Of a stretch of DNA of 64,000 bases, positions 1 through 64,000 are shown piece by piece. The stretch comes from Peribacillus frigoritolerans (GTDB taxonomy: Bacteria > Bacillota > Bacilli > Bacillales > DSM-1321): positions 2,317,712 through 2,381,711 of the forward strand of contig NZ_KV440950.1 of NCBI RefSeq assembly GCF_001636405.1, given 5' to 3'. The notes beneath the pieces were generated by a model. That model made no database searches, was not told where the DNA came from, and saw nothing but the letters and a program-made list of their open reading frames with translations. Numbering within the stretch: position 1 is the stretch's first letter; each line of letters opens with the position of its first letter. A program made the translations under genes and the position numbers.

Positions 1-1031
1 ACAGCAAGACTGATGGAATCATACCTATCAGTGAGCTTTCAAGCCTGCATGTCGAAAAGGCGTCAGATGCCGTTTCGGAAGGTGATGCATTGGAGCTGGA
101 AGTCATTAAAGTCGAAGAAGAAGCTCTCATTCTATCAAAACGTAAAATTGACGCTCTTAAGGCATGGGATGACCTGGAATTGAAATTTGAAAATGGAGAC
201 GTATTTGAGGCTGAAGTTAAAGATGTCGTCAAAGGCGGGCTTGTCGTAGATCTAGGCGTACGTGGTTTTGTTCCAGCTTCTCTAGTAGAAGACTATTTCG
301 TTGAAGACTTTTCTGATTACAAAAACAAAACTTTAACATTCAAGATCGTTGAACTTGAGAAAGACAAAAATCGCTTAATCCTCTCACATCGGGCAGTGGT
401 CCAGGACCAAAAGGAAAAGCAAAAAGCAAACGTCTTGGATAAGATTGAAAGCGGGCAAGTGCTTGAGGGTGTGGTCCAAAGGATTACCGATTTTGGTGCG
501 TTCGTGGATATTGGTGGCGTAGACGGCCTTGTCCACATTTCCCAGCTTTCCCATCAGCATGTCGACAAGGCATCCGATGTCGTGTCTGAAGGGGATAAGG
601 TGCAGGTGAAAGTGCTATCCATCGATCGTGATAATGAAAGGATTTCACTTTCCATCAAGGATACCCTTCCTGGACCTTGGGCAGGAATAGCAGAAAAAGC
701 TGCCAAAGGCTCTACACTGGAAGGTATCGTCAAACGCCTTGTTTCTTTTGGTGCATTCGTGGAAATTTTTCCAGGCGTAGAAGGGCTTGTCCATATATCA
801 CAAATTTCACACAAGCATATTGCCACACCGCAAGAAGTACTTAAAGAAGGCCAGTCTGTCGAAGTGAAAGTGCTGGAAGTCAATGAAACGGATCAGCGTT
901 TATCATTGAGCATCAAGGAACTAGAAGAACCCCAATCCAATTACAACACATCAGATTATGAGATGCCTGAAGAATCGAAGGGTTTTCAGTTAGGTGAAAT
1001 GATCGGTGATCAATTGAAAAAACTAAAATAA
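1..1031 (+). CDS. ypfD: S1 domain RNA-binding protein YpfD (30S ribosomal protein S1 homologue), 5' end cut by window
   Basis: An open frame runs from the window edge (first full codon at base 3) to TAA at 1029-1031, so the true start lies outside. The visible part shows the end of one S1 domain (DGIIPISEL near the edge) and three further S1 repeats, two of them carrying the typical [16 protein letters not shown] and GLVHISQ signatures. That agrees with the four-S1-domain layout of B. subtilis YpfD, about 380 residues. S1 domains are OB folds that bind single-stranded RNA; in Firmicutes this protein is a shorter relative of enterobacterial ribosomal protein S1 and its exact role is not settled. 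The C-terminus is short and charged. It lies just upstream of fni, as in B. subtilis. Confidence 0.93.
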
Positions 1032-1038
1032 GATAATA

Positions 1039-2097
1039 ATGGTGATGGCCTTGGAGAGAAAACAACGAAAATTAGATCATATAGAATTTGCGCTTAAGAC
1101 AGGACAGCAGCATCAAACCGGACTAGAAGATATTTCGTTTATTCACCAAAGCTTACCAGGTATTTCCTTGAATAATGTAAACCTCACAGCAGAAGTTGGC
1201 GAACTTGAATTAAGTTCGCCAATTTTTATAAATGCCATGACCGGAGGCGGAGGCCCTGAAACGGAAAAATTGAATGGTGACCTAGCCATTGCTGCAAGGG
1301 AAACGGGAATCGCCATGGCGGTAGGATCGCAAATGGCAGCCATCAAGGATCCTAGCCAGCAAGCTTCTTTCAAAGTTGTAAGGAAGGAAAATCCTGATGG
1401 TGTGTTGATTGGTAATCTCGGTGGTGAAGCAACAGTCGAACAGGCTAAGCGGGCAAGCGAAATGATCGGGGCCGATGCCCTTCAAATACATATTAACGTC
1501 ATCCAAGAATTGACGATGCCTGAAGGGGACAGGGATTTTGCGGGTACCCTTTCGAGAATAGAAAAAATCAATAAAACGATCGGAATTCCTGTCATCGTAA
1601 AAGAAGTTGGATTTGGGATGAGTATGGAAACGGTGCGGCAATTACATTCCGTAGGTGTTTCAATCATTGATGTAGGCGGGTTTGGCGGAACGAATTTTGC
1701 TAAAATCGAGAATGAAAGACGAGCAAAAATACTCGGATATTTTAATGAATGGGGCATACCGACAGCCGCTTCGATTGTCGAAGCAGTGAATGTTTCACCG
1801 CAGCTTTCAGTCATTGGGTCGGGTGGCATTCAAAGCCCTTTGGAAATTACAAAAAGCCTGGCGCTAGGAGCGAAAGGTGTCGGATTGGCTGGACATTTCC
1901 TCAAGCTCTATAAAGAGTCGGGCTTGGAGCATTTAATTAAAGAAATACATTACATACATGAAGATTTAAAGGTCATCATGACAGCACTCGGATGCGGTAA
2001 TATCTCAGAGCTAAGAAAATCGAAATTAGTCATCAAAGGAAATACCTATCATTGGTTATCTCAAAGAGGCATTGATTGTTCCGCGTATGCTAAATGA
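1039..2097 (+). CDS. fni: Type 2 isopentenyl-diphosphate delta-isomerase
   Basis: 352 residues, matching the FMN- and NADPH-dependent IDI-2 family. It interconverts isopentenyl and dimethylallyl diphosphate to supply prenyl chains in the cytosol; hepS/hepT further right use such precursors. Visible family signatures are an N-terminal RKxxHI-type segment, FINAMTGGG near residue 55, AVGSQMAA near 94, QIHINVIQE near 150, [11 protein letters not shown] near 188, GGFGGTNF near 215 and GSGGIQ near 260, all in the flavin/substrate TIM barrel. ATG 1039 was chosen; an in-frame ATG at 1045 is an alternative, and neither has a strong ribosome binding site. It begins 7 bases after ypfD and could share its transcript. 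A strong terminator follows. Confidence 0.95.
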
Positions 2098-2105
2098 ATG
2101 ACCAC

Positions 2106-2149
2106 AAAAAGGAAGCATCTCATTGAAACGATTGAGATGCTTCCTTTTT
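2106..2149 (+). terminator. Rho-independent terminator after fni
   Basis: A perfect 17-bp stem (2106-2122 with 2133-2149) and a 10-base loop end in a T run. The A run on the opposite side lets it work in both directions, so it also serves ypzI, which converges from the right. Confidence 0.9.
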
Positions 2150-2163
2150 GTTCATGGATAGAC

Positions 2164-2295
2164 TTAACTATTCCTTTTTCGTGCCTCTTCTGGGCTTTCC
2201 ATTCTTGTTGCCCCTTTATGACCCAGTGATTGGTCCCTGTCGGACTCCACCCGTTTACTTTCTCTTAATTTCTTCTCTTGTCGATCTTTTCCCAT
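2164..2295 (-). CDS. ypzI: YpzI family small protein
   Basis: A 43-residue minus-strand frame begins MGKDRQEKKLRESKRVESDR and is followed by a short, highly charged segment ending RKRNS. An excellent ribosome binding site (AAAGGAGGTG) sits 5 bases before the ATG. The N-terminal sequence and the location beside fni and yphA match the small YpzI protein of Bacillus. No membrane segment or catalytic motif is present; function is unknown. It was too short for a routine length cutoff but is well supported by its start signal and family-like sequence. Confidence 0.85.
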   Translation of the reverse strand: MGKDRQEKKLRESKRVESDRDQSLGHKGATRMESPEEARKRNS

Positions 2296-2407
2296 GTTCA
2301 CACCTCCTTTTTTAATGAATGGGGTAACGTTTCCTCATTAAATGCCGTGCTTAACGTTTATACTTTGAATAAACAACCCATAATGTTCCTAAAAGGGGGG
2401 ACGCTGC

Positions 2408-3028
2408 ATGGATGGAATTATATTTTATTGGATTTCATGGATAGTTTGGGTCATTGTCATGTATTTTATTCCGAAAACGGTTCCCTTTCGTTTTGATTTT
2501 CTTTTTCATCTATTAGCCGTAATGGTATTAGCGGGCTTTAAACTGGAGGCTCCGTTGGTTTCCGTGCATTTGAGCGGACCGTATCTTTTCTTTATTCTGT
2601 GTGTGTATATTAGGAAGAAAACAATCATCAAGATGATGGAACTGATCAGCGGAAGTCTTATTATCACTCTCGCTTATGCGAGTTTTCAACTTTTTTCTTT
2701 ACTTGATCCGATATGGCTCATAATGAAACCCTCTTATCTTTTGTGTATTTTCCTGAATTATCTTATATTATTACTTTTTAAAAATTGGAAACATCGATTG
2801 TTCGTCCTTTTAATTGGGATGCTGCTGGGAGATATCATATATTCCGGATTACTTGCTTACCACTCTTTACCTTATGTGGCCCTTGCTTACGCATGGCATG
2901 ATAATGCCGTGCTGGTATTGGGAGCAAACATACTGTGGAGAATGTTGGAACTGGTTGGCCAATACATTTATACAATTTCCCATTCGAGATTTTTATCAAA
3001 ACAAGGAAAAGAGAATTTTAATCAATGA
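2408..3028 (+). CDS. yphA: YphA family membrane protein
   Basis: 206 residues, starting at ATG after an AAAAGGGGGG binding site. It is almost entirely hydrophobic with about six to seven membrane segments (first at residues 4-22) and short basic loops. Position between fni/ypzI and der, length and opening sequence fit B. subtilis YphA, a membrane protein of unknown function. No transporter or enzyme motif was found. It appears monocistronic. Confidence 0.75.
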   Translation: MDGIIFYWISWIVWVIVMYFIPKTVPFRFDFLFHLLAVMVLAGFKLEAPLVSVHLSGPYLFFILCVYIRKKTIIKMMELISGSLIITLAYASFQLFSLLDPIWLIMKPSYLLCIFLNYLILLLFKNWKHRLFVLLIGMLLGDIIYSGLLAYHSLPYVALAYAWHDNAVLVLGANILWRMLELVGQYIYTISHSRFLSKQGKENFNQ

Positions 3029-3525
3029 GTATGGAGAAAATTAATATGGGGTATTAGCTGTTTTATCAAAAGGCAGAAATATAAATGGAACCAATTGGAA
3101 TTGGAAGGCTTTTATTCATACAATCATTGTTGATTGGCGAGAAATTTGTTACTATAGGATAGTTAGAGGTCTGTAGATAAATCGTAAAATGCTCTAAACA
3201 ATTAAAAAGGAAGCCGTATGCCGAAGCTTTCTTCATTTTTTTGGGCTGTTTAGAATCAAGTTTTAGCATGCAGAGGGTTCAGCTTCATGTCACCTAAGGA
3301 ACCGGGGCGTCAAGTGGACAAACCGCCCGTGAATACCTGATGAGTTTAACTGAACATCAGTTGGGATTATCCTTACTGATGAAAGATTCCTTTAAATGAT
3401 GATGAATACAACCTTTTCCTTTAAAAGGGAATTATGAAAATCAATAATGCAAAGCAACCGTAATAAATGCATTCATGAATTTCGTGACTTTGACAGAGAT
3501 ATAGTAGCAGAAAGGGTGAATAGCA
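3029..3525. other. Intergenic region without a gene (yphA-der)
   Basis: About 500 bases with stop codons in all frames and no convincing small gene. It contains nested small inverted repeats at 3337-3362 (CTGATG/CATCAG enclosing AACTG/CAGTT), and a third ACTGATG copy follows about 15 bases later. I see no T-rich tail that would make this a terminator. The promoter of der must lie near the right end, and an AAAGGGTGA binding site precedes der. Confidence 0.5.
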
Positions 3526-4836
3526 ATGCCAAAACCGGTAATTGCGATAGTCGGTCGTCCGAACGTGGGAAAATCGACAATCTTTAATAGAATAGTTGGG
3601 GAACGGGTTTCGATTGTTGAAGACGTTCCAGGAGTGACCCGGGACAGGATTTATAGTTCGGGTGAATGGTTGACACATGATTTCAACATTATTGATACAG
3701 GTGGAATTGATATCGGTGACGAGCCGTTCCTAGAACAAATTCGCCAGCAGGCTGAAATTGCCATTGACGAAGCTGATGTGATAATTTTTATGACGAATGG
3801 TCGTGAAGGTGTAACGGCTGCTGATGAAGAGGTCGCAAAGATACTCTATAAATCAAGAAAGCCGGTTGTCCTTGCAGTAAATAAAGTCGATAATCCAGAA
3901 ATGAAAGATCAAATTTATGATTTCTATGCGTTAGGTTTTGGCGATCCATTCCCGATCTCCGGGTCTCATGGACTTGGTCTTGGTGACCTTCTGGATGAAG
4001 CGGCTAAACATTTCCCTAAATTTGACGGCCCGGATTATGCTGATGATGTCATTAAATTCAGTTTGATTGGAAGACCGAACGTAGGTAAATCTTCTCTGGT
4101 CAATGCATTGTTAGGTGAAGAACGCGTCATTGTCAGTGATATTGAAGGTACGACTCGTGACGCGATTGACTCTCCATATAAGTATAATGGCAAAGAGTAT
4201 GTCATTATTGATACAGCAGGGATGCGGAAAAAAGGCAAGGTGTATGAAAGTACGGAAAAATATAGCGTACTTCGTGCATTAAGGGCAATTGAACGTTCAG
4301 ACGTTGTTCTTGTAGTCCTGAACGCTGAAGAAGGAATTCGTGAGCAGGATAAGAAAATTGCGGGATATGCCCATGAAGCGGGTAGGGCGGTCATCATCGT
4401 CGTCAATAAGTGGGATGCCATCGAGAAAGATGAAAAAACGATGAAGGATTTTGAGGAAAAGATCCGTGCTCATTTCCTGTTCTTGGATTATGCGCCAATC
4501 ATTTATCTTTCTGCCTTAACGAAAAAACGGACACATACCTTAATACCGGTCATTGATCAGGCTAGTGAGAATCATGCTATCCGGGTTCAGACAAATGTAT
4601 TGAATGAAGTGGTAATGGATGCCGTGGCAATGAATCCGACACCGACTCATAATGGCAACCGTTTGAAAATTTACTATACGACACAGGTAGCCATCAAGCC
4701 GCCAACTTTCGTCGTATTCGTTAACGATCCTGAGTTATTGCATTTCTCATATGAGAGATTTTTAGAAAATCGAATTAGGGATGCCTTTGGTTTTGAAGGA
4801 ACACCAATACGAATTTTTGGACGCCAGAGAAAATAG
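3526..4836 (+). CDS. der: Ribosome biogenesis GTPase Der (EngA)
   Basis: 436 residues with the tandem GTPase arrangement unique to Der: P-loops GRPNVGKS at residues 10-17 and 182-189, each followed by a DTxG switch and an NKxD base-recognition motif (NKVD, NKWD), then the C-terminal KH-like domain. Der binds the 50S subunit and is needed for its late assembly; the gene is essential in B. subtilis. The start has an AAAGGGTGA site 6 bases upstream. It precedes gpsA by 16 bases, so the two are probably cotranscribed, as in B. subtilis. Confidence 0.97.
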
Positions 4837-4852
4837 TAAAGGTGGTTATACC

Positions 4853-5905
4853 GTGGTAAAAGAAAAAGAAAGTATCGCAGTGATTGGAGCTGGGAGCTGG
4901 GGGACTGCTTTAGCGCTTGTAATCGCTGATAACCAGCATGAAGTGAGATTATGGGGACATAACCAGAAACAAATCGATGAAATCAATCAAAATCATACGA
5001 ATGAAAAATACTTGCCTGGGATTGAATTGCCTTTGGGGATTAAAGGTTATTCTTCCATTAAGGAAGCATTGGCCGGGATTGAAATAATAATCTTGGCTGT
5101 TCCGACAAAAGCCTATCGGGAAGTGCTTGGCCAGATTGAAGAGGCTCATGATAAACCGTTGACAATCGTTCATGTGAGTAAGGGAATTGAACCTGATTCC
5201 CTGCTTCGTATATCGGAAATGATTGAAGAAGTCTCTTCGTCAGAATGGCTTAAGGATATAGTGGTTCTTTCAGGACCGAGCCATGCGGAAGAAGTCAGTT
5301 TACGTCACCCGACAACAGTTGCCGTTTCTTCAAAGAATATGAAAGCTGCCGAAAGGGTTCAGGACATCTTTATCAATAATAATTTCCGTGTATATACGAA
5401 TCCGGACTTGATTGGTGTTGAAATCGGAGGGGCTTTAAAGAACATCATCGCTTTGGCTGCCGGCATCACGGATGGTTTAGGCTATGGGGATAATGCCAAG
5501 GCTGCATTAATGACTCGAGGGTTGGCTGAAATATCCCGTCTAGGGGTGGCCATGGGGGCTAACCCACTAACGTTTTCAGGTTTAGCTGGGATTGGCGACT
5601 TGATCGTCACTTGTACAAGCGTTCATTCCCGTAATTGGAGAGCTGGGAATATGCTTGGTAAAGGGCAAAAGCTTGAAGAAGTTTTGGAAAACATGGGGAT
5701 GGTCGTTGAAGGCGTCAGAACCACTAAAGCCGCCTATCAACTAGCCCAAAAGTACGAAGTGAATATGCCGATCACCGAAGCCTTGTACGATGTTTTATTC
5801 AATGGGGAAGAAGTGAAAAAGGCAGTTGACCTTTTGATGAATCGTTCAAAAACGAATGAGATGGAAGAACTTTTTAACATATTGGATAGCAGGCAGCAGG
5901 ATTAA
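4853..5905 (+). CDS. gpsA: Glycerol-3-phosphate dehydrogenase [NAD(P)+]
   Basis: 350 residues. It reduces dihydroxyacetone phosphate to sn-glycerol 3-phosphate, the first committed step of phospholipid synthesis. The N-terminus has the Rossmann dinucleotide motif GAGSWG; the lysine-containing segment [10 protein letters not shown] and the GLAGIGDL region are typical of the catalytic C-terminal domain. Start GTG 4853 was chosen because AAAGGTGGT lies 6 bases before it; an upstream frame extension overlaps der and lacks a binding site. Confidence 0.96.
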
Positions 5906-6040
5906 TCTCCAATCTGTTGATTTTCATAAAAGAATTTCATTAAATTAGGCATTTGATGATGCGCCTTGCCGTGTATCAGCATACAATGCAACGAAAGTAA
6001 ACTAGTAATTTGACCTCGGCACGGGGGATTTAGTCAAATG

Positions 6041-6068
6041 AGCAGAAGATATCTAAATATCTTCTGCT
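6041..6068 (+). terminator. Rho-independent terminator after gpsA
   Basis: A perfect 12-bp stem (6041-6052 with 6057-6068), a CTAA tetraloop and a run of T residues directly after. It separates gpsA from the putrescine module. Confidence 0.9.
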
Positions 6069-6095
6069 TTTTTTTATGGGCAAAAAATCTTCTAT

Positions 6096-6135
6096 TTATG
6101 AATAATTGAATAGATTATTCAGATTTGCATAAATC
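6096..6135 (+). promoter_or_regulatory. Putative upstream activator boxes of puuP
   Basis: GATTTGCATAAATC at 6122-6135 has 5-bp inverted arms and contains TTTGCATA (6124-6131), centred exactly 68 bp before the -12 GC of the sigma-54 promoter. The same octamer sits at the same distance before patA. A weaker TTATG element at 6096-6100 lies 28 bp further up; its patA counterpart lies 29 bp up. Binding by the nearby sigma-54 activator is inference. Confidence 0.6.
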
Positions 6136-6181
6136 ATTCTACATATTTCCTTGTTTTTTGTTAAAAATCGACCCTTTTTTT

Positions 6182-6196
6182 TGGTATGAAAATTGC
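6182..6196 (+). promoter_or_regulatory. Sigma-54 (-24/-12) promoter of puuP
   Basis: TGGTATGAAAATTGC fits the TGGCAC-N5-TTGC consensus, with exactly 10 bases between the invariant GG (6183-6184) and GC (6195-6196). It lies 86 bases upstream of the puuP start. No good -35/-10 pair for sigma-A competes here. Confidence 0.8.
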
Positions 6197-6281
6197 GAAG
6201 TGTAATATGACCAACAATTTATAAGGGAGGCCAGAAAAGTTTGTCTTAACTTTTCTCGCATAAAAGGAAGGGGAATGATAC

Positions 6282-7619
6282 ATGCAAACAGGTAATCTGA
6301 AAAGGTCATTAAACTTGTGGCATATCGTATTGCTCGGTGTTGGATATATGACGCCGATGGTTGTTTTTGATACATTCGGGATAGTTTCCGAAAAAACCGG
6401 GGGGCATGTGCCGACCGCTTATATCATTGCTCTTTTGGCAATGTTGTTTACAGCAGCCAGTTATGGAAAAATGGTTAAAATATATCCGCAGGCAGGTTCA
6501 TCCTATACGTACACACAAAAAACGATCAGTCCGCATTTAGGCTTCCTCGTCGGGTGGTCTTCGTTACTTGACTATTTATTTTTACCGATGGTGAACGGCA
6601 TTTTGACAAAAATATACTTAACTGCTCTTTTTCCGGAAGTATACCCGTGGATATGGGTGGTGGCATTTGTCCTTTTAATGACGGTCATTAACTTATTCAA
6701 TGTTAATTTTGCGGCCAACTTTAATAGCTTCCTTGTTTTTTTTCAAATGTTGGTCATCGTCATTTTTGGGGCACTTGTCGTTAAAGGAGTCATGGGTGGA
6801 GAAGGGACTGGAGAGGTCTTGTCGGTTCAGCCATTCATCGGGCCCCATATGGAGATCTCGACGCTCATAACTGGTGCTACAATCCTTTGTTTTTCTTTTT
6901 TGGGGTTTGACGCAGTCACTACTTTATCGGAAGAAACGCCGAATCCATCCAAAACGGTTCCCCGGGCCATCTTTTTGACTGCCCTGATCGGAGGAGTTTT
7001 ATTCGTGACGGCATCATTCTTTACACAGTTATTTTTCCCGGATGTTTCCCGTTTTAGCGATCCTGAAGCAGCTTCTCCGGAAATTGCCCTTTTCGTGGGC
7101 GGGAAGTTATTTCAGGCATTCTTTCTTGCAGGAACCTTATGCGGTACCCTTGCCTCCGGTCTTGCATCTCACGCTAGTGTTTCTAGGTTGCTATATGTCA
7201 TGGGGCGTGACCAAATGATTCCGAAAAAACTATTTGGGTTTATCCACCCCAAATACAACACGCCATTTTTTAATGTCATCTTTGTCGGGTCGATATCACT
7301 GGTTGCCTTATTCCTTGATTTGGTTACGGCCACTTCCCTCATAAACTTTGGGGCATTAATCGCTTTTACCTTCGTGAATATTTGTGTAATCGTCCATTCG
7401 ATAAGAAACAAAAGCTTCAGAACGATTAAAGGATTTCTTTCAACTATTCTGTCCCCGGTTTTAGGCGCGGCTTCGGTCTTCATCCTTTGGCTTAATCTCG
7501 AGATGAGTTCCTTGATTTTAGGAATAGTCTGGGCGGTAATTGGGATTGGTTATCTTCTATATCGGACAAAATGGTTTACGGAATCCCCTCCGCTATTCCA
7601 ATTTGAAAAAGCACAGTGA
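6282..7619 (+). CDS. puuP: Putrescine importer, PuuP-type APC permease
   Basis: 445 residues with about 12 membrane helices. It resembles E. coli PuuP along its whole length, including LSLW-like LNLWHIV near the start, [14 protein letters not shown] at about 25, [12 protein letters not shown] at about 91, [17 protein letters not shown] at about 205, the LFFPDVSRF loop and [19 protein letters not shown] at about 295. PuuP is a proton-driven putrescine importer in the cytoplasmic membrane; other amine or amino-acid substrates are possible, but the patA partner downstream supports putrescine. AAGGAAGGGG precedes the ATG. It is read from a sigma-54 promoter, so its expression should need the activator at 8521. 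Confidence 0.85.
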
Positions 7620-7658
7620 ATGTATTCTACTGTTTCATTACACGAGGGAGGGTGTTAT

Positions 7659-8118
7659 ATGCTGATGAGAAATGAAGAGGTCATTAATGCTATTGCTTGT
7701 TGTCTATTCCGTTCATGGCGTTAGCAACATGTATCCAGCGCTTAGGGCAAGAATATGTCGCTTAGTATGGTGCCCGGGAGCTTTCATGGTAATGCTTTTC
7801 CCGGCGTACGGTTATGTAATGTTGGCAAAGTCATTCCTTCGGCAGGTTCGGTGTAGGTTTATATGCAAAAGTCCATTCATACATATGCCTGTTTTTGCAG
7901 GTTAGTCGACACTGATGGATTAATTATTCATTTCAATTATATTGCTTTTAATATATTTCCTTTTGTACTGACCTTTCCATAAGCATTGAATTTACTGATT
8001 ATTGTGACGGTTTCCGTATTATGGTTGGGAAAATGGGTGCGAATGCAATGCTGTACTAATGTTCGTCGCCTTGCTTTTGATGGTATTTATTTATCTGGGA
8101 AATTATGTAGGGGGATGA
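7659..8118 (+). pseudogene. Decayed APC-family permease remnant (PuuP-like N-terminal part)
   Basis: A good binding site (GAGGGAGGG) and an ATG at 7659 are followed by frames broken several times. Pieces in different frames resemble a PuuP-like permease in the right order: LKRSLMLLLVV near 7670, MVMLFPAYGYVMLAK near 7785, then PSAGSV, a stop, and VYMQKSI near 7835-7880, matching the PxAGSxYTYxQKxI block of the family. A hydrophobic stretch resembling the next helices follows to 8118. Only about the first third of a permease can be traced, with frameshifts and in-frame stops, so I call it a remnant. Assignment rests on my reading by eye. Confidence 0.55.
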
Positions 8119-8520
8119 ATAAGGAATAGTGACGGGGGCAGAAGCATTGGAAGCATATATTTTACCCTTGGTTCCTTATAATGTTGCAAACAGGTATGAA
8201 GCCGTAATGACGGTATGGAGGGAGCTGTCCTATCTGTATAAAAAGCCCTAGCGAGGGACGCCATCCATGAATCATAACAAACAGGAATAAGCAAAATTCA
8301 AACATGATTGGAATGTATAAGATAAGGTGGACGGTCCTTTATAAAATAAGTCTAAGCTGCATATCAGGTTTTTAGGTCAAAAGGGTCCGTTTAAGGACCC
8401 TTTTGTCGTGGGATGAGTAAAGGTAAATGCTGGATATGAGTAATGGTGCCTCTTATTTTTTATCTTGCAATTCGGAATTGTGATAAAATATAGGTTAGGT
8501 TACAAAAGGAGAGTGAAACT
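8119..8520. other. Intergenic region after permease remnant
   Basis: No gene was recognised. The stretch probably includes further eroded remnant sequence and the promoter of the activator gene. It contains a terminator-like hairpin at 8379-8404. An AAAAGGAGAG binding site lies at its right end. Confidence 0.45.
8379..8404 (+). terminator. Terminator-like hairpin before the activator gene
   Basis: A 10-bp perfect stem (8379-8388 with 8395-8404), a 6-base loop and a TTTT-G tail. It probably ends transcripts from puuP and the remnant and isolates the activator gene. Confidence 0.75.
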
Positions 8521-10626
8521 GTGTTATCTATTCCGGATGATAAAATTAGACCATTCATAACTATAACAATTGATCAGCCTACATTTTCAGACCAAAATAT
8601 TCATGAGATACAGGAACCTTTCTTCTTTCTTATGAAGGAAAATCAAGTGTTTGCGTATATCCGCATGGATGACCTCCCGTTAAATGAAAAAATAACGACA
8701 GTCGATCAGCTTTTACAGTATGCTTTTTCGATTGATAATGTCTGTAAATTGCACCCTAACATTTCCTTGCCGCATTTGTTTCAAATTATCGGTGAGCCTA
8801 TCGTACTGATAAAAACGGATGATGGCCTGCTAACCGGTTATGTAAAAAGGGAAGATGTATTAGCTGAATTATTCAAGCAGGACAGCAAACAAAATTTAGA
8901 CCTGCTAAATGTTATATTAACCTCCATTCCTATGGGGATATTTGTGGCTGATAAAGAAAAGAATATCGTGAACTTCAATGAATCAGGCTTGAAGATGATA
9001 AAAAAACCTTCTGAACAAGTCCTTAATGAACCTGCTGCGAACATCTTCAATAAGCAGCATATACATAGCGTGTTTTCCAGCGGGAGCAGTATTCTGAATC
9101 AGTTGGAGATTACTGATGTCATGAGTGTGCTTGTCGACTATAGCCCGATTCTGAACCATGAAAAAGAAGTCGAGGGCCTGATCATCATCGTTCAGGATTT
9201 ACCGATGGTTGAGGAAATGGCCATGGAAATAGAATTGATAAAAAGCTCGAATAAAGATTTGAATGCCATTTTAGCGAATATCTATGATGAAATACTTGTA
9301 GTCAATCAAAAAGGAGAGCTGCTGCGCTATAGTGACAGCATCATCTCGGGATTCTGGGGGAAGGACTTAAAAGATTATATCGGGAAGAATCTCTTGCAAT
9401 TAGAAGATGAAGGGATTTTTAATCCTTCGGTAACCCGGTTAGTCCTTGAACAAAAAAAGAAAGTATCGATTGTCCAAGATACGAAAATGAATAAGAAAGT
9501 CCTTTCCGTCGGCACCCCTGTGTTCAATGAAAAAGGGGAAATAGATCGAATAGTCATTGCATCAAGGGATATAACGGAAACGACACAATTGAAATCGGAA
9601 TTAAATGAAATGAGGAAAGAACTGGACTCTTTCAAAAAACAGGATCAATTTTATAAAGAGTTGGTTTTTGCAAGTCCTAAAATGGAGCAGATAATCAGCC
9701 AAGTCAAGAAAATCGCCCATTTTTCATCTACTGTATTAATCAATGGGGAGTCGGGAGTAGGTAAAGAAGTGATAGCTGAAGCCATTCATAAAATGGGCAG
9801 GCGATCTAAACAGCCTTTCCTGAAGATAAATTGTGGGGCGATTCCGGAAAACCTTCTCGAAAGTGAATTGTTTGGTTATACGAAGGGTTCCTTTACAGGA
9901 GCGGATAAAAATGGGAAGGTAGGATACTTTCAGCAGGCTAATAAAGGTGTTTTATTCCTGGATGAAGTTGGTGACATGCCCATACATCTGCAAGTCAAGC
10001 TGCTGCGGGTACTCCAGGAACAGGAAGTGATTCCGATTGGCAGCACTACACCCATTTCCATTGATGTTCAAATTGTTGCGGCCACGAATAAGAGTCTGGA
10101 AAAAATGGTCGAGATGGGCACGTTCCGGGAAGATTTATTCTATCGGTTGAACGTCATACCCATACATGTGCCCCCATTAAGGGAAAGGCCGGAGGATATA
10201 CCGCCGCTAGCCTTTCATTTCCTGCAAAAACTGAATGAAAGGTATCAGCGGAATTATCACTTTTCCCCCGATGCATTAAATATACTGGAAGTCTATACTT
10301 GGCCGGGAAACATTCGTGAGTTGCAGAACATGATTGAAAGATTGGTTGTTTCTGCAGATGAAGAGATGATCGATGCTGACTTCATTCAAAGGTTCATACC
10401 TGTGGGCAGTGACTTTAAACAAACGAAACCCATCATTACGAGAATCCTTCCGCTGCAGGAAGCGCAGGATCATGTGGAAGAACAATTGATCATGCTTGCC
10501 ATGAAACAGTATAAAACCACGACCAAAGCGGCTAAAGCGCTTGGGATAAGTCAATCGTCAGTGAGCAGGAAGTATCAAAAAGTGTTAGCTGAACAAAGTA
10601 AGAAAATCGAAAATGATGCATTTTGA
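8521..10626 (+). CDS. Sigma-54-dependent transcriptional activator with CBS-like and two PAS domains
   Basis: 701 residues from GTG 8521, preceded by AAAAGGAGAG. The order is a CBS-like N-terminal region (about 40-120), two PAS domains (about 124-230 and 245-355), a central AAA+ domain and a TyrR/Fis-type helix-turn-helix near the end (KAAKALGISQSSVSRKYQK). The AAA+ part has Walker A GESGVGKE (409-416), the sigma-54 contact loop as GSFTGA (456-461; the usual form is GAFTGA), and Walker B LFLDEVGDM. Such proteins are enhancer-binding ATPases that remodel sigma-54 polymerase. It lies between two sigma-54 promoters (puuP, patA), its likely targets. The signal sensed is unknown; putrescine or a metabolite is inferred. 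A strong terminator follows. Confidence 0.9.
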   Translation: MLSIPDDKIRPFITITIDQPTFSDQNIHEIQEPFFFLMKENQVFAYIRMDDLPLNEKITTVDQLLQYAFSIDNVCKLHPNISLPHLFQIIGEPIVLIKTDDGLLTGYVKREDVLAELFKQDSKQNLDLLNVILTSIPMGIFVADKEKNIVNFNESGLKMIKKPSEQVLNEPAANIFNKQHIHSVFSSGSSILNQLEITDVMSVLVDYSPILNHEKEVEGLIIIVQDLPMVEEMAMEIELIKSSNKDLNAILANIYDEILVVNQKGELLRYSDSIISGFWGKDLKDYIGKNLLQLEDEGIFNPSVTRLVLEQKKKVSIVQDTKMNKKVLSVGTPVFNEKGEIDRIVIASRDITETTQLKSELNEMRKELDSFKKQDQFYKELVFASPKMEQIISQVKKIAHFSSTVLINGESGVGKEVIAEAIHKMGRRSKQPFLKINCGAIPENLLESELFGYTKGSFTGADKNGKVGYFQQANKGVLFLDEVGDMPIHLQVKLLRVLQEQEVIPIGSTTPISIDVQIVAATNKSLEKMVEMGTFREDLFYRLNVIPIHVPPLRERPEDIPPLAFHFLQKLNERYQRNYHFSPDALNILEVYTWPGNIRELQNMIERLVVSADEEMIDADFIQRFIPVGSDFKQTKPIITRILPLQEAQDHVEEQLIMLAMKQYKTTTKAAKALGISQSSVSRKYQKVLAEQSKKIENDAF

Positions 10627-10628
10627 TT

Positions 10629-10672
10629 AAAAGCCGTTGCCGAGTGATGAAAATCACTTGTCAACGGCTTTT
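10629..10672 (+). terminator. Rho-independent terminator after the activator gene
   Basis: An 11-bp stem (10629-10639 with 10662-10672) around an inner GTGAT/ATCAC hairpin, followed by a T-rich tail. Confidence 0.88.
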
Positions 10673-10721
10673 ATTTTTATGAAGGCATTTTCGAAGCTTT
10701 TCAATGATTTCCCAAACTCGA

Positions 10722-10758
10722 TTATGCAAAGTGAAATAACGATATGCATATTTGCATA
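10722..10758 (+). promoter_or_regulatory. Putative upstream activator boxes of patA
   Basis: TTATGCAAAG at 10722-10731 and TTTGCATA at 10751-10758, the latter preceded by the palindrome ATATGCATAT. The TTTGCATA centre is exactly 68 bp from the -12 GC of the patA sigma-54 promoter, the same as upstream of puuP. Role as the enhancer for the adjacent activator is inference. Confidence 0.6.
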
Positions 10759-10808
10759 GTTTTAGAGTGATTTTTTTAAAAAAATGCGTTTTTATTGGTT
10801 AATTAACT

Positions 10809-10823
10809 TGGCATGGTTCTTGC
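10809..10823 (+). promoter_or_regulatory. Sigma-54 (-24/-12) promoter of patA
   Basis: TGGCATGGTTCTTGC is close to the consensus, with GG (10810-10811) and GC (10822-10823) separated by 10 bases. It lies 107 bases upstream of the patA start, leaving an A-rich leader. Confidence 0.85.
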
Positions 10824-10873
10824 TTGATTAGTAAGTATAAGAAAAAAGGGAGGTAAGCATCAAAGTTTCATAA

Positions 10874-12304
<1,431 letters not shown>

Positions 12305-12351
12305 TTAAAAAAAGCAGAAAAACAGCCTTTGGGCTGATTCAGACTGTAGAT

Positions 12352-12389
12352 AAAAAGGTTTCGGAATGGCATCATTCCGAAACCTTTTT
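12352..12389 (+). terminator. Rho-independent terminator after patA
   Basis: A 17-bp perfect stem (12352-12368 with 12373-12389) with loop GCAT. The A and T runs on both sides make it bidirectional. Confidence 0.88.
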
Positions 12390-13001
12390 GAATTTGTGGC
12401 AGTTTTAGATAATGATGAAATCTCCAAGGTCATTATTTCGACCATTTCTCCCCTTCGTCAAGTCCAGGTGGCCATCTTCTTTACATGAATGGCAACCTAC
12501 ATTTTACTAATCTGCAAGAGGTGGTCTAAGTAAACATTTCAAGCTGATCAAAGGTATCCTCACCACCTCGAGTATTCATCCTTAAATAAGGAGCTTATCT
12601 TCCTGTTAACACAAGGTTGACTGGAACGGAACATACGAGACTCCTGCTGGAAAGCGGGGCCAAGAGAGACCCCACAGGCGCTAATAGAGCCTAGGGCGGA
12701 CCTTCCGGGTAAAGCGAGTACCCTACGTTCCAATCAACGGTCAAATTTTAAACACCTTAAAAAACTGTCGACAAACTCAATTATTATCGAGTTTGTTTAT
12801 AAACTGAAACAGTCATTGCGCTGTTTTTTTGTTGCTTGGAGGAGGGAATAATTAGATATTTCTCGTTATATAACTGGATCTCAGAATTTTTTTTCACGAG
12901 AACGAGTAATGAAAACGGGAATTACACAGATTGGACAATTTAATTCCTTTAACGTAATTTGGTATGTTATAATAATTTCTGGAAAAAGGAGTGATGAAGA
13001 T
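12390..13001. other. Gene-free accessory interval between patA and yphE
   Basis: No coding region was recognised. It contains a separated 8-bp inverted repeat GAGGTGGT/ACCACCTC (12518-12525, 12562-12569), the 123-bp repeat described separately, a hairpin ACAAACTC/GAGTTTGT (12771-12778, 12789-12796) and a small hairpin followed by T residues near 12812-12830. It marks the junction between the putrescine module and the conserved backbone. Confidence 0.5.
12616..12738. repeat. 123-bp intergenic repeat with 13-bp terminal inverted repeats
   Basis: The ends are GTTGACTGGAACG (12616-12628) and CGTTCCAATCAAC (12726-12738), complementary except for one G-T pair. The GC-rich interior contains GAGACTCCTGCTGG and GAGACCCCACAGG, strings I associate with a repeat family dispersed in Bacillaceae intergenic regions; this copy looks diverged. 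Family membership comes from memory and needs a sequence search. No coding capacity. Confidence 0.65.
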
Positions 13002-13199
13002 ATGACACCTGCTCTGCAAAAAATGTGGATATCCTTTATAGCTATGGGCTTTATGGTTATCTCTATATTTCTAATCTACTTAAGCCGCTATAAATTAAAA
13101 GGTTTTTGGAGAGTCTTGACAGCAATTATCGCATACATACTTATGATTCTGGCCGGCTTGATCATCCTTATCGTTGTTCTTAGCGGGCCAACCACTTGA
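13002..13199 (+). CDS. yphE: YphE family small membrane protein (DUF2768)
   Basis: 65 residues: MTPALQKMWISFIAMG opens the first of two membrane segments (about 8-25 and 37-60), separated by the basic loop SRYKLKG. This pattern and the C-terminal VLSGPTT match the DUF2768/YphE family. ATG 13002 was chosen because AAAAAGGAG lies 10 bases upstream; the frame is open further back but overlaps a probable promoter (TATAAT at about 12970). Its place just before yphF and spoIVA is conserved in Bacillus. Function unknown. Confidence 0.85.
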   Translation: MTPALQKMWISFIAMGFMVISIFLIYLSRYKLKGFWRVLTAIIAYILMILAGLIILIVVLSGPTT

Positions 13200-13212
13200 T
13201 AGGTGAGGAGAA

Positions 13213-13938
13213 ATGATGAGAAATTTTTTCAAAATATTATGTTTATTATGCATCTCTGTATCATTATCCGGCTGCTTATATCCGGAGAAGCAAAAAATGC
13301 AAAACCAACAGCCTTATAAAGAACAAATACAATCCGTCCAAAGTGCAGTGGATCAATTTCAGAAGGATGAAGGCGGCATACTGCCGATAGTTACTAAAGA
13401 TGCAGGGACACCGATTTATCAAAAATATGTCATAAAATTTTCTAAGATTTCGCCGAGGTATATGGCTGAACCGCCGGACAATGCCTTTGAATCAGGGGGT
13501 GTCTTTCAATACATCCTCGTTAATGTTGAAAAAGATCCGACTGTAAAGCTGTTGGATGTCAGGATGGCGCAGAAGATTCAGGATGTTTCCTTGAGATTGA
13601 CTGCCTATCAGCAAAGCAACGGATACCCGCCGTTTAAGGAAAGGTTATCCGATAATGTCTTCACGCTTGATTATGAAAAGATGGGCCTGAAGGAAGCTCC
13701 GACGGTCACGAGTCCATTTTCACAAAAAGATTTATACCTTGTAGTCGATGGTCAAGGCAGCATTTTTGTTGATTATACCCCGGATTTACTTGAGGCATTG
13801 AAGAAGAATGAGGGGAAAATCAAGCAAGGTGAAGATATCCGGGAACTGCTGGTGCAGAGTTCGGAGTTCGTCCCTGCCTATTCGTTACCATATACAATTG
13901 ATGAAAAAACAAATACTCCAATATTTCTTACAAAATAG
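13213..13938 (+). CDS. yphF: YphF family lipoprotein
   Basis: 241 residues with a lipoprotein signal: MMRNFF, a hydrophobic stretch, then the lipobox LSGC with the modified cysteine at about residue 21. The mature part is hydrophilic and would sit on the outer face of the membrane. Size and position between yphE and spoIVA match YphF. GAGGAGAA precedes the tandem ATG codons; either could start translation. It follows yphE by 13 bases and is probably in the same operon. Function unknown. Confidence 0.82.
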   Translation: MMRNFFKILCLLCISVSLSGCLYPEKQKMQNQQPYKEQIQSVQSAVDQFQKDEGGILPIVTKDAGTPIYQKYVIKFSKISPRYMAEPPDNAFESGGVFQYILVNVEKDPTVKLLDVRMAQKIQDVSLRLTAYQQSNGYPPFKERLSDNVFTLDYEKMGLKEAPTVTSPFSQKDLYLVVDGQGSIFVDYTPDLLEALKKNEGKIKQGEDIRELLVQSSEFVPAYSLPYTIDEKTNTPIFLTK

Positions 13939-13940
13939 GC

Positions 13941-13982
13941 ATAACCCTTCTTCTGCAAAATATATTGTAGGGGAAGGGTTAT
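13941..13982 (+). terminator. Rho-independent terminator after yphF
   Basis: A 10-bp stem (13941-13950 with 13973-13982) followed by TTTCTTTTATC. Confidence 0.75.
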
Positions 13983-14083
13983 TTCTTTTATCTTTATTTC
14001 ATCTTACTTTTAAAATAACAACCCTTATATAAAAATTTCTGGTGGAGGAAGGGATTGAACCAGGGAAATAAATGGAATAAATT

Positions 14084-14118
14084 TTTAGGACAACATCATA
14101 GATATATATTGTCCTAAA
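14084..14118. repeat. Inverted repeat upstream of spoIVA
   Basis: TTTAGGACAA (14084-14093) and its exact complement TTGTCCTAAA (14109-14118) surround a 15-base spacer, 54 bases before the spoIVA start. No T tract follows, so it is more likely an operator or mRNA leader structure than a terminator. CATAGATAT in the spacer loosely resembles a sigma-E -10 element. Confidence 0.6.
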
Positions 14119-14171
14119 TAAATGCAAATGGATAAACGAAATCCCAAAACTCTAATTCGGGAGGGGATACC

Positions 14172-15650
14172 TTGGAAAAGGTAGATATTTTTAAAGATAT
14201 AGCTGAACGGACCGGTGGCGATATATACTTGGGGGTGGTCGGTGCCGTCAGGACTGGAAAATCCACATTTATTAAAAAATTCATGGAGCTAGTCGTCATT
14301 CCGAATATACCGTCTGAGGCGGACCGTGCCAGGGCACAGGATGAATTGCCTCAAAGTGCTGCCGGAAAGACGATCATGACGACGGAACCCAAATTCGTAC
14401 CGAACCAGGCAGCATCGATTCAAGTAGCTGAAGGTCTCGACGTGAACATCCGTTTAGTCGATTGTGTCGGTTATACAATACCCGGGGCAAAAGGGTATGA
14501 GGATGAAAATGGTCCCCGCATGATTCACACGCCTTGGTATGAAGAGCCGATTCCGTTCAATGAAGCTGCCGAGATCGGTACTCGTAAAGTAATTCAGGAT
14601 CATTCCACATTAGGCGTGGTCGTTACGACGGATGGTTCGATAGGAGAAATCCCGCGAAGTGATTATTTAGAGGCCGAGGAAAGGGTCGTCGAAGAATTGA
14701 AGGAGGTTGGCAAGCCGTTTATCATGATTGTCAATTCCGTTCAGCCTCACCACCCGAATACGGTAGCATTGAGGGAATCCTTGCAGGAAAAGTATGATAT
14801 CCCCGTATTGGCCATGAGTGTCGAAGGAATGCGGGAATCGGATGTTTACAGCGTACTGCGCGAGGCCTTGTACGAATTTCCTGTTCTCGAGGTCAATGTT
14901 AATCTCCCGAGCTGGGTAATGGTTCTGCGTGAGGATCATTGGTTAAGGGAAAGTTACCAGGAAGCGGTTAAAGAGACAGTCAAGGACATTAAGCGCCTGA
15001 GGGATGTTGATCGTGTAGTCGGTCATTTCAATGAATTCGAGTTCATTGACCGTGCAGCGCTTGCAGGCATTGAGATGGGGCAGGGTGTTGCAGAAATAGA
15101 CCTATACGCCCCGGATGAACTATATGATGATATTCTGAAGGAAATTGTCGGTGTGGAGATTCGGGGCAAGGATCATCTGTTATCATTGATGCAGGACTTT
15201 GCGTATGCGAAAGCAGAATATGATCAGGTGGCCGATGCTTTGAGAATGGTTAAACAAACTGGATATGGTGTCGCAGCCCCATCCCTTAACGATATGAGTC
15301 TTGATGAACCGGAAATCATCCGCCAGGGAGCCAGGTTCGGTGTCAGGCTAAAAGCTGTAGCTCCTTCCATCCATATGATCAAGGTCGATGTCGAATCCGA
15401 ATTCTCGCCAATCATCGGTACGGAAAAGCAAAGTGAGGAATTAGTACGGTATCTGATGCAGGATTTTGAAGACAATCCACTTTCCATTTGGAACTCCGAT
15501 ATTTTTGGAAGAAGCCTAAGTTCCTACGTAAGGGAAGGCATTCAGGTGAAATTAGCGATGATGCCAGACAATGCACGCTATAAATTAAAAGAAACACTTG
15601 AGAGGATTATTAATGAGGGCAGTGGCGGTTTGATTGCCATCATCTTATAG
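14172..15650 (+). CDS. spoIVA: Stage IV sporulation protein A, spore coat morphogenetic ATPase
   Basis: 492 residues, the usual length. SpoIVA polymerises around the forespore and anchors the coat basement layer. The N-terminal TRAFAC-type ATPase shows a Walker A-like GAVRTGKST at about residues 22-30, NIRLVDCVGYT (Walker B/switch) at about 95-105, and MTTEPKFVPNQ between them. The C-terminal end INEGSGGLIAIIL is the conserved localisation tail. The start is TTG 14172, 6 bases after GGGAGGGG; no ATG is available without losing conserved N-terminal residues. It appears monocistronic, with a terminator after it. In B. subtilis it is transcribed by sigma-E in the mother cell. Confidence 0.97.
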   Translation: MEKVDIFKDIAERTGGDIYLGVVGAVRTGKSTFIKKFMELVVIPNIPSEADRARAQDELPQSAAGKTIMTTEPKFVPNQAASIQVAEGLDVNIRLVDCVGYTIPGAKGYEDENGPRMIHTPWYEEPIPFNEAAEIGTRKVIQDHSTLGVVVTTDGSIGEIPRSDYLEAEERVVEELKEVGKPFIMIVNSVQPHHPNTVALRESLQEKYDIPVLAMSVEGMRESDVYSVLREALYEFPVLEVNVNLPSWVMVLREDHWLRESYQEAVKETVKDIKRLRDVDRVVGHFNEFEFIDRAALAGIEMGQGVAEIDLYAPDELYDDILKEIVGVEIRGKDHLLSLMQDFAYAKAEYDQVADALRMVKQTGYGVAAPSLNDMSLDEPEIIRQGARFGVRLKAVAPSIHMIKVDVESEFSPIIGTEKQSEELVRYLMQDFEDNPLSIWNSDIFGRSLSSYVREGIQVKLAMMPDNARYKLKETLERIINEGSGGLIAIIL

Positions 15651-15666
15651 AAAACGTTTAAGGCCG

Positions 15667-15696
15667 GACCAACTCCATTTATGGATTGGTCTTTTT
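15667..15696 (+). terminator. Rho-independent terminator after spoIVA
   Basis: GACCAA-C-TCCA (15667-15677) pairs with TGGA-TTGGTC (15682-15691) with one bulged C, followed by TTTTT. Confidence 0.8.
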
Positions 15697-15925
15697 ACAT
15701 GGAAGAAACCGCAGGATCGAAAGAAAAATATCATTTATGAACGCTAATATTTGAATTAATCTGCTGTTCTTTAGTATAATCTTGAAAAAACCTTGTGGTT
15801 AAGCGATTTTCAGCAATATAATAAGTTTAATTTCTATAAAAAAGGGAAATGATGAATAGCGAAAGACAAAATTTATAATATATACAATTATTGATGAAAA
15901 GATTCCCATTATTTTTTGAATTCCC

Positions 15926-15953
15926 TTGCTAAGCTTATAGGATTTGTGATAAT
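15926..15953 (+). promoter_or_regulatory. Candidate distal sigma-A promoter of hbs
   Basis: TTGCTA, a 16-base spacer, then GATAAT preceded by TGT (extended -10). Confidence 0.45.
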
Positions 15954-16069
15954 CTACATACAGAAAACGCGTTATAACAGCGATTTCAACCTATTTATAA
16001 ATTTCTGAATGAATTATTTGGAAATTAAATCGGCTTGGTAATCCTTGATTGTCAGGGAATGAAAATTTT

Positions 16070-16100
16070 TTGACCGAACCTAATATCAAATCACTATTAT
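16070..16100 (+). promoter_or_regulatory. Candidate proximal sigma-A promoter of hbs
   Basis: TTGACC (16070-16075) and TATTAT (16095-16100), 19 bases apart; the spacing is longer than ideal. Confidence 0.4.
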
Positions 16101-16154
16101 AGTGTTGTAATAATGATTTTTTATAAAGATTCCTTTTGGGAGGAGGTGAATGGC

Positions 16155-16427
16155 ATGAACAAAACAGAATTAATTAATGAAGTTGTTACAGCAACTGAAA
16201 TTTCTAAGAAAGACGCTACAAAAGCTGTTGATGCTGTTTTTGATACAATCTTAGAAGCTCTAAAAAACGGTGATAAAGTCCAATTGATCGGTTTTGGTAA
16301 CTTTGAAGTTCGTGAACGTGCGGCTCGTAAAGGCCGTAACCCACAAACTGGTGACGAAATCGAAATTGCAGCTAGCAAAGTGCCAGCTTTCAAACCCGGT
16401 AAAGCGCTGAAAGATGCAGTGAAGTAA
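16155..16427 (+). CDS. hbs: DNA-binding protein HU (HBsu)
   Basis: 90 residues, the normal HU length. It opens [10 protein letters not shown] and has the beta-arm [12 protein letters not shown] at about 55-66 and the C-terminal [14 protein letters not shown], all diagnostic of bacterial HU. HU is the abundant dimeric nucleoid protein that bends DNA and is essential in B. subtilis. ATG 16155 follows GGGAGGAGGTG; upstream in-frame codons would add an unrelated 14-residue tail. Monocistronic, with a terminator. Confidence 0.97.
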
Positions 16428-16456
16428 TTCTACCATTACATACGGGTGCTTAACCG

Positions 16457-16489
16457 AAAAGGGCCGCGTGAAAACGCGGTCCTTTTTTT
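16457..16489 (+). terminator. Rho-independent terminator after hbs
   Basis: A 13-bp stem (16457-16469 with 16474-16486, one G-U pair), a GAAA loop and a T run. Confidence 0.9.
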
Positions 16490-16717
16490 GCTTCTTAATT
16501 TCCATCTGTGATAATATAAAAGACAGTGAATATTTTAGATACGCTTCAGATGGTAAATCTGTCACAAGAAAATACCCATCCGAAACCGCCTTTAAAGGGC
16601 TTCAATCTTTGGGTAATCGGTCGCTTTATAATTGCAATTATGGATTTCCGGGTGCAACGCGCTTTGGTTTTTTTATCTGAATACATAATATTATTGATTT
16701 TTTAGGAGGTACAAAAA

Positions 16718-17284
16718 ATGGCGAATGTTGATCATGCCAAATTAGAAGAAGCGGTTAAAATGCTTCTCGAGGCTGTAGGGGAAGACCCAACGAGGGAAGG
16801 ACTGCTGGATACTCCTGCTCGTGTAGCCAGAATGTATGAAGAAATTTTTTCTGGACTTAATCAGGATCCAAAGGAATATTTCGATACTGTTTTTGGGGAG
16901 GACCATGAAGAACTCGTACTTGTAAAGGATATTCCGTTTTACTCGGTATGTGAACACCATTTAGTCCCTTTTTACGGGAAAGCCCATGTAGCATATATTC
17001 CGAAAAACGGAAAAGTGACTGGTTTAAGCAAATTGGCACGGGCGGTTGAGGCTGTATCGAAGCGTCCGCAGCTTCAAGAGCGCATCACATCTACAGTTGC
17101 AGACTCGATAATGGAAAAGCTCGAGCCTCATGGTGTAATGGTTGTAGTAGAGGCTGAACATATGTGCATGACCATGCGAGGCGTGAAAAAACCCGGATCT
17201 AAAACAGTGACTTCAGCTGTAAGGGGAACGTTTGCGAAGGATCACCGTACTAGAGCTGAAGTACTGGCATTCATTAAAGACTAA
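16718..17284 (+). CDS. folE: GTP cyclohydrolase I
   Basis: 188 residues (mtrA in B. subtilis). It converts GTP to 7,8-dihydroneopterin triphosphate, the entry to folate synthesis. Zinc ligands are visible in VCEHHLVPF and [28 protein letters not shown] is the family N-terminal signature. TAGGAGGT precedes the ATG. It is followed 20 bases later by mtrB, the classic mtrAB pair. A perfect 14-bp palindrome, ATAATTGCAATTAT, lies upstream at 16628-16641, of unknown meaning. Confidence 0.97.
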
Positions 17285-17304
17285 GGATATGGGGGCAGGA
17301 AAAA

Positions 17305-17553
17305 ATGAATGATAAAAAGATTCTGAATGATTTTGTCGTAATCAAAGCCATTGAGGATAGTGTGAATGTCATCGGGTTGACAAGGGGAACGGACACCAAG
17401 TTTCACCACTCCGAAAAACTGGACTCAGGAGAGGTGATGATCGCACAATTCACGGAGCATACCTCGGCAATTAAAATCAGGGGCCATGCAAAGGTTTATA
17501 CTCCATTCGGAGAGATAGAAAGTGATTCGAAAAAGAATTCACCTGACAAATGA
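17305..17553 (+). CDS. mtrB: Tryptophan RNA-binding attenuation protein TRAP
   Basis: 82 residues; it aligns well with B. subtilis TRAP (75 residues) with a longer C-terminal tail. TRAP forms an 11-subunit ring that, when loaded with tryptophan, binds GAG/UAG repeats in trp leader RNA. The tryptophan pocket strings [15 protein letters not shown] and AQFTEHTS are intact. The RNA-contact residues correspond to Lys38, Lys57 and Arg59 here. GGGGGCAGG precedes the ATG. The trp operon itself is not at its B. subtilis location in this window. Confidence 0.96.
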
Positions 17554-17799
17554 TCGTTTCTCAATGCTTGGTTAATTATAAATCAATCACCTGATATCGC
17601 GTTTAACAAGCTGTAAATTTCCCGCATCCATTTTTTGAAGAGCAAAAGTCGATGATTTCCTTGTTTTTGGAAGTTTCATTTTATAAACGTTGACCATTTC
17701 ATCTGATTGTTTTTATGGTATAATAATGTGTATTTTACACAGACAGAAACCAATATGTATGAAAAAAATTATCTTTCGGGGATGCAAGGGTGATCTCAA

Positions 17800-18630
17800 T
17801 TGTTAAACATAACGGACGACATAAGGCAATTAAAACGATTAATAGAAACGAAAGCTCAACATCCATATTTGTTGAAGTATATACAAAAGCCAAGCTTGGA
17901 CGAAGATAAACTGATGTTGCTTTGGGGATTGTTTAACGATTTGGACGTTACAAGCGAAAAACGGAATCAATACATCATTTCAACCATGTTAGTGCAAATA
18001 GCTCTGGATACCCATGAAATCGTCTCGAATTCGGGTGAAGGAATCGAGTCGCCCGAAGTATTGAAAAATCGTCAATTACAAGTGCTTGCCGGTGATTACT
18101 ATAGTGGCTTATATTATCAAGGGCTTGCCAGTATAGGTAATGTTGATATGATCCGTATCCTTTCAAGCGCGATAAAAAAAATAAATGATAATAAAATCAT
18201 TCTATACCAACAAGGGTCGATTCAAGATGTACCAACGCTTTTAATGACGATAAAAGCGATCGAGGCTTCGCTGATTCAGAAACTTGCGGATTACTATAAT
18301 GAGCCTGCCTGGATAGAGATATCGGAAGATCTGCTGCTTTTAAAACGGTTGCATGCCGAGAAGAGAAGGTATATGAAGTCGGGGGAATCAATAGTTTTTA
18401 ATGTCCTAAGGGAAATGCCTTTTGATGACTCGATCGGTGGGGATGTTCCCATTTCGGAAAAGGAAGAACAGGTGCGCACCCAATTGGACAAGTGCCTGAG
18501 GGAAGCCAGGCAATCCGTAGAGCGCTCGATGCGGAAGCTGGCAAAGTTGGATGATGAACTACTGGAAAGAGTGAAGGCCATCTTGGAACAAACAGAGAGT
18601 ATGGCAAATTCATATGTGAAAGAAGGGTGA
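17800..18630 (+). CDS. hepS: Heptaprenyl diphosphate synthase component I
   Basis: 276 residues of the HepPP_syn_1 family, the non-catalytic subunit that pairs with HepT to make the C35 side chain of menaquinone-7. The N-terminal DIRQLKRLIETKAQHPYL and central AGDYYSGLYYQ are characteristic. The start is TTG 17800 with AAGGGTGA 6 bases upstream. It is 3 bases from menG and forms the hepS-menG-hepT operon, whose products make menaquinone for the respiratory chain (see qcrABC). A TATAAT-like -10 lies about 80 bases upstream. Confidence 0.92.
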   Translation: MLNITDDIRQLKRLIETKAQHPYLLKYIQKPSLDEDKLMLLWGLFNDLDVTSEKRNQYIISTMLVQIALDTHEIVSNSGEGIESPEVLKNRQLQVLAGDYYSGLYYQGLASIGNVDMIRILSSAIKKINDNKIILYQQGSIQDVPTLLMTIKAIEASLIQKLADYYNEPAWIEISEDLLLLKRLHAEKRRYMKSGESIVFNVLREMPFDDSIGGDVPISEKEEQVRTQLDKCLREARQSVERSMRKLAKLDDELLERVKAILEQTESMANSYVKEG

Positions 18631-18633
18631 ATC

Positions 18634-19344
18634 ATGGAGCAGTCTAAAGAGCAAAAAGTTCATCATGTCTTTGAAAAGATTTACGGAAATTATGACAAGA
18701 TGAATTCCCTCATCAGCTTTAAACAGCATCTTAAATGGCGGAAGGCTACAATGGCCATCATGAATGTCCCAAAAGGCGCCCATGCACTGGATGTATGCTG
18801 TGGAACAGCGGACTGGACCATTGCCCTTGCTAATGAAGTAGGACCAGAAGGAAAGGTTGTTGGTCTGGATTTTAGTAAAAACATGCTGAAAATCGGCGAA
18901 CAAAAGGTGAAGGAACTCAATCTGGATCAAGTTTCCCTAATGCATGGGAATGCAATGGAACTTCCTTTTGAGGATAATAGCTTTGACTATGTCACGATCG
19001 GTTTCGGGCTGCGGAATGTCCCTGATTACATGAAAGTGCTTAAAGAGTTAAACCGTGTAGCGAAGCCAGGTGGTATGGTCGTTTGCCTGGATACGTCACA
19101 GCCAACGATGCTAGGCTTTAAACAGGGATATTATTTTTATTTCCGTTTCATCATGCCCATGTTCGGCAAATTATTCGCAAAAAGCTATAGTGAATACTCA
19201 TGGCTGCAGGAATCGGCTCGAGATTTCCCAGGCATGAAAAAGCTTGAAAACATGTTTAAGCAGGCAGGAATGGAAAATGTCAGTTATAAAGCCCATTTCG
19301 GTGGGGTAGCAGCAACACATTTCGGGTACAAGCCTTCAAAATAA
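18634..19344 (+). CDS. menG: Demethylmenaquinone methyltransferase
   Basis: 236 residues of the UbiE/MenG class I SAM methyltransferases, catalysing the last step of menaquinone synthesis. The SAM-binding motif reads [12 protein letters not shown] near residue 50, and [17 protein letters not shown] near 126 and [13 protein letters not shown] near 148 are family signatures. AGAAGGGTGA precedes the ATG. Confidence 0.96.
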
Positions 19345-19378
19345 GCAGAATAGCAATGGACAAAGCTGGGTGGAATGT

Positions 19379-20341
19379 ATGAAATTTAAGATGATGTATT
19401 CATTTTTGAATGCAGATTTGCAATTAATAGAAAAAGAACTGGAAGCCGCAATTGAAGCGGATTCCGCGGTTTTAAGGGAAGCTTCCCTGCATTTACTGCA
19501 ATCCGGTGGAAAACGGATCCGTCCGGTATTCGTCCTATTGGGTGCGAAGTTTGGCAACTATGATATTCATGTCGTAAAGCATGTCGCAGCGACTCTGGAA
19601 CTGATTCATACGGCTTCCCTTGTACATGATGATGTTGTGGATGATGCGGATTTACGCAGGGGGTCGGCTACCATCAAGTCGAAATGGGATAATCGTGTCG
19701 CGATGTACACAGGCGACTTCATTTTTGCTCGTGCACTGGAAATGATGGCGGTCATCGAGTCTCCGCTTGCGCATCAAATTCTCGCTGATACCATGGTTGA
19801 ACTATGTCTTGGGGAAATTGAACAAATTAAAGATAAGTATAATTTCGAACAGAATTGGCGGATATACTTTAGACGGATCAAACGGAAAACGGCATTGCTC
19901 ATTGCATCCAGCTGCCAGTTGGGAGCCATTTCAGCAGGTGTTGAAGAGGGAATTCATGAAAAGCTATTTAAATTCGGATATTATGTCGGCATGTCCTATC
20001 AAATCACCGATGATATATTGGATTTTACGGCGTCGGAAGAAGAGCTTGGTAAACCGGCCGGGAGTGATTTGATTCAAGGTAATATCACTTTACCCGTTTT
20101 GATCGCTATGGAGGATCCAAAGTTAAAAAAGCTTATCGAAACTGTTCGGGAAGATACGCCAAAAGATGAAATGTCCCATATAATCAATGCGATAAAAACT
20201 TCCGGTGCCATTGAACAGGCAGCGAGGATCAGTGATATGTATTTAGAAAAAGCTTTTACTGAGTTGAAAGGTCTTCCTGCCATTAAAGCTAGAAAAACTT
20301 TATCGGATATCGCGAAAAATATCGGAAAAAGAAAGTTTTGA
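19379..20341 (+). CDS. hepT: Heptaprenyl diphosphate synthase component II
   Basis: 320 residues of the trans-prenyltransferase fold. The first aspartate-rich motif is LVHDDVVDDAD and the second YQITDDILDF; GGKRIRP (substrate diphosphate binding) and the C-terminal IGKRKF are intact. It is the catalytic subunit for C35 chain elongation. ATG 19379 follows GGGTGGA; an in-frame GTG nine bases earlier has no binding site. The gene ends the hepS-menG-hepT group. Confidence 0.95.
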   Translation: MKFKMMYSFLNADLQLIEKELEAAIEADSAVLREASLHLLQSGGKRIRPVFVLLGAKFGNYDIHVVKHVAATLELIHTASLVHDDVVDDADLRRGSATIKSKWDNRVAMYTGDFIFARALEMMAVIESPLAHQILADTMVELCLGEIEQIKDKYNFEQNWRIYFRRIKRKTALLIASSCQLGAISAGVEEGIHEKLFKFGYYVGMSYQITDDILDFTASEEELGKPAGSDLIQGNITLPVLIAMEDPKLKKLIETVREDTPKDEMSHIINAIKTSGAIEQAARISDMYLEKAFTELKGLPAIKARKTLSDIAKNIGKRKF

Positions 20342-20389
20342 TAATGGGAGTTGCGAAACTCATCAAACAATGGTAATATTCTAAAAGTA

Positions 20390-20406
20390 TTGCCTTATAT
20401 AGGCAA
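20390..20406. repeat. Short inverted repeat upstream of ndk
   Basis: TTGCCT and AGGCAA arms around TATAT, 31 bases before the ndk start. It could be a protein-binding site; no matching known operator is recognised. Confidence 0.45.
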
Positions 20407-20437
20407 ATAACAATGATACATATTAGGAGTGACATTC

Positions 20438-20884
20438 ATGGAAAGAACATTTTTAATGGTAAAGCCTGACGGCGTTCAACGCAATTTAATCGGTGAAATC
20501 GTTTCCCGTTTCGAAAAGAAAGGCTTCCTTCTTGCAGGAGCAAAATTAATGGTCATTTCTCAAGAATTGGCTGAGCAACATTATGGCGAGCACAAAGAAC
20601 GTCCTTTCTTTGGCGAATTAGTGGACTTCATTACTTCAGGTCCTGTCTTCGCAATGGTTTGGGAAGGTGAAAATGTAATCGCTACAGCACGTCAAATGAT
20701 GGGTGCTACTAACCCTAAAGATGCAGCAGCAGCAACAATTCGTGGCGATTTTGCGGTAACTGTCGGCAAAAACATCATTCACGGATCTGATTCAGCTGAA
20801 AGCGCTGTACGTGAAATCGGTTTATTCTTCAAAGAAGAAGAACTTGTTGAGTATTCTAAACTTGTAAACGAGTGGGTTTATTAA
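20438..20884 (+). CDS. ndk: Nucleoside diphosphate kinase
   Basis: 148 residues. It phosphorylates NDPs using ATP through a phosphohistidine; the active-site histidine lies in [24 protein letters not shown] is the family N-terminus. ATG 20438 was preferred over an in-frame GTG nine bases earlier because TTAGGAG abuts that GTG but is properly spaced (8 bases) from the ATG. Confidence 0.97.
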
Positions 20885-20909
20885 TTAGTACTCATCACCA
20901 TATAGGAAG

Positions 20910-20951
20910 CGGGTTTCATCGTCATTATGCGATGGAACCCGTTTTTTTTTT
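20910..20951 (+). terminator. Rho-independent terminator after ndk
   Basis: A 12-bp stem (20910-20921 with 20930-20941, one mismatch) and a run of ten T residues. Confidence 0.9.
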
Positions 20952-21046
20952 TGCATTGCTTTTTTAGCTTCCCGGGATGGTAAGGAATTATTGTGGTTTA
21001 AAGAAAATATGGCACTCTCCGATATATAAAGGGAAGGACCACTTAA

Positions 21047-21841
<795 letters not shown>

Positions 21842-21857
21842 ATACTTTTTAAAATAG

Positions 21858-21891
21858 GGACTGATTCTGCTCATTGGCGATCAGTCCTTTT
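21858..21891 (+). terminator. Terminator-like hairpin after broken cheR
   Basis: GGACTGAT (21858-21865) and ATCAGTCC (21880-21887) with a 14-base loop, followed by TTTTCG. The T tract is short. Confidence 0.6.
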
Positions 21892-22044
21892 CGTTTGTCG
21901 AGTAATAGCAAATCCAGTAGAACTCTGATTTAAAAGAAAAACTATATCGAAAATGTTTAAGTACTTGTAAAATAGAGTGAAAAGTGATTAAATTCAAACA
22001 ATATGGTTTTTACGTTTTACATATACCCACATTTCATAAAATTG

Positions 22045-22075
22045 TGGTATATTGATACATATACACTTTAAAGTG
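22045..22075 (+). promoter_or_regulatory. aroC promoter (extended -10) with palindromic operator
   Basis: TGG-TATATT (22045-22053) is an extended -10 element, placing the start near 22060. The 12-bp palindrome CACTTTAAAGTG (22064-22075) follows at about +4 to +15, immediately before the AAAGGGGG binding site. The same core occurs before hisC, so a shared repressor is plausible (inference). Confidence 0.55.
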
Positions 22076-22093
22076 CTAAAAGGGGGCTGGAAG

Positions 22094-23266
22094 ATGAGAT
22101 ATTTAACAGCGGGAGAATCACATGGTCCGCAACTGACTACTATCATTGAAGGTTTACCGGCAGGAATGCCGATTTCGAATGAGGATATCAATCAAGAATT
22201 GGGACGCCGGCAAAAAGGTCATGGACGTGGAAGAAGGATGCAGATCGAGAAAGATCAGGCTTTTATTTCTTCAGGAATCAGACATGGCTACACACTCGGT
22301 TCACCGGTCGCTTTGGTGGTCGAGAACGATGATTGGAAACATTGGACAAAGATTATGGGAAGTGAAGGGCTTTCAGAAGAGGAAGCTGAAGAAATTAAAC
22401 GTAAAATCACCCGGCCTCGTCCTGGTCATGCGGACTTGAACGGCGGGATTAAATATGGGCACCGCGATTTGAGAAATGTTCTGGAACGCTCTTCAGCCCG
22501 TGAAACGACAGTAAGGGTGGCGGCAGGTTCTGTCGCAAAAAAACTATTGTCTTTATTGGGGATAGAAGTGGCATCGCATGTTTTGGAAATTGGCGGAGTG
22601 AAGGCAGAACCGCCAAAATACGAAACGATCCAGCAATTGCAACAGGTAACAGAAGAATCTTCCGTTAGATGTTTCGACAAAAACGTAGAGCAGCAGATGA
22701 AGGATGCAATTGATGAAGCGAAACAAAAAGGAGATTCCATCGGCGGAATCGTCGAAGTCATTGTAGAAGGAATGCCGGTGGGAGTGGGAAGTTATGTGCA
22801 TTATGACCGTAAGCTTGATGCAAAACTTGCCGCAGCGATAATGAGCATCAATGCATTTAAAGGGGTGGAAATAGGTCTAGGATTTGAAGCGGCCCATCTA
22901 TTCGGCAGTGATGTCCATGATGAAATTGCATGGGATGAAGAACAGGGTTATTACCGGAAAACCAATCGCCTTGGAGGTTTTGAAGGCGGTATGACAACTG
23001 GAATGCCGATAGTTGTACGCGGTGTGATGAAGCCGATCCCCACTTTATATAAACCTTTGAAAAGTGTTGATATTGATACGAAGGAAGTGTTTGAAGCAAG
23101 TGTCGAGCGTTCCGATAGTTGTGCGGTTCCTGCAGCAGCAGTAGTTGCTGAGGCGGTAGTGGCATGGGAACTGGCGGCTGCCATCGTTGATCAATTCCCT
23201 TCAGATCGTTATGAGCAATTAGCAGAGTACATAAGATCATATCGGGAAGAAGTAAAGGGGTTTTAA
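22094..23266 (+). CDS. aroC: Chorismate synthase
   Basis: 390 residues (named aroF in B. subtilis). It makes chorismate from 5-enolpyruvylshikimate 3-phosphate using reduced [18 protein letters not shown] and the [14 protein letters not shown]-like ERSSARETT blocks are family signatures. ATG 22094 follows AAAGGGGGCTGG; the frame is open further back, but the extra residues are not conserved and cover the promoter. It heads the aromatic cluster and is 3 bases from aroB. Confidence 0.97.
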
Positions 23267-23269
23267 ATC

Positions 23270-24349
23270 ATGGAATCCATCCAAATAAAAACGGCTTCCA
23301 AGCAATATCCGGTTTTAATTGGCAAGAAGGCAATCAATGAATTGCCCGAATTAATAACACAAGAGCTGAATCATCTAAACAAGATTCTGATCATAACTGA
23401 TGAGAAAGTGGCGGCACTTCATTTGCAGACTGTGAAGGACGCCCTGATCAAGACGGGAAAACCGGTCTTGCATCATGTAGTGCCAGAGGGGGAGCATGCT
23501 AAAACATTCGATGTGTTTTATGAATGCCAAAGCTTCTGCTTAACACAACAGATTAATCGCAAGTCATTGATTATTGCCCTTGGCGGCGGTGCAGTCGGTG
23601 ACTTGGCTGGATTCGTTGCAGCTACATTTATGAGAGGGATTCCATTTATACAGGTTCCGACGACTTTGCTCGCCCACGACAGTGCAGTGGGCGGCAAGGT
23701 TGCCATCAATCACCCGCTGGGGAAAAATATGATTGGGGCCTTTCATCAGCCTGAAGCCGTCATTTATGATCTGGAATTTTTAAAGACTCTGCCACTTAAA
23801 GAATTAAGGTCAGGTTTTGCAGAAGTCATTAAACATTCCTTGATAGCAGATAATGAGCTTTATCTATGGTTAAAGTCGAATATTGTTGATTTGAATGATA
23901 TAACGGATGAGCAATTCCTTACCATGATTACAAAAGGGATTAGCATTAAAGCTAAAATTGTCGAAGAGGATGAGAAGGAAAACGGCATTCGTGCCTTTTT
24001 GAATTTTGGTCATACGCTTGGACATGCAGTGGAAGGTTCAATGGGATACGGAAACTTTACGCATGGGGAATCGATTTTAATCGGGATGGTATACGCTCTA
24101 AAACTAAGCAGAAAGAAAGTGGATCTCGATTTCAAACTAGATGAGTTTATTGCCTGGGTTTCTTCTTTAGGTTATCAAATAACCATTCCAACCCGACTTG
24201 AACATGAAATGCTGCTTGAATTAATGAAAACAGACAAAAAATCGGTCAATGATGCAGCTACCTTTGTCCTGCTAAACGAAGTAGGGTCACCGCTATTAAT
24301 GGATATAGCCGACTCTGAGCTGATAGAGGAAATGGCGGAGATGATTTAG
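23270..24349 (+). CDS. aroB: 3-dehydroquinate synthase
   Basis: 359 residues. An NAD- and divalent-metal-dependent enzyme that closes DAHP to 3-dehydroquinate, step two of the shikimate pathway. The GGGAVGDLAGFVA nucleotide-binding block, PTTLLAHDSAVGGK, and metal-ligand segments FAEVIKHS, NFGHTLGHA and THGES are all present. It is cotranscribed with aroC and aroH by spacing. Confidence 0.97.
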   Translation: MESIQIKTASKQYPVLIGKKAINELPELITQELNHLNKILIITDEKVAALHLQTVKDALIKTGKPVLHHVVPEGEHAKTFDVFYECQSFCLTQQINRKSLIIALGGGAVGDLAGFVAATFMRGIPFIQVPTTLLAHDSAVGGKVAINHPLGKNMIGAFHQPEAVIYDLEFLKTLPLKELRSGFAEVIKHSLIADNELYLWLKSNIVDLNDITDEQFLTMITKGISIKAKIVEEDEKENGIRAFLNFGHTLGHAVEGSMGYGNFTHGESILIGMVYALKLSRKKVDLDFKLDEFIAWVSSLGYQITIPTRLEHEMLLELMKTDKKSVNDAATFVLLNEVGSPLLMDIADSELIEEMAEMI

Positions 24350-24373
24350 AGTTCAGTAGAAGGGGGACTATGT

Positions 24374-24742
24374 GTGATAAGAGGAATAAGGGGTGCCACT
24401 ACAGTAGAAAGTGACACAGAAATGGAAGTGATTTCTGCTGTCGAAAAGTTGATGGCCGAGATCATTCAGGTCAACGAAGTTGATCCCGATATGGTAGCTT
24501 CTGTATTTTTTTCTGCTACGGAAGAGATTCGTTCTGTCTTCCCTGCCAAAGCCTTGAGGAAATTCGAAGGCTGGACTTATGTACCGGTTACATGCATGAA
24601 AGAAATACCGGTGAGCAATTCCTTGCCATTTTGCATCCGGGTCATGATCCACGTAAATACGACAAAATCTCAAAAAGAGATACAGCATGTATACCAGGCA
24701 GGGGCTACGGTATTACGGCCAGATTTGACAAAGCGGATATAA
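24374..24742 (+). CDS. aroH: Chorismate mutase, AroH type
   Basis: 122 residues, the monofunctional trimeric mutase that converts chorismate to prephenate for phenylalanine and tyrosine. RGIRGATTVESD at the N-terminus (catalytic Arg7 region) and CIRVMIHVNT (second active-site arginine) are diagnostic. The start is GTG 24374 after AGAAGGGGG; an ATG four bases upstream is out of frame. In B. subtilis the trp operon follows; here hisC follows after 81 bases. Confidence 0.95.
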   Translation: MIRGIRGATTVESDTEMEVISAVEKLMAEIIQVNEVDPDMVASVFFSATEEIRSVFPAKALRKFEGWTYVPVTCMKEIPVSNSLPFCIRVMIHVNTTKSQKEIQHVYQAGATVLRPDLTKRI

Positions 24743-24764
24743 GATGATCATAAATCTATGAATA

Positions 24765-24800
24765 TGATATACTAATCTCACACTTTCTTACTTTAAAGTG
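24765..24800 (+). promoter_or_regulatory. hisC promoter (extended -10) with palindromic operator
   Basis: TGA-TATACT (24765-24773) is an extended -10. TACTTTAAAGTG (24789-24800) contains the same ACTTTAAAGT palindrome found before aroC and lies just after the expected start site. In both places it is followed within one or two bases by TAAAA. Confidence 0.55.
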
Positions 24801-24823
24801 ATAAAAATATAGAGGTGATTGAC

Positions 24824-25936
24824 ATGAAATGGAATGAAGCGGTCCTTTCCTTGAAGTCTTATCAACCGGGAAAATCCACTGATGAAGTGAAAAAACTATA
24901 CGGGTTGGAAAAAATCACGAAATTAGCTTCAAATGAAAATCCTTTTGGCTGTTCGGAAAAGGTCAAGGAATCCGTTAGGAATTCAACCCATTCGTTTGCC
25001 ATCTATCCAGATGGATATGCAACGATGCTAAGGGAAGCTGTTGCGAAACATACAGGTGTGAAAGAAACTCAGCTTATTTTTGGAAATGGATCTGATGAGA
25101 ACATTCAAATCATCTCCAGGAGTCTATTGGGAGCTGGAAAGAATACGGTCATGGCAACAGGCACTTTTTCGCAGTATCGCCATAATGCCATACTAGAAGG
25201 AGCGGAAATCAGGGAAGTTCCTCATATTGACGGTGCTCATGATCTAGAAGGAATGCTTAAAGTAATAGATGATGAAACATCGGTTGTATGGCTTTGTACA
25301 CCAAATAATCCAACAGGTAAATACATTTCGGAACAGGACTTATTATCGTTCATCGAAAAAGTGCCGGAAGATGTTCTTATCGTTTTGGATGAAGCTTATT
25401 GTGAATATGCAACGGCTGAGGATTACCCTAGAACGAATCAATGGATCAATAAATATAAAAATTTGATCATACTCCGGACTTTCTCAAAAATTTATGGACT
25501 TGCCAGTTTTAGGGTAGGGTACGGTTTGGCGGATGAGGATATCATCCAGAAACTAGATCCATCCCGGGAACCATTCAATGTGAACACATTTGCACAGAAT
25601 ATTGCTATCGTCGCTTTGGAAGATCAGGCCTTCATTGAAAAATGCAAGGAAGAAAATCAAAAAGGGCTAAAGCAGTACTATGAATTTTGCAATAAGGAAA
25701 ATTTGGCTTATTACGCGTCACAAGGTAATTTCATCTTTATCCATTTTAAACAGGATGCCGATGTGGTATTTCAATATTTGCTTGAGCGCGGCTTCATCGC
25801 AAGGTCGGGGAAATCTTTCGGTTTTCCTAACAGCCTGAGGGTAACGATTGGTTCTACGGAAGAAAATGAAGGAATGATCCATGCTATTAAGGCTTTTTTG
25901 AATGAAGTTGAGGCACCTTCTGATTCGCTGCTTTAA
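24824..25936 (+). CDS. hisC: Histidinol-phosphate / aromatic aminotransferase
   Basis: 370 residues of the class I/II PLP aminotransferases. ASNENPFG near the start, CTPNNPTG, the PLP aspartate in VLDEAYCEY and the Schiff-base lysine in LRTFSKIYGLA are visible. In Bacillus this enzyme serves both histidine synthesis and the last transamination to tyrosine and phenylalanine, which explains its place between aroH and tyrA. ATG 24824 follows AGAGGTG; a GTG nine bases earlier sits inside that site. It has its own promoter and a shared operator (separate entry). Confidence 0.95.
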   Translation: MKWNEAVLSLKSYQPGKSTDEVKKLYGLEKITKLASNENPFGCSEKVKESVRNSTHSFAIYPDGYATMLREAVAKHTGVKETQLIFGNGSDENIQIISRSLLGAGKNTVMATGTFSQYRHNAILEGAEIREVPHIDGAHDLEGMLKVIDDETSVVWLCTPNNPTGKYISEQDLLSFIEKVPEDVLIVLDEAYCEYATAEDYPRTNQWINKYKNLIILRTFSKIYGLASFRVGYGLADEDIIQKLDPSREPFNVNTFAQNIAIVALEDQAFIEKCKEENQKGLKQYYEFCNKENLAYYASQGNFIFIHFKQDADVVFQYLLERGFIARSGKSFGFPNSLRVTIGSTEENEGMIHAIKAFLNEVEAPSDSLL

Positions 25937-25983
25937 CGTTTCATCATACCTAGAGGAGCATAAAAGATGCGGGGGAGAGAAGA

Positions 25984-27087
25984 GTGAAGGGTAAGGTTTT
26001 TGTAATAGGTTTAGGTCTAATAGGCGGATCATTGGCCATGGCTGTACGCCATGCACATCCTGAAGCCGTGATTGTTGGTATGGACCTAAGTGAAAAGAAT
26101 ATTCAACTATCGATGCTATTGGGGATCATTGATGATTCTGTATCATCTTTGGAAGCGGGAGCATGTGAAGCTGATTTGATTCTACTTGCTGTGCCTGTCA
26201 ATGAAACCGTGAAGATTTTAGCTCAATTGGCTGATATGGATTTAAAAAGTGATGTCCTCATATCTGATGCAGGAAGTACGAAGGATACAGTCGTTAAGGC
26301 AGCGAAACCATTGATAGATAAAGGGGTGGCCTTCATTGGGGGGCACCCTATGGCTGGTTCCCATAAGAGCGGCGCTGCGGCAGCCAAATTACATTTATTC
26401 GAACATGCATTTTATTTGCTTACTCCCGGGGACACCATCAAAGAAGAAAGAGTTGAGCAGCTGAAAGGGTGGCTGCAGGGGACAAGAGCTAACTTTCTTA
26501 TTGTTAGTCCTGCCACACACGATAAGCTGACTGGGGTCATTAGTCATTTTCCACATATTGTCGCATCAGGGCTCGTCAAGCAGGCAGAAAACTACAGTAA
26601 GGAAAACAAGTTGATTTCAAGGCTCGCAGCAGGTGGATTCCGGGATATTACCAGAATCGCCTCAAGCAGTCCGGAAATGTGGCGTGACATTTTGTTACAT
26701 AACCGGGATGTGCTGCTTGAATTAATGAATGATTGGCTGAATGAAATGGAGCATATAAAAGGTCTGGTTGCGAATGAAGAAAGTGAAGAAATCCTTCGAT
26801 TCTTTACCGATGCCAAGATTTTCAGGGATGATTTGCCGACACATGCGAAAGGCGCCATACCAGCGTTTTATGATTTATATATCGATATACCGGATTATGC
26901 CGGAATAATTTCTGAGATTACCGGCTATTTGGCACAAGAAGGTATCAGCATTACAAACATAAGGATCATTGAAACCAGGGAAGAGATATACGGCGTGCTG
27001 GTCATCAGTTTCCAAACGGATGTTGATCGCATAAAAGCTGCGGAGTGTATTTCAAGACATACAGATTATGAAACGATCCTGGCATAA
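25984..27087 (+). CDS. tyrA: Prephenate dehydrogenase with C-terminal ACT domain
   Basis: 367 residues. The N-terminal Rossmann motif [10 protein letters not shown] is followed by [12 protein letters not shown] and the [13 protein letters not shown] active-site region; the final 75 residues ([29 protein letters not shown]) form an ACT domain, the usual site of tyrosine feedback inhibition. It oxidatively decarboxylates prephenate to 4-hydroxyphenylpyruvate. The start is GTG 25984 after GGGGGAGAGAAGA. 22 bases separate it from aroA. Confidence 0.96.
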
Positions 27088-27109
27088 TAATATAGGGAAG
27101 GATGGTTTT

Positions 27110-28396
27110 ATGAATACTAAAAAATTACAAACGAACATCCAAACATTGCGTGGTTCGATTGCCATACCTGGAGATAAGTCGATCTCGCATCGTTCGATAA
27201 TGTTTGGAGCCCTTGCCGAAGGGGAAACGACAGTAACTAATTTTCTTCCAGGAGCTGATTGTTTAAGTACGATTTCCTGTTTTAAGCAGCTTGGGGTCCA
27301 TATTGAACAAGATGGCCAGCACGTCAAAATTGAAGGCAAAGGTTTTAATGGATTAAAGGAACCTGAATCAGTACTGGATGTCGGAAATTCTGGTACCACG
27401 ATCAGGTTAATGATGGGCATATTGGCAGGACAGGATTTTTCAGCCGTTTTGGCAGGTGACGAATCGATAGCCAAACGTCCAATGACCCGGGTAGTCAACC
27501 CACTACGTCAGATGGGAGCAACCATTGATGGCCGAAAAGGAGCCGAATATACCCCCCTTGCCATAAGAGGAGGCAAATTACAAGGGTTTCGCTACGAATT
27601 GCCTGTAGCGAGTGCACAGGTGAAATCTGCGATAATCTTGGCTGGTTTACAGGCAGAAGGTGAAACGATCATAATCGAACCGGAAGAGACCCGTGATCAT
27701 ACAGAACGAATGATCCAGGAGTTTGGCGGTAAAATCGAAAAGGACGGCCATACGATTAAAGTAAGCGGAAATCAAGTCTTCAAAGGGACGGCCATCCATG
27801 TGCCGGGTGATATTTCTTCGGCAGCTTTCTTCATGGTGGCTGCAGCGATTACGGAAAATAGTGAAGTGGTATTAAAGAATGTGGGCCTTAATTCGACAAG
27901 GACTGGAATCATCGAAGTCATGAAATCGATGGGGGCTGATATCACGATAGAGAAGAAGACGAGCGAGGGCGAACCTGCAGGTGACATCACGGTCAGAAGC
28001 TCCCGGTTAAAAGGAACGACCATCAGCGGTGATTTAATTCCCCGTCTCATCGATGAAATACCGGTAATTGCACTTCTGGCGACACAGGCAGAAGGGATAA
28101 CGACGATCAAGGATGCAGCGGAATTAAAAGTGAAAGAGACGAATCGAATTGATACTGTTGCAAATGAGCTTTCCATCCTGGGGGCGGATATAACCCCGAC
28201 AGCAGACGGATTGATCATCAAAGGCCGTAAAGCCCTGAATGGAGGTATGGTTACAAGCCATGGGGATCATCGTATCGGGATGATGCTTGCTGTAGCGGCT
28301 TTGATAACGGAAGGGGAAGTGGAACTTGCCGACCCTGATGCCATCGATGTATCATATCCACAATTTTTTGGGCATTTGACGCAATTGATAAAGTAA
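27110..28396 (+). CDS. aroA: 3-phosphoshikimate 1-carboxyvinyltransferase (EPSP synthase)
   Basis: 428 residues (aroE in B. subtilis nomenclature). It joins phosphoenolpyruvate to shikimate 3-phosphate. Signatures include [10 protein letters not shown] at about 19-28, [12 protein letters not shown] near 90, KRPMTRVV near 122, and [11 protein letters not shown] and SHGDHRIGM near the C-terminus. ATG 27110 follows AGGGAAGGATGG; the frame extends upstream into tyrA without conservation. Confidence 0.97.
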
Positions 28397-28400
28397 ATAT

Positions 28401-28442
28401 AAAAAAAGTTTACATACCTTATTTGGTCTGTAAACTTTTTTT
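28401..28442 (+). terminator. Rho-independent terminator after aroA
   Basis: A perfect 14-bp stem (28401-28414 with 28429-28442) with flanking A and T runs closes the aromatic cluster. Confidence 0.92.
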
Positions 28443-28458
28443 AAATGCTTAAAAGTGT

Positions 28459-28472
28459 TGAAAGCGCTAACA
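28459..28472 (+). promoter_or_regulatory. Catabolite-responsive element (cre), perfect consensus match
   Basis: TGAAAGCGCTAACA matches TGWAANCGNTNWCA at every position. It lies in the aroA-ypiA gap, 294 bases before ypiA, after the aroA terminator. CcpA-HPr(Ser-P) binding and control of the ypiA transcript are inferred. Confidence 0.7.
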
Positions 28473-28765
28473 TCAGGGGTATTTTGTACCTGATTTGATC
28501 ATGAAAATAATGAAAAAGGGATTCAAGATCAAAAAGGAGATTTACCGTAGCATGGAGAATTAACTAGTAACCTTTTTTTAATGAGAATGGGAGGGGACTT
28601 CATCGATGGAATACAAGGCTGCAGTATGGTAAACTAATGAATACTGTTTACTATGCATCTCGCGATTACATGGTATTTTGTTCTTAATGGCAGAGTATGT
28701 TACATTATGGCGTGAGTGTGTATGACTAGGGACCAAGTCTATCTTGCAAAAGGAAGGATTCAACA
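28473..28765. other. Leader region of ypiA
   Basis: About 290 bases without a gene. It holds an inverted repeat, ATGGTAAAC (28626-28634) with GTTTACTAT (28646-28654), one mismatch and an 11-base spacer, which looks like a dimer-type protein site. The AAAGGAAGG binding site for ypiA lies at the right end. Confidence 0.45.
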
Positions 28766-30037
28766 ATGAACACAGTGGAACAAGTTATACAGCATTTAAA
28801 AAAAGGGGAATTAACAGAAGCTCTTAAACATATAAATCGAATTAAATCATCAGAGTCAGCAGAGGACATTTTATTGCTGGCCGAAGAAATGCTCCAGCTT
28901 GGCTTTGCGGAAGAGGCAAAGGATCTTTTTGAACATCTTCTGCAACTCTATCCCGATGAAGGAGAATTGATTGTTTCGTTGGCGGAAATCCTAATTGATA
29001 TGGACCAGGAAGATGAAGCGATGCTGTTGCTTGAAAAAGTAAGTGCAGATGATGAAGTATATCCAAGTGCTTTGCTTTTGGAAGCGGACCTATATCAATT
29101 GCAGGGGATGGATGAGGTCAGCGAACGGAAATTACTGCAGGCTAAGGAAATGCTTCCAGATGAGGTCATCATTGATTTTGCACTAGCTGAACTGTTCTTT
29201 CATCAAGGCAGGGATCAGGAAGCCATTGCAAATTACATAAAGGTTTTGGAACAGGAACAAGAAATCGCTGGTGTTAATGTCAATCAGAGGCTTGCTGAAG
29301 CATTAAGCAGCTCGGGCAAGTTCGAGGAGGCCCTTCCGTACTTTGAGAAAGCCTTGAAGGACGGACTTGAAATCAATACTCTATTTGAATATGCATTTAC
29401 AGCTTTTCAGGCAGGTCTTTATGAGACAGCCGTACGAAAGTTTATTGAACTGAAAGAATTAGATCATGAATATCATTCACTATATTTGTACCTGGCAAAG
29501 AGTTATGAACATCTTGAAGATCTCGAAAATGCCTTGAAAACGGTCAAAGAAGGAATCAAGGCTGATGAATTCAATAAGGAACTTTACTTCTTCGGTGGTA
29601 AAATAGCCTTGAAAAGCGGGCTTGACGAAGAGGCTGAAAATCTATTTAAAGAAGCACTTGCCATTGATCCGGGATATCTGGAAGCTGCACTCACCCTTTT
29701 GAAATTGTATATGCACCAAGAAAGGTATGAAGATGTATTGGAGTGTATAGGTGAAGTAAGGCGATATGGAGAGGATGATCCTCAGTTTGACTGGATTGCT
29801 GCTGTATCTTATCAGCATACCGAACAATTTAAAGAGTCATTAACCAGCTATCATAAAGCATATAATTCATTCAAGAGCAATCAAGATTTCCTTGAAGATT
29901 ATGGTTTCTTTTTAATTGAAGAAGGAGACAGAGCCACATCTAGAGAAGTATTTAATAAGCTGCTTGAGATGAATCCTGCGAATGATGAGTATGCAATGAT
30001 CTTGGAGCGGCTAGGTGAAAGCACAGAGGAAATGTAG
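28766..30037 (+). CDS. ypiA: TPR-repeat protein YpiA
   Basis: 423 residues built almost entirely of tetratricopeptide-type helical pairs, about ten to eleven repeats (for example EEALPYFEKALKDGL, NALKTVKEGIKADEF, EEAENLFKEALAIDPG). There is no signal peptide or membrane segment, so it is cytoplasmic. TPR arrays bind partner proteins; the partner is unknown. The gene heads the ypiA-ypiB-ypiF group upstream of qcrABC, the B. subtilis arrangement. Confidence 0.9.
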   Translation: MNTVEQVIQHLKKGELTEALKHINRIKSSESAEDILLLAEEMLQLGFAEEAKDLFEHLLQLYPDEGELIVSLAEILIDMDQEDEAMLLLEKVSADDEVYPSALLLEADLYQLQGMDEVSERKLLQAKEMLPDEVIIDFALAELFFHQGRDQEAIANYIKVLEQEQEIAGVNVNQRLAEALSSSGKFEEALPYFEKALKDGLEINTLFEYAFTAFQAGLYETAVRKFIELKELDHEYHSLYLYLAKSYEHLEDLENALKTVKEGIKADEFNKELYFFGGKIALKSGLDEEAENLFKEALAIDPGYLEAALTLLKLYMHQERYEDVLECIGEVRRYGEDDPQFDWIAAVSYQHTEQFKESLTSYHKAYNSFKSNQDFLEDYGFFLIEEGDRATSREVFNKLLEMNPANDEYAMILERLGESTEEM

Positions 30038-30078
30038 ATAAGTGAAATAAAACTAAATCAAGACAGAGGAGGGAATTC

Positions 30079-30630
30079 ATGGTGGCTGCCCCTGTTTCTG
30101 TGAATGAGAAGAAGGATTTTATTCGGTGGTTCTTAAATCATTATCAACTGAAACGAAGAGAATGCGTGTGGATATTGAATTACTTAATGAGTCATGATCA
30201 ACTGATGAAAAAGGTCCATTTTGTAGAAAATGCACAATATTGCCCACGTGGACTGATCATGTCGACACATTGTGTGGATGAGGTCCCTTTCAGGTTCTAT
30301 AAGTCCAATATCATGACGACCGATGCAGAGAAATCTTTTCATGATATCCGTTTAAATCGGGACGAAGACATTTATATTCAGCTTAATTTTAAATCGTCTT
30401 ACTCTTCCTATCAATATGCAGCGGTACTTGAGCACAATCCCTTCATGCCGAAATCGACGGCATCGAATGAAAAAGATCAGCTGCTAGCTGAACAATTTTT
30501 AGAAAGAAGCATGTTGTATTTTCAAAGGGACCGTCTTCTTAAGGAAATCGATGAAGCACTTGATAAGCATGATGAACAAGCATTTAAGGATTTAACCGAA
30601 CAATTGAATCAATTGAAAGTACTTGGATGA
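30079..30630 (+). CDS. ypiB: YpiB family protein (UPF0302, IDEAL domain)
   Basis: 183 residues. The N-terminal domain ([21 protein letters not shown]) and the C-terminal IDEAL-like segment ([32 protein letters not shown]) match YpiB. GGAGGGAAT precedes the ATG. In B. subtilis the homologue has been linked to cytochrome bc complex genes mainly by location; biochemical function is unknown. Confidence 0.9.
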
Positions 30631-30639
30631 AATAAATTG

Positions 30640-30668
30640 ACCTTTCCGTAAACAGGAAAGGTTTTTAT
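30640..30668 (+). terminator. Rho-independent terminator after ypiB
   Basis: An 8-bp stem ACCTTTCC/GGAAAGGT (30640-30647, 30655-30662) followed by a T-rich tail. Confidence 0.82.
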
Positions 30669-30791
30669 TTTTTATAAAACATTGATAAAATCCACATTTT
30701 TGTAAAGACTATGGGTATATGGTAAAGATGTTATAAAAATAATGGTAAAATGATAAGGAGTTGATTCAAAAATCGGGAGTGAAGAAAAAAC

Positions 30792-31253
30792 ATGAAGTGG
30801 ACAGCAAAAGATCTTGACATGTATATGCAATCAAAAGAGTATGTGGATACCGTTTTGATTCCTTTGGTTCCCCTATCTTTTAAAGGGCAAATGAAGCAAA
30901 CGGGCTCAATGAATGAATTCCTCACCATTTTAAGCTTGGAAATTGAAAAGCAGATGAAAGGTAGAATTCTTTTATTGCCGACATTTCATTATTTAAGTGA
31001 TGAAATGGATAAGGTTGAACGGTTAAAGCGTTGGGCCAATGAAGTGAAAGAAAATGATTTCGAGCATGTTTTCTTTCTTACATCGGATTTCGGGTGGAAA
31101 AAAGAAGAGCGGGAATTAGAAAATAATTTAGTATGGATTCCTGCCATTCCCTTAGAGGGGCTTGAAATTGAACAAGCAAGGGAAATGATTAACCAGCAAG
31201 TTCTCCAAATCCTTGATATTTTCTCTTATAATTGGAAAAATGAAAAAAAGTAG
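30792..31253 (+). CDS. ypiF: YpiF family protein (DUF2487)
   Basis: 153 residues, soluble, opening MKWTAKDLDMYMQSKEYVDT and containing LIPLVPLSF, signatures of the DUF2487/YpiF family. Its gene sits directly upstream of qcrA, as in B. subtilis. No catalytic motif is evident and the role is unknown. CGGGAGTGAAG lies just upstream of the ATG. Confidence 0.87.
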   Translation: MKWTAKDLDMYMQSKEYVDTVLIPLVPLSFKGQMKQTGSMNEFLTILSLEIEKQMKGRILLLPTFHYLSDEMDKVERLKRWANEVKENDFEHVFFLTSDFGWKKEERELENNLVWIPAIPLEGLEIEQAREMINQQVLQILDIFSYNWKNEKK

Positions 31254-31305
31254 GATTTTTCGCATTATTTGACACATAGTTGCCACCTTTTGGGTTTTAC
31301 AAATA

Positions 31306-31334
31306 TTGACCTTGGTAAATTATTGAGATATCAT
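31306..31334 (+). promoter_or_regulatory. Sigma-A promoter of qcrABC
   Basis: TTGACC (31306-31311), a 17-base spacer and TATCAT (31329-31334), 79 bases before qcrA. Confidence 0.65.
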
Positions 31335-31413
31335 GGAAATGTCCTAGTTTTATAGTGTCGCTATTTATTGGTCCTTTGGGCTCTCAGTATAGTAATAGAG
31401 GGGGGGAAAACGC

Positions 31414-31920
31414 ATGAGCAAGCATAATGTTTCACGACGTCAATTCCTTAATTACACACTTACTGGCGTTGGTGGATTTATGGCGGCCGGTATGTTGATG
31501 CCTATGGTTAGGTTTGCAATTGATCCTGTATTATCAGCTGATAAAGGCGGGGATTACGTTGCAACTAAGCAAAAGGTTGGTGAACTCACTACCGAACCAA
31601 CCCGGGTCGACTTTAGTTTTAAACAGGTCGATGGGTGGTATGAGTCTGAAGAAACAAATACAGCTTGGGTTTACAAAACGGATGATGGTAAGATCGTTGC
31701 TTTATCTCCAATCTGTAAACATTTAGGCTGTACGGTAGGGTGGAATACGGATAAGACTAATCCGAATCAATTTTTCTGTCCTTGCCATTACGGCAGGTAT
31801 ACGAAAGATGGGATGAATGTGAAAGGGACACCGCCAGTTTCACCATTGGATGTCTTTGACACGAAAGAAAAAGATGGAATACTTTATTTGGGTCAACTAA
31901 AACCGCACGGGGAGGCGTAA
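31414..31920 (+). CDS. qcrA: Menaquinol:cytochrome c reductase Rieske iron-sulfur subunit
   Basis: 168 residues. An N-terminal SRRQFLNY (twin-arginine) motif precedes the single membrane anchor at about 14-36. The Rieske cluster ligands are in CKHLGC and CPCHYG. The protein accepts electrons from menaquinol and faces the outside of the membrane. It is the first gene of qcrABC; AGAGGGGGG precedes its ATG. Confidence 0.97.
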   Translation: MSKHNVSRRQFLNYTLTGVGGFMAAGMLMPMVRFAIDPVLSADKGGDYVATKQKVGELTTEPTRVDFSFKQVDGWYESEETNTAWVYKTDDGKIVALSPICKHLGCTVGWNTDKTNPNQFFCPCHYGRYTKDGMNVKGTPPVSPLDVFDTKEKDGILYLGQLKPHGEA

Positions 31921-31923
31921 ACA

Positions 31924-32598
31924 TTGCTAACAAAGTTATATGACTGGGTGGACGAGCGTTTAGATATTACGCCGTTATGGCGGGATATTGCTGACCATGA
32001 GGTTCCTGAACATGTTAACCCCGCACATCATTTTTCTGCATTCGTATATTGTTTTGGTGGGTTAACTTTCTTTATTACGGTCATCCAAATCTTGTCAGGC
32101 ATGTTCTTGACGATGTACTATGTCCCGGACATTAAAAACGCTTGGGAATCTGTTTATTATTTGCAAAATGAAGTTGCCTTCGGTCAAATTGTCCGTGGTA
32201 TGCATCACTGGGGAGCAAGTCTAGTTATCGTTATGATGTTTTTACATACTCTTCGTGTCTTCTTCCAGGGAGCTTACAAAAAACCGCGTGAATTGAACTG
32301 GATGGTCGGCGTATTGATTTTCTTCATCATGCTGGCTTTAGGCTTGACTGGTTATTTATTGCCATGGGATATGAAAGCGCTATTCGCAACGAAAGTTACG
32401 TTGACAATTGTCGAATCGGTACCGTTGATGGGACCGGCACTCAAGACATTGATAGCAGGAGATCCAACCATCGTTGGAGCACAGACATTGACACGATTCT
32501 TTGCAATTCATGTATTCTTCCTGCCAGCAGCATTATTTGCTTTACTAGCGGCTCATTTCCTGATGATCCGAAAACAAGGTATTTCAGGTCCGCTATAA
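31924..32598 (+). CDS. qcrB: Menaquinol:cytochrome c reductase cytochrome b subunit
   Basis: 224 residues, a cytochrome b6-type subunit with four membrane helices. The heme-ligand histidines lie in the helix containing VRGMHHWGASL and in the FFAIHVFFLPA helix; GYLLPWDMKA is the quinol-site loop. It is nearly identical in pattern to B. subtilis QcrB. The start is TTG 31924, three bases after the qcrA stop, with GGGGAGG about 7 bases upstream. Confidence 0.97.
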   Translation: MLTKLYDWVDERLDITPLWRDIADHEVPEHVNPAHHFSAFVYCFGGLTFFITVIQILSGMFLTMYYVPDIKNAWESVYYLQNEVAFGQIVRGMHHWGASLVIVMMFLHTLRVFFQGAYKKPRELNWMVGVLIFFIMLALGLTGYLLPWDMKALFATKVTLTIVESVPLMGPALKTLIAGDPTIVGAQTLTRFFAIHVFFLPAALFALLAAHFLMIRKQGISGPL

Positions 32599-32654
32599 AA
32601 GAATGGTGAACCAAAAACCAAAAAAACCTTTTCATAAAGGAGGGGAATTGTTCA

Positions 32655-33422
32655 ATGCATCGTGGGAAAGGTATGAAATTCGTAGGTGACTCGCGTATCT
32701 CCGCGGACCGTAAACCGAATATTCCGAAAGATTATTCAGAATATCCTGGGAAAACTGAAGCATTTTGGCCTAATTTCCTTTTAAAAGAATGGATGGTAGG
32801 AGCTGTATTTCTTGTAGGCTACCTTTGCCTGACAATTGCACATCCGTCACCATTGGAAAGGATAGCAGATCCTACAGATACAGCGTACATTCCGCTGCCA
32901 GACTGGTATTTCCTATTCCTTTACCAATTACTTAAGTATACCTATGCTTCAGGTCCTTATAATGCAATCGGGGCACTGGTAATACCTGGTTTGGCTTTCG
33001 GAGCGCTGCTCTTGGCACCTTTTTTAGATCGTGGTCCAGAGCGGAGCCCGGCAAAACGTCCTTTTGCTGTAGGCTTCATGCTATTGGCAATGGCCGGCGT
33101 TTTCTATCTAACATGGGAGTCCGCAGCCCATCACGATTGGGAAGCTTCCAAGAAGCAAGGAGCCATCGTGGAAGGTGCAGACATTGATAAAGAGAGCGAT
33201 GGGTATAAACTGATGGATTCCAGTGGCTGTATTAGCTGTCACGGAGCAGAGTTAACTGGTGGAGCAGGAGCGCCAAGCTTAATTGACACAGGCTTAAGTC
33301 CAGAAGAAATCTCTAAAATCGCAGTCAAAGGCCAGGGTGCCATGCCAGCTGGCATGTTCAAAGGTACAGATGAAGAACTGAAAACATTAGCTGAATTTGT
33401 ATCTGGTTTATCGACAAAGTAA
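32655..33422 (+). CDS. qcrC: Menaquinol:cytochrome c reductase cytochrome b/c subunit
   Basis: 255 residues. This Firmicutes-specific fusion joins a subunit-IV-like N-terminal part (three membrane segments; PLPDWYFLFLYQLLKY is the quinol-site signature) to a C-terminal cytochrome c domain with the heme motif C192-x-x-C195-H196 and a likely distal methionine in GAMPAGMF. It completes the bc complex that passes electrons from menaquinol to cytochrome c. AAAGGAGGGG precedes the ATG. Confidence 0.97.
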   Translation: MHRGKGMKFVGDSRISADRKPNIPKDYSEYPGKTEAFWPNFLLKEWMVGAVFLVGYLCLTIAHPSPLERIADPTDTAYIPLPDWYFLFLYQLLKYTYASGPYNAIGALVIPGLAFGALLLAPFLDRGPERSPAKRPFAVGFMLLAMAGVFYLTWESAAHHDWEASKKQGAIVEGADIDKESDGYKLMDSSGCISCHGAELTGGAGAPSLIDTGLSPEEISKIAVKGQGAMPAGMFKGTDEELKTLAEFVSGLSTK

Positions 33423-33464
33423 TATAGCCATCAACATCAATTTCTTTCATAGGCTGCAAATGAA

Positions 33465-33492
33465 GCTGACGACTACGGTTGTCGGCTTTTTT
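33465..33492 (+). terminator. Rho-independent terminator after qcrC
   Basis: A 9-bp stem with two G-U pairs (33465-33473, 33478-33486), TACG loop, T run. Confidence 0.8.
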
Positions 33493-33599
33493 ATTGGTAA
33501 ATTGAAGCGTATATGAGAAGAAATTGAAATGAATACTTGGTTTTCTGGTTGATGGCCTGTAAAATGAATATACTTGAGAATGTAAGTGAGGGTAAAAGA

Positions 33600-34196
33600 A
33601 TGAATGTTATTTACAGTTTGCTTGCAAACCGGCAAATGCTCGCTTTGTTATTATTAATAAATATATTCGGTACTGCCTATGGATATTATTGGTACGGTAG
33701 TCAATTGGAAAACACTCCGGCGATTTTTTTGGCATTTGTACCGGACAGCCCGACAGCTAGCCTGTTCTTTGTATTTGTTTTATTGGGGTTCCTGTTAAGA
33801 AGGAATTTCGGACTTATGGAAGCGTTGGCGATCATAACACTATTCAAATATGGAATATGGGCGGTTGCAATGAATTTGATGACCTTCGTGACAACCGGTT
33901 CATTGCCATGGGAAGGTTATATGTTAATGGCTTCTCATTTGGGGATGGCGATACAAGGGGTATTATATGCACCATTTTATCGAATAAAACCTTGGCATTT
34001 GATAGTGGCTGCGATTTGGACCATACATAATGACATAATCGATTATGTTTTTGAAATGATGCCAATTTATCGTGATTTATTGGTATATATGAAATCGATA
34101 GGTTATTTCACTTTTTGGCTCAGTATACTATCCATTTTTGTCGGCTGGTACTTTGGATATAGAAAAAAGCGGACCACCCTATCCATCATCCATTAA
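33600..34196 (+). CDS. ypjA: YpjA family membrane protein (DUF1405)
   Basis: 198 residues with about six membrane helices; NIFGTAYGYYWYGSQL and VPDSPTASLFF near the N-terminus are the family signature. ATG 33600 follows GAGGGTAAAAG; a longer in-frame reading adds an unconserved tail. The position between qcrC and ypjB is conserved in Bacillus. No function is assigned. Confidence 0.87.
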   Translation: MNVIYSLLANRQMLALLLLINIFGTAYGYYWYGSQLENTPAIFLAFVPDSPTASLFFVFVLLGFLLRRNFGLMEALAIITLFKYGIWAVAMNLMTFVTTGSLPWEGYMLMASHLGMAIQGVLYAPFYRIKPWHLIVAAIWTIHNDIIDYVFEMMPIYRDLLVYMKSIGYFTFWLSILSIFVGWYFGYRKKRTTLSIIH

Positions 34197-34242
34197 AAAG
34201 TTAACTCTAAATACAGCTTTGTAAAAGCAGGGTTAACTTTTT
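34196..34242 (+). terminator. Rho-independent terminator after ypjA
   Basis: AAAAAGTTAAC (34196-34206) and GTTAACTTTTT (34232-34242) form an 11-bp stem overlapping the last base of the ypjA stop codon; the loop is long and holds a small inner stem. Confidence 0.78.
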
Positions 34243-34315
34243 TATGTTGAACGAGGTCTACTCATGTTTTTTCTTTCATATCGTTTTAGTAGAGATATGA
34301 GGAGGGACGAGTAGC

Positions 34316-35101
34316 ATGTTGAAAAAATTCATATTAACCATTGCTGTTTTATTTGTCGTCTTACATTTCCCTGTCTATGCAGAATCCTCTTCAAGTTTGG
34401 AGCAATTAGATAACATTTCCGATAGAGCCTTGGAAATGACCAAGTTGAAGCGATATGGAGATTCGGAAAAGATGCTGACGTTTTTTTCTGACCGGTTTTT
34501 AAAAGAGACAGCGAGAGAGCAGATCCTTGACATGGACGAACTTCGAATTATCACTGTAGCTCATAATGAGGCGTTGATGACAATAAAGGATATGAACAAG
34601 GGAGATTCCGAAAAGGTTAATTCTGTTACAAAGTTCCGGCTTGTTGTTGATGCGGTCAAGTCCACCCATCAGCCTCTTTGGACAGAGATGGAGGACCAAA
34701 TGATGAATTCTTTCCAGCAGACAAAGAATGCCGCGATCAATCAAGACACAATTACCTTCAATAGCCAATTGAACTTATTCCTATCACAATATGAAATGAT
34801 ATATCCAAGCTTGAAAGTCGACCTTTCTAAAGAAACGATGCAGCAACTGGACACGAGGATTCAATACATCAACCAATACCGTCCGGAGGTAATCAGTGAT
34901 GGAGAAAGTCAGAAGGAACTGGATGCGTTGCAAAACGAACTAACTTCCATTTTTGATGATATGGGTGAAGATGATGCAGATCCTTCCCTTTGGTGGGTCA
35001 TCATATCGACAGGCTCAATCATAATAATGACGCTTTCTTATGTAGGCTGGAGAAAATATAAAGGTGATAGGGAAAAACCAAGGAAAGAACATAATGATTA
35101 A
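34316..35101 (+). CDS. ypjB: Sporulation protein YpjB
   Basis: 261 residues. A cleavable signal peptide (hydrophobic 6-20, then VYAESS) leads to an extracytoplasmic helical domain; a membrane anchor lies near residues 223-243 (WWVIISTGSIIIMTLSYVGW) before a short basic tail. This layout and location match YpjB, expressed during sporulation in B. subtilis. GGAGGGACGAG precedes the ATG. Confidence 0.87.
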   Translation: MLKKFILTIAVLFVVLHFPVYAESSSSLEQLDNISDRALEMTKLKRYGDSEKMLTFFSDRFLKETAREQILDMDELRIITVAHNEALMTIKDMNKGDSEKVNSVTKFRLVVDAVKSTHQPLWTEMEDQMMNSFQQTKNAAINQDTITFNSQLNLFLSQYEMIYPSLKVDLSKETMQQLDTRIQYINQYRPEVISDGESQKELDALQNELTSIFDDMGEDDADPSLWWVIISTGSIIIMTLSYVGWRKYKGDREKPRKEHND

Positions 35102-35187
35102 AAAGACAGGGGGAAGAGAACACTATATTTGACACGGTTGCCTTCAATCCATAGAATTAAGAGTAATAATAGTTATAGGAGGATACC

Positions 35188-35862
35188 ATGTATTTCATTT
35201 ATTTGGCGATTATCATTTTAATCCCGATTTATGCACAAATGAAAGTGAAAAGCACATATAAAAAATATTCAAAGGTATCGGCCTCTTCCGGTATGAGCGG
35301 TGCTGAGACGGCGCGGGCCATTTTAGATCAAAATGGACTGTTCAATGTCAGGGTCGAAGAGACACCTGGAATGCTTTCGGACCATTATGACCCAAGGGAT
35401 AAAACGGTGCGTTTATCATCGGATAACTATCACGGCCATTCAGTTGCCGGTGTAGCGGTAGCAGCCCATGAAGTTGGACATGCGATTCAAGATAAAGAAG
35501 CCTATGCATTCTTGCGTTTCCGTCATGCATTAGTACCGGTAGCTAATTTTGGCTCTAACATATCTTGGATTTTGATTTTAATCGGGATGTTAGCTTCAAT
35601 TTCTGGGTTGCTATTGGCGGGTATCGTATTTATGGCAGCCGCTGTATTGTTCCAAGTGATTACCCTGCCGGTTGAATTCAATGCCTCTTCTAGGGCGATG
35701 GATCAACTCGTTTCCGCCGGGGTCATCCGGAACGATGAAGAACGGGAAACGAAAAAAGTATTAAGTGCCGCTGCGATGACTTATGTTGCTGCCGCTCTTG
35801 TAGCCGTACTGGAATTAGTTCGTCTTCTGCTTATGTATACAGGAATGAGGGAAGAAGATTAA
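35188..35862 (+). CDS. Zinc metallopeptidase, YugP family membrane protein
   Basis: 224 residues. An N-terminal membrane helix is followed by a domain with the zinc-protease motif HEVGH (in AAHEVGHAIQDKEAYAFL) and the family string DHYDPRDKTVRLS; two further helices follow and a C-terminal one ends the protein. ASSRAMDQL is also conserved in YugP. Substrates are unknown. In B. subtilis yugP is at a different locus, so its place between ypjB and ypjC differs from that genome. ATAGGAGG lies 5 bases before the ATG. Confidence 0.88.
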   Translation: MYFIYLAIIILIPIYAQMKVKSTYKKYSKVSASSGMSGAETARAILDQNGLFNVRVEETPGMLSDHYDPRDKTVRLSSDNYHGHSVAGVAVAAHEVGHAIQDKEAYAFLRFRHALVPVANFGSNISWILILIGMLASISGLLLAGIVFMAAAVLFQVITLPVEFNASSRAMDQLVSAGVIRNDEERETKKVLSAAAMTYVAAALVAVLELVRLLLMYTGMREED

Positions 35863-35865
35863 TGA

Positions 35866-35900
35866 GAAAAGGACACCATCTTGGGATGGGGTCCTTTTTT
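35866..35900 (+). terminator. Rho-independent terminator after the metallopeptidase gene
   Basis: AAAAGGAC-A-CCATC pairs with GATGG-G-GTCCTTTT around TTGG, followed by T residues. Confidence 0.82.
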
Positions 35901-35997
35901 CATTTTTAAGAGTTTTGCTGCACATTGCTAATAAAATTCAGTTGGACAGGGCAACATTCATAAGGGTTGCATTCAATCGGTATGTACAGTCAATGGA

Positions 35998-36870
35998 TCA
36001 CCTTTCAATGGGATTCTTGTTCTCATCAAGGGTAAAGCCCTCACCCAATACGTCATGAACTTCACTGACTGATACAAATGCATGAGGGTCCACAGAAGTT
36101 ATGGCATTTTTTAAGCGGACTAACTCATTTTTCCCAACAACACAATAGAGGACTTCCCGGTCATTGCGTGTAAAGGACCCATAGCCCCTTAATACAGTTA
36201 CGCCCCGCTCCATATCATTCATGATTTTTTCGGCAATTTCCTTGTTTTTGTCACTTATGATCATTGCACCTCTAGCAGCATAGGCTCCTTCTTGCATAAA
36301 GTCGATTACTCGGGCACCTATAAAAACGGCAACGAGGGTATACATCGCTTGCCGGTAATCCAGGTAGGTAAGGATGGACAGGCCAATGACGACGGCATCA
36401 AAGATGAACATGGTCCGACCCATGCCCATCCCTAAATAACGATGGGCAAAACGGGCAATGATATCCACTCCGCCTGTTGTACCGCCGTAACGAAAAATGA
36501 TGCCCAGCCCGACACCAACCGAGACCCCGGCAAACAATGCCACAAGCATCAAATCATTACCGAGATTGATTTCGAATTCGTATCTCTCGAAAACCCATAG
36601 CCAAACGGAGAGGCCAACCGTTCCGATAATCGTATAAAAGAAAGATGTGCGCCCTAAATATTTCCACCCGATTAAAAATAAGGGAATATTCAAAATCAAA
36701 TTAGAATAAGAAGGATTTATCCCGATAAGTTGATATATAATCAAGGTGAGGCCGGTGAATCCGCCCTCGGCCAAGTTGTTCTGCATGTTAAAATGCACAA
36801 GGCCAAAAGCGAATATTCCAGCCCCAAAAAGGATAAATATGATGTTTTTCAATTTTAAGCCCAAAAGCAT
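35998..36870 (-). CDS. ypjC: YitT family membrane protein YpjC
   Basis: 290 residues. Five or so membrane helices (GLVHFNMQNNLAEGGFTG, RYGGTTGGVDIIAR are family blocks) are followed by a soluble DUF2179 domain ending DVLGEGFTLDENKNP. ATG 36870 was chosen because TTTGGAGG lies 8 bases upstream; the frame remains open ten codons further. It is transcribed against its neighbours, as in B. subtilis. Function unknown; related YitT proteins are sometimes linked to small-molecule export. Confidence 0.92.
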   Translation of the reverse strand: MLLGLKLKNIIFILFGAGIFAFGLVHFNMQNNLAEGGFTGLTLIIYQLIGINPSYSNLILNIPLFLIGWKYLGRTSFFYTIIGTVGLSVWLWVFERYEFEINLGNDLMLVALFAGVSVGVGLGIIFRYGGTTGGVDIIARFAHRYLGMGMGRTMFIFDAVVIGLSILTYLDYRQAMYTLVAVFIGARVIDFMQEGAYAARGAMIISDKNKEIAEKIMNDMERGVTVLRGYGSFTRNDREVLYCVVGKNELVRLKNAITSVDPHAFVSVSEVHDVLGEGFTLDENKNPIER

Positions 36871-37037
36871 GTCCCATACCTCCAAAGGTTTGCATAGCAT
36901 TAATTTACTTATTATAACTAATTAACCAACTATGGGCAATTTTGATTCCAAACGTATCTGTTGTCATCTGTTTCACTTTTAGCTAACATGGAGAAGGTAT
37001 GATGTTTGAAAACGAAAATCAAGAATGGGTGACTCAT

Positions 37038-37397
37038 ATGGAAAAGCAAAAGACGATCCAACAAATGCAAGCGGAAGTCGACCGATACATAGGACAATTT
37101 AAAGAAGGATATTTCAGCCCTCTGGCCATGCTCGCCCGCATGTCTGAAGAACTTGGGGAATTGGCTAGGGAAGTCAATCATTACCATGGTGAAAAACCAA
37201 AGAAGGCGACAGAGGAAGAGAATACCATTGAAGCGGAATTGGGGGACATGCTTTTTGTGTTGATTTGTTTTGCCAATTCTTTAGGGATTGATCTTCAAAA
37301 CTCGCATGATTTGGTCATGGAAAAATTCACAACCCGCGATAAAGATAGATGGACAAGAAAAGAAGAGGAAATGGAGGAGGAAGGTAAAGATGAGTAA
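37038..37397 (+). CDS. ypjD: MazG-like nucleotide pyrophosphohydrolase YpjD
   Basis: 119 residues of the MazG/all-alpha NTP-PPase family. Metal-binding acidic residues are in [14 protein letters not shown] and [16 protein letters not shown]. It probably hydrolyses non-canonical dNTPs. ATG 37038 matches the start of relatives; ATG 36999, with GGAGAAGG close upstream, is a real alternative that would add 13 residues. It overlaps dapB by 8 bases. Confidence 0.9.
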
Positions 37398-38190
37398 AGT
37401 GAAAGTGATTGTAGCAGGTCCACGAGGCAGAATGGGAAATGAAGCGGTGAAGCTTGTACATAGTACAGAAGGGTTTGAATTGGCAGCTGTCATAGATCGC
37501 AAGTATAACGGGGAAAGCCTTTCCGCGATAGAAGGTTTTCACGGGATTGAAGCACCGGTTTTTTCTGATATAAATGAATGCTTTTCTTCTGTAGAGGCAG
37601 ACGTATTGATCGATTTGACCACACCGGAAGTGGGCATGTTCCATACCGAAACGGCACTTAATCATGGCATCCGCCCTGTAGTGGGAACGACTGGTTTTAC
37701 AAAAGAAGATTTAGCAAAGCTGGATTCATTGACAAAAGAAAAAGGCATTGGTTGCATCATCGCGCCAAACTTTGCAATTGGCGCCATTTTGATGATGAAG
37801 TTTTCCCAAATGGCCGCAAAGTATTTCCCGGATGTGGAAATCATAGAAATGCACCATGATCAAAAACTGGATGCACCTTCTGGAACTGCTTCCAAAACGG
37901 CAGACATGATTGCAGCGGTACGTGAAACAAAACAACAGGGGCACCCTAATGAAAAAGAAACCATCCAGGGGGCAAGAGGTGCAAATGTAGATGGCATGCA
38001 CATCCACAGTGTCCGTCTACCGGGACTCGTTGCCCATCAACAGGTGCTTTTCGGAAGTGATGGAGAGCTATTGACGGTTAGGCATGATTCCTTTAATCGA
38101 GCTTCCTTCATGTCAGGAGTCAAACTTGCTGTCGATACCGTCATGAAATTGGATGTTCTTGTATACGGCTTGGAAAATATTATTGAATAG
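37390..38190 (+). CDS. dapB: 4-hydroxy-tetrahydrodipicolinate reductase
   Basis: 266 residues. An NAD(P)H-dependent step of lysine/diaminopimelate and dipicolinate synthesis. The N-terminal nucleotide motif GPRGRMG, the catalytic [15 protein letters not shown] block and the [13 protein letters not shown] region are intact. ATG 37390 lies inside the end of ypjD, with GGAGGAAGG upstream, indicating translational coupling. Confidence 0.97.
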
Positions 38191-38208
38191 GGATCAGGAG
38201 GATTTACG

Positions 38209-38634
38209 ATGAAAATTGCCTTAATTGCCCATGATATGAAAAAAGAAGATATCATTCAATTTGTTACAGCCTATAAAGATGTATTTGAGCAGCATGAATT
38301 ATTTGCAACAGGTACGACTGGGAAACGAATCATGGAAGAAGTATCACTGCCTGTCCATCGTTTTCATTCAGGACCTCTTGGCGGAGATCAGGAAATAGGT
38401 GCAATGATTGCACGCGGGGAAATGGACATGGTCCTATTTTTCCGCGATCCTTTAACTTCACAGCCGCATGAACCTGATGTATCTGCGCTTATCCGCCTAT
38501 CAGATGTATATGAAATTCCCTTGGCAACAAATATGGGCACTGCAGAAGTGCTCATACAAGGTTTGAAACATGGGTATATGGACTGGCTAAAACTACGGCA
38601 AAAACAAGGTGAGATAAATGATAAACAAAAGTAA
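38209..38634 (+). CDS. mgsA: Methylglyoxal synthase
   Basis: 141 residues. It converts dihydroxyacetone phosphate to methylglyoxal and phosphate. [35 protein letters not shown] and the catalytic-aspartate segments (VLFFRDPL) match the family. GATCAGGAGG precedes the ATG. It overlaps bshB1 by 17 bases, joining it to the bacillithiol genes; bacillithiol helps detoxify methylglyoxal in Bacillus. Confidence 0.96.
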
Positions 38635-39328
38635 TATAGATATCCTGGCTTTCGGGGCACATGCTGATGATGTTGAAATCGGTATGGGTGGCACAATCGC
38701 TAAATATGTGCAACAAGGCAGGAAAATTGTCATTTGTGATTTGACAAAAGCTGAAATGTCGTCCAATGGAACCGTTCCACTGCGGCAAGAGGAAGCCGAT
38801 AAGGCTGCTGAAATCCTTGGGGTGAAGAGGATTTCCCTTGATCTACCCGACAGGGGACTATACATGAAGGCGGAATACATAAACCAAATCATCACGGTCA
38901 TTCGCCAATATAAACCTGCACTTGTATTTGCACCATTTTTGGAAGATCGCCATCCCGATCATGGTAACTGTGCCAAATTAGTCGAGGAAGCAGTTTTTTC
39001 GGCAGGAGTAAGAAAGTATATGGAAGAAGAAGGTCTGGATTCCCATCGTATCCAAAATATGCACTATTATATGATCAATGGGTTTCACAAACCGGACTTC
39101 GTCGTGGATATCACGTCTACAATATCGAAAAAGCTGGATAGCCTTAGGGCATATGGGAGCCAATTCGAAAAAAGTCAGGTATCTGTAGAAACACCGTTAG
39201 TTAATGGCTATATCGAGACTGTAGAGGCACGGGAGCGGATGTTTGGCAAAGAAGTGGGTGTCGCCTTTGCGGAGGGATTCATGACAAAAAAACCGTTACT
39301 GATCGATGCCGACTTGTTAGGAGAATAA
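38618..39328 (+). CDS. bshB1: N-acetyl-alpha-D-glucosaminyl L-malate deacetylase 1 (bacillithiol synthesis)
   Basis: 236 residues of the LmbE-like zinc deacetylases. The metal site is visible in [14 protein letters not shown] and in [10 protein letters not shown]. It removes the acetyl group from GlcNAc-malate, the second step to bacillithiol, the main low-molecular-weight thiol of Bacillus. ATG 38618 lies in the end of mgsA after AAGGTGAG. Confidence 0.95.
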
Positions 39329-39335
39329 TAATCTT

Positions 39336-40475
39336 ATGAAATTAAAAATTGGAATTACCTGTTACCCGACAGTTGGGGGTTCTGGTGTCGTAGCAACTGA
39401 ATTAGGTAAGATGCTTGCAGAAAAAGGACATGAAATACATTTCATTTCTTCAAGCATCCCTTTTCGCTTAAATAAGATGTACTGTAATATTTTTTATCAC
39501 CAGGTTGAAGTGAACTCATATTCAGTCTTTCAATATCCGCCATATGACTTGGCGCTTGCGAGCAAGATGGCGGATGTCGTAAAACGGGAGAAATTAGATA
39601 TCCTTCACGTTCACTATGCAATTCCACATGCTGTTTGTGCGATCCTTGCAAAGCAGATGTCAGGTAATGAAGTAAAGATCGTAACGACACTGCATGGTAC
39701 GGATATCACCGTTTTGGGCCAGGATCCCTCATTGACCAATTTGATTAAATTCGGCATAGAGCAATCAGATGTCGTTACAGGAGTATCTAATTCCCTTGTT
39801 CAGCAAACGCACGAATTAATCGCGCCGGATAAGGAAATCAAAACCGTTTATAATTTCATTGATGAAAGAGAGTACCATAAATCCGATTCAGATTACCTTA
39901 AGGATGAATACGGAATCAGGGAAGATGAAAAAGTGATCATACATGTTTCGAATTTCCGTTCGGTCAAGCGAGTGAAAGATGTCATCCAGGCGTTTTATTT
40001 AACTCAAAAGAAAATGCCTGCAAAGCTACTGCTCGTAGGAGACGGGCCGGAAGTGACAACCGTATTGAAATTGGCTAAAGATCTTGGAATCGATGATGCG
40101 GTCTTGTTCCTTGGTAAGCAGGATAACCTTGCGGAATTATATTCAATCAGTGATTTGATATTCCTGTTATCGGAAAAAGAGAGTTTCGGACTTGTGCTGC
40201 TCGAGGCGATGGCATGTGGAGTTCCTTGTATCGGGACGAATATCGGGGGAATACCTGAAGTCATCGTTGATGGGGAGACTGGTTATATTTGTGAATTGGG
40301 AGATGTCAAAATGGTTGCTGAAAAAGCGGTTGGACTTTTAAGCGACCCGAGTTTGCATAAACGGTTTTCTGAAGCTGCGCTGGAAAGGGCCAATACTGAT
40401 TTCCATAGTGATACGATTATGTCAGAGTATGAAGCCATCTACATTCAAGCACTTGAAGGTAAATCCATGGAATAG
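39336..40475 (+). CDS. bshA: N-acetyl-alpha-D-glucosaminyl L-malate synthase
   Basis: 379 residues, a GT4 glycosyltransferase joining UDP-GlcNAc to L-malate, the first bacillithiol step. [17 protein letters not shown] at the N-terminus, HGTDITVLG, and the C-terminal [16 protein letters not shown] sugar-nucleotide site are present. It starts 7 bases after bshB1 in the same run of genes. Confidence 0.96.
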
Positions 40476-40488
40476 GGAGGAGACGCTG

Positions 40489-41673
40489 ATGGATCGATTA
40501 TTCTTGAAATCAGTACCCATTCTGGAATTGATTGAAGAAGCGGGATATGAGGCTTATTTCGTTGGCGGCTCTGTAAGGGATTATATCCTTGGCAGGCCAA
40601 TAAACGATGTGGACATCGCTACTTCCGCAACACCCCAGGAAATCAAAAGGATTTTTCCTAATACGGCTGATATCGGAATCGACCACGGTACAGTGCTTGT
40701 CATTACGGATACGGGTACATACGAAATTACGACGTTTAGAACGGAAAGCGGGTATTCGGACTTTCGCAGGCCCGATGCCGTAAAGTTTGTCCGTTCTTTG
40801 ACCGAAGATTTGCAAAGAAGAGATTTTACCATGAATGCAATAGCAATGGATAAGACCGGAAAGATCATCGATCCATTTAATGGTAAGCGCGATTTGGCAA
40901 AAAAAAGGATTATCACGGTTGGTAACCCGCATGAAAGGTTTCATGAAGATGCATTGAGAATGATGCGTGCTTTAAGGTTCGTCAGTCAACTTGATTTTGA
41001 ATTGGATCAAGAAACCTTTGATTCCCTTAAAGAGAATGCTCAGAACATCAGTGAAATCGCTGTCGAAAGAATCCTGGTTGAATTTGAGAAACTAGCGGCC
41101 GGATCCAATAAGATAAAGGCTTTCTCACTCTTGCTGGAAAGCGGGTTATATCAATACCTGCCTCTATTCTCAAGTAAAAAAGATCATCTGATGGACTTAC
41201 TGAACCTGCCGCTCCATCAACTGAATGCGGCAGAAATATGGTCTATCATCATGATTCACACAAAGGATCAAGAAATCGAAGAGGCTTTGAGGGCATGGAA
41301 GCTGCCATTGAAAACTATAAGAAACGTTCAACGTACGATAAAGCTGGTGAAGAGTAAGGAACCATCAGCCATCGATGTATTTCAGGCAGGTCATGGCATA
41401 ACGGTACAAGCTGCTAAAGTCAGAGCTGCACTGAATGCCGGGAATGTATCGGATGCTGAAGAGAATGCACACCAACGCTACAATGAACTTATTATAAAAC
41501 AAATGTCGGATCTTGCCGTCACGGGGACGGATTTATTGATTTGGCATCAAGAAAAGCCAGGTCCATGGGTCAAGGAATACTTGGAAAAAATATTGAAGGC
41601 TGTCTTGAATGAAGAATTAAGAAATGATAAAGAAGAAATTAAGAGGTGGCTGGTGAAATGCAATCTGAGTTAA
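40489..41673 (+). CDS. cca: CCA-adding tRNA nucleotidyltransferase
   Basis: 394 residues. The class II CCA-adding enzyme head is visible as YFVGGSVRDYILG and the metal-binding NDVDIATSA, then RRDFTMNAIA and RMMRALRFVSQL. It adds or repairs the 3' CCA end of tRNAs. ATG 40489 follows GGGAGGAG; the upstream open frame overlaps bshA. It overlaps birA by 16 bases. Confidence 0.96.
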   Translation: MDRLFLKSVPILELIEEAGYEAYFVGGSVRDYILGRPINDVDIATSATPQEIKRIFPNTADIGIDHGTVLVITDTGTYEITTFRTESGYSDFRRPDAVKFVRSLTEDLQRRDFTMNAIAMDKTGKIIDPFNGKRDLAKKRIITVGNPHERFHEDALRMMRALRFVSQLDFELDQETFDSLKENAQNISEIAVERILVEFEKLAAGSNKIKAFSLLLESGLYQYLPLFSSKKDHLMDLLNLPLHQLNAAEIWSIIMIHTKDQEIEEALRAWKLPLKTIRNVQRTIKLVKSKEPSAIDVFQAGHGITVQAAKVRAALNAGNVSDAEENAHQRYNELIIKQMSDLAVTGTDLLIWHQEKPGPWVKEYLEKILKAVLNEELRNDKEEIKRWLVKCNLS

Positions 41674-42638
41674 GAACAAAGCTGATGGAAGCCCTCTCAA
41701 AAGCGGATGGTGCGTTTATATCCGGTCAGGAAATTGCTGAATACATTGGCTGTTCACGCACAGCGGTCTGGAAGCATATAGAAGACCTGCGCAGTGAAGG
41801 ATATAATGTCGAAGCTGTTAGGAAAAAAGGCTACCGGATCATATCGGCGCCGGAAAAAGTGTCCGAGAGCGAAATACAACTTGGCTTGGAAACAAAAACG
41901 ATCGGCAAGATGATCCATTATCAGGAAACTGTTGAATCCACTCAAAAAATTGCGCATCAACTAGCAAATGAAGGCGTTCAGGAGGGAACCCTCGTCGTTG
42001 CCGAGGAGCAGTTATCCGGCAAAGGAAGGCTAATGAGATCTTGGCATTCCCCAAAATTCAGCGGGATATGGATGAGTCTGATCCTAAGACCGAAAATTCC
42101 GATTCATGAGGCGCCACAACTTACATTATTGGCCGCGGTCGCTGTAGCTCAGGCTATAGAGGATACCACTGATTTGAAGCCGCAGATAAAGTGGCCGAAT
42201 GATATTTTGGTGAATCGCAAGAAAGTGGTGGGCATCCTGACTGAGATGCAGGCGGAGTCAGATAGAATCCATTCTGTCATTATCGGAATTGGAATGAATA
42301 TCAATCAGCAATTGGAGGATTTTCCTGAAGAACTGCAGGAAAAAGCGTCCTCCCTACTCATAGAAAGTGGAGGGACGATTTCAAGGTCCAAGGTCATTCA
42401 ACGAGCATTATTTCGTCTTGAAAATCTGTACGAACTCTATTTAGATCAAGGGTTCATGCCTATAAAGGATTTATGGGAGAGTTATGCGATCAGTCTTGGA
42501 CAGGTAATCAAAGCCAGTACCGTTAATGACACGATTATCGGAAAAGCAATGGGCATAACGGATTCAGGCGTTTTACTTCTCGAAGACGGAAAAGGTACCG
42601 TACATTCGATATATTCTGCTGATATTGAAATTCAGTAG
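41658..42638 (+). CDS. birA: Biotin-protein ligase / biotin operon repressor
   Basis: 326 residues. The N-terminal helix-turn-helix (ISGQEIAEYIGCSRTAVWKHIEDL) makes this the bifunctional form that both biotinylates acceptor proteins and represses biotin genes. The catalytic loop reads GKGRLMRSWHSP, followed by LRPKIPI and KWPNDILVNRKKV(V)GIL. ATG 41658, preceded by AGAGGTGG, lies within the end of cca. Confidence 0.95.
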   Translation: MQSELRTKLMEALSKADGAFISGQEIAEYIGCSRTAVWKHIEDLRSEGYNVEAVRKKGYRIISAPEKVSESEIQLGLETKTIGKMIHYQETVESTQKIAHQLANEGVQEGTLVVAEEQLSGKGRLMRSWHSPKFSGIWMSLILRPKIPIHEAPQLTLLAAVAVAQAIEDTTDLKPQIKWPNDILVNRKKVVGILTEMQAESDRIHSVIIGIGMNINQQLEDFPEELQEKASSLLIESGGTISRSKVIQRALFRLENLYELYLDQGFMPIKDLWESYAISLGQVIKASTVNDTIIGKAMGITDSGVLLLEDGKGTVHSIYSADIEIQ

Positions 42639-42980
42639 ATTTTTGTCAAATTCGTGAAAATTAAATAGAAAATTTCAATTTTGCTTGATATAATGCAAGT
42701 GGGCAGTATCTCATGTGAACTGCACCCCCATAAATACCAAATTATTTGAAAATCTGCCTTGATCCAGAGAACTGGACTGGGACGGAGGGATGAAACTTCT
42801 GATGAAACAAAGGGATTGACTAAAAAGCTAAGTGCTGTTTTTTGATCGAATTGTGGCTTTTCATGCCATTTTTCGTAGCGAAACAGATACTTTTTTAGTC
42901 AGTCCTTTTTTTGCGCATGAATGTATAGACACCAGTTTTCGCTGATGTTTTCATCTCCTCCATTAAAAGGAGGAAACGTA
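42639..42980. other. birA-panB intergenic region with long inverted repeat
   Basis: No gene. GGATTGACTAAAAA (42813-42826) pairs with TTTTTAGTCAGTCC (42892-42905, one G-U pair) and is followed by a T run. The 65-base loop contains a smaller TGGC/GCCA hairpin. It could act as a terminator after birA. The AAAAGGAGG site of panB is at the right end. Confidence 0.55.
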
Positions 42981-43817
42981 ATGAAATTGTCCGGAGATTT
43001 TTTGAAGATGAAACAAAATCAAGAGAAGATTGTCATGCTCACGGCTTATGATTACCCGTCAGCAAAGTTAGCCGAACAATCAGGTGTAGACATGATTTTA
43101 GTCGGTGATTCTTTAGGAATGGTCGTATTGGGTTATGACTCAACGATTCCAGTTACGGTGAATGACATGATCCATCATACAAAGGCAGTAAAACGCGGGG
43201 CACCAAATACATTTGTCGTGACGGATATGCCCTTTATGAGCTATCACCTATCTATGGATGAAACACTGAAGAATGCAGCCCGGATCATGCAGGAAGGTCA
43301 TGCGGACGCCGTGAAGCTCGAGGGAGCGGATGATGTTGTTGAAAAAATATCAGCATTGACAAAGGCAGGCATCCCGGTTGTAGCCCATCTTGGCTTGACT
43401 CCTCAATCCGTCGGCGTTCTGGGAGGATATAAAGTGCAAGGAAAAGATGCAGAAAGTGCAGCACAACTCTTGGAAGATGCGAGAAAGTGTGAAGCGGCAG
43501 GGGCGATGCTAGTAGTTTTTGAATGTGTTCCATATCAAGTGGGGGAACTCGTCACACGGAACCTCGAAATTCCAACCATTGGAATTGGAGCAGGTGCAGA
43601 AACGGATGGTCAAGTCCTCGTTTACCATGATGTCATCAAGTATGGGGTAGACCGGCTAGCGAAATTCGTAAAAGTTTATGGAGATGCAAATGAACTGATT
43701 GGGCAATCGATTACAAGCTTTGTGAATGAAGTGAAATCTAAAGATTTTCCGTCGGAAGAACATACATTCACGATGAAGGAAGAGCAGCTTTCTGAACTTT
43801 ACGGAGGAAAAAGATGA
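42981..43817 (+). CDS. panB: 3-methyl-2-oxobutanoate hydroxymethyltransferase
   Basis: 278 residues; first step of pantothenate synthesis (ketopantoate from 2-oxoisovalerate). [38 protein letters not shown] and [18 protein letters not shown] are family signatures. ATG 42981 follows AAAGGAGG. Overlaps panC by 4 bases (ATGA). Confidence 0.97.
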
Positions 43818-44662
43818 AAACTTTTACATCAGCAGCTGATTTACAATTGGCACTTAGAGAGGAAAAAAACAATCACAAAAGCATTGGCTATGTAGCGACA
43901 ATGGGGTTTTTGCATGAGGGGCATGCAACCCTTTTGGAAAAGGCCCGCAAAGAAAATGATATTGTGGTATTGAGTATTTTTGTAAATCCGATGCAGTTTG
44001 GACCGAATGAGGATTTTGAAACATATCCGCGGGATTTGGAACGGGATGAAAATGTCGCAGCCAATGGCGGAGTGGATTATCTCTTCTATCCAACAGTCCA
44101 TGAAATGTACGGTGAAGAACCTTCTGTGAAAGTTGTTGTCCAAAGCAGGACGGATGTTTTATGCGGGAGACAAAGGCCTGGACACTTTGATGGTGTAGCG
44201 ACAGTCTTAACGAAATTCTTCAATATCATCCTTCCCGATAGAGCTTACTTTGGTAAGAAGGATGCCCAGCAAGTCGCCGTGATAGATGGACTGATCAAAG
44301 ACTTCAATTTCCCTATCCAGCTTGTTGCTGTAGATACCGTACGCGAGGAAGATGGGTTAGCGAAGAGTTCGCGAAATGTGAATCTATCAGATCAAGAACG
44401 CATGGAGGCTAAAGAGCTGTACCAAAGTTTATTGAAGGCCAAAGAGGCGGTTGAATCAGGTGAAAGAAATGCAGCTACCGTCACGGCTCTAATTAGTGAA
44501 CATATTACTGCCCAAACAAGTGGCGTGATTGACTATATTGAAGTCTATCAATACCCGGAACTTAAACCACTTGAATCACTGGCAGGAAACATCATCATTG
44601 CAATGGCTGTAAAGTTCAAGCATGCAAGACTAATTGATAATATCACCTTATATATAGAATGA
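43814..44662 (+). CDS. panC: Pantothenate synthetase
   Basis: 282 residues. It condenses pantoate and beta-alanine with ATP. The nucleotidyl-transfer motif is [12 protein letters not shown], with [13 protein letters not shown] and the KMSKS-like [10 protein letters not shown] loop. Translationally coupled to panB. Confidence 0.97.
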
Positions 44663-44686
44663 ATCATAAGATCAGGGGGAATTGAG

Positions 44687-45070
44687 ATGTTTCGAACGAT
44701 GATGAATGGAAAAATCCACCGTGCACGGGTAACTGAAGCTAATTTGAATTATGTAGGCAGCATTACGATTGATGAAGATATAATAGATGCGGTGGGGATT
44801 TTGCCTAATGAGAAAGTAGCCATCGTGAATAATAATAATGGTGCAAGGCTTGAAACGTATGTGATTGCGGGTGAACGGGGTAGCGGTGTCGTGTGTTTGA
44901 ATGGAGCGGCAGCTAGACTGGTGCAGCCGGGTGATATCGTGATAATCATTTCTTATGTGATGGTTTCTGAGGATAAACTGGGAGATCACAGACCAAAAGT
45001 TGCGATCATGGATGAATACAATAAAATCATTGATTTAATTTCAAACGAACCTGCAGCTACAATCATGTAA
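44687..45070 (+). CDS. panD: Aspartate 1-decarboxylase (pyruvoyl enzyme)
   Basis: 127 residues. It makes beta-alanine for PanC. The self-cleavage site is Gly24-Ser25 in YVGSITID, where the serine becomes the pyruvoyl group; [20 protein letters not shown] and NGAAARL are conserved. AGGGGGA precedes the ATG. Confidence 0.97.
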
Positions 45071-45074
45071 GCGG

Positions 45075-45123
45075 AGGGCCGGCACATGTGCATGAAACAT
45101 GCATATAGGTGCCGGCCCTTTTC
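45075..45123 (+). terminator. Rho-independent terminator after panD
   Basis: AGGGCCGGCAC (45075-45085) pairs with GTGCCGGCCCT (45109-45119), with an inner ATGCAT-type stem and TTTT tail. Confidence 0.88.
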
Positions 45124-45230
45124 GTCTTTTGATGAACGGCTTGTTTCCTTTATTACGATTATTATGGTATAAAAAAGATAAGAGAATTCCATCAGGAAGT
45201 GGAGAAAGCGAAGTTTGAGGTGTACAATTC

Positions 45231-48011
45231 ATGATGCAACGATATGTAGTGGTCGATTTGGAAACAACAGGGAATTCTCCGAAAAAAGGAGATAGGATTA
45301 TTCAATTTGCTGGAGTGGTCATCGAGAATGACCAAATCGTGGATGAATACTCGACATTCATCCACCCTGGACAGGAAATTTCCTTGTTTATTGAAGAATT
45401 GACCGGAATAAGCAACGAGACGGTAAAAAATGCACCTGACTTTGAAGATGTTGCAGAAAATATTGCCCGGCTTATAGAAGGGGCTTGTTTTGTTGCCCAT
45501 AATGTTTTATTTGATTTATCTTTTTTACAGGAAGAACTAGTGCGATGCGGGTTTGAGCCGTTTTATGGTTCCACCCTTGATACAGTGGAGTTAGCGAAAA
45601 TATTAAAACCAACATCCGATGGATATAAGCTGCACCAGCTGGCTAAAGAGGAAAACCTAGATCATTCCAGGCCCCATCAAGCGGATAGTGATGCATATGC
45701 CACCGCTTTATTATTGTTGGAATTGAAAAAAAAGCTGATGAATCTTCCAGTCATGACACTTAAACAGTTGTATCGATTATCTTATTCCTTACAAAGTGAG
45801 GTTTCCGAATTAATAGATGCTTGCATTGCAAGTAAACTTGCTAAAGCAGAAGTCCATTCACCTGATCTAATTACTTATAGGGGCCTTGCCTTTAAAAAGG
45901 CTGAACATGAAGGTGATCATAAAGACACGGGGTCTAAATTCCCGCTCGACAATGAGGAAAAAATAGCCATGCTCCAAAGTGCATTCCCTGCATTCGAAGC
46001 AAGAAGCGGACAACTTGATATGATGAACCTGATTCACAATTCTTTCGAAACCAGCCAGGATGCAATCATTGAAGCTGGAACCGGTATTGGTAAATCGATA
46101 GGTTATCTGCTTCCGGCCGTTTATTTTGCAAAAAAACATCAAAAACCTGTCGTCGTTTCGACGTATACGCTTCAGTTGCAGGACCAACTACTTCAAAACG
46201 AGGTTCCTAAGCTTAAGAAAATCCTTCCTTTTACCTTTCAAGCTGTTTTACTGAAGGGGAGAAGCAATTATTTGAGCTTGGCAAAGTTCGAAAGGGCTTT
46301 GCGTGAAAAGGAAGATAATTATGAAACGGCCTTAACGAAAATGCAGATATTGGTTTGGCTTACTGAGACCGTAACAGGTGATAAAGATGAATTGAACCTT
46401 ACAAGCGGCGGTCAGCTATTTTGGAATAGGCTTCAAAGTGATGGTCTTACATACGCCGGTTTAAAACAGCCCTGGCTTGAATTGGATTTTTTTGAACGGG
46501 CAAAAAAAATAGCTGCAAAGGCGGATATCATCATTACTAACCATTCATTTTTAATGACGGATCTTCTTACGGAAGACGCCTTGATTCCCAAAAAAGGGTA
46601 TTTGGTTCTCGATGAAGCACACCATTTGGAACAGGCTGCATCCAAACAGCTTGGGAGCAGGCTTAATTACATTTCGGTGAAGACGATTTTGAACAGACTG
46701 GGGACATCGGATCAAAAGCAATTATTATATAAATTGGACAGGATGCTTTTGAATAACGGACTGACGGACGGGAGATCTTCACATGAATTGGATCAGAAGC
46801 TTAGTGATTTTTCGTATGAATTCGAACAGCTTTTTTATTACCTTTCCAATCAGGCGGATAAACTTTCACGTTCTGTAAGTCCAAAACGGCTTTCATTCAA
46901 AATAGATGACGGAAGATGGGGAAAAGCGATTCTTGTCGCTGAGCGGTTGGTGGATTTATTAGGATACATCATCACGGAGTTAGAGAAAAGATTGGCCCTT
47001 TTATTGAATGATGAGTCCCCATTAGGGAAAAATTCATTATTTCACTTGAATGATATCGAGGTGCTGCTTGGACATTTACAGGATACCAGGGACTCCTTGC
47101 ATGAGTTTTTCATCAAGCCGCATGAAGAAAATATTTATTGGCTTGATTATACGAATGCAGCACCTCAGCATGGGGTGACTTTGACGGTTCAGCCGATTGC
47201 AGGCAGTAAACGGCTATGGGATTCCTATTTCGGGCGCCAAAAAAGTGTGGTCATGACATCGGCAACCCTTATGGTGAAGGATTCTTTTAAGTATTTTAAG
47301 GAACAACTCGGATTAGAGAATGAGCCTATGCAGACAGCAAGTTTTCCATCACCCTTTCCTTATAAGAAACTCGTAAAGGTACTCGTTCCAAATGATCTAC
47401 CAGATATCAATTGTTTATCGGTGGAGGAATTCTCCGAAACCGCGGCAAACCATATTATTGCTGCCGCTCAGGCAGCGAAAGGGAGAATGATGGTATTATT
47501 CACCTCGCATGAAATGCTGCGGGCAACCTATCATTCGGTCAAAGATTGTGGTGTTCTGGATGAGTTCACCCTGTTTGCACAAGGGATTTCTGGCGGAAGC
47601 CGGATGAGGCTGCTCAGGAATTTCCAAAACTTCGAGAAAGCGGTCCTGTTTGGGACAACCAGCCTATGGGAGGGCGTCGATATCCCTGGCGAGGATTTAT
47701 CTTGTTTAATCATTGTCAGGCTGCCTTTTTCGCCACCGGATGAACCAGTGACAGCTGCAAAATGCCAACTTCTCGAGAAGCAGGGGCGCAATCCATTCTC
47801 TGAGTATTCATTACCCGAAGCCCTATTAAGGTTTCGACAAGGTTTCGGCAGGCTTATACGGACTCCAGAAGATAAAGGGATTTTGGTTATACTTGATCGC
47901 CGTATCATCACTGCTAAATATGGAACTGAATTTCAAAAGGCCATTCCGAAAGTGGACTGGCACCAAGGCACTATTTCAGAAATGGCTGAAATGATAGAAG
48001 AGTGGATTTAA
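45231..48011 (+). CDS. dinG: DinG-type helicase with N-terminal 3'-5' exonuclease domain
   Basis: 926 residues. The N-terminal DEDD exonuclease (VVDLETTGNSPKKGDRI, FVAHNVLFDLSFL, HQADSDAYAT) is fused to an XPD-like helicase with Walker A EAGTGIGKSIGYL at about residue 285 and the DEAH box LDEAHHLEQ; motif VI reads RQGFGRLIRTPED. This is the standard layout of Firmicutes DinG. No cysteine cluster typical of iron-sulfur DinG is apparent. ATG 45231, or the adjacent ATG 45234, has only a weak GAGGTG site. Confidence 0.93.
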   Translation: MMQRYVVVDLETTGNSPKKGDRIIQFAGVVIENDQIVDEYSTFIHPGQEISLFIEELTGISNETVKNAPDFEDVAENIARLIEGACFVAHNVLFDLSFLQEELVRCGFEPFYGSTLDTVELAKILKPTSDGYKLHQLAKEENLDHSRPHQADSDAYATALLLLELKKKLMNLPVMTLKQLYRLSYSLQSEVSELIDACIASKLAKAEVHSPDLITYRGLAFKKAEHEGDHKDTGSKFPLDNEEKIAMLQSAFPAFEARSGQLDMMNLIHNSFETSQDAIIEAGTGIGKSIGYLLPAVYFAKKHQKPVVVSTYTLQLQDQLLQNEVPKLKKILPFTFQAVLLKGRSNYLSLAKFERALREKEDNYETALTKMQILVWLTETVTGDKDELNLTSGGQLFWNRLQSDGLTYAGLKQPWLELDFFERAKKIAAKADIIITNHSFLMTDLLTEDALIPKKGYLVLDEAHHLEQAASKQLGSRLNYISVKTILNRLGTSDQKQLLYKLDRMLLNNGLTDGRSSHELDQKLSDFSYEFEQLFYYLSNQADKLSRSVSPKRLSFKIDDGRWGKAILVAERLVDLLGYIITELEKRLALLLNDESPLGKNSLFHLNDIEVLLGHLQDTRDSLHEFFIKPHEENIYWLDYTNAAPQHGVTLTVQPIAGSKRLWDSYFGRQKSVVMTSATLMVKDSFKYFKEQLGLENEPMQTASFPSPFPYKKLVKVLVPNDLPDINCLSVEEFSETAANHIIAAAQAAKGRMMVLFTSHEMLRATYHSVKDCGVLDEFTLFAQGISGGSRMRLLRNFQNFEKAVLFGTTSLWEGVDIPGEDLSCLIIVRLPFSPPDEPVTAAKCQLLEKQGRNPFSEYSLPEALLRFRQGFGRLIRTPEDKGILVILDRRIITAKYGTEFQKAIPKVDWHQGTISEMAEMIEEWI

Positions 48012-48162
48012 AGGATCTTGATAATTCATTAATCCAGGAATTTTTATGAATTTATAAAGAAAAATAACCACTGAACTGGTATAATGTGATAGGTGGTAAA
48101 GCCTTCAAATCCTATTCATACCAGTGATTGTTGACAATTTATTAAAATGGAGGGGCATTTTC

Positions 48163-48333
48163 ATGGAAAGTAAAATCGAAGTAATTTCAACAGTCAGGTT
48201 GCAACATTCTCCTGATCTGTATAAAATTGTGGATTCCTTGAACCGAACATTGAAAAAAGATGATTTGATGTTCGGTCTGGCATTGGATTCCCAAGATCAA
48301 GAAAAAGCGATATTTACAATTTATCGTACATAG
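48163..48333 (+). CDS. ypmA: YpmA family small protein (DUF4264)
   Basis: 56 residues: MESKIEVISTVRLQHSPDLYK opens the protein, which ends ALDSQDQEKAIFTIYRT, matching YpmA in size, sequence style and place before ypmB. TGGAGGGG sits 7 bases upstream of ATG 48163. The frame is open further upstream without a binding site. Function unknown. Confidence 0.88.
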   Translation: MESKIEVISTVRLQHSPDLYKIVDSLNRTLKKDDLMFGLALDSQDQEKAIFTIYRT

Positions 48334-48351
48334 AAAGAAGGAAAAGCAGCT

Positions 48352-48828
48352 TTGAAAAAATGGTTGATTATTGCTTCTATCCTAGTCCTTTGTTTTATCG
48401 GATTTGTCAGCGGGGCATATATTAAAGCGTTGCAGCCTAAAAAAGAGGCTGGTAATGAGGCTTTTAAAAAGGCAAAGGAAGAGGGCGGCCTTGTTACCAT
48501 GGAAGAATTCTACCTTTATAATGGGCAGGATTCATACTCTGTCATCATTGGTAAGGGGGAAAAAGGGGCTAAAAAAATAGTCTGGCTTCCTGAGGACAAG
48601 AAGAAAGAAATAGTAGTGGAAAACTATAAAGATGGTAAATCAAAAAAAGAAATCATGAACATTGTCAAAGAAAAGCTAAATCCCCAAAAAATCATTTCGG
48701 TTAAGCTAGGCATGGAAAAGAACGTCCCGCTTTGGGAAGTAACGTATCTTGATGAATCCGAGCGCTTTAATTATGACTATTATGATTTTAAAACTGGGGA
48801 ATGGCTAAAGTATTATCGAAGCATTTAG
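48352..48828 (+). CDS. ypmB: YpmB family membrane-anchored protein (DUF5590)
   Basis: 158 residues from TTG 48352 (GAAGGAAAAG upstream). One N-terminal membrane helix (4-24) anchors an external domain with a PepSY-like second half (KEIMNIVKEKLNPQKIISVKLGM, PLWEVTYLDES). It lies 19 bases before aspB, as in B. subtilis. Function unknown. Confidence 0.88.
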   Translation: MKKWLIIASILVLCFIGFVSGAYIKALQPKKEAGNEAFKKAKEEGGLVTMEEFYLYNGQDSYSVIIGKGEKGAKKIVWLPEDKKKEIVVENYKDGKSKKEIMNIVKEKLNPQKIISVKLGMEKNVPLWEVTYLDESERFNYDYYDFKTGEWLKYYRSI

Positions 48829-48847
48829 AATGGAGGATAAATTTAAA

Positions 48848-50032
48848 ATGAAATTAGCGAACCGTGTTCAGTCATTAACGCCATCAACAACATTGGCCAT
48901 TACGGCAAAAGCAAAGGAACTTAAGGCCCAAGGTTTAGATATAATTGGTTTGGGTGCAGGTGAACCAGACTATAATACGCCCAAACATATCATAGATGCA
49001 GCACTTCTTTCCATGAATGAAGGTCAAACTAAATACACGCCATCCGCTGGTCTGCCGAAGTTAAAAGAAGCAATTGCGGCTAAATTGAAGCGTGATCAGG
49101 GCTTGGATTACAAACCGTCTGAAATTGCAGTTGGCTCAGGTGCAAAGCACTCGCTGTACACATTGTTTCAAGCTATCCTGGATGAAGAAGATGAAGTCAT
49201 TGTTCCGATACCATATTGGGTGAGCTATCCTGAGCAAATCAAGCTTGCTGACGGTAAGCCGGTTTATATAGTCGGTACGGAAGAAAATCAATATAAAATC
49301 ACGAAAGAACAATTAGAACAAGCAATTACCGATAAAACGAAAGCGGTTATCATCAACTCTCCAAGCAATCCAACGGGCATGCTTTATTCCAGGGAAGAAT
49401 TGGCGGCTATCGGGGAAGTTTGCCTGGCTCATGATATCTTGATCGTTTCCGACGAAATTTACGAAAAATTGGTTTATGGAAATGCTAAACATACATCCAT
49501 TGCAGAGATTTCACCTGAATTGAAAAAGCAAACGATCATCATCAATGGTGTTTCTAAATCGCACTCGATGACTGGCTGGAGAATAGGTTATGCAGCCGGT
49601 GATGAATCCATCATTAAAGCAATGGCGAACCTTGCTAGCCATAGCACATCCAACCCAACCACAACCGCTCAATATGGTGCGATTGCGGCTTATGAAGGTA
49701 CACAGGAGCCTGTTGAGGAAATGCGTCAAGCATTTGAAGGCCGTTTGAATAAAATCTATGATAAATTGGTTGAAATTCCAGGCGTAAGCTGCATTAAACC
49801 ACAAGGGGCATTTTATTTATTCCCGAACGTTAAACGTGCAGTTGAATTAACAGGGTATAGCAATGTCGAAGATTTTACGACTGCGTTGCTTGAAGAAGCT
49901 CAAGTGGCTGTTATTCCAGGTTCAGGGTTCGGTGCACCTGATAACATCAGACTCTCTTATGCAACTTCTCTGGAGCTGCTGGAAGCAGCCGTTGAAAGAA
50001 TACATTCATTCGTTAATTCAAAAATGGCCTAA
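48848..50032 (+). CDS. aspB: Aspartate aminotransferase
   Basis: 394 residues of class I PLP aminotransferases. GLGAGEPDYNTP near residue 33, NSPSNPTGMLYS near 172, the PLP aspartate in VSDEIYEKLVYG and the lysine in INGVSKSHSMTGWRIGY are visible. It interconverts aspartate and oxaloacetate. ATG 48848 matches relatives; an ATG six codons earlier is possible. In B. subtilis asnS follows closely; here a roughly 13-kb island intervenes. Confidence 0.95.
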   Translation: MKLANRVQSLTPSTTLAITAKAKELKAQGLDIIGLGAGEPDYNTPKHIIDAALLSMNEGQTKYTPSAGLPKLKEAIAAKLKRDQGLDYKPSEIAVGSGAKHSLYTLFQAILDEEDEVIVPIPYWVSYPEQIKLADGKPVYIVGTEENQYKITKEQLEQAITDKTKAVIINSPSNPTGMLYSREELAAIGEVCLAHDILIVSDEIYEKLVYGNAKHTSIAEISPELKKQTIIINGVSKSHSMTGWRIGYAAGDESIIKAMANLASHSTSNPTTTAQYGAIAAYEGTQEPVEEMRQAFEGRLNKIYDKLVEIPGVSCIKPQGAFYLFPNVKRAVELTGYSNVEDFTTALLEEAQVAVIPGSGFGAPDNIRLSYATSLELLEAAVERIHSFVNSKMA

Positions 50033-50040
50033 TTTATTAA

Positions 50041-50072
50041 AAACCTGCAGACTGAGTCTGCAGGTTTTTTTT
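50041..50072 (+). terminator. Rho-independent terminator after aspB
   Basis: A perfect 12-bp stem (50041-50052 with 50056-50067), TGA loop and T run. It marks the left border of the catabolic island. Confidence 0.92.
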
Positions 50073-50213
50073 AGTTGGATTATATTTCGATACGTGAAGA
50101 AGGCGGGACATTGCATCTTAGTTCACCTCACCATTGTAAAGGAAAAGGTGGGCTGCCGGATTTTCTTTATTCATAGGCACAGATCATCCATATATGCAAA
50201 ACAAGCATGTGGA

Positions 50214-50270
50214 AAATCATATATGATTTTTAATGAAAATCGATTGCAATCATATATGATTTCATATATG
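50214..50270 (+). promoter_or_regulatory. gntR promoter with three ATCATATATGAT-type operators
   Basis: Perfect 12-bp palindromes ATCATATATGAT lie at 50214-50225 and 50247-50258, and the core TCATATATGA is repeated at 50260-50269. A sigma-A promoter, TTGCAA (50242-50247), 17 bases, TATGAT (50265-50270), overlaps the second and third copies. The first and second are 33 bp apart, three helical turns. The same palindrome occurs at the hpaG1 promoter. Autorepression by the adjacent GntR protein is inferred. Confidence 0.75.
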
Positions 50271-50278
50271 ATGAAAAT

Positions 50279-50956
50279 ATGGAAGAGAAAAGCAAAAACC
50301 CCAGCAAAAAGCAACTAGCTTATGAGCACCTTCGTAAATTAATTTTGGATGGAACATATGGTTCTGGACAGCGGATCATTATCGATCAAACGGCAAAAGA
50401 ACTTAGTTTAAGTCCGATTCCTGTCAGGGAAGCGATCAGGCAACTGGAATCTGACGGCCTTATTCAATATAAGCCTTATAGTGGAGCGGTGGTTACAAGC
50501 ATAAATGAGAGCGAATACATTGAAACTCTTTCTGTTTTATCTCTGCTTGAAGGATATGCAGCTGCACTCAGTTCTTTAACCATGAATGATCATGATTTTG
50601 AAAATCTAATTAATTTAAACAATGAAATGGAAAAAGCCCTCCATAACTTTGAATTAGAGCTGTTTGGTAAATTAAACGAATGTTTCCATGCGGAAATTTA
50701 TGAAAAGTGCGGCAACTCCTTTTTAATGGAGGAAATCAAACAAGCACAACAAAGAATGAATAGAGTCAGAAAGTCCATGTTCACCATGGTGCCGCAACGC
50801 GCAGTCCAATCGATTCGCGAACATGAAAGCATCATAAAGCTCCTAAAGGAAAAAGCATCTTTTGAAGAAATTGAATCATTGGTGAGAAAGCATAAACTGA
50901 ATGCGATAAGCACTTTCAAGCAAAGGGCGGAAACTAATCAAGATCAGGCACTTTGA
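50279..50956 (+). CDS. GntR family transcriptional regulator (FCD domain), probable island repressor
   Basis: 225 residues. N-terminal winged helix (KKQLAYEHLRKLILDGTYGSG, SPIPVREAIRQLESDGLI) followed by an all-helical FCD-type effector domain (LLEGYAAALSS, CFHAEIYEKCGN, HESIIKLLKE), as in the FadR/VanR subgroup. Effector unknown; 4-hydroxyphenylacetate or a ring-cleavage product is the natural guess. ATG 50279 has no ribosome binding site and lies only about 8 bases after the predicted -10, so the mRNA may be leaderless. Confidence 0.88.
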   Translation: MEEKSKNPSKKQLAYEHLRKLILDGTYGSGQRIIIDQTAKELSLSPIPVREAIRQLESDGLIQYKPYSGAVVTSINESEYIETLSVLSLLEGYAAALSSLTMNDHDFENLINLNNEMEKALHNFELELFGKLNECFHAEIYEKCGNSFLMEEIKQAQQRMNRVRKSMFTMVPQRAVQSIREHESIIKLLKEKASFEEIESLVRKHKLNAISTFKQRAETNQDQAL

Positions 50957-50963
50957 TGACCCA

Positions 50964-51017
50964 GGCTTTGTTTTATTATAGTCGATTGATTATTGATAAA
51001 AGCAAAGCCGATTTTTT
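50964..51017 (+). terminator. Terminator-like hairpin between gntR and hpaI
   Basis: GGCTTTG (50964-50970) pairs with CAAAGCC (51003-51009), extended by about four weaker pairs; loop about 24 bases; six T residues follow. It may limit read-through into the catabolic genes. Confidence 0.5.
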
Positions 51018-51065
51018 CACTTAGATTATTCGGAATATTCAAATAATAAAAAGGTGGTAGAAAAA

Positions 51066-51983
51066 ATGTACGAGGAAATCAAAAGTCGTTTAAGAGGATC
51101 CATCGCACCCGTTATCACTCCCTTTGATGACAAGATGGAAGTTGATGTAAAGGCCATTGAAAATCTAGTAAACTGGCATATTGAAAGCGGTTCCCATGGA
51201 ATTTCGGTATGCGGGACTACAGGCGAGCCGAGTTCACTTACGATTGAGGAACGGGAATTAGTGATGGAAACGGCAATTAAAGCAGCAAAAGCCCGTGTTC
51301 CAGTTGCACCAGGTACCGGATCTGCCAATCAGAAAGAAACGTTGCATTTGACAAAAAGGGCACAGGAAATGGGTGCGGATGCTGCTTTAGTCATCGTACC
51401 TTATTACAATAAACCGAATCAACAGGCACTTTATAATCATTTTAAAACCGTAGCCAATGCTGTTGATATCCCACTGATCGTTTATAACATTCCCGGAAGA
51501 ACGGCGACGAATTTAGAAGTGAAGACATTGGCACGTCTTGCTGAAGATTGTGAAAATATTATTGGTGTAAAAGAATCTAATAAAGATTTCGAACATGTGA
51601 ACCGTGTCTTATTGAATTGCGGAAGGGATTTTCTCTTATATTCTGGCATTGAATTATTATGCTATCCAATGTTGGCTATTGGAGGGGCAGGACATATAAG
51701 TGCTACTGCCAATATCACTCCTAAAGAAGTGGCGGACATTTATAACCTTTGGGTGGAGGGTGATGTAGATAAGGCGCTTGACCTCCATTACAAATTAATG
51801 CCATTGAATGATGTTTTGTTTAAAGAAACCAATCCAGGACCATTAAAAGCTGCGATGGGGATGATGGGGAAAATCAATCCGGCATTAAGGCCGCCTATGG
51901 GACCGCCTTCGGAACCATTGGAAAAAGAACTGCGTGAAACCCTTCAATCATACGGGTTGATTGACCAAAAAATCCAGTCATAA
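51066..51983 (+). CDS. DapA-family aldolase, probable 2,4-dihydroxyhept-2-ene-1,7-dioate aldolase (HpaI function)
   Basis: 305 residues of the dihydrodipicolinate synthase fold. GTTGEPSSL, VYNIPGRTATN and the Schiff-base Lys169 in GVKESNKD mark the active site. The genetic setting points to the DapA subgroup known to replace HpaI in 4-hydroxyphenylacetate pathways: the substrate differs from the DapA product mainly by lacking the amino group, and cleavage would give pyruvate and succinic semialdehyde. A true lysine-pathway DapA is the alternative. ATG 51066 follows AAAAGGTGG. It precedes hpaE by 77 bases. Confidence 0.72.
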   Translation: MYEEIKSRLRGSIAPVITPFDDKMEVDVKAIENLVNWHIESGSHGISVCGTTGEPSSLTIEERELVMETAIKAAKARVPVAPGTGSANQKETLHLTKRAQEMGADAALVIVPYYNKPNQQALYNHFKTVANAVDIPLIVYNIPGRTATNLEVKTLARLAEDCENIIGVKESNKDFEHVNRVLLNCGRDFLLYSGIELLCYPMLAIGGAGHISATANITPKEVADIYNLWVEGDVDKALDLHYKLMPLNDVLFKETNPGPLKAAMGMMGKINPALRPPMGPPSEPLEKELRETLQSYGLIDQKIQS

Positions 51984-52060
51984 TGGCTAGTTGGGAAGAT
52001 TGCACAAATCCAAACGATTTTTGTCATCTTCCCGAATTAATTTTTAAAGGAGGATTTATC

Positions 52061-53575
52061 ATGCAAACTTTTCCCGTGCGGGATGTGAAGCATTACGTCA
52101 ATGGTCAATTTGTCGATGGTATCTCAGGAAAAACATTTGAAAATCTAAGCCCTTTTAATAATCAAGCAATCAATAATGTGGCAGAAGGGTTTAAAGAGGA
52201 TATTGATCAAGCGGTCGCCGCCGCAAGAGCTGCATTCGATAATGGCCCATGGAGAACGATGAAAGTGGAAGAAAGATTGAAGTACATGAATAGGATTGCT
52301 GATCTAATTGAAGAAAATGCCGAAGAAATCTCTTTTTTGGAATCACTGGATACAGGGTTGCCGATTAGCCAGACAAAAAAACAAGCGGCAAGGGGAGCGG
52401 AGAATTTCCGTTTTTATTCTGAAATGGTGAAAAGCAGGCTGATAGGAGAGTCATATCAAGTGGATGACACTTTCATCAATTATACGATTCATAAACCGAT
52501 AGGAGTGGCAGGATTAATCACTCCTTGGAATGCACCTTTCATGTTAGAAACCTGGAAGATCGCCCCGGCCCTGGCTACAGGAAATACATGTGTCCTTAAA
52601 CCAGCGGAGTGGTCTCCATTGACTGCCAATAAATTAGCTCAAATCATTGATCAATCCGGTCTGCCAAAAGGCGTATTCAATATTGTTCACGGTTTTGGGG
52701 AGACAGCGGGGGCGTCCTTGGTTGCCCATCCTGAAGTCCAATTGATATCCTTTACCGGAGAAACGACAACCGGCGCTGAAATCATTAAAAATGGTGCAGA
52801 TACAATGAAACGTTTTTCCATGGAACTCGGCGGTAAATCACCAGCAGTCATTTTTGAAGATGCCGATTTAGAAAAGGCCCTGGATTCAGTGGTATGGGGA
52901 ATCTATTCGTTCAATGGGGAGCGCTGCACAGCCAATTCCAGATTATTTGTCCATGAATCGATAATCGACCAGTTCGTGGCAGAATTGAAGGAACGTGTTC
53001 ATAATATCAAGATTGGAAACCCAATGGATCCAGACACGGAAATCGGACCGCTGATCCATCGTAACCATTTTAATAATGTCTCCCGATATCTGGATATAGC
53101 AAAAGATGAAGGGGCGGAAATTGTAAGCGGTGCCATACCAAGTGCATTCAAGGAAGGGAATTATATTGCCCCGACGCTTCTTTTGAACTGTACAAATGAT
53201 ATGACGGTGGCACAAGAAGAGATTTTTGGACCAGTCATGGCAGTCATTCCTTTCAAGACTGAAGAGGAAGTATTGAGAATGGCTAATGATGTAAAGTATG
53301 GGCTAGCTGCTTATGTATGGACCAATGATATGAAACGTGGACATAGGTTTGCTCAAGCTGTCGATAGTGGGATGGTCTGGGTGAATTCCCAAAACGTTAG
53401 GGATTTGCGGATTCCTTTTGGAGGGTCGAAATATAGTGGGGTAGGACGTGAAGGCGGCCATTATAGCTTTGAATTCTATACGGAAACACAAGTTATCCAC
53501 GTGGCAATTGGAGAACATCACATTCCGAAATTTGGCGACGTAAAACAAAATGCCGTTTCTTCTGCTGAAAAATAA
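52061..53575 (+). CDS. hpaE: 5-carboxymethyl-2-hydroxymuconate semialdehyde dehydrogenase
   Basis: 504 residues of the NAD(P)-dependent aldehyde dehydrogenase superfamily, full length for HpaE. The catalytic glutamate is in MELGGKSP, the nucleophilic cysteine in NGERCTANSR, and ITPWNAPFM and SFTGETTTG line the cofactor site. In the pathway it oxidises the ring-cleavage product to 5-carboxymethyl-2-hydroxymuconate. ATG 52061 was chosen after TAAAGGAGG; the upstream extension has no such site. Specificity rests on neighbours hpaD, hpaF and hpaG. Confidence 0.85.
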   Translation: MQTFPVRDVKHYVNGQFVDGISGKTFENLSPFNNQAINNVAEGFKEDIDQAVAAARAAFDNGPWRTMKVEERLKYMNRIADLIEENAEEISFLESLDTGLPISQTKKQAARGAENFRFYSEMVKSRLIGESYQVDDTFINYTIHKPIGVAGLITPWNAPFMLETWKIAPALATGNTCVLKPAEWSPLTANKLAQIIDQSGLPKGVFNIVHGFGETAGASLVAHPEVQLISFTGETTTGAEIIKNGADTMKRFSMELGGKSPAVIFEDADLEKALDSVVWGIYSFNGERCTANSRLFVHESIIDQFVAELKERVHNIKIGNPMDPDTEIGPLIHRNHFNNVSRYLDIAKDEGAEIVSGAIPSAFKEGNYIAPTLLLNCTNDMTVAQEEIFGPVMAVIPFKTEEEVLRMANDVKYGLAAYVWTNDMKRGHRFAQAVDSGMVWVNSQNVRDLRIPFGGSKYSGVGREGGHYSFEFYTETQVIHVAIGEHHIPKFGDVKQNAVSSAEK

Positions 53576-53605
53576 TCCGGGTTCATTAAAGAAGGGGAGA
53601 ATACT

Positions 53606-54589
53606 ATGAATTTTTCTATTATTCGTGTTGCGAGAACGATACTTAATGTAACAGATTTAGATAAATCAAGAGCCTTTTATGTGGATGCTTTAGGTTTTAT
53701 TGAAACGGAAAGAACGAATGACCACATATATTTACGTGGTTTAGAGGAAGCGCATCATCATTCGCTTATCTTGCAAAAGGCAGAAAAGCCAAGCGTTGAA
53801 GCAATAGGATACAAGGTTGAAAAAGAGGAAGACCTTGAAGGGTTGGAATCTTTCTTCCTGTCCAAGGGAATGAAAATGAAGTGGATGCAGGAAGGAACAC
53901 AGCATGCACTAGGCAAGTCACTGCGAGTTCAGGATATTTCAGGATTGCCATTAGAGTTTTTTTACAAAATGGATAAAGCCGAGAGATTGCTGCAACGATA
54001 TGAAATGCATAGGGGTTCGAGGGTCCAAAGAATCGATCATGTGAATTGTTGTGTGCCAAATGTGCAAAAAGCCTCTGACTTTTATATGAAAGAATTAGGT
54101 TTTGCCTGCTCGGAAGATACTGTGGATGAGTCGGGCAAATTATGGGCAACGTGGCTACATAGAAAGCAAACGGTCCATGACCAGGCATTCATGAACGGTA
54201 TCGGTCCAAGACTTCATCATGTAGGCTTCTTTCTGCCTGACCCGCTTGCACTTATCCATGCTTGTGATGTACTGGCATCTCTTGGATATGCAAAGTCAAT
54301 CGAACGCGGCCCAGGGAGGCATGGCCTATCCAATGCATTCTTCCTATATTTAAGAGATCCGGATGGTCACAGGATCGAATTATACAATGGGGATTACTTA
54401 ACATCTGACCCGGATACCGAACCGATTCATTGGGATTTGAATGATCCAAGACGCCAGACATTCTGGGGAGCCCAAGCTCCGGATTCATGGTTTGATGAGG
54501 CATCTTCTGTGCTTGATATAATATCAGGAGAAGAAGTTCCTCTTAAAGAACCGATCCTGGCAAAAAGTAAGCCTGAATTCATCATCTAA
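53606..54589 (+). CDS. hpaD: Homoprotocatechuate (3,4-dihydroxyphenylacetate) 2,3-dioxygenase
   Basis: 327 residues, an extradiol ring-cleavage enzyme of the two-domain vicinal-oxygen-chelate type, like the Brevibacterium and Arthrobacter enzymes rather than the E. coli class III HpaD. Likely metal ligands are His145 (RIDHVN), one of His204/His205 (GPRLHHVGF) and Glu258 (HRIELYNG). IERGPGRHGLSNAF is a signature of the family. AGAAGGGGAG precedes the ATG. Confidence 0.88.
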   Translation: MNFSIIRVARTILNVTDLDKSRAFYVDALGFIETERTNDHIYLRGLEEAHHHSLILQKAEKPSVEAIGYKVEKEEDLEGLESFFLSKGMKMKWMQEGTQHALGKSLRVQDISGLPLEFFYKMDKAERLLQRYEMHRGSRVQRIDHVNCCVPNVQKASDFYMKELGFACSEDTVDESGKLWATWLHRKQTVHDQAFMNGIGPRLHHVGFFLPDPLALIHACDVLASLGYAKSIERGPGRHGLSNAFFLYLRDPDGHRIELYNGDYLTSDPDTEPIHWDLNDPRRQTFWGAQAPDSWFDEASSVLDIISGEEVPLKEPILAKSKPEFII

Positions 54590-54771
54590 AAAGAAGCGGG
54601 ATTTAGGATGAAAGATGGTAAATTCAGCAAAAATTCATGGACTCTCATAGTCTTTTCAATAGGGCGCCTGTGCAAATGGTGAAAAGTTGATGGAAGACTG
54701 CTGGATTATGGGGGTTCCTTTTACTAAGTCTAAAATGGAACCTTTCAAGAAGCATAGGAAGGAAGCTGATT

Positions 54772-55649
54772 TTGGATATCATTGATGTTCAGCACCCACT
54801 TTCCAGTATATATTCAGCAGAAGCAGAACCGTGTGTGCTGGCTCTTGGATTTTTCGACGGAGTTATCTAGGCCATCAAGAATTGATAAATCTAGCCAAAA
54901 GGATTGCCAAACAGCAAGATTTGAAATTGGCAGTCATGACTTTTTTTCCACATCCAAAGCAAATCATTGGAAACGATCAAACGCCTCAAACATACATTAC
55001 TCCCTTAGGGCAAAAAGCAAAATTAATGCAGGATTTAGGTGTAGAAACCTTGATAGTCGTGAACTTCGATTCCGCATTTGCCCTTCTTTCACCTTCTGAC
55101 TTTATCGAGGATTATCTATGTGGATTTAAAGGCAAACATGCCGTGGCTGGATTCGATTTCCGCTATGGGCATTAAGGGCAAGGAAATATGGAAACGCTGA
55201 AAATCGAAGGTAAGCGATTTTTTGAAGTGACGGAAATGAAGAAATTTGAAATTGATCATGAAAAAGTAAGTTCTACTTAGCTTAGAAACTTGATTGCGGA
55301 AGGTCGGTTCGCAGATATCCCGTCATATCTTGGCTCATATTTTGAAAGTCAAGGGACAATCGATTCCGAGGATAATCAACACGTCATCGTTTCATTATCG
55401 GAAGCATTCCTGACACCCCCGCCCGGAGTGTATTTAATCGAAATCCATACCGCAGGAAATGTTCATGAAGGAATAGCCCATCAAATACTGGACGGATCCT
55501 TTCAAGGGAGTTGGCACTTACATTTCAATGATTCTCTTCCCTTGAAAGGAAAGAAGTTTCATATCAAATGGAAAAGTGAATGTATCAAGAAGTCGAAACA
55601 GATGAAGGATAGGCGAGCCAAGACTATTGTGAAAGTGCAAACCTTTTAA
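54772..55649 (+). pseudogene. Decayed FAD synthetase (RibF/RibC)-like gene
   Basis: From TTG 54772 (AGGAAGGAAG upstream) the reading gives LALGFFDGV; a one-base deletion then shifts the frame, and LGHQELINLAKRI, MTFFPHPKQ and AVAGFDFRYGH follow in the next frame. These are FAD synthetase (adenylyltransferase) blocks. In-frame stops at 55173-55175 and 55278-55280 interrupt it again before RNLIAEGRFADIPSYLGSYF, the family C-terminal part, and the terminal stop at 55647-55649. With one frameshift and two stops it cannot make a full protein. A second FAD synthetase would suit the flavin-dependent monooxygenase HpaB nearby. Confidence 0.8.
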
Positions 55650-55667
55650 AAGATATGGTCTGGGACA

Positions 55668-55695
55668 GGGCAGCAGTGGGAGCTTACTGCTGCCC
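55668..55695 (+). terminator. Terminator-like hairpin before the transporter genes
   Basis: A perfect 10-bp GC-rich stem GGGCAGCAGT/ACTGCTGCCC (55668-55677, 55686-55695); the following TATTTGT tail is weak. Confidence 0.6.
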
Positions 55696-55807
55696 TATTT
55701 GTAAGTTTCATCGGTTTCACAAAAGTAGTATGGAAAGCTTAGGGAATGGGTTTCATAACCTCTTTGGGCAGATGAGGTTGTAGGTATTCTGGGATGGAGG
55801 GGGATTT

Positions 55808-56212
55808 GTGCCATTGGAGGAATACTACCAGGACCTTCCTTGTAAAAATAAATATCAGAAGAGGTGTGTAGAGATGGTTCGGCTGGAAAAAAAACTTGAT
55901 GAATCGGAACAAACCAATCTAGTGGATTATGAAAAGATTGTTGCCTCCAAAGAGTTTCAGAATATGCTTTCCGACAAAAAGAAGTTCGTCATCCCTTTTA
56001 CGATTTTCTTTATGGGATATTCCTTGCTTTTGCCCTTCTTAGTTTTTTACACAGATATCCTGGATCACCCTTTCATTGGGGACATAACATGGGCGTGGGT
56101 GTACGGTGTCTCCATTACGGTTATGTCTGTATGGGTTTGCAGCATATATGTAAGGAAATCTGAAAGAATCGATGAACAAATAAAAGAAATCATCGAGAAA
56201 GAAGGGCTTTGA
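55808..56212 (+). CDS. DUF485 membrane protein, partner of the sodium:solute symporter
   Basis: 134 residues. IVASKEFQNMLSDKKKFVIP followed by two membrane helices (about 59-80 and 90-112) is the DUF485 pattern (YwcB-like). These small proteins are usually encoded next to ActP/YwcA-type symporters, as here with only 3 bases between. GTG 55808 has GGAGGGGG upstream; ATG 55874 with GAGGTG is an equally plausible start giving 112 residues, closer to the family norm. Confidence 0.85.
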   Translation: MPLEEYYQDLPCKNKYQKRCVEMVRLEKKLDESEQTNLVDYEKIVASKEFQNMLSDKKKFVIPFTIFFMGYSLLLPFLVFYTDILDHPFIGDITWAWVYGVSITVMSVWVCSIYVRKSERIDEQIKEIIEKEGL

Positions 56213-56215
56213 ATC

Positions 56216-57781
56216 ATGAATTGGACAGTTATCATTCTCTTTGCGCTAATGTCGATAGGTACGCTTTTCATCACGTATTTCGCTTCCAAAAAAACTAAAA
56301 CGGCAGGCTCCTTTTATACGGCTGGGGGCGGGTTGACCGCTAGGCAAAATGGACTTGCATTGGCCGGGGATTTTATGTCGGCTTCCACGTTTTTAGGGTT
56401 GATAGGGGCATTTTCCTTAACGGGATATGATGGATTTTTCCTGATGTATGGAGCACTTGTTTCATTTCTTGTCGTGTTATTCCTAGTGGCTGAGCCATTA
56501 AGGAACTTAGGGAAATACACATTGGCTGATATGGTGACTACAAGGTTTAAATATAAACAGGTCCGGGGAGTGACCGCTTTTAATACCCTGGTGATATCAG
56601 TCATGTACATGCTGGGGCAACTTGTTGCTGCAGGCGCTTTATTTAAATTGCTTTTAGACATCCCGTATAATATTTCTGTCATCATCGTAGGTATTGTAAT
56701 GCTGGTATTTGTTCTATTCGGGGGGATGACGGCGACGAGCTGGGTGCAGATCATTAAAGCCATCCTGCTGATAGGCGGAGTGTTTATATTATTCATGATC
56801 GTCATGTGGAAGTTGAATTTTAGTTTCATCGGAATTTTCACTGATATGAAAACTGCAACACCGATGGGAGCTGATTACCTGAAGGCAGGAATTAAATATG
56901 CCAGTGGGTGGGATGCAGCATCCTTGTCACTGGGCCTGATTCTGGGAACGGCAGGTTTGCCTCACATTTTAATACGTTTTTTGACTGTCCCGAATGCACG
57001 AGTGGCAAGAAAGTCGGTTGTTTGGGTGATGTGGATTATGGGTGCATTTCATATCATGGTCATTTTTCTCGGATTCGGTGCTGCGAAGTTGGTGGGAACA
57101 TCGAATATCATGGCCGCTAATCCAGCAGGTAACATGGCTGCACCTTTATTGGCCCAACTTGTGGGCGGGGACATCTTATTCGCATTTATCGCGGCCGTTT
57201 CCTTCGCAACGATACTCGCAGTAGTTGCAGGTATCGTTTTAACAGGTGCTACGGCATTTTCACATGATTTTTATAATGAAATATTAAAAGATGGAAAAGC
57301 GACGGAAAAACAGCAAATGAAGATGGCTAGATGGGCTTCCATTGGTGTGACTGCACTTGCGATTGTTTTATCATTAGGTCTGCAGGAATTCAATGTAGCG
57401 TTTCTGGCATCTATCGCCTTTACATTGGCCGCCAGTTCGAATTTGCCAGTAATCCTTCTAACGATCTATTGGAAAAAATTCAATAAAACTGGAGCGATAG
57501 TCGGTATGATGACAGGTCTTTTTGGTACACTTTTGCTCGTGGCCCTCAGTCCAAATGTCTGGAACCCGGTCCCCGGAGCAGCCATTATGACAGGTGACCC
57601 GATTTTCCCTTTGAATTCCCCAGGAATCGTTTCCATTCCGCTTGGATTCATCGCCTGCTATTTAGGTGCCTTGATCGGTAATCGCAGGACCGGTTTGAAA
57701 ACGGTGGCAAAAGACAATTATAATGAAATCCTGGTAAAGTCCAATACCGGTCATGATGTTAAGGGTGTTTTGCGACATTGA
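56216..57781 (+). CDS. Sodium:solute symporter (ActP/YwcA-like), candidate 4-hydroxyphenylacetate importer
   Basis: 521 residues with about 13 membrane helices. FYTAGGGLTARQNGLALAGD near the N-terminus, TLADMVTTRFK, and GLPHILIRFLTVPNARVARKS are typical of the acetate-permease branch of the SSS family. The substrate cannot be read from sequence; acetate or another monocarboxylate is the family norm, but its place inside the hpa island suggests an aromatic acid. The start is ATG 56216, three bases after the DUF485 gene. Confidence 0.85.
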   Translation: MNWTVIILFALMSIGTLFITYFASKKTKTAGSFYTAGGGLTARQNGLALAGDFMSASTFLGLIGAFSLTGYDGFFLMYGALVSFLVVLFLVAEPLRNLGKYTLADMVTTRFKYKQVRGVTAFNTLVISVMYMLGQLVAAGALFKLLLDIPYNISVIIVGIVMLVFVLFGGMTATSWVQIIKAILLIGGVFILFMIVMWKLNFSFIGIFTDMKTATPMGADYLKAGIKYASGWDAASLSLGLILGTAGLPHILIRFLTVPNARVARKSVVWVMWIMGAFHIMVIFLGFGAAKLVGTSNIMAANPAGNMAAPLLAQLVGGDILFAFIAAVSFATILAVVAGIVLTGATAFSHDFYNEILKDGKATEKQQMKMARWASIGVTALAIVLSLGLQEFNVAFLASIAFTLAASSNLPVILLTIYWKKFNKTGAIVGMMTGLFGTLLLVALSPNVWNPVPGAAIMTGDPIFPLNSPGIVSIPLGFIACYLGALIGNRRTGLKTVAKDNYNEILVKSNTGHDVKGVLRH

Positions 57782-57836
57782 ATGAAGTAAAGGCATGCCT
57801 ATTAATAAAGCGTCAAACGCAATTGTGAATGGATTT

Positions 57837-57875
57837 GAAAAAGTGGCCATCAAATGATAGGCTGCTTTTTCTTTT
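57837..57875. terminator. Terminator between the symporter gene and the convergent lysR gene
   Basis: AAAAAG-TG-GCC and GGC-TG-CTTTTT arms, with a two-base mismatch, flank an 11-base loop. A and T runs on both sides suit convergent genes. Confidence 0.6.
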
Positions 57876-57940
57876 CAATGGATAAAGAAATTCGAACAAA
57901 TACAAAAGAGTACTAGAAAGAGGTACAGGTGCACTAATAT

Positions 57941-58828
57941 TCAAGGATAACTGGGCATTCCTTCAGAAAATGTTTCTAGGAATTTGACGGCGCCTTTGGA
58001 AAGATAGCGTTCTTCGAGCCAAATAAGGGCAGCTTCCGATTGTACTTCACAATCTATCAATTCGACTATTTTTATCCCCTGGGTTGAAAACGATTTGGAT
58101 GTGGTACGTGGCATGATGGTAGCGCCTACTCCTTCCTTCACTAAAGATAAGATCATGGCAGCATCAGGACATTCACATACAATCGTAGGGTCAAATCCAT
58201 GTCTTAGGCATTCATCCAATATAAGTTCGTAAGTACCTTGACCGCTAACCCTATGCAGCAATAAAAGGGGATATTCCTTAATTTGTTTGAATTCCATCGA
58301 GTCTGGGATATCCCAATCTTTTGGGGTGACAAGCACAAAATCTTCCGGCGGAAGGTTAATCGATGAGAATTGCTTACCGTTAATAGGAAGCCTTACAATG
58401 GCCAACTCGATTTCCCTGTTTATTAAGCCTTCTGTCAAACGGAACGTATCACCTTCCATTAACTTGAAACGAATGTCAGGGTATTTAACCCTAAAGGTTC
58501 TCATCCTTTGCGGAATGTAAGAAAAGCAGGTTTTTACTGACCCTATGGAAAGAGTACCCTTTACCCCTTTACTGACTTCCTTCACTTCCAGTAGTGATTC
58601 TTCGAACTGGATTAATAGAGCTTCAGCTTTTTTATAAAGGACTTTGCCAGTTTCAGTGAGTTCAAGTTTCTTTCCATTCCGATCGAAAAGTTTTTCACCG
58701 ATTTCCATTTCCATTAATTTAAGTTGCTGGCTAAGGGGCGGTTGAGCCATATGTAATTTTTTTGCGGCTTTGGTTACTTGCTCTTCCTGAACGATCGTCA
58801 CAAAATACTTTAATTGCCGGATGTCCAT
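57941..58828 (-). CDS. LysR family transcriptional regulator
   Basis: 295 residues. MDIRQLKYFVTIVQEEQVTKAAKKLHMAQPPLSQQ (residues 1 to about 35, given in part) is the LysR helix-turn-helix, followed by a two-lobed periplasmic-binding-like effector domain. It is divergent from hpaB across 164 bases, the classic arrangement of a LysR regulator and its target. ATG 58828 follows GAGGTG; six upstream codons lack a site. Its inducer is unknown, presumably an aromatic acid. Confidence 0.88.
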   Translation of the reverse strand: MDIRQLKYFVTIVQEEQVTKAAKKLHMAQPPLSQQLKLMEMEIGEKLFDRNGKKLELTETGKVLYKKAEALLIQFEESLLEVKEVSKGVKGTLSIGSVKTCFSYIPQRMRTFRVKYPDIRFKLMEGDTFRLTEGLINREIELAIVRLPINGKQFSSINLPPEDFVLVTPKDWDIPDSMEFKQIKEYPLLLLHRVSGQGTYELILDECLRHGFDPTIVCECPDAAMILSLVKEGVGATIMPRTTSKSFSTQGIKIVELIDCEVQSEAALIWLEERYLSKGAVKFLETFSEGMPSYP

Positions 58829-58992
58829 TATATACACCTCATACATATGATTTACATATACATATTGAATTTTTTAAGTATTATATATATATCATAACAT
58901 ATGGTATATTTTGTTATAGGAATTAATTCAATATTTGGAATTTATTTAATTGTAAGCGCTTCATTAAATTAATACTAAAGGGGGATGTAAGC
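58829..58992. promoter_or_regulatory. Divergent lysR/hpaB control region with cre-like site
   Basis: An AT-rich region with a near-palindromic AACATATGGTATAT element at about 58896-58909. TGTAAGCGCTTCAT (58951-58964), 28 bases before hpaB, matches the left and central part of the cre consensus but departs at the right end. CcpA control of hpaB is possible but not secure. Confidence 0.45.
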
Positions 58993-60465
58993 ATGCCGGC
59001 TAAAACAGGTAAAGAATATATCGATAGGGTAGACAAAGCAAAGGCGAATGTATGGATCAATGGAGAGCAAGTAAAAAATAAGATCAGTCAACACCCAGCT
59101 TTTAAAGGGGTCATGAAATCACAGGCCGAATTATATGATTTGCAGCATGATTCCGCGAAAACTGACATCATGACTTATATTTCACCAACTTCAAACGAAA
59201 GAGTAGGGACCTCATTCATGCAGCCGCGGACTAAGGAAGACCTTGAAAAAAGGAGGAAAATGATTCAAGAATGGGCAAGGCATAATAATGGAATGATGGG
59301 ACGTTCCCCTGACTATATCAACAGTGGGATGATGGCGTACGGTACTGCAGCTGATATGTTCGGCACTCAGGATTCGGCATTTGCTAAAAATATGAAAGAT
59401 TATTATGAGCTCTGCAGGGAAAAGGACTTGTCGTTGACACATACCCTGATCCAACCCCAGGTTAATAGGGGAGTTAGTGCCGCAAAGCTTCCGGACCCTT
59501 ACATCGCTGCACGGATTGCTGGCAAGAATTCAGAAGGGCTTATTATAAAGGGGGCTAGATTATTAGCTACACAAGGAGGAATAACCGATGAAATCATGGT
59601 ATTCCCTTCCACATTGCTTAAACAATCGGAAGAAGAAAACCCTTATGCATTCGCATTCTCCATACCAAATAATACACCAGGGTTGAAATTCATCTGTCGT
59701 GAATCATTCGACTATGGCAAATCACATTTTGACCATCCTCTTGGTTCAAGATTTGAGGAAATGGATACGATTATCGTTTTTGATGATGTAGTCGTTCCTT
59801 GGAATCGGGTATTTGCATATGGGGATGTCGGCATTTGCAACCAGGCTTATAATGAAAGCAATGCGGTTGTTCATATGACCCATCAGGTGGTAGCGAAGAA
59901 TATCGCCAAAACCGAGTTCATTCTGGGGATTCTGCAACTAATGGTGGAAACCATCAATATCGGGCAATACCAGCATGTTCAGGAAAAAATCTCGGAAGTC
60001 ATCATAGCGCTTGAAACGGTAAAGGCTTTCATAACAGCTTCGGAGGCAAACGCGAAAGTGGATAAGTGGGGAATGATGACACCCGATTTCACACCTTTAA
60101 ACATAGCCCGTAATTATTATCCGAAGATTTACCCTAGATTCAGTGAAATAATGCAGCTTCTTGGAGCTAGTGGCTTAATGGCGATACCAAATGAAGCCGA
60201 TTTCAATTCGGAGCTTCGACCGGATTTGGATAAATATCTTCAAGCTGCGAATGGTGGAGCCTATGACAGGGTTAAATTGTATCGTCTCGCATGGGATGTA
60301 TGCATGAGTTCATTTGGATCCAGGCAAACGCTGTACGAAAGATTCTTTTTTGGGGATCCGGTCCGTATGGCTAGCGCTTTATATAACGGCTATGATAAAC
60401 AGGAATATGTGGACCGTGTCAAGGAGTTCTTGAACCGTACTGAAAACCTTGCAGAAATCAACTGA
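58993..60465 (+). CDS. hpaB: 4-hydroxyphenylacetate 3-monooxygenase, oxygenase component
   Basis: 490 residues of the FADH2-dependent HpaB family. TGKEYIDRVDKAKANVWINGE at the N-terminus (given in part), HPAFKGVMKSQAELYDLQHD, a central FAD/substrate region (LIQPQVNRG, DDVVVPWNRVFAYGD) and the C-terminal YERFFFGDPVRMA match. It hydroxylates 4-hydroxyphenylacetate to 3,4-dihydroxyphenylacetate using FADH2 from a separate reductase. No hpaC reductase lies in the window. AAAGGGGG precedes the ATG. Confidence 0.93.
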   Translation: MPAKTGKEYIDRVDKAKANVWINGEQVKNKISQHPAFKGVMKSQAELYDLQHDSAKTDIMTYISPTSNERVGTSFMQPRTKEDLEKRRKMIQEWARHNNGMMGRSPDYINSGMMAYGTAADMFGTQDSAFAKNMKDYYELCREKDLSLTHTLIQPQVNRGVSAAKLPDPYIAARIAGKNSEGLIIKGARLLATQGGITDEIMVFPSTLLKQSEEENPYAFAFSIPNNTPGLKFICRESFDYGKSHFDHPLGSRFEEMDTIIVFDDVVVPWNRVFAYGDVGICNQAYNESNAVVHMTHQVVAKNIAKTEFILGILQLMVETINIGQYQHVQEKISEVIIALETVKAFITASEANAKVDKWGMMTPDFTPLNIARNYYPKIYPRFSEIMQLLGASGLMAIPNEADFNSELRPDLDKYLQAANGGAYDRVKLYRLAWDVCMSSFGSRQTLYERFFFGDPVRMASALYNGYDKQEYVDRVKEFLNRTENLAEIN

Positions 60466-60492
60466 GCCCGGTAGCACTGGCAAAACATATAA

Positions 60493-60529
60493 ATTTAAAG
60501 GCCTTCCCGATGATGGAAGGCCTTTAAAT
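60493..60529. terminator. Bidirectional terminator between hpaB and hpaF
   Basis: A perfect 15-bp stem (60493-60507 with 60515-60529) and 7-base loop between convergent genes. Confidence 0.85.
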
Positions 60530-60541
60530 ATGAAATATTGT

Positions 60542-60928
60542 TCATTTATTATATCGATTATGGATATTATTCTTTTTATATGTGCCAAAATCACTGAATT
60601 CCGTAAGTTCCATGGAGAGGGCAAGATATCTTTTTGAAAAGAGGGATGCCAAATGGGACTCCATCGTTTCGAAAAGGTGGTCACATACTTTTGTTTTATC
60701 ACTGTCCTGGCGTCCGGCGCCAATTTTTAGTATGGCATGAACAAAAGCATCATCCTCTGTACCATCGGCAACACGATAATGCTTCAATTCAATGGCCCGG
60801 GATCGAATCCCGCCAATTGGAAAGATGGAGGGATAGGATATCAGTACATCATTCACCTTTCTTAATAAGCCGTCAATCTGGATTTCATCTTTGATATTAT
60901 CCGTATATTCAATAATTATATGAGGCAT
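60542..60928 (-). CDS. hpaF: 5-carboxymethyl-2-hydroxymuconate delta-isomerase
   Basis: 128 residues of the tautomerase superfamily. MPHIIIEYTDNI places the catalytic proline as residue 2, exposed after methionine removal. KHYRVADGTEDDAFVHAIL is a CHMI signature. It isomerises 5-carboxymethyl-2-hydroxymuconate to the substrate of HpaG. ATG 60928 follows GGAAGGGA; a longer reading would bury the proline and was rejected. Last gene of the minus-strand operon. Confidence 0.9.
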   Translation of the reverse strand: MPHIIIEYTDNIKDEIQIDGLLRKVNDVLISYPSIFPIGGIRSRAIELKHYRVADGTEDDAFVHAILKIGAGRQDSDKTKVCDHLFETMESHLASLFSKRYLALSMELTEFSDFGTYKKNNIHNRYNK

Positions 60929-60932
60929 ATGA

Positions 60933-61730
60933 TCAGTCCCTTCCATTGTGGATATTCAGATGAGGCCGATCCCCGATTTCAGTAAATACATCGTCCCCGA
61001 CTATTGTGCTAACGAGTTTTCCGATACCTTCAATTTCAGTGATGATTTCATCGCCTACAGCAGTATCCGCCAAGCCTTCAGGTGTGCCTGTCAATATGAT
61101 ATCGTTTGGACTCAATGTCATGAAGCTGCTGAAATATTCAATTAAATCAGCAATGCCGAAAATCATGTCTTTAGTGTTGCCTTGCTGAGTCAATTTTCCG
61201 TTGACGTAAGTTTTGATGGCAAGGTTCGAAGGATCTGGAATATCTTCGGCATCGACTAGCCAGGGACCAATGGGGGTGCACGTATCGCGATTTTTGACCT
61301 TTAAATTGGGCCGGTAGTAGTTCTCCAGATAATCCCGTATTGCATAATCATTTGCAATCGTATATCCACTTACATAATTAAAGGCTTCTTCCTTTTTTAT
61401 GTTCTTCGCCTTTTTACCGATTACCACTGCCAGTTCACATTCATAATGCATATAAGCGGCATCAGCAGGCCGCCTTGTCTGTCCCCGGTGGCCGATGAAT
61501 GTATTGGGACCTTTTAAGAATGCAAGGGGTTCTTCCGGGGCTTTAAAAGCTAGCTCCTTCGCATGGTCTGCATAATTCAAGCCAAGCGCGAAGACAGTTC
61601 GTGGTTCCACAGGGGGAAGCCAGACAACGTCCTGCTCATTGACAAGCCGGCCATCCGCCAATTGGAGCTGGCCATGATATTCACTTGCTGGATGTATGGC
61701 ACCTGCATAGGCTACACGTGCTCTCTTCAT
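60933..61730 (-). CDS. HpaG C-terminal-type subunit (isomerase/decarboxylase, FAH family)
   Basis: 265 residues of the fumarylacetoacetate hydrolase fold. GLNYADHAKEL, the metal-binding ECELAVVIGKKAKN, and GPWLVDAEDIPDP and LTGTPEGL are typical. In enterobacteria HpaG is one protein with two such domains; here they are separate genes, this one matching the second half (HpaG2). It decarboxylates and isomerises 5-oxopent-3-ene-1,2,5-tricarboxylate. Its ATG overlaps the hpaG1 stop (ATGA), with GGAGGGG upstream. Confidence 0.85.
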   Translation of the reverse strand: MKRARVAYAGAIHPASEYHGQLQLADGRLVNEQDVVWLPPVEPRTVFALGLNYADHAKELAFKAPEEPLAFLKGPNTFIGHRGQTRRPADAAYMHYECELAVVIGKKAKNIKKEEAFNYVSGYTIANDYAIRDYLENYYRPNLKVKNRDTCTPIGPWLVDAEDIPDPSNLAIKTYVNGKLTQQGNTKDMIFGIADLIEYFSSFMTLSPNDIILTGTPEGLADTAVGDEIITEIEGIGKLVSTIVGDDVFTEIGDRPHLNIHNGRD

Positions 61731-62515
61731 AAAATCCCCTCCAGTGATAATTTTTCCTCGGAAATGATCGTATTTTCCAAATAACCGATTTCGTCTATTT
61801 CTATCCTGACTTGATCATTGGCTTTGGCCAGCGGTGCATTCTCAGGAACTCCAACTAGAAGGACGTCACCCGTACTCAAGGTCATGAAGTCCGTTACATC
61901 CTCAATAAGCCGGGGGATGGAGCGAATTAGATTTGAAGTTGAATTTTCTTGCCTTAGCTCTCCATTAATATATACACGAAGTCCTAAAGAATCGGGGGTG
62001 GAGATGGATTCCTTGGATACGACCCATGGACCGATCGGGCAAAATCCATCACGGGCTTTATGGCGGATAGCAGGACGGAAAACGCTTTCATGGGGAATGC
62101 TAATATCATTGGCGATCGTAAAACCTTCTATATAATCCGAGGCATGTTCTTTCTTGACTCTTGTCGCCGTTTTACTGATCACTATTCCAAGTGCGGCCCC
62201 GATTTCCAATTCAGGTATGCCTGTTGGAAGGGGAACTGGATTTGAATAAGAAGAAAACGTGTTTCTAGGTTTAATATAAAGGATCGGCCCTTTAGGGGGT
62301 TCATTATAAGGCGGTTGGTCGATCTTTCCCTTCAATGCTTCCAATGACCCTTTATAGTTTAATAATGTTCCATATACCGTTCCGGAAATAGGGTTATCAA
62401 ACTTGATTCGTGATACCTCATGCTTAACACCGTTCATTAATATATAGCGGTTCGACAGTATTTCCACTTCTTCTGAGTAATCTGACTTTTGGAGTTTCAC
62501 TCTTGCTTTTGCCAT
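61727..62515 (-). CDS. HpaG N-terminal-type subunit (isomerase/decarboxylase, FAH family)
   Basis: 262 residues of the same fold, matching the first half of HpaG (HpaG1). GTLLNYKGSLEAL, PELEIGAALGIVI, GFTIANDISIPHESVFRP and GPWVVSKESI are visible. ATG 62515 follows AAGGGGTGAG; a GTG nine bases earlier lies inside that site. First gene of the hpaG1-hpaG2-hpaF operon, whose promoter carries the GntR-type palindromes. Confidence 0.85.
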   Translation of the reverse strand: MAKARVKLQKSDYSEEVEILSNRYILMNGVKHEVSRIKFDNPISGTVYGTLLNYKGSLEALKGKIDQPPYNEPPKGPILYIKPRNTFSSYSNPVPLPTGIPELEIGAALGIVISKTATRVKKEHASDYIEGFTIANDISIPHESVFRPAIRHKARDGFCPIGPWVVSKESISTPDSLGLRVYINGELRQENSTSNLIRSIPRLIEDVTDFMTLSTGDVLLVGVPENAPLAKANDQVRIEIDEIGYLENTIISEEKLSLEGIL

Positions 62516-62542
62516 GGCACTCACCCCTTGATTTTTTAATTA

Positions 62543-62583
62543 ATCATATATGATATCGTATATGATTTTTTGTTTAAGTTCAA
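62543..62583 (-). promoter_or_regulatory. hpaG1 promoter with two ATCATATATGAT-type operators
   Basis: ATCATATATGAT (62543-62554) and ATCGTATATGAT (62555-62566) are directly adjacent. On the minus strand TTGAAC (62583-62578), 17 bases and TACGAT (62560-62555) form a promoter whose -10 lies inside the second operator. The palindrome is that found at gntR, 12 kb away. Confidence 0.75.
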
Positions 62584-62940
62584 CATATTTAGATTATTCA
62601 GTATAATTAGACAAAAAATGTTAGAAAAAACCTGGGTTTCAACAGAAAAGCCCCCTGGAACATTTAGTTAGTATGAAGCTAGGAGTTCAAATTGAAAGAT
62701 TATGAATGGGGATATTCCGATGATGAATGGTAAAGAGTATTTGATTACCATTGGTTGATTGGATTCAATCCTTTGTTTAATATTAGAAATGTCGGCCTAT
62801 GCATATACCGAGATGATTTTACTGTAATAAGAGCATGGGCATTAGTGAAAAGTAATTTACCATGCAATCTGGCGAATACGCGACAAAAACATAATAAGAA
62901 TGATATAAAAGGCATGGAACCTCCGCTTCAATTGATTTAT
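62584..62940. other. Right border region of the island, no gene
   Basis: About 360 AT-rich bases without a recognised gene. There is no T-box signature (no GGTGGNACC-like string) before asnS, and no mobile-element ends were recognised. Confidence 0.5.
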
Positions 62941-62969
62941 TTGCTTGTAAGCAGGGCTATGGGTATAAT
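62941..62969 (+). promoter_or_regulatory. Sigma-A promoter of asnS
   Basis: TTGCTT (62941-62946), a 17-base spacer and a perfect TATAAT (62964-62969), about 50 bases before the asnS start. Confidence 0.75.
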
Positions 62970-63019
62970 AAGTAGAGTAAATTCATTAGTAAGTTAAGTT
63001 ATTTTTGGAGGTAAATTCC

Positions 63020-64000
63020 GTGAAAATTACAATAAAAGATGCTAGCAAATTCGTCGATCAAGAAGTAACCATTGGAGGCTGGCTTGCCAGCAAACGTTCC
63101 AGTGGGAAAATTGCTTTCCTTCAAATACGTGATGGCTCTGGTTTTATTCAAGGGGTGGTCGTGAAAGCTGAAGTGGGAGAAGAGATTTTCGCTCGTGCGA
63201 AATCGGTTTCGCAAGAGTCATCCTTGTATGTAACTGGTGTCATTCAAAAGGATGAACGCTCGCCGTTCGGTTTTGAATTACAGGTGAAAGATATTGAAAT
63301 CATTCATGAATCATTGGATTATCCCATTACACCTAAAGCGCATGGTCCTGAATTTTTAATGGATAACCGCCATTTGTGGCTGCGTTCAAAACGGCAGCAT
63401 GCAGTCATGAAAATCCGGAATGAAATAATCCGTGCTACATATGAATTCTTTAATGAAGAAGGCTTCGTTAAAGTGGATCCCCCAATTTTAACGGGAAGCG
63501 CACCAGAGGGAACTAGTGAATTGTTCGCGACTAAATACTTTGATGAGGATGCATACCTTTCACAAAGTGGTCAACTCTATATGGAAGCGGCTGCCATGGC
63601 ACTTGGGAAGGTATTTTCCTTTGGTCCAACCTTCAGGGCAGAAAAATCCAAAACAAGACGACACTTAATCGAGTTCTGGATGATTGAACCAGAAATGGCT
63701 TTCATCGAATTTAAAGAAAACCTGGAGGTCCAGGAGAAATTCGTTTCTTCCATCATCCAATCCGTATTGAAAAACTGTGAGCTTGAGTTGAATACACTGG
63801 GCCGTGATACATCGAAGCTTGAACAAATCCAAGCTCCTTTCCCGCGGATTACATATGATGAAGCCATTAAGTTCCTTCATGAACAAGGATTTGATGATAT
63901 TCAATGGGGTGATGATTTTGGAGCTCCGCATGAAACTGCGATAGCGGAAAGTTATGATAAGCCCGTTTTCATAACTCATTACCCAACCAAAATCAAACCT
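63020..64000 (+). CDS. asnS: Asparagine-tRNA ligase, 3' end cut by window
   Basis: 327 codons are visible from GTG 63020 (TTGGAGG eight bases upstream) to the window end with no stop. The N-terminal OB-fold anticodon-binding domain ([20 protein letters not shown], residues about 16-35; WLASKR and FLQIRDGSG) is followed by class II catalytic motifs: [28 protein letters not shown] and [27 protein letters not shown] and the spacing favour AsnRS over AspRS. It resumes the B. subtilis gene order after the island. Confidence 0.96.

Follow-up and report, generated by a model that had tools for sequence, protein, structure and literature searches.

A predicted putrescine and agmatine catabolism regulon in Peribacillus under a dedicated one-component sigma-54 activator

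The window analysed here, a 64,000-nucleotide stretch of the 5.46-Mb genome of Peribacillus frigoritolerans, contains a locus that very probably forms the core of a regulon for putrescine/agmatine catabolism, controlled by a one-component sigma-54 activator of its own. Two -24/-12 promoters, one before a predicted putrescine permease gene (puuP) and one before a predicted putrescine aminotransferase gene (patA), each lie below a tandem pair of 18-bp palindromes. The palindromes are conserved among relatives, are phased with the DNA helix and precede a recurring set of target genes, and the activator and PatA co-occur across genomes. Uptake and breakdown of putrescine are probably switched on through these paired 18-base signs, read by the activator; because many relatives carry these signs too, ahead of genes of similar kinds, a real gene switch of a well-known type is likely.

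Results

Two sigma-54 promoters with tandem palindromes

The closest named locus is that of Peribacillus simplex (L001), with 98% identity in PatA and 99% in the activator. The features of the window locus are listed below; operator distances are from the palindrome centre to the GC of the -12 element, and ranks are those given by a weight matrix described in the next section.

6040..6069, + strand: terminator-like hairpin preceding the puuP unit
6096..6113: predicted distal palindromic operator of puuP, TTATGAATAATTGAATAG; 90.5 bp; matrix rank 3
6115..6132: predicted proximal palindromic operator of puuP, TTATTCAGATTTGCATAA, which includes TTTGCATA; 71.5 bp; matrix rank 1
6181..6196, + strand: puuP -24/-12 promoter, TTGGTATGAAAATTGC, GG-N10-GC
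6233..6256, + strand: minor hairpin in the puuP leader, 8 pairs, weak covariation
6282..7619, + strand: puuP, predicted APC-family putrescine permease, 445 aa; PF00324, likeness to E. coli PuuP
7640..8290 (approximate), + strand: second PuuP-like permease, probably a decayed remnant; weak tblastn fragment, E 0.005
8521..10626, + strand: sigma-54 activator (EBP), 701 aa, GTG start; CBS-like pair, two PAS, AAA+, HTH
10722..10739: predicted distal palindromic operator of patA, TTATGCAAAGTGAAATAA, weaker; 91.5 bp; matrix rank 5
10742..10759: predicted proximal palindromic operator of patA, ATATGCATATTTGCATAG; 71.5 bp; matrix rank 2
10808..10823, + strand: patA -24/-12 promoter, TTGGCATGGTTCTTGC, GG-N10-GC
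10931..12304, + strand: patA, predicted putrescine aminotransferase, 457 aa; TIGR03372, NF008570

A first-pass annotation of this DNA had described exact GG-N10-GC spacing in both promoters, a TTTGCATA box centred 68 bp upstream of the -12 GC in each, and a second, TTATG-type element farther upstream. All of these measurements were reproduced: the promoters lie at 6181-6196 and 10808-10823, copies of TTTGCATA lie upstream of them at 6124-6131 and 10751-10758, the distance between the centres of box and -12 GC being exactly 68 bp in each case, and TTATG begins at 6096 and at 10722, 28 and 29 bp before the respective box. The positions stand, but the reading of them as two kinds of element does not, as they are the arms of two adjacent palindromes, TTTGCATA being the right arm of the inner one and TTATG the left arm of the outer one. 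We therefore replaced TTTGCATA as the operator by an 18-bp palindrome with the consensus TTATGCA-N4-TGCATAA, present twice in tandem at each window promoter with a separation of 19 bp at puuP and 20 bp at patA.

Taken singly, these elements are weak. The window holds nine copies of TTTGCATA against 5.18 expected, a count reached in 3 of 100 shuffles, and four matches to TTGGYATN5TTGC with at most one mismatch against 3.83 expected, the two exact ones being the puuP and patA promoters. The near-chance frequency of TTTGCATA taken alone is what would be seen if the likeness of the two promoters were an accident, or the trace of a functionless duplicated promoter; however, the site, its spacing and its dyad are found again in other genera and ahead of other genes, and this conservation largely rules out such an origin, to which we give a vanishingly small probability. 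The combination of elements, read as 18-bp palindromes, is beyond chance. A scan for sigma-70 promoters returned 19 matches against 18.2 expected by chance and did not pick out a promoter for the activator itself.

The palindrome is associated with promoter-like elements

Site-promoter pairs, defined by at least 12 of 14 palindrome matches, were collected from 29 loci not named Peribacillus, and 55 such pairs were found at 51 of their 94 promoter-like elements. The weight matrix was trained on these 55 pairs, which came from 23 of the 29 loci, and ranked the window sites at 6096, 6115, 10722 and 10742 third, first, fifth and second among all 18-mers of the window. The consensus behind the training sites was derived from the window, so that controls matter here. 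Against the 55 pairs of the true palindrome, the average was 0.09 pairs for 300 scrambled palindromes and 0.15 for 200 rounds of shuffling the upstream regions, with a maximum of 2 in both cases, and shifted windows gave 0 of 93. When each copy was counted once, 50 of the 61 copies in the 29 loci (23 of them positive) lay within 150 bp above one of the 94 promoter-like elements, in stretches that make up 11,956 of 553,159 positions (2.2%); the remaining 11 sit away from any -24/-12 element. In six loci no copy lay near a promoter-like element, and four of these (L007, L020, L023 and L024) also lack an activator match above 150 bits.

Conservation in relatives

Comparison of the upstream regions of related genomes showed that the boxes and their spacing are kept; their loss in orthologous loci, which the first-pass annotation had named as evidence against its proposal, is not what we observed. 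All 20 puuP promoter regions compared within the genus retain the identical 16-letter -24/-12 element and both palindromes, the distal one at 89.5-92.5 bp and the proximal one at 70.5-73.5 bp in every case. Behind the activator gene, too, both the -24/-12 element and a site are present at all 22 of 22 loci, counting the present genome, and the gene that follows is patA in 21 of these and a patD-like gene in one (L101). The distal patA site is weak (score 10.9) and falls below the listing limit of 5 in four of the 22 loci (L097-L100). Orthologous promoters such as these are not independent of each other. Outside the training set, motif plus promoter was found at 22 of 26 later activator loci, drawn from an order-wide search and scored within their available flanks only, or at 21 of 24 once two repeats of earlier loci are removed; in the available flanks of the other four (L213, L215, L223 and L233) the combination was absent.

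Operator distance follows the helical repeat

Across 74 less-redundant promoters, from which relatedness was removed only in part, operator-promoter distances cluster near 62, 72.5, 82, 92 and 104-106 bp. Their periodicity is 10.2-10.4 bp (R 0.52), a strength matched by none of 5000 uniform random draws, and thus operator distance follows the helical repeat. For 63 of the 74 promoters the distance from the best site to the GC falls within 61.5-115.5 bp. Of 38 pairs of adjacent operators, 25 have a separation of 19 bp and eight one of 20 bp.

This geometry bears on whether the motif might instead serve a repressor or global regulator, as an operator overlapping the sigma-54 promoters, with the activator working from elsewhere. 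A/T-rich palindromes are common as repressor operators, and several copies of the motif stand without a -24/-12 element; helical phasing at mostly 60-115 bp, however, fits an activator that touches the polymerase, and we consider a repressor highly improbable. The distances of the regulon are short, since most sites of clostridial sigma-54 activators are placed at 100-250 bp in the account of PMC6615313. The first-pass annotation had regarded such closeness as unusual in itself, a view that our results do not support: 61.5-115.5 bp is the norm within the regulon, and binding near the sigma-54 site is also reported for GabR of B. thuringiensis (PMC4279683).

Predicted domain architecture of the activator and predicted roles of PuuP and PatA

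Family matches and the alignment of orthologues bear out the earlier statement that the gene between puuP and patA encodes a PAS-containing sigma-54 activator. Its AAA+ domain at residues 382-549 matches PF00158 (E 3.5e-71), as do all 20 aligned orthologues, and its loop reads GSFTGA in the window protein and GAFTGA in several orthologues, the former being named as a working variant of the latter in PMC6615313. The Pfam matches also include a lid, a PAS domain at 129-227 and, at residues 645-686, a C-terminal TyrR-type HTH (PF18024 HTH_50, E 9.4e-8). A second PAS stretch was matched at a laxer limit in the window protein and its orthologues, and it fits the structural model.

The N-terminus, at about residues 1-120, appears to form a CBS-like pair. 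No PF00571 (CBS) match was listed for the window activator at E 0.1, and the family was matched by sequence in 5 of the 20 aligned orthologues (best 8.6e-7). Residues 1-126 modelled alone gave a pLDDT of 86.1 and a pTM of 0.77, and among the 50 PDB matches listed for this model the top ones were CBS-domain pairs, some of them bound to AMP or c-di-AMP; the listed matches had E values of 9e-5 to 7e-4, TM scores of 0.47-0.66 by query and 9-20% identity. They include IMPDH, GMP reductase, ClC and MgtE, which we take to be CBS-containing. The full-length model reached a pTM of only 0.37, and therefore only its domains were used; on this modelling the architecture would be CBS pair-PAS-PAS-AAA+-HTH.

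Among the 25 of 34 NCBIfam families listed for the activator, it passes no cut-off. We rejected assignment as the PrdR equivalog (NF041552, 420.8 bits against a cut-off of 795) and as the TyrR equivalog (NF008085, 267 bits against 576). The genome itself contains two matches to sigma-54 (PF04552) over the cut-off.

The puuP product matches PF00324 but stays below every NCBIfam cut-off. In agreement with its earlier naming, it shares 61% identity with E. coli PuuP across 433 aa, and this full-length similarity points to a putrescine permease. PatA can be predicted with both curated models to be a putrescine aminotransferase, as had been proposed, as it exceeds the two cut-offs (TIGR03372, 662 bits against 658.65; NF008570, 772.8 bits against 612), and putrescine aminotransferases account for all five matches among solved sequences with E up to 1e-90. 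The TIGR03372 cut-off is narrowly missed by 12 of the 22 genomes of the genus with a PatA match; of the 14 control genomes in that family search, E. coli alone was named. PatA of B. megaterium is cited as superficially characterised (PMC8274714).

The activator and PatA co-occur

Within the genus, 22 of 36 genomes encode PatA and the same 22 encode the activator, while 14 have neither (Fisher 2.6e-10, relatedness not corrected); the activator orthologues are at least 67% identical, and one copy (G007) is in pieces. In a sample of 299 genomes of the order, searched at E 1e-155 for the activator and E 1e-150 for PatA, both were present in 28, the activator only in 3, PatA only in 6 and neither in 262. 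Thus 6 of 34 PatA genomes lack the activator, although it may have been missed in some of these because three candidates were scored per genome, and PatA is missing from 3 of 31 activator genomes. In these three (L232, L236 and L238) the motif precedes a different class-III aminotransferase, whose best family is NF005682, below its cut-off, in the two genomes scanned. This suggests that the enzyme is exchangeable while the switch stays.

We also considered whether the palindromes are read by another sigma-54 activator of the same genome, of RocR or GabR type, with the neighbouring gene controlling something else. The genome offers candidates, with 21 matches to the activator of which 20 are other proteins, and it carries a site of similar style, TTTTGCA-N6-TGCAAAA, at 73.5 bp before a rocA-like gene. 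That site, which is presumably the RocR site, nonetheless has a different half-site and spacer, and the motif is tied to the orthologue: 22 of the 26 later activator loci carry it, whereas at 52 patA loci without an activator orthologue the palindrome was found at 0 of 79 promoter-like elements, with two copies in 934 kb. Five of the 52 (L037, L044, L045, L049 and L074) hold other activators; many of the 52 come from distant bacteria, so that this control is only partly matched. On this evidence a different reader of the palindromes is very unlikely.

The window sites do not match the presumed RocR-type operator of that rocA-like promoter: they fit TTATGCA-N4-TGCATAA and not TTTTGCA-N6-TGCAAAA.

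Regulon targets lie at several places in the genome

The targets were defined from 64 promoters that carry the motif, located in the window, L123, L154 and L002-L033, L154 being admitted below the 13-bit limit. The first gene was patD-like at 18 of these promoters, puuP-like at 14, a glutamate dehydrogenase (GDH) at 13, patA at four and agmatinase at four. Rarer first genes were a second PuuP-like permease (two), a gabD-like gene (two), aguA (agmatine deiminase), an NhaC-type antiporter and the activator (one each), and others (four). These names are best BLASTP matches to references drawn partly from the same loci, and the GDH match of L026 is weak (44% over 130 aa). The references for PatA, GabT, SSADH, agmatine deiminase and NhaC pass an NCBIfam cut-off; those for PatD, agmatinase, GDH and carbamoylputrescine amidase do not, and the names PatD, agmatinase and GDH are thus putative, given from context and from NCBIfam matches below cut-off. 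The PatD-like protein L016, a relative of L210 of the present genome, scores 385 against 909 for TIGR03374 and 495 against 615 for NF010000, and its best family, TIGR01804 (betaine-aldehyde), is also below cut-off at 626 against 669.

Outside the window, the present genome has four more fitting genes at three places. A second permease (L123), 52% identical to E. coli PuuP, has a site of 21.0 bits, and a PatD-like dehydrogenase (L210) has one of 21.8 bits at 91.5 bp with the promoter CTGGCATGAATCTTGC; the other close PatD homologue (L209, 71% identical) has no site upstream. A putative agmatinase (L154) has a weaker site of 11.6 bits at 74.5 bp, where about 0.17 would be expected in 70 shuffled promoters, and a divergent third PuuP-like permease (L261) shares this site at 145.5 bp. 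Among the 70 occurrences of TTGGYAN6TTGC in the genome, the upstream score exceeds 17 for puuP, L123 and patA only, with agmatinase fourth; a scan with this pattern alone was set aside, as it missed the PatD-like gene, which was recovered by protein search. A tighter palindrome pattern occurs at 22 places, four of which are the window sites and the PatD-like site; 10 of the other 18 scored above 8 bits, and none of the 10 has a -24/-12 element in range. Eight palindromes of the genome, at 13.1-17.2 bits, stand without such an element in range. Import, deamination and control had been pictured as one compact unit; because motif-bearing promoters also stand elsewhere, before the PatD-like gene, the second permease and, with the weaker site, agmatinase and the third permease, the regulon is dispersed.

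Discussion

A proposed mechanism

These observations are consistent with a model in which activator dimers bind each TTATGCA-N4-TGCATAA palindrome through the C-terminal TyrR-type HTH. With the paired palindromes 19-20 bp apart, about two helical turns, two dimers would sit on one face of the DNA and may help to seed the AAA+ oligomer. An inducer from the putrescine/agmatine/GABA route would be sensed by the PAS domains, and perhaps also by the CBS-like domains, after which the induced oligomer would touch the sigma-54 form of RNA polymerase at the -24/-12 promoter through its GSFTGA loop and open the promoter through ATP hydrolysis. The short, helically phased spacing may hold activator and polymerase on a fixed face. 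The expected outcome would be import by PuuP, transamination by PatA and oxidation of the aldehyde by a PatD-like enzyme to GABA, with agmatinase supplying putrescine to this route; in relatives, the regulon would add a glutamate dehydrogenase and semialdehyde dehydrogenases.

It is conceivable, but rather doubtful, that an adenine nucleotide or cyclic-di-AMP is a ligand of the CBS-like pair, which would then gate polyamine breakdown by energy or osmotic state as well as by substrate, through PAS. If true, this would directly link second-messenger or energy sensing to polyamine catabolism.

Relation to known systems

RocR of Bacillus subtilis is a one-component PAS sigma-54 activator of arginine catabolism with a palindromic site close above a -24/-12 promoter. 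The system predicted here shares this plan, an activator of that type serving amino-acid catabolism from a nearby palindrome, but its sites follow TTATGCA-N4-TGCATAA and differ from the rocA-like site of the same genome, TTTTGCA-N6-TGCAAAA. Dedicated one-component sigma-54 activators of catabolic genes, among them GabR, KamR and RocR, are known, and the eight activators reported for B. thuringiensis HD73 take their names from other pathways, in a paper whose main text does not contain the word putrescine (PMC4428206). GabR of that strain, a SigL-dependent activator of a GABA-shunt gene induced by compounds of the pathway, resembles the present activator in its PAS-AAA+-HTH plan and in binding close to the sigma-54 site, but it recognizes 21-bp repeats and its target, gabT, serves a later step of the same catabolic route (PMC4279683).

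The first-pass annotation knew of no described Bacillaceae putrescine system wired in this way; its suggestion of novelty is not borne out in that form, as related arrangements are in print. GasR and AguQ of Clostridium are sigma-54 activators predicted to act on puuXP and on agmatine genes, and among clostridial activators there are examples with CBS and PAS domains and with several upstream sites (PMC6615313). The GasR-puuXP prediction is close to the Bacillales regulon; GasR and AguQ differ from it in being predictions and in having no patA or patD target in the parts of the table covered, a comparison made by description only (PMC6615313). In E. coli, patA encodes the same enzyme and is also under sigma-54-dependent control, but through the general nitrogen regulator NtrC rather than a dedicated pathway activator (PMC9397018). 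Enterobacterial patA loci in our control set have the motif at no promoter-like element. In the literature outside subscription papers and supplements, we found no description of a Bacillales putrescine activator, regulon or motif. Comparison with relatives well supports the view that the Bacillales regulon is a further dedicated one-component sigma-54 activator system.

For polyamine catabolism in soil Bacillales, this analysis offers a concrete, testable rule consisting of an activator, an operator, a spacing and a list of targets, by which regulator and readable operator may be predicted in unannotated genomes. Mechanistic studies may also find in the regulon a naturally occurring collection of short-range sigma-54 enhancers in helical phase.

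Minor features of the locus

An Rfam scan of 5900-12900 returned no family at the gathering score. In the hairpin of the puuP leader, three of the eight pairs show changes on both sides in at least one of 20 sequences. Terminator-like hairpins similar by eye to that at 6040..6069 were noticed near 8380-8404, 10630-10671 and 12353-12389, though absent from the list made by the tool. The remnant of a permease downstream of puuP has a clearer counterpart at the same position in another genome (G034, locus L098).

Conservation of the activator motif and of sigma-54 genes

In three genomes that encode the activator and lack a PatA match (loci L232, L236 and L238), the activator motif, TTATGCA-N4-TGCATAA, precedes a different class-III aminotransferase. 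Apparently, the enzyme has been exchanged at these loci and the switch conserved. The activator itself is divided into three adjoining or overlapping pieces in a single genome (G007, locus L102), reflecting either decay or an assembly error.

Two sigma-54 genes were found in the genome of the strain under study, at G000:C1:581737 (L240) and 5112127 (L241). Two full matches to PF04552, the family used to find these genes, were present per genome in 19 of the 36 genus genomes, and all 19 encode PatA. In the strain's own genome, the second sigma-54 gene is located close to the PatD-like gene and also to an aminotransferase gene (L186) that is preceded by a -24/-12 promoter.

A further gene of this genome, which we take to be RocA-like (L144, 1-460; from G000:C1:1595010 on), has two -24/-12 promoters separated by 160 bp. 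A perfect palindrome, TTTTGCA-N6-TGCAAAA, lies 73.5 bp upstream of the first of them.

Features flanking puuP

The puuP leader contains a hairpin (window positions 6233-6256), with an early GGGAGG on one side of it and the ribosome-binding site on the other. This hairpin is retained in most of 20 genus sequences, among which three of its eight pairs exhibit changes on both sides. Between puuP and the activator gene, a weak match at 7640-8290 is probably the remnant of a second PuuP-like permease; the equivalent position in G034 (L098) holds a longer, likewise broken, remnant.
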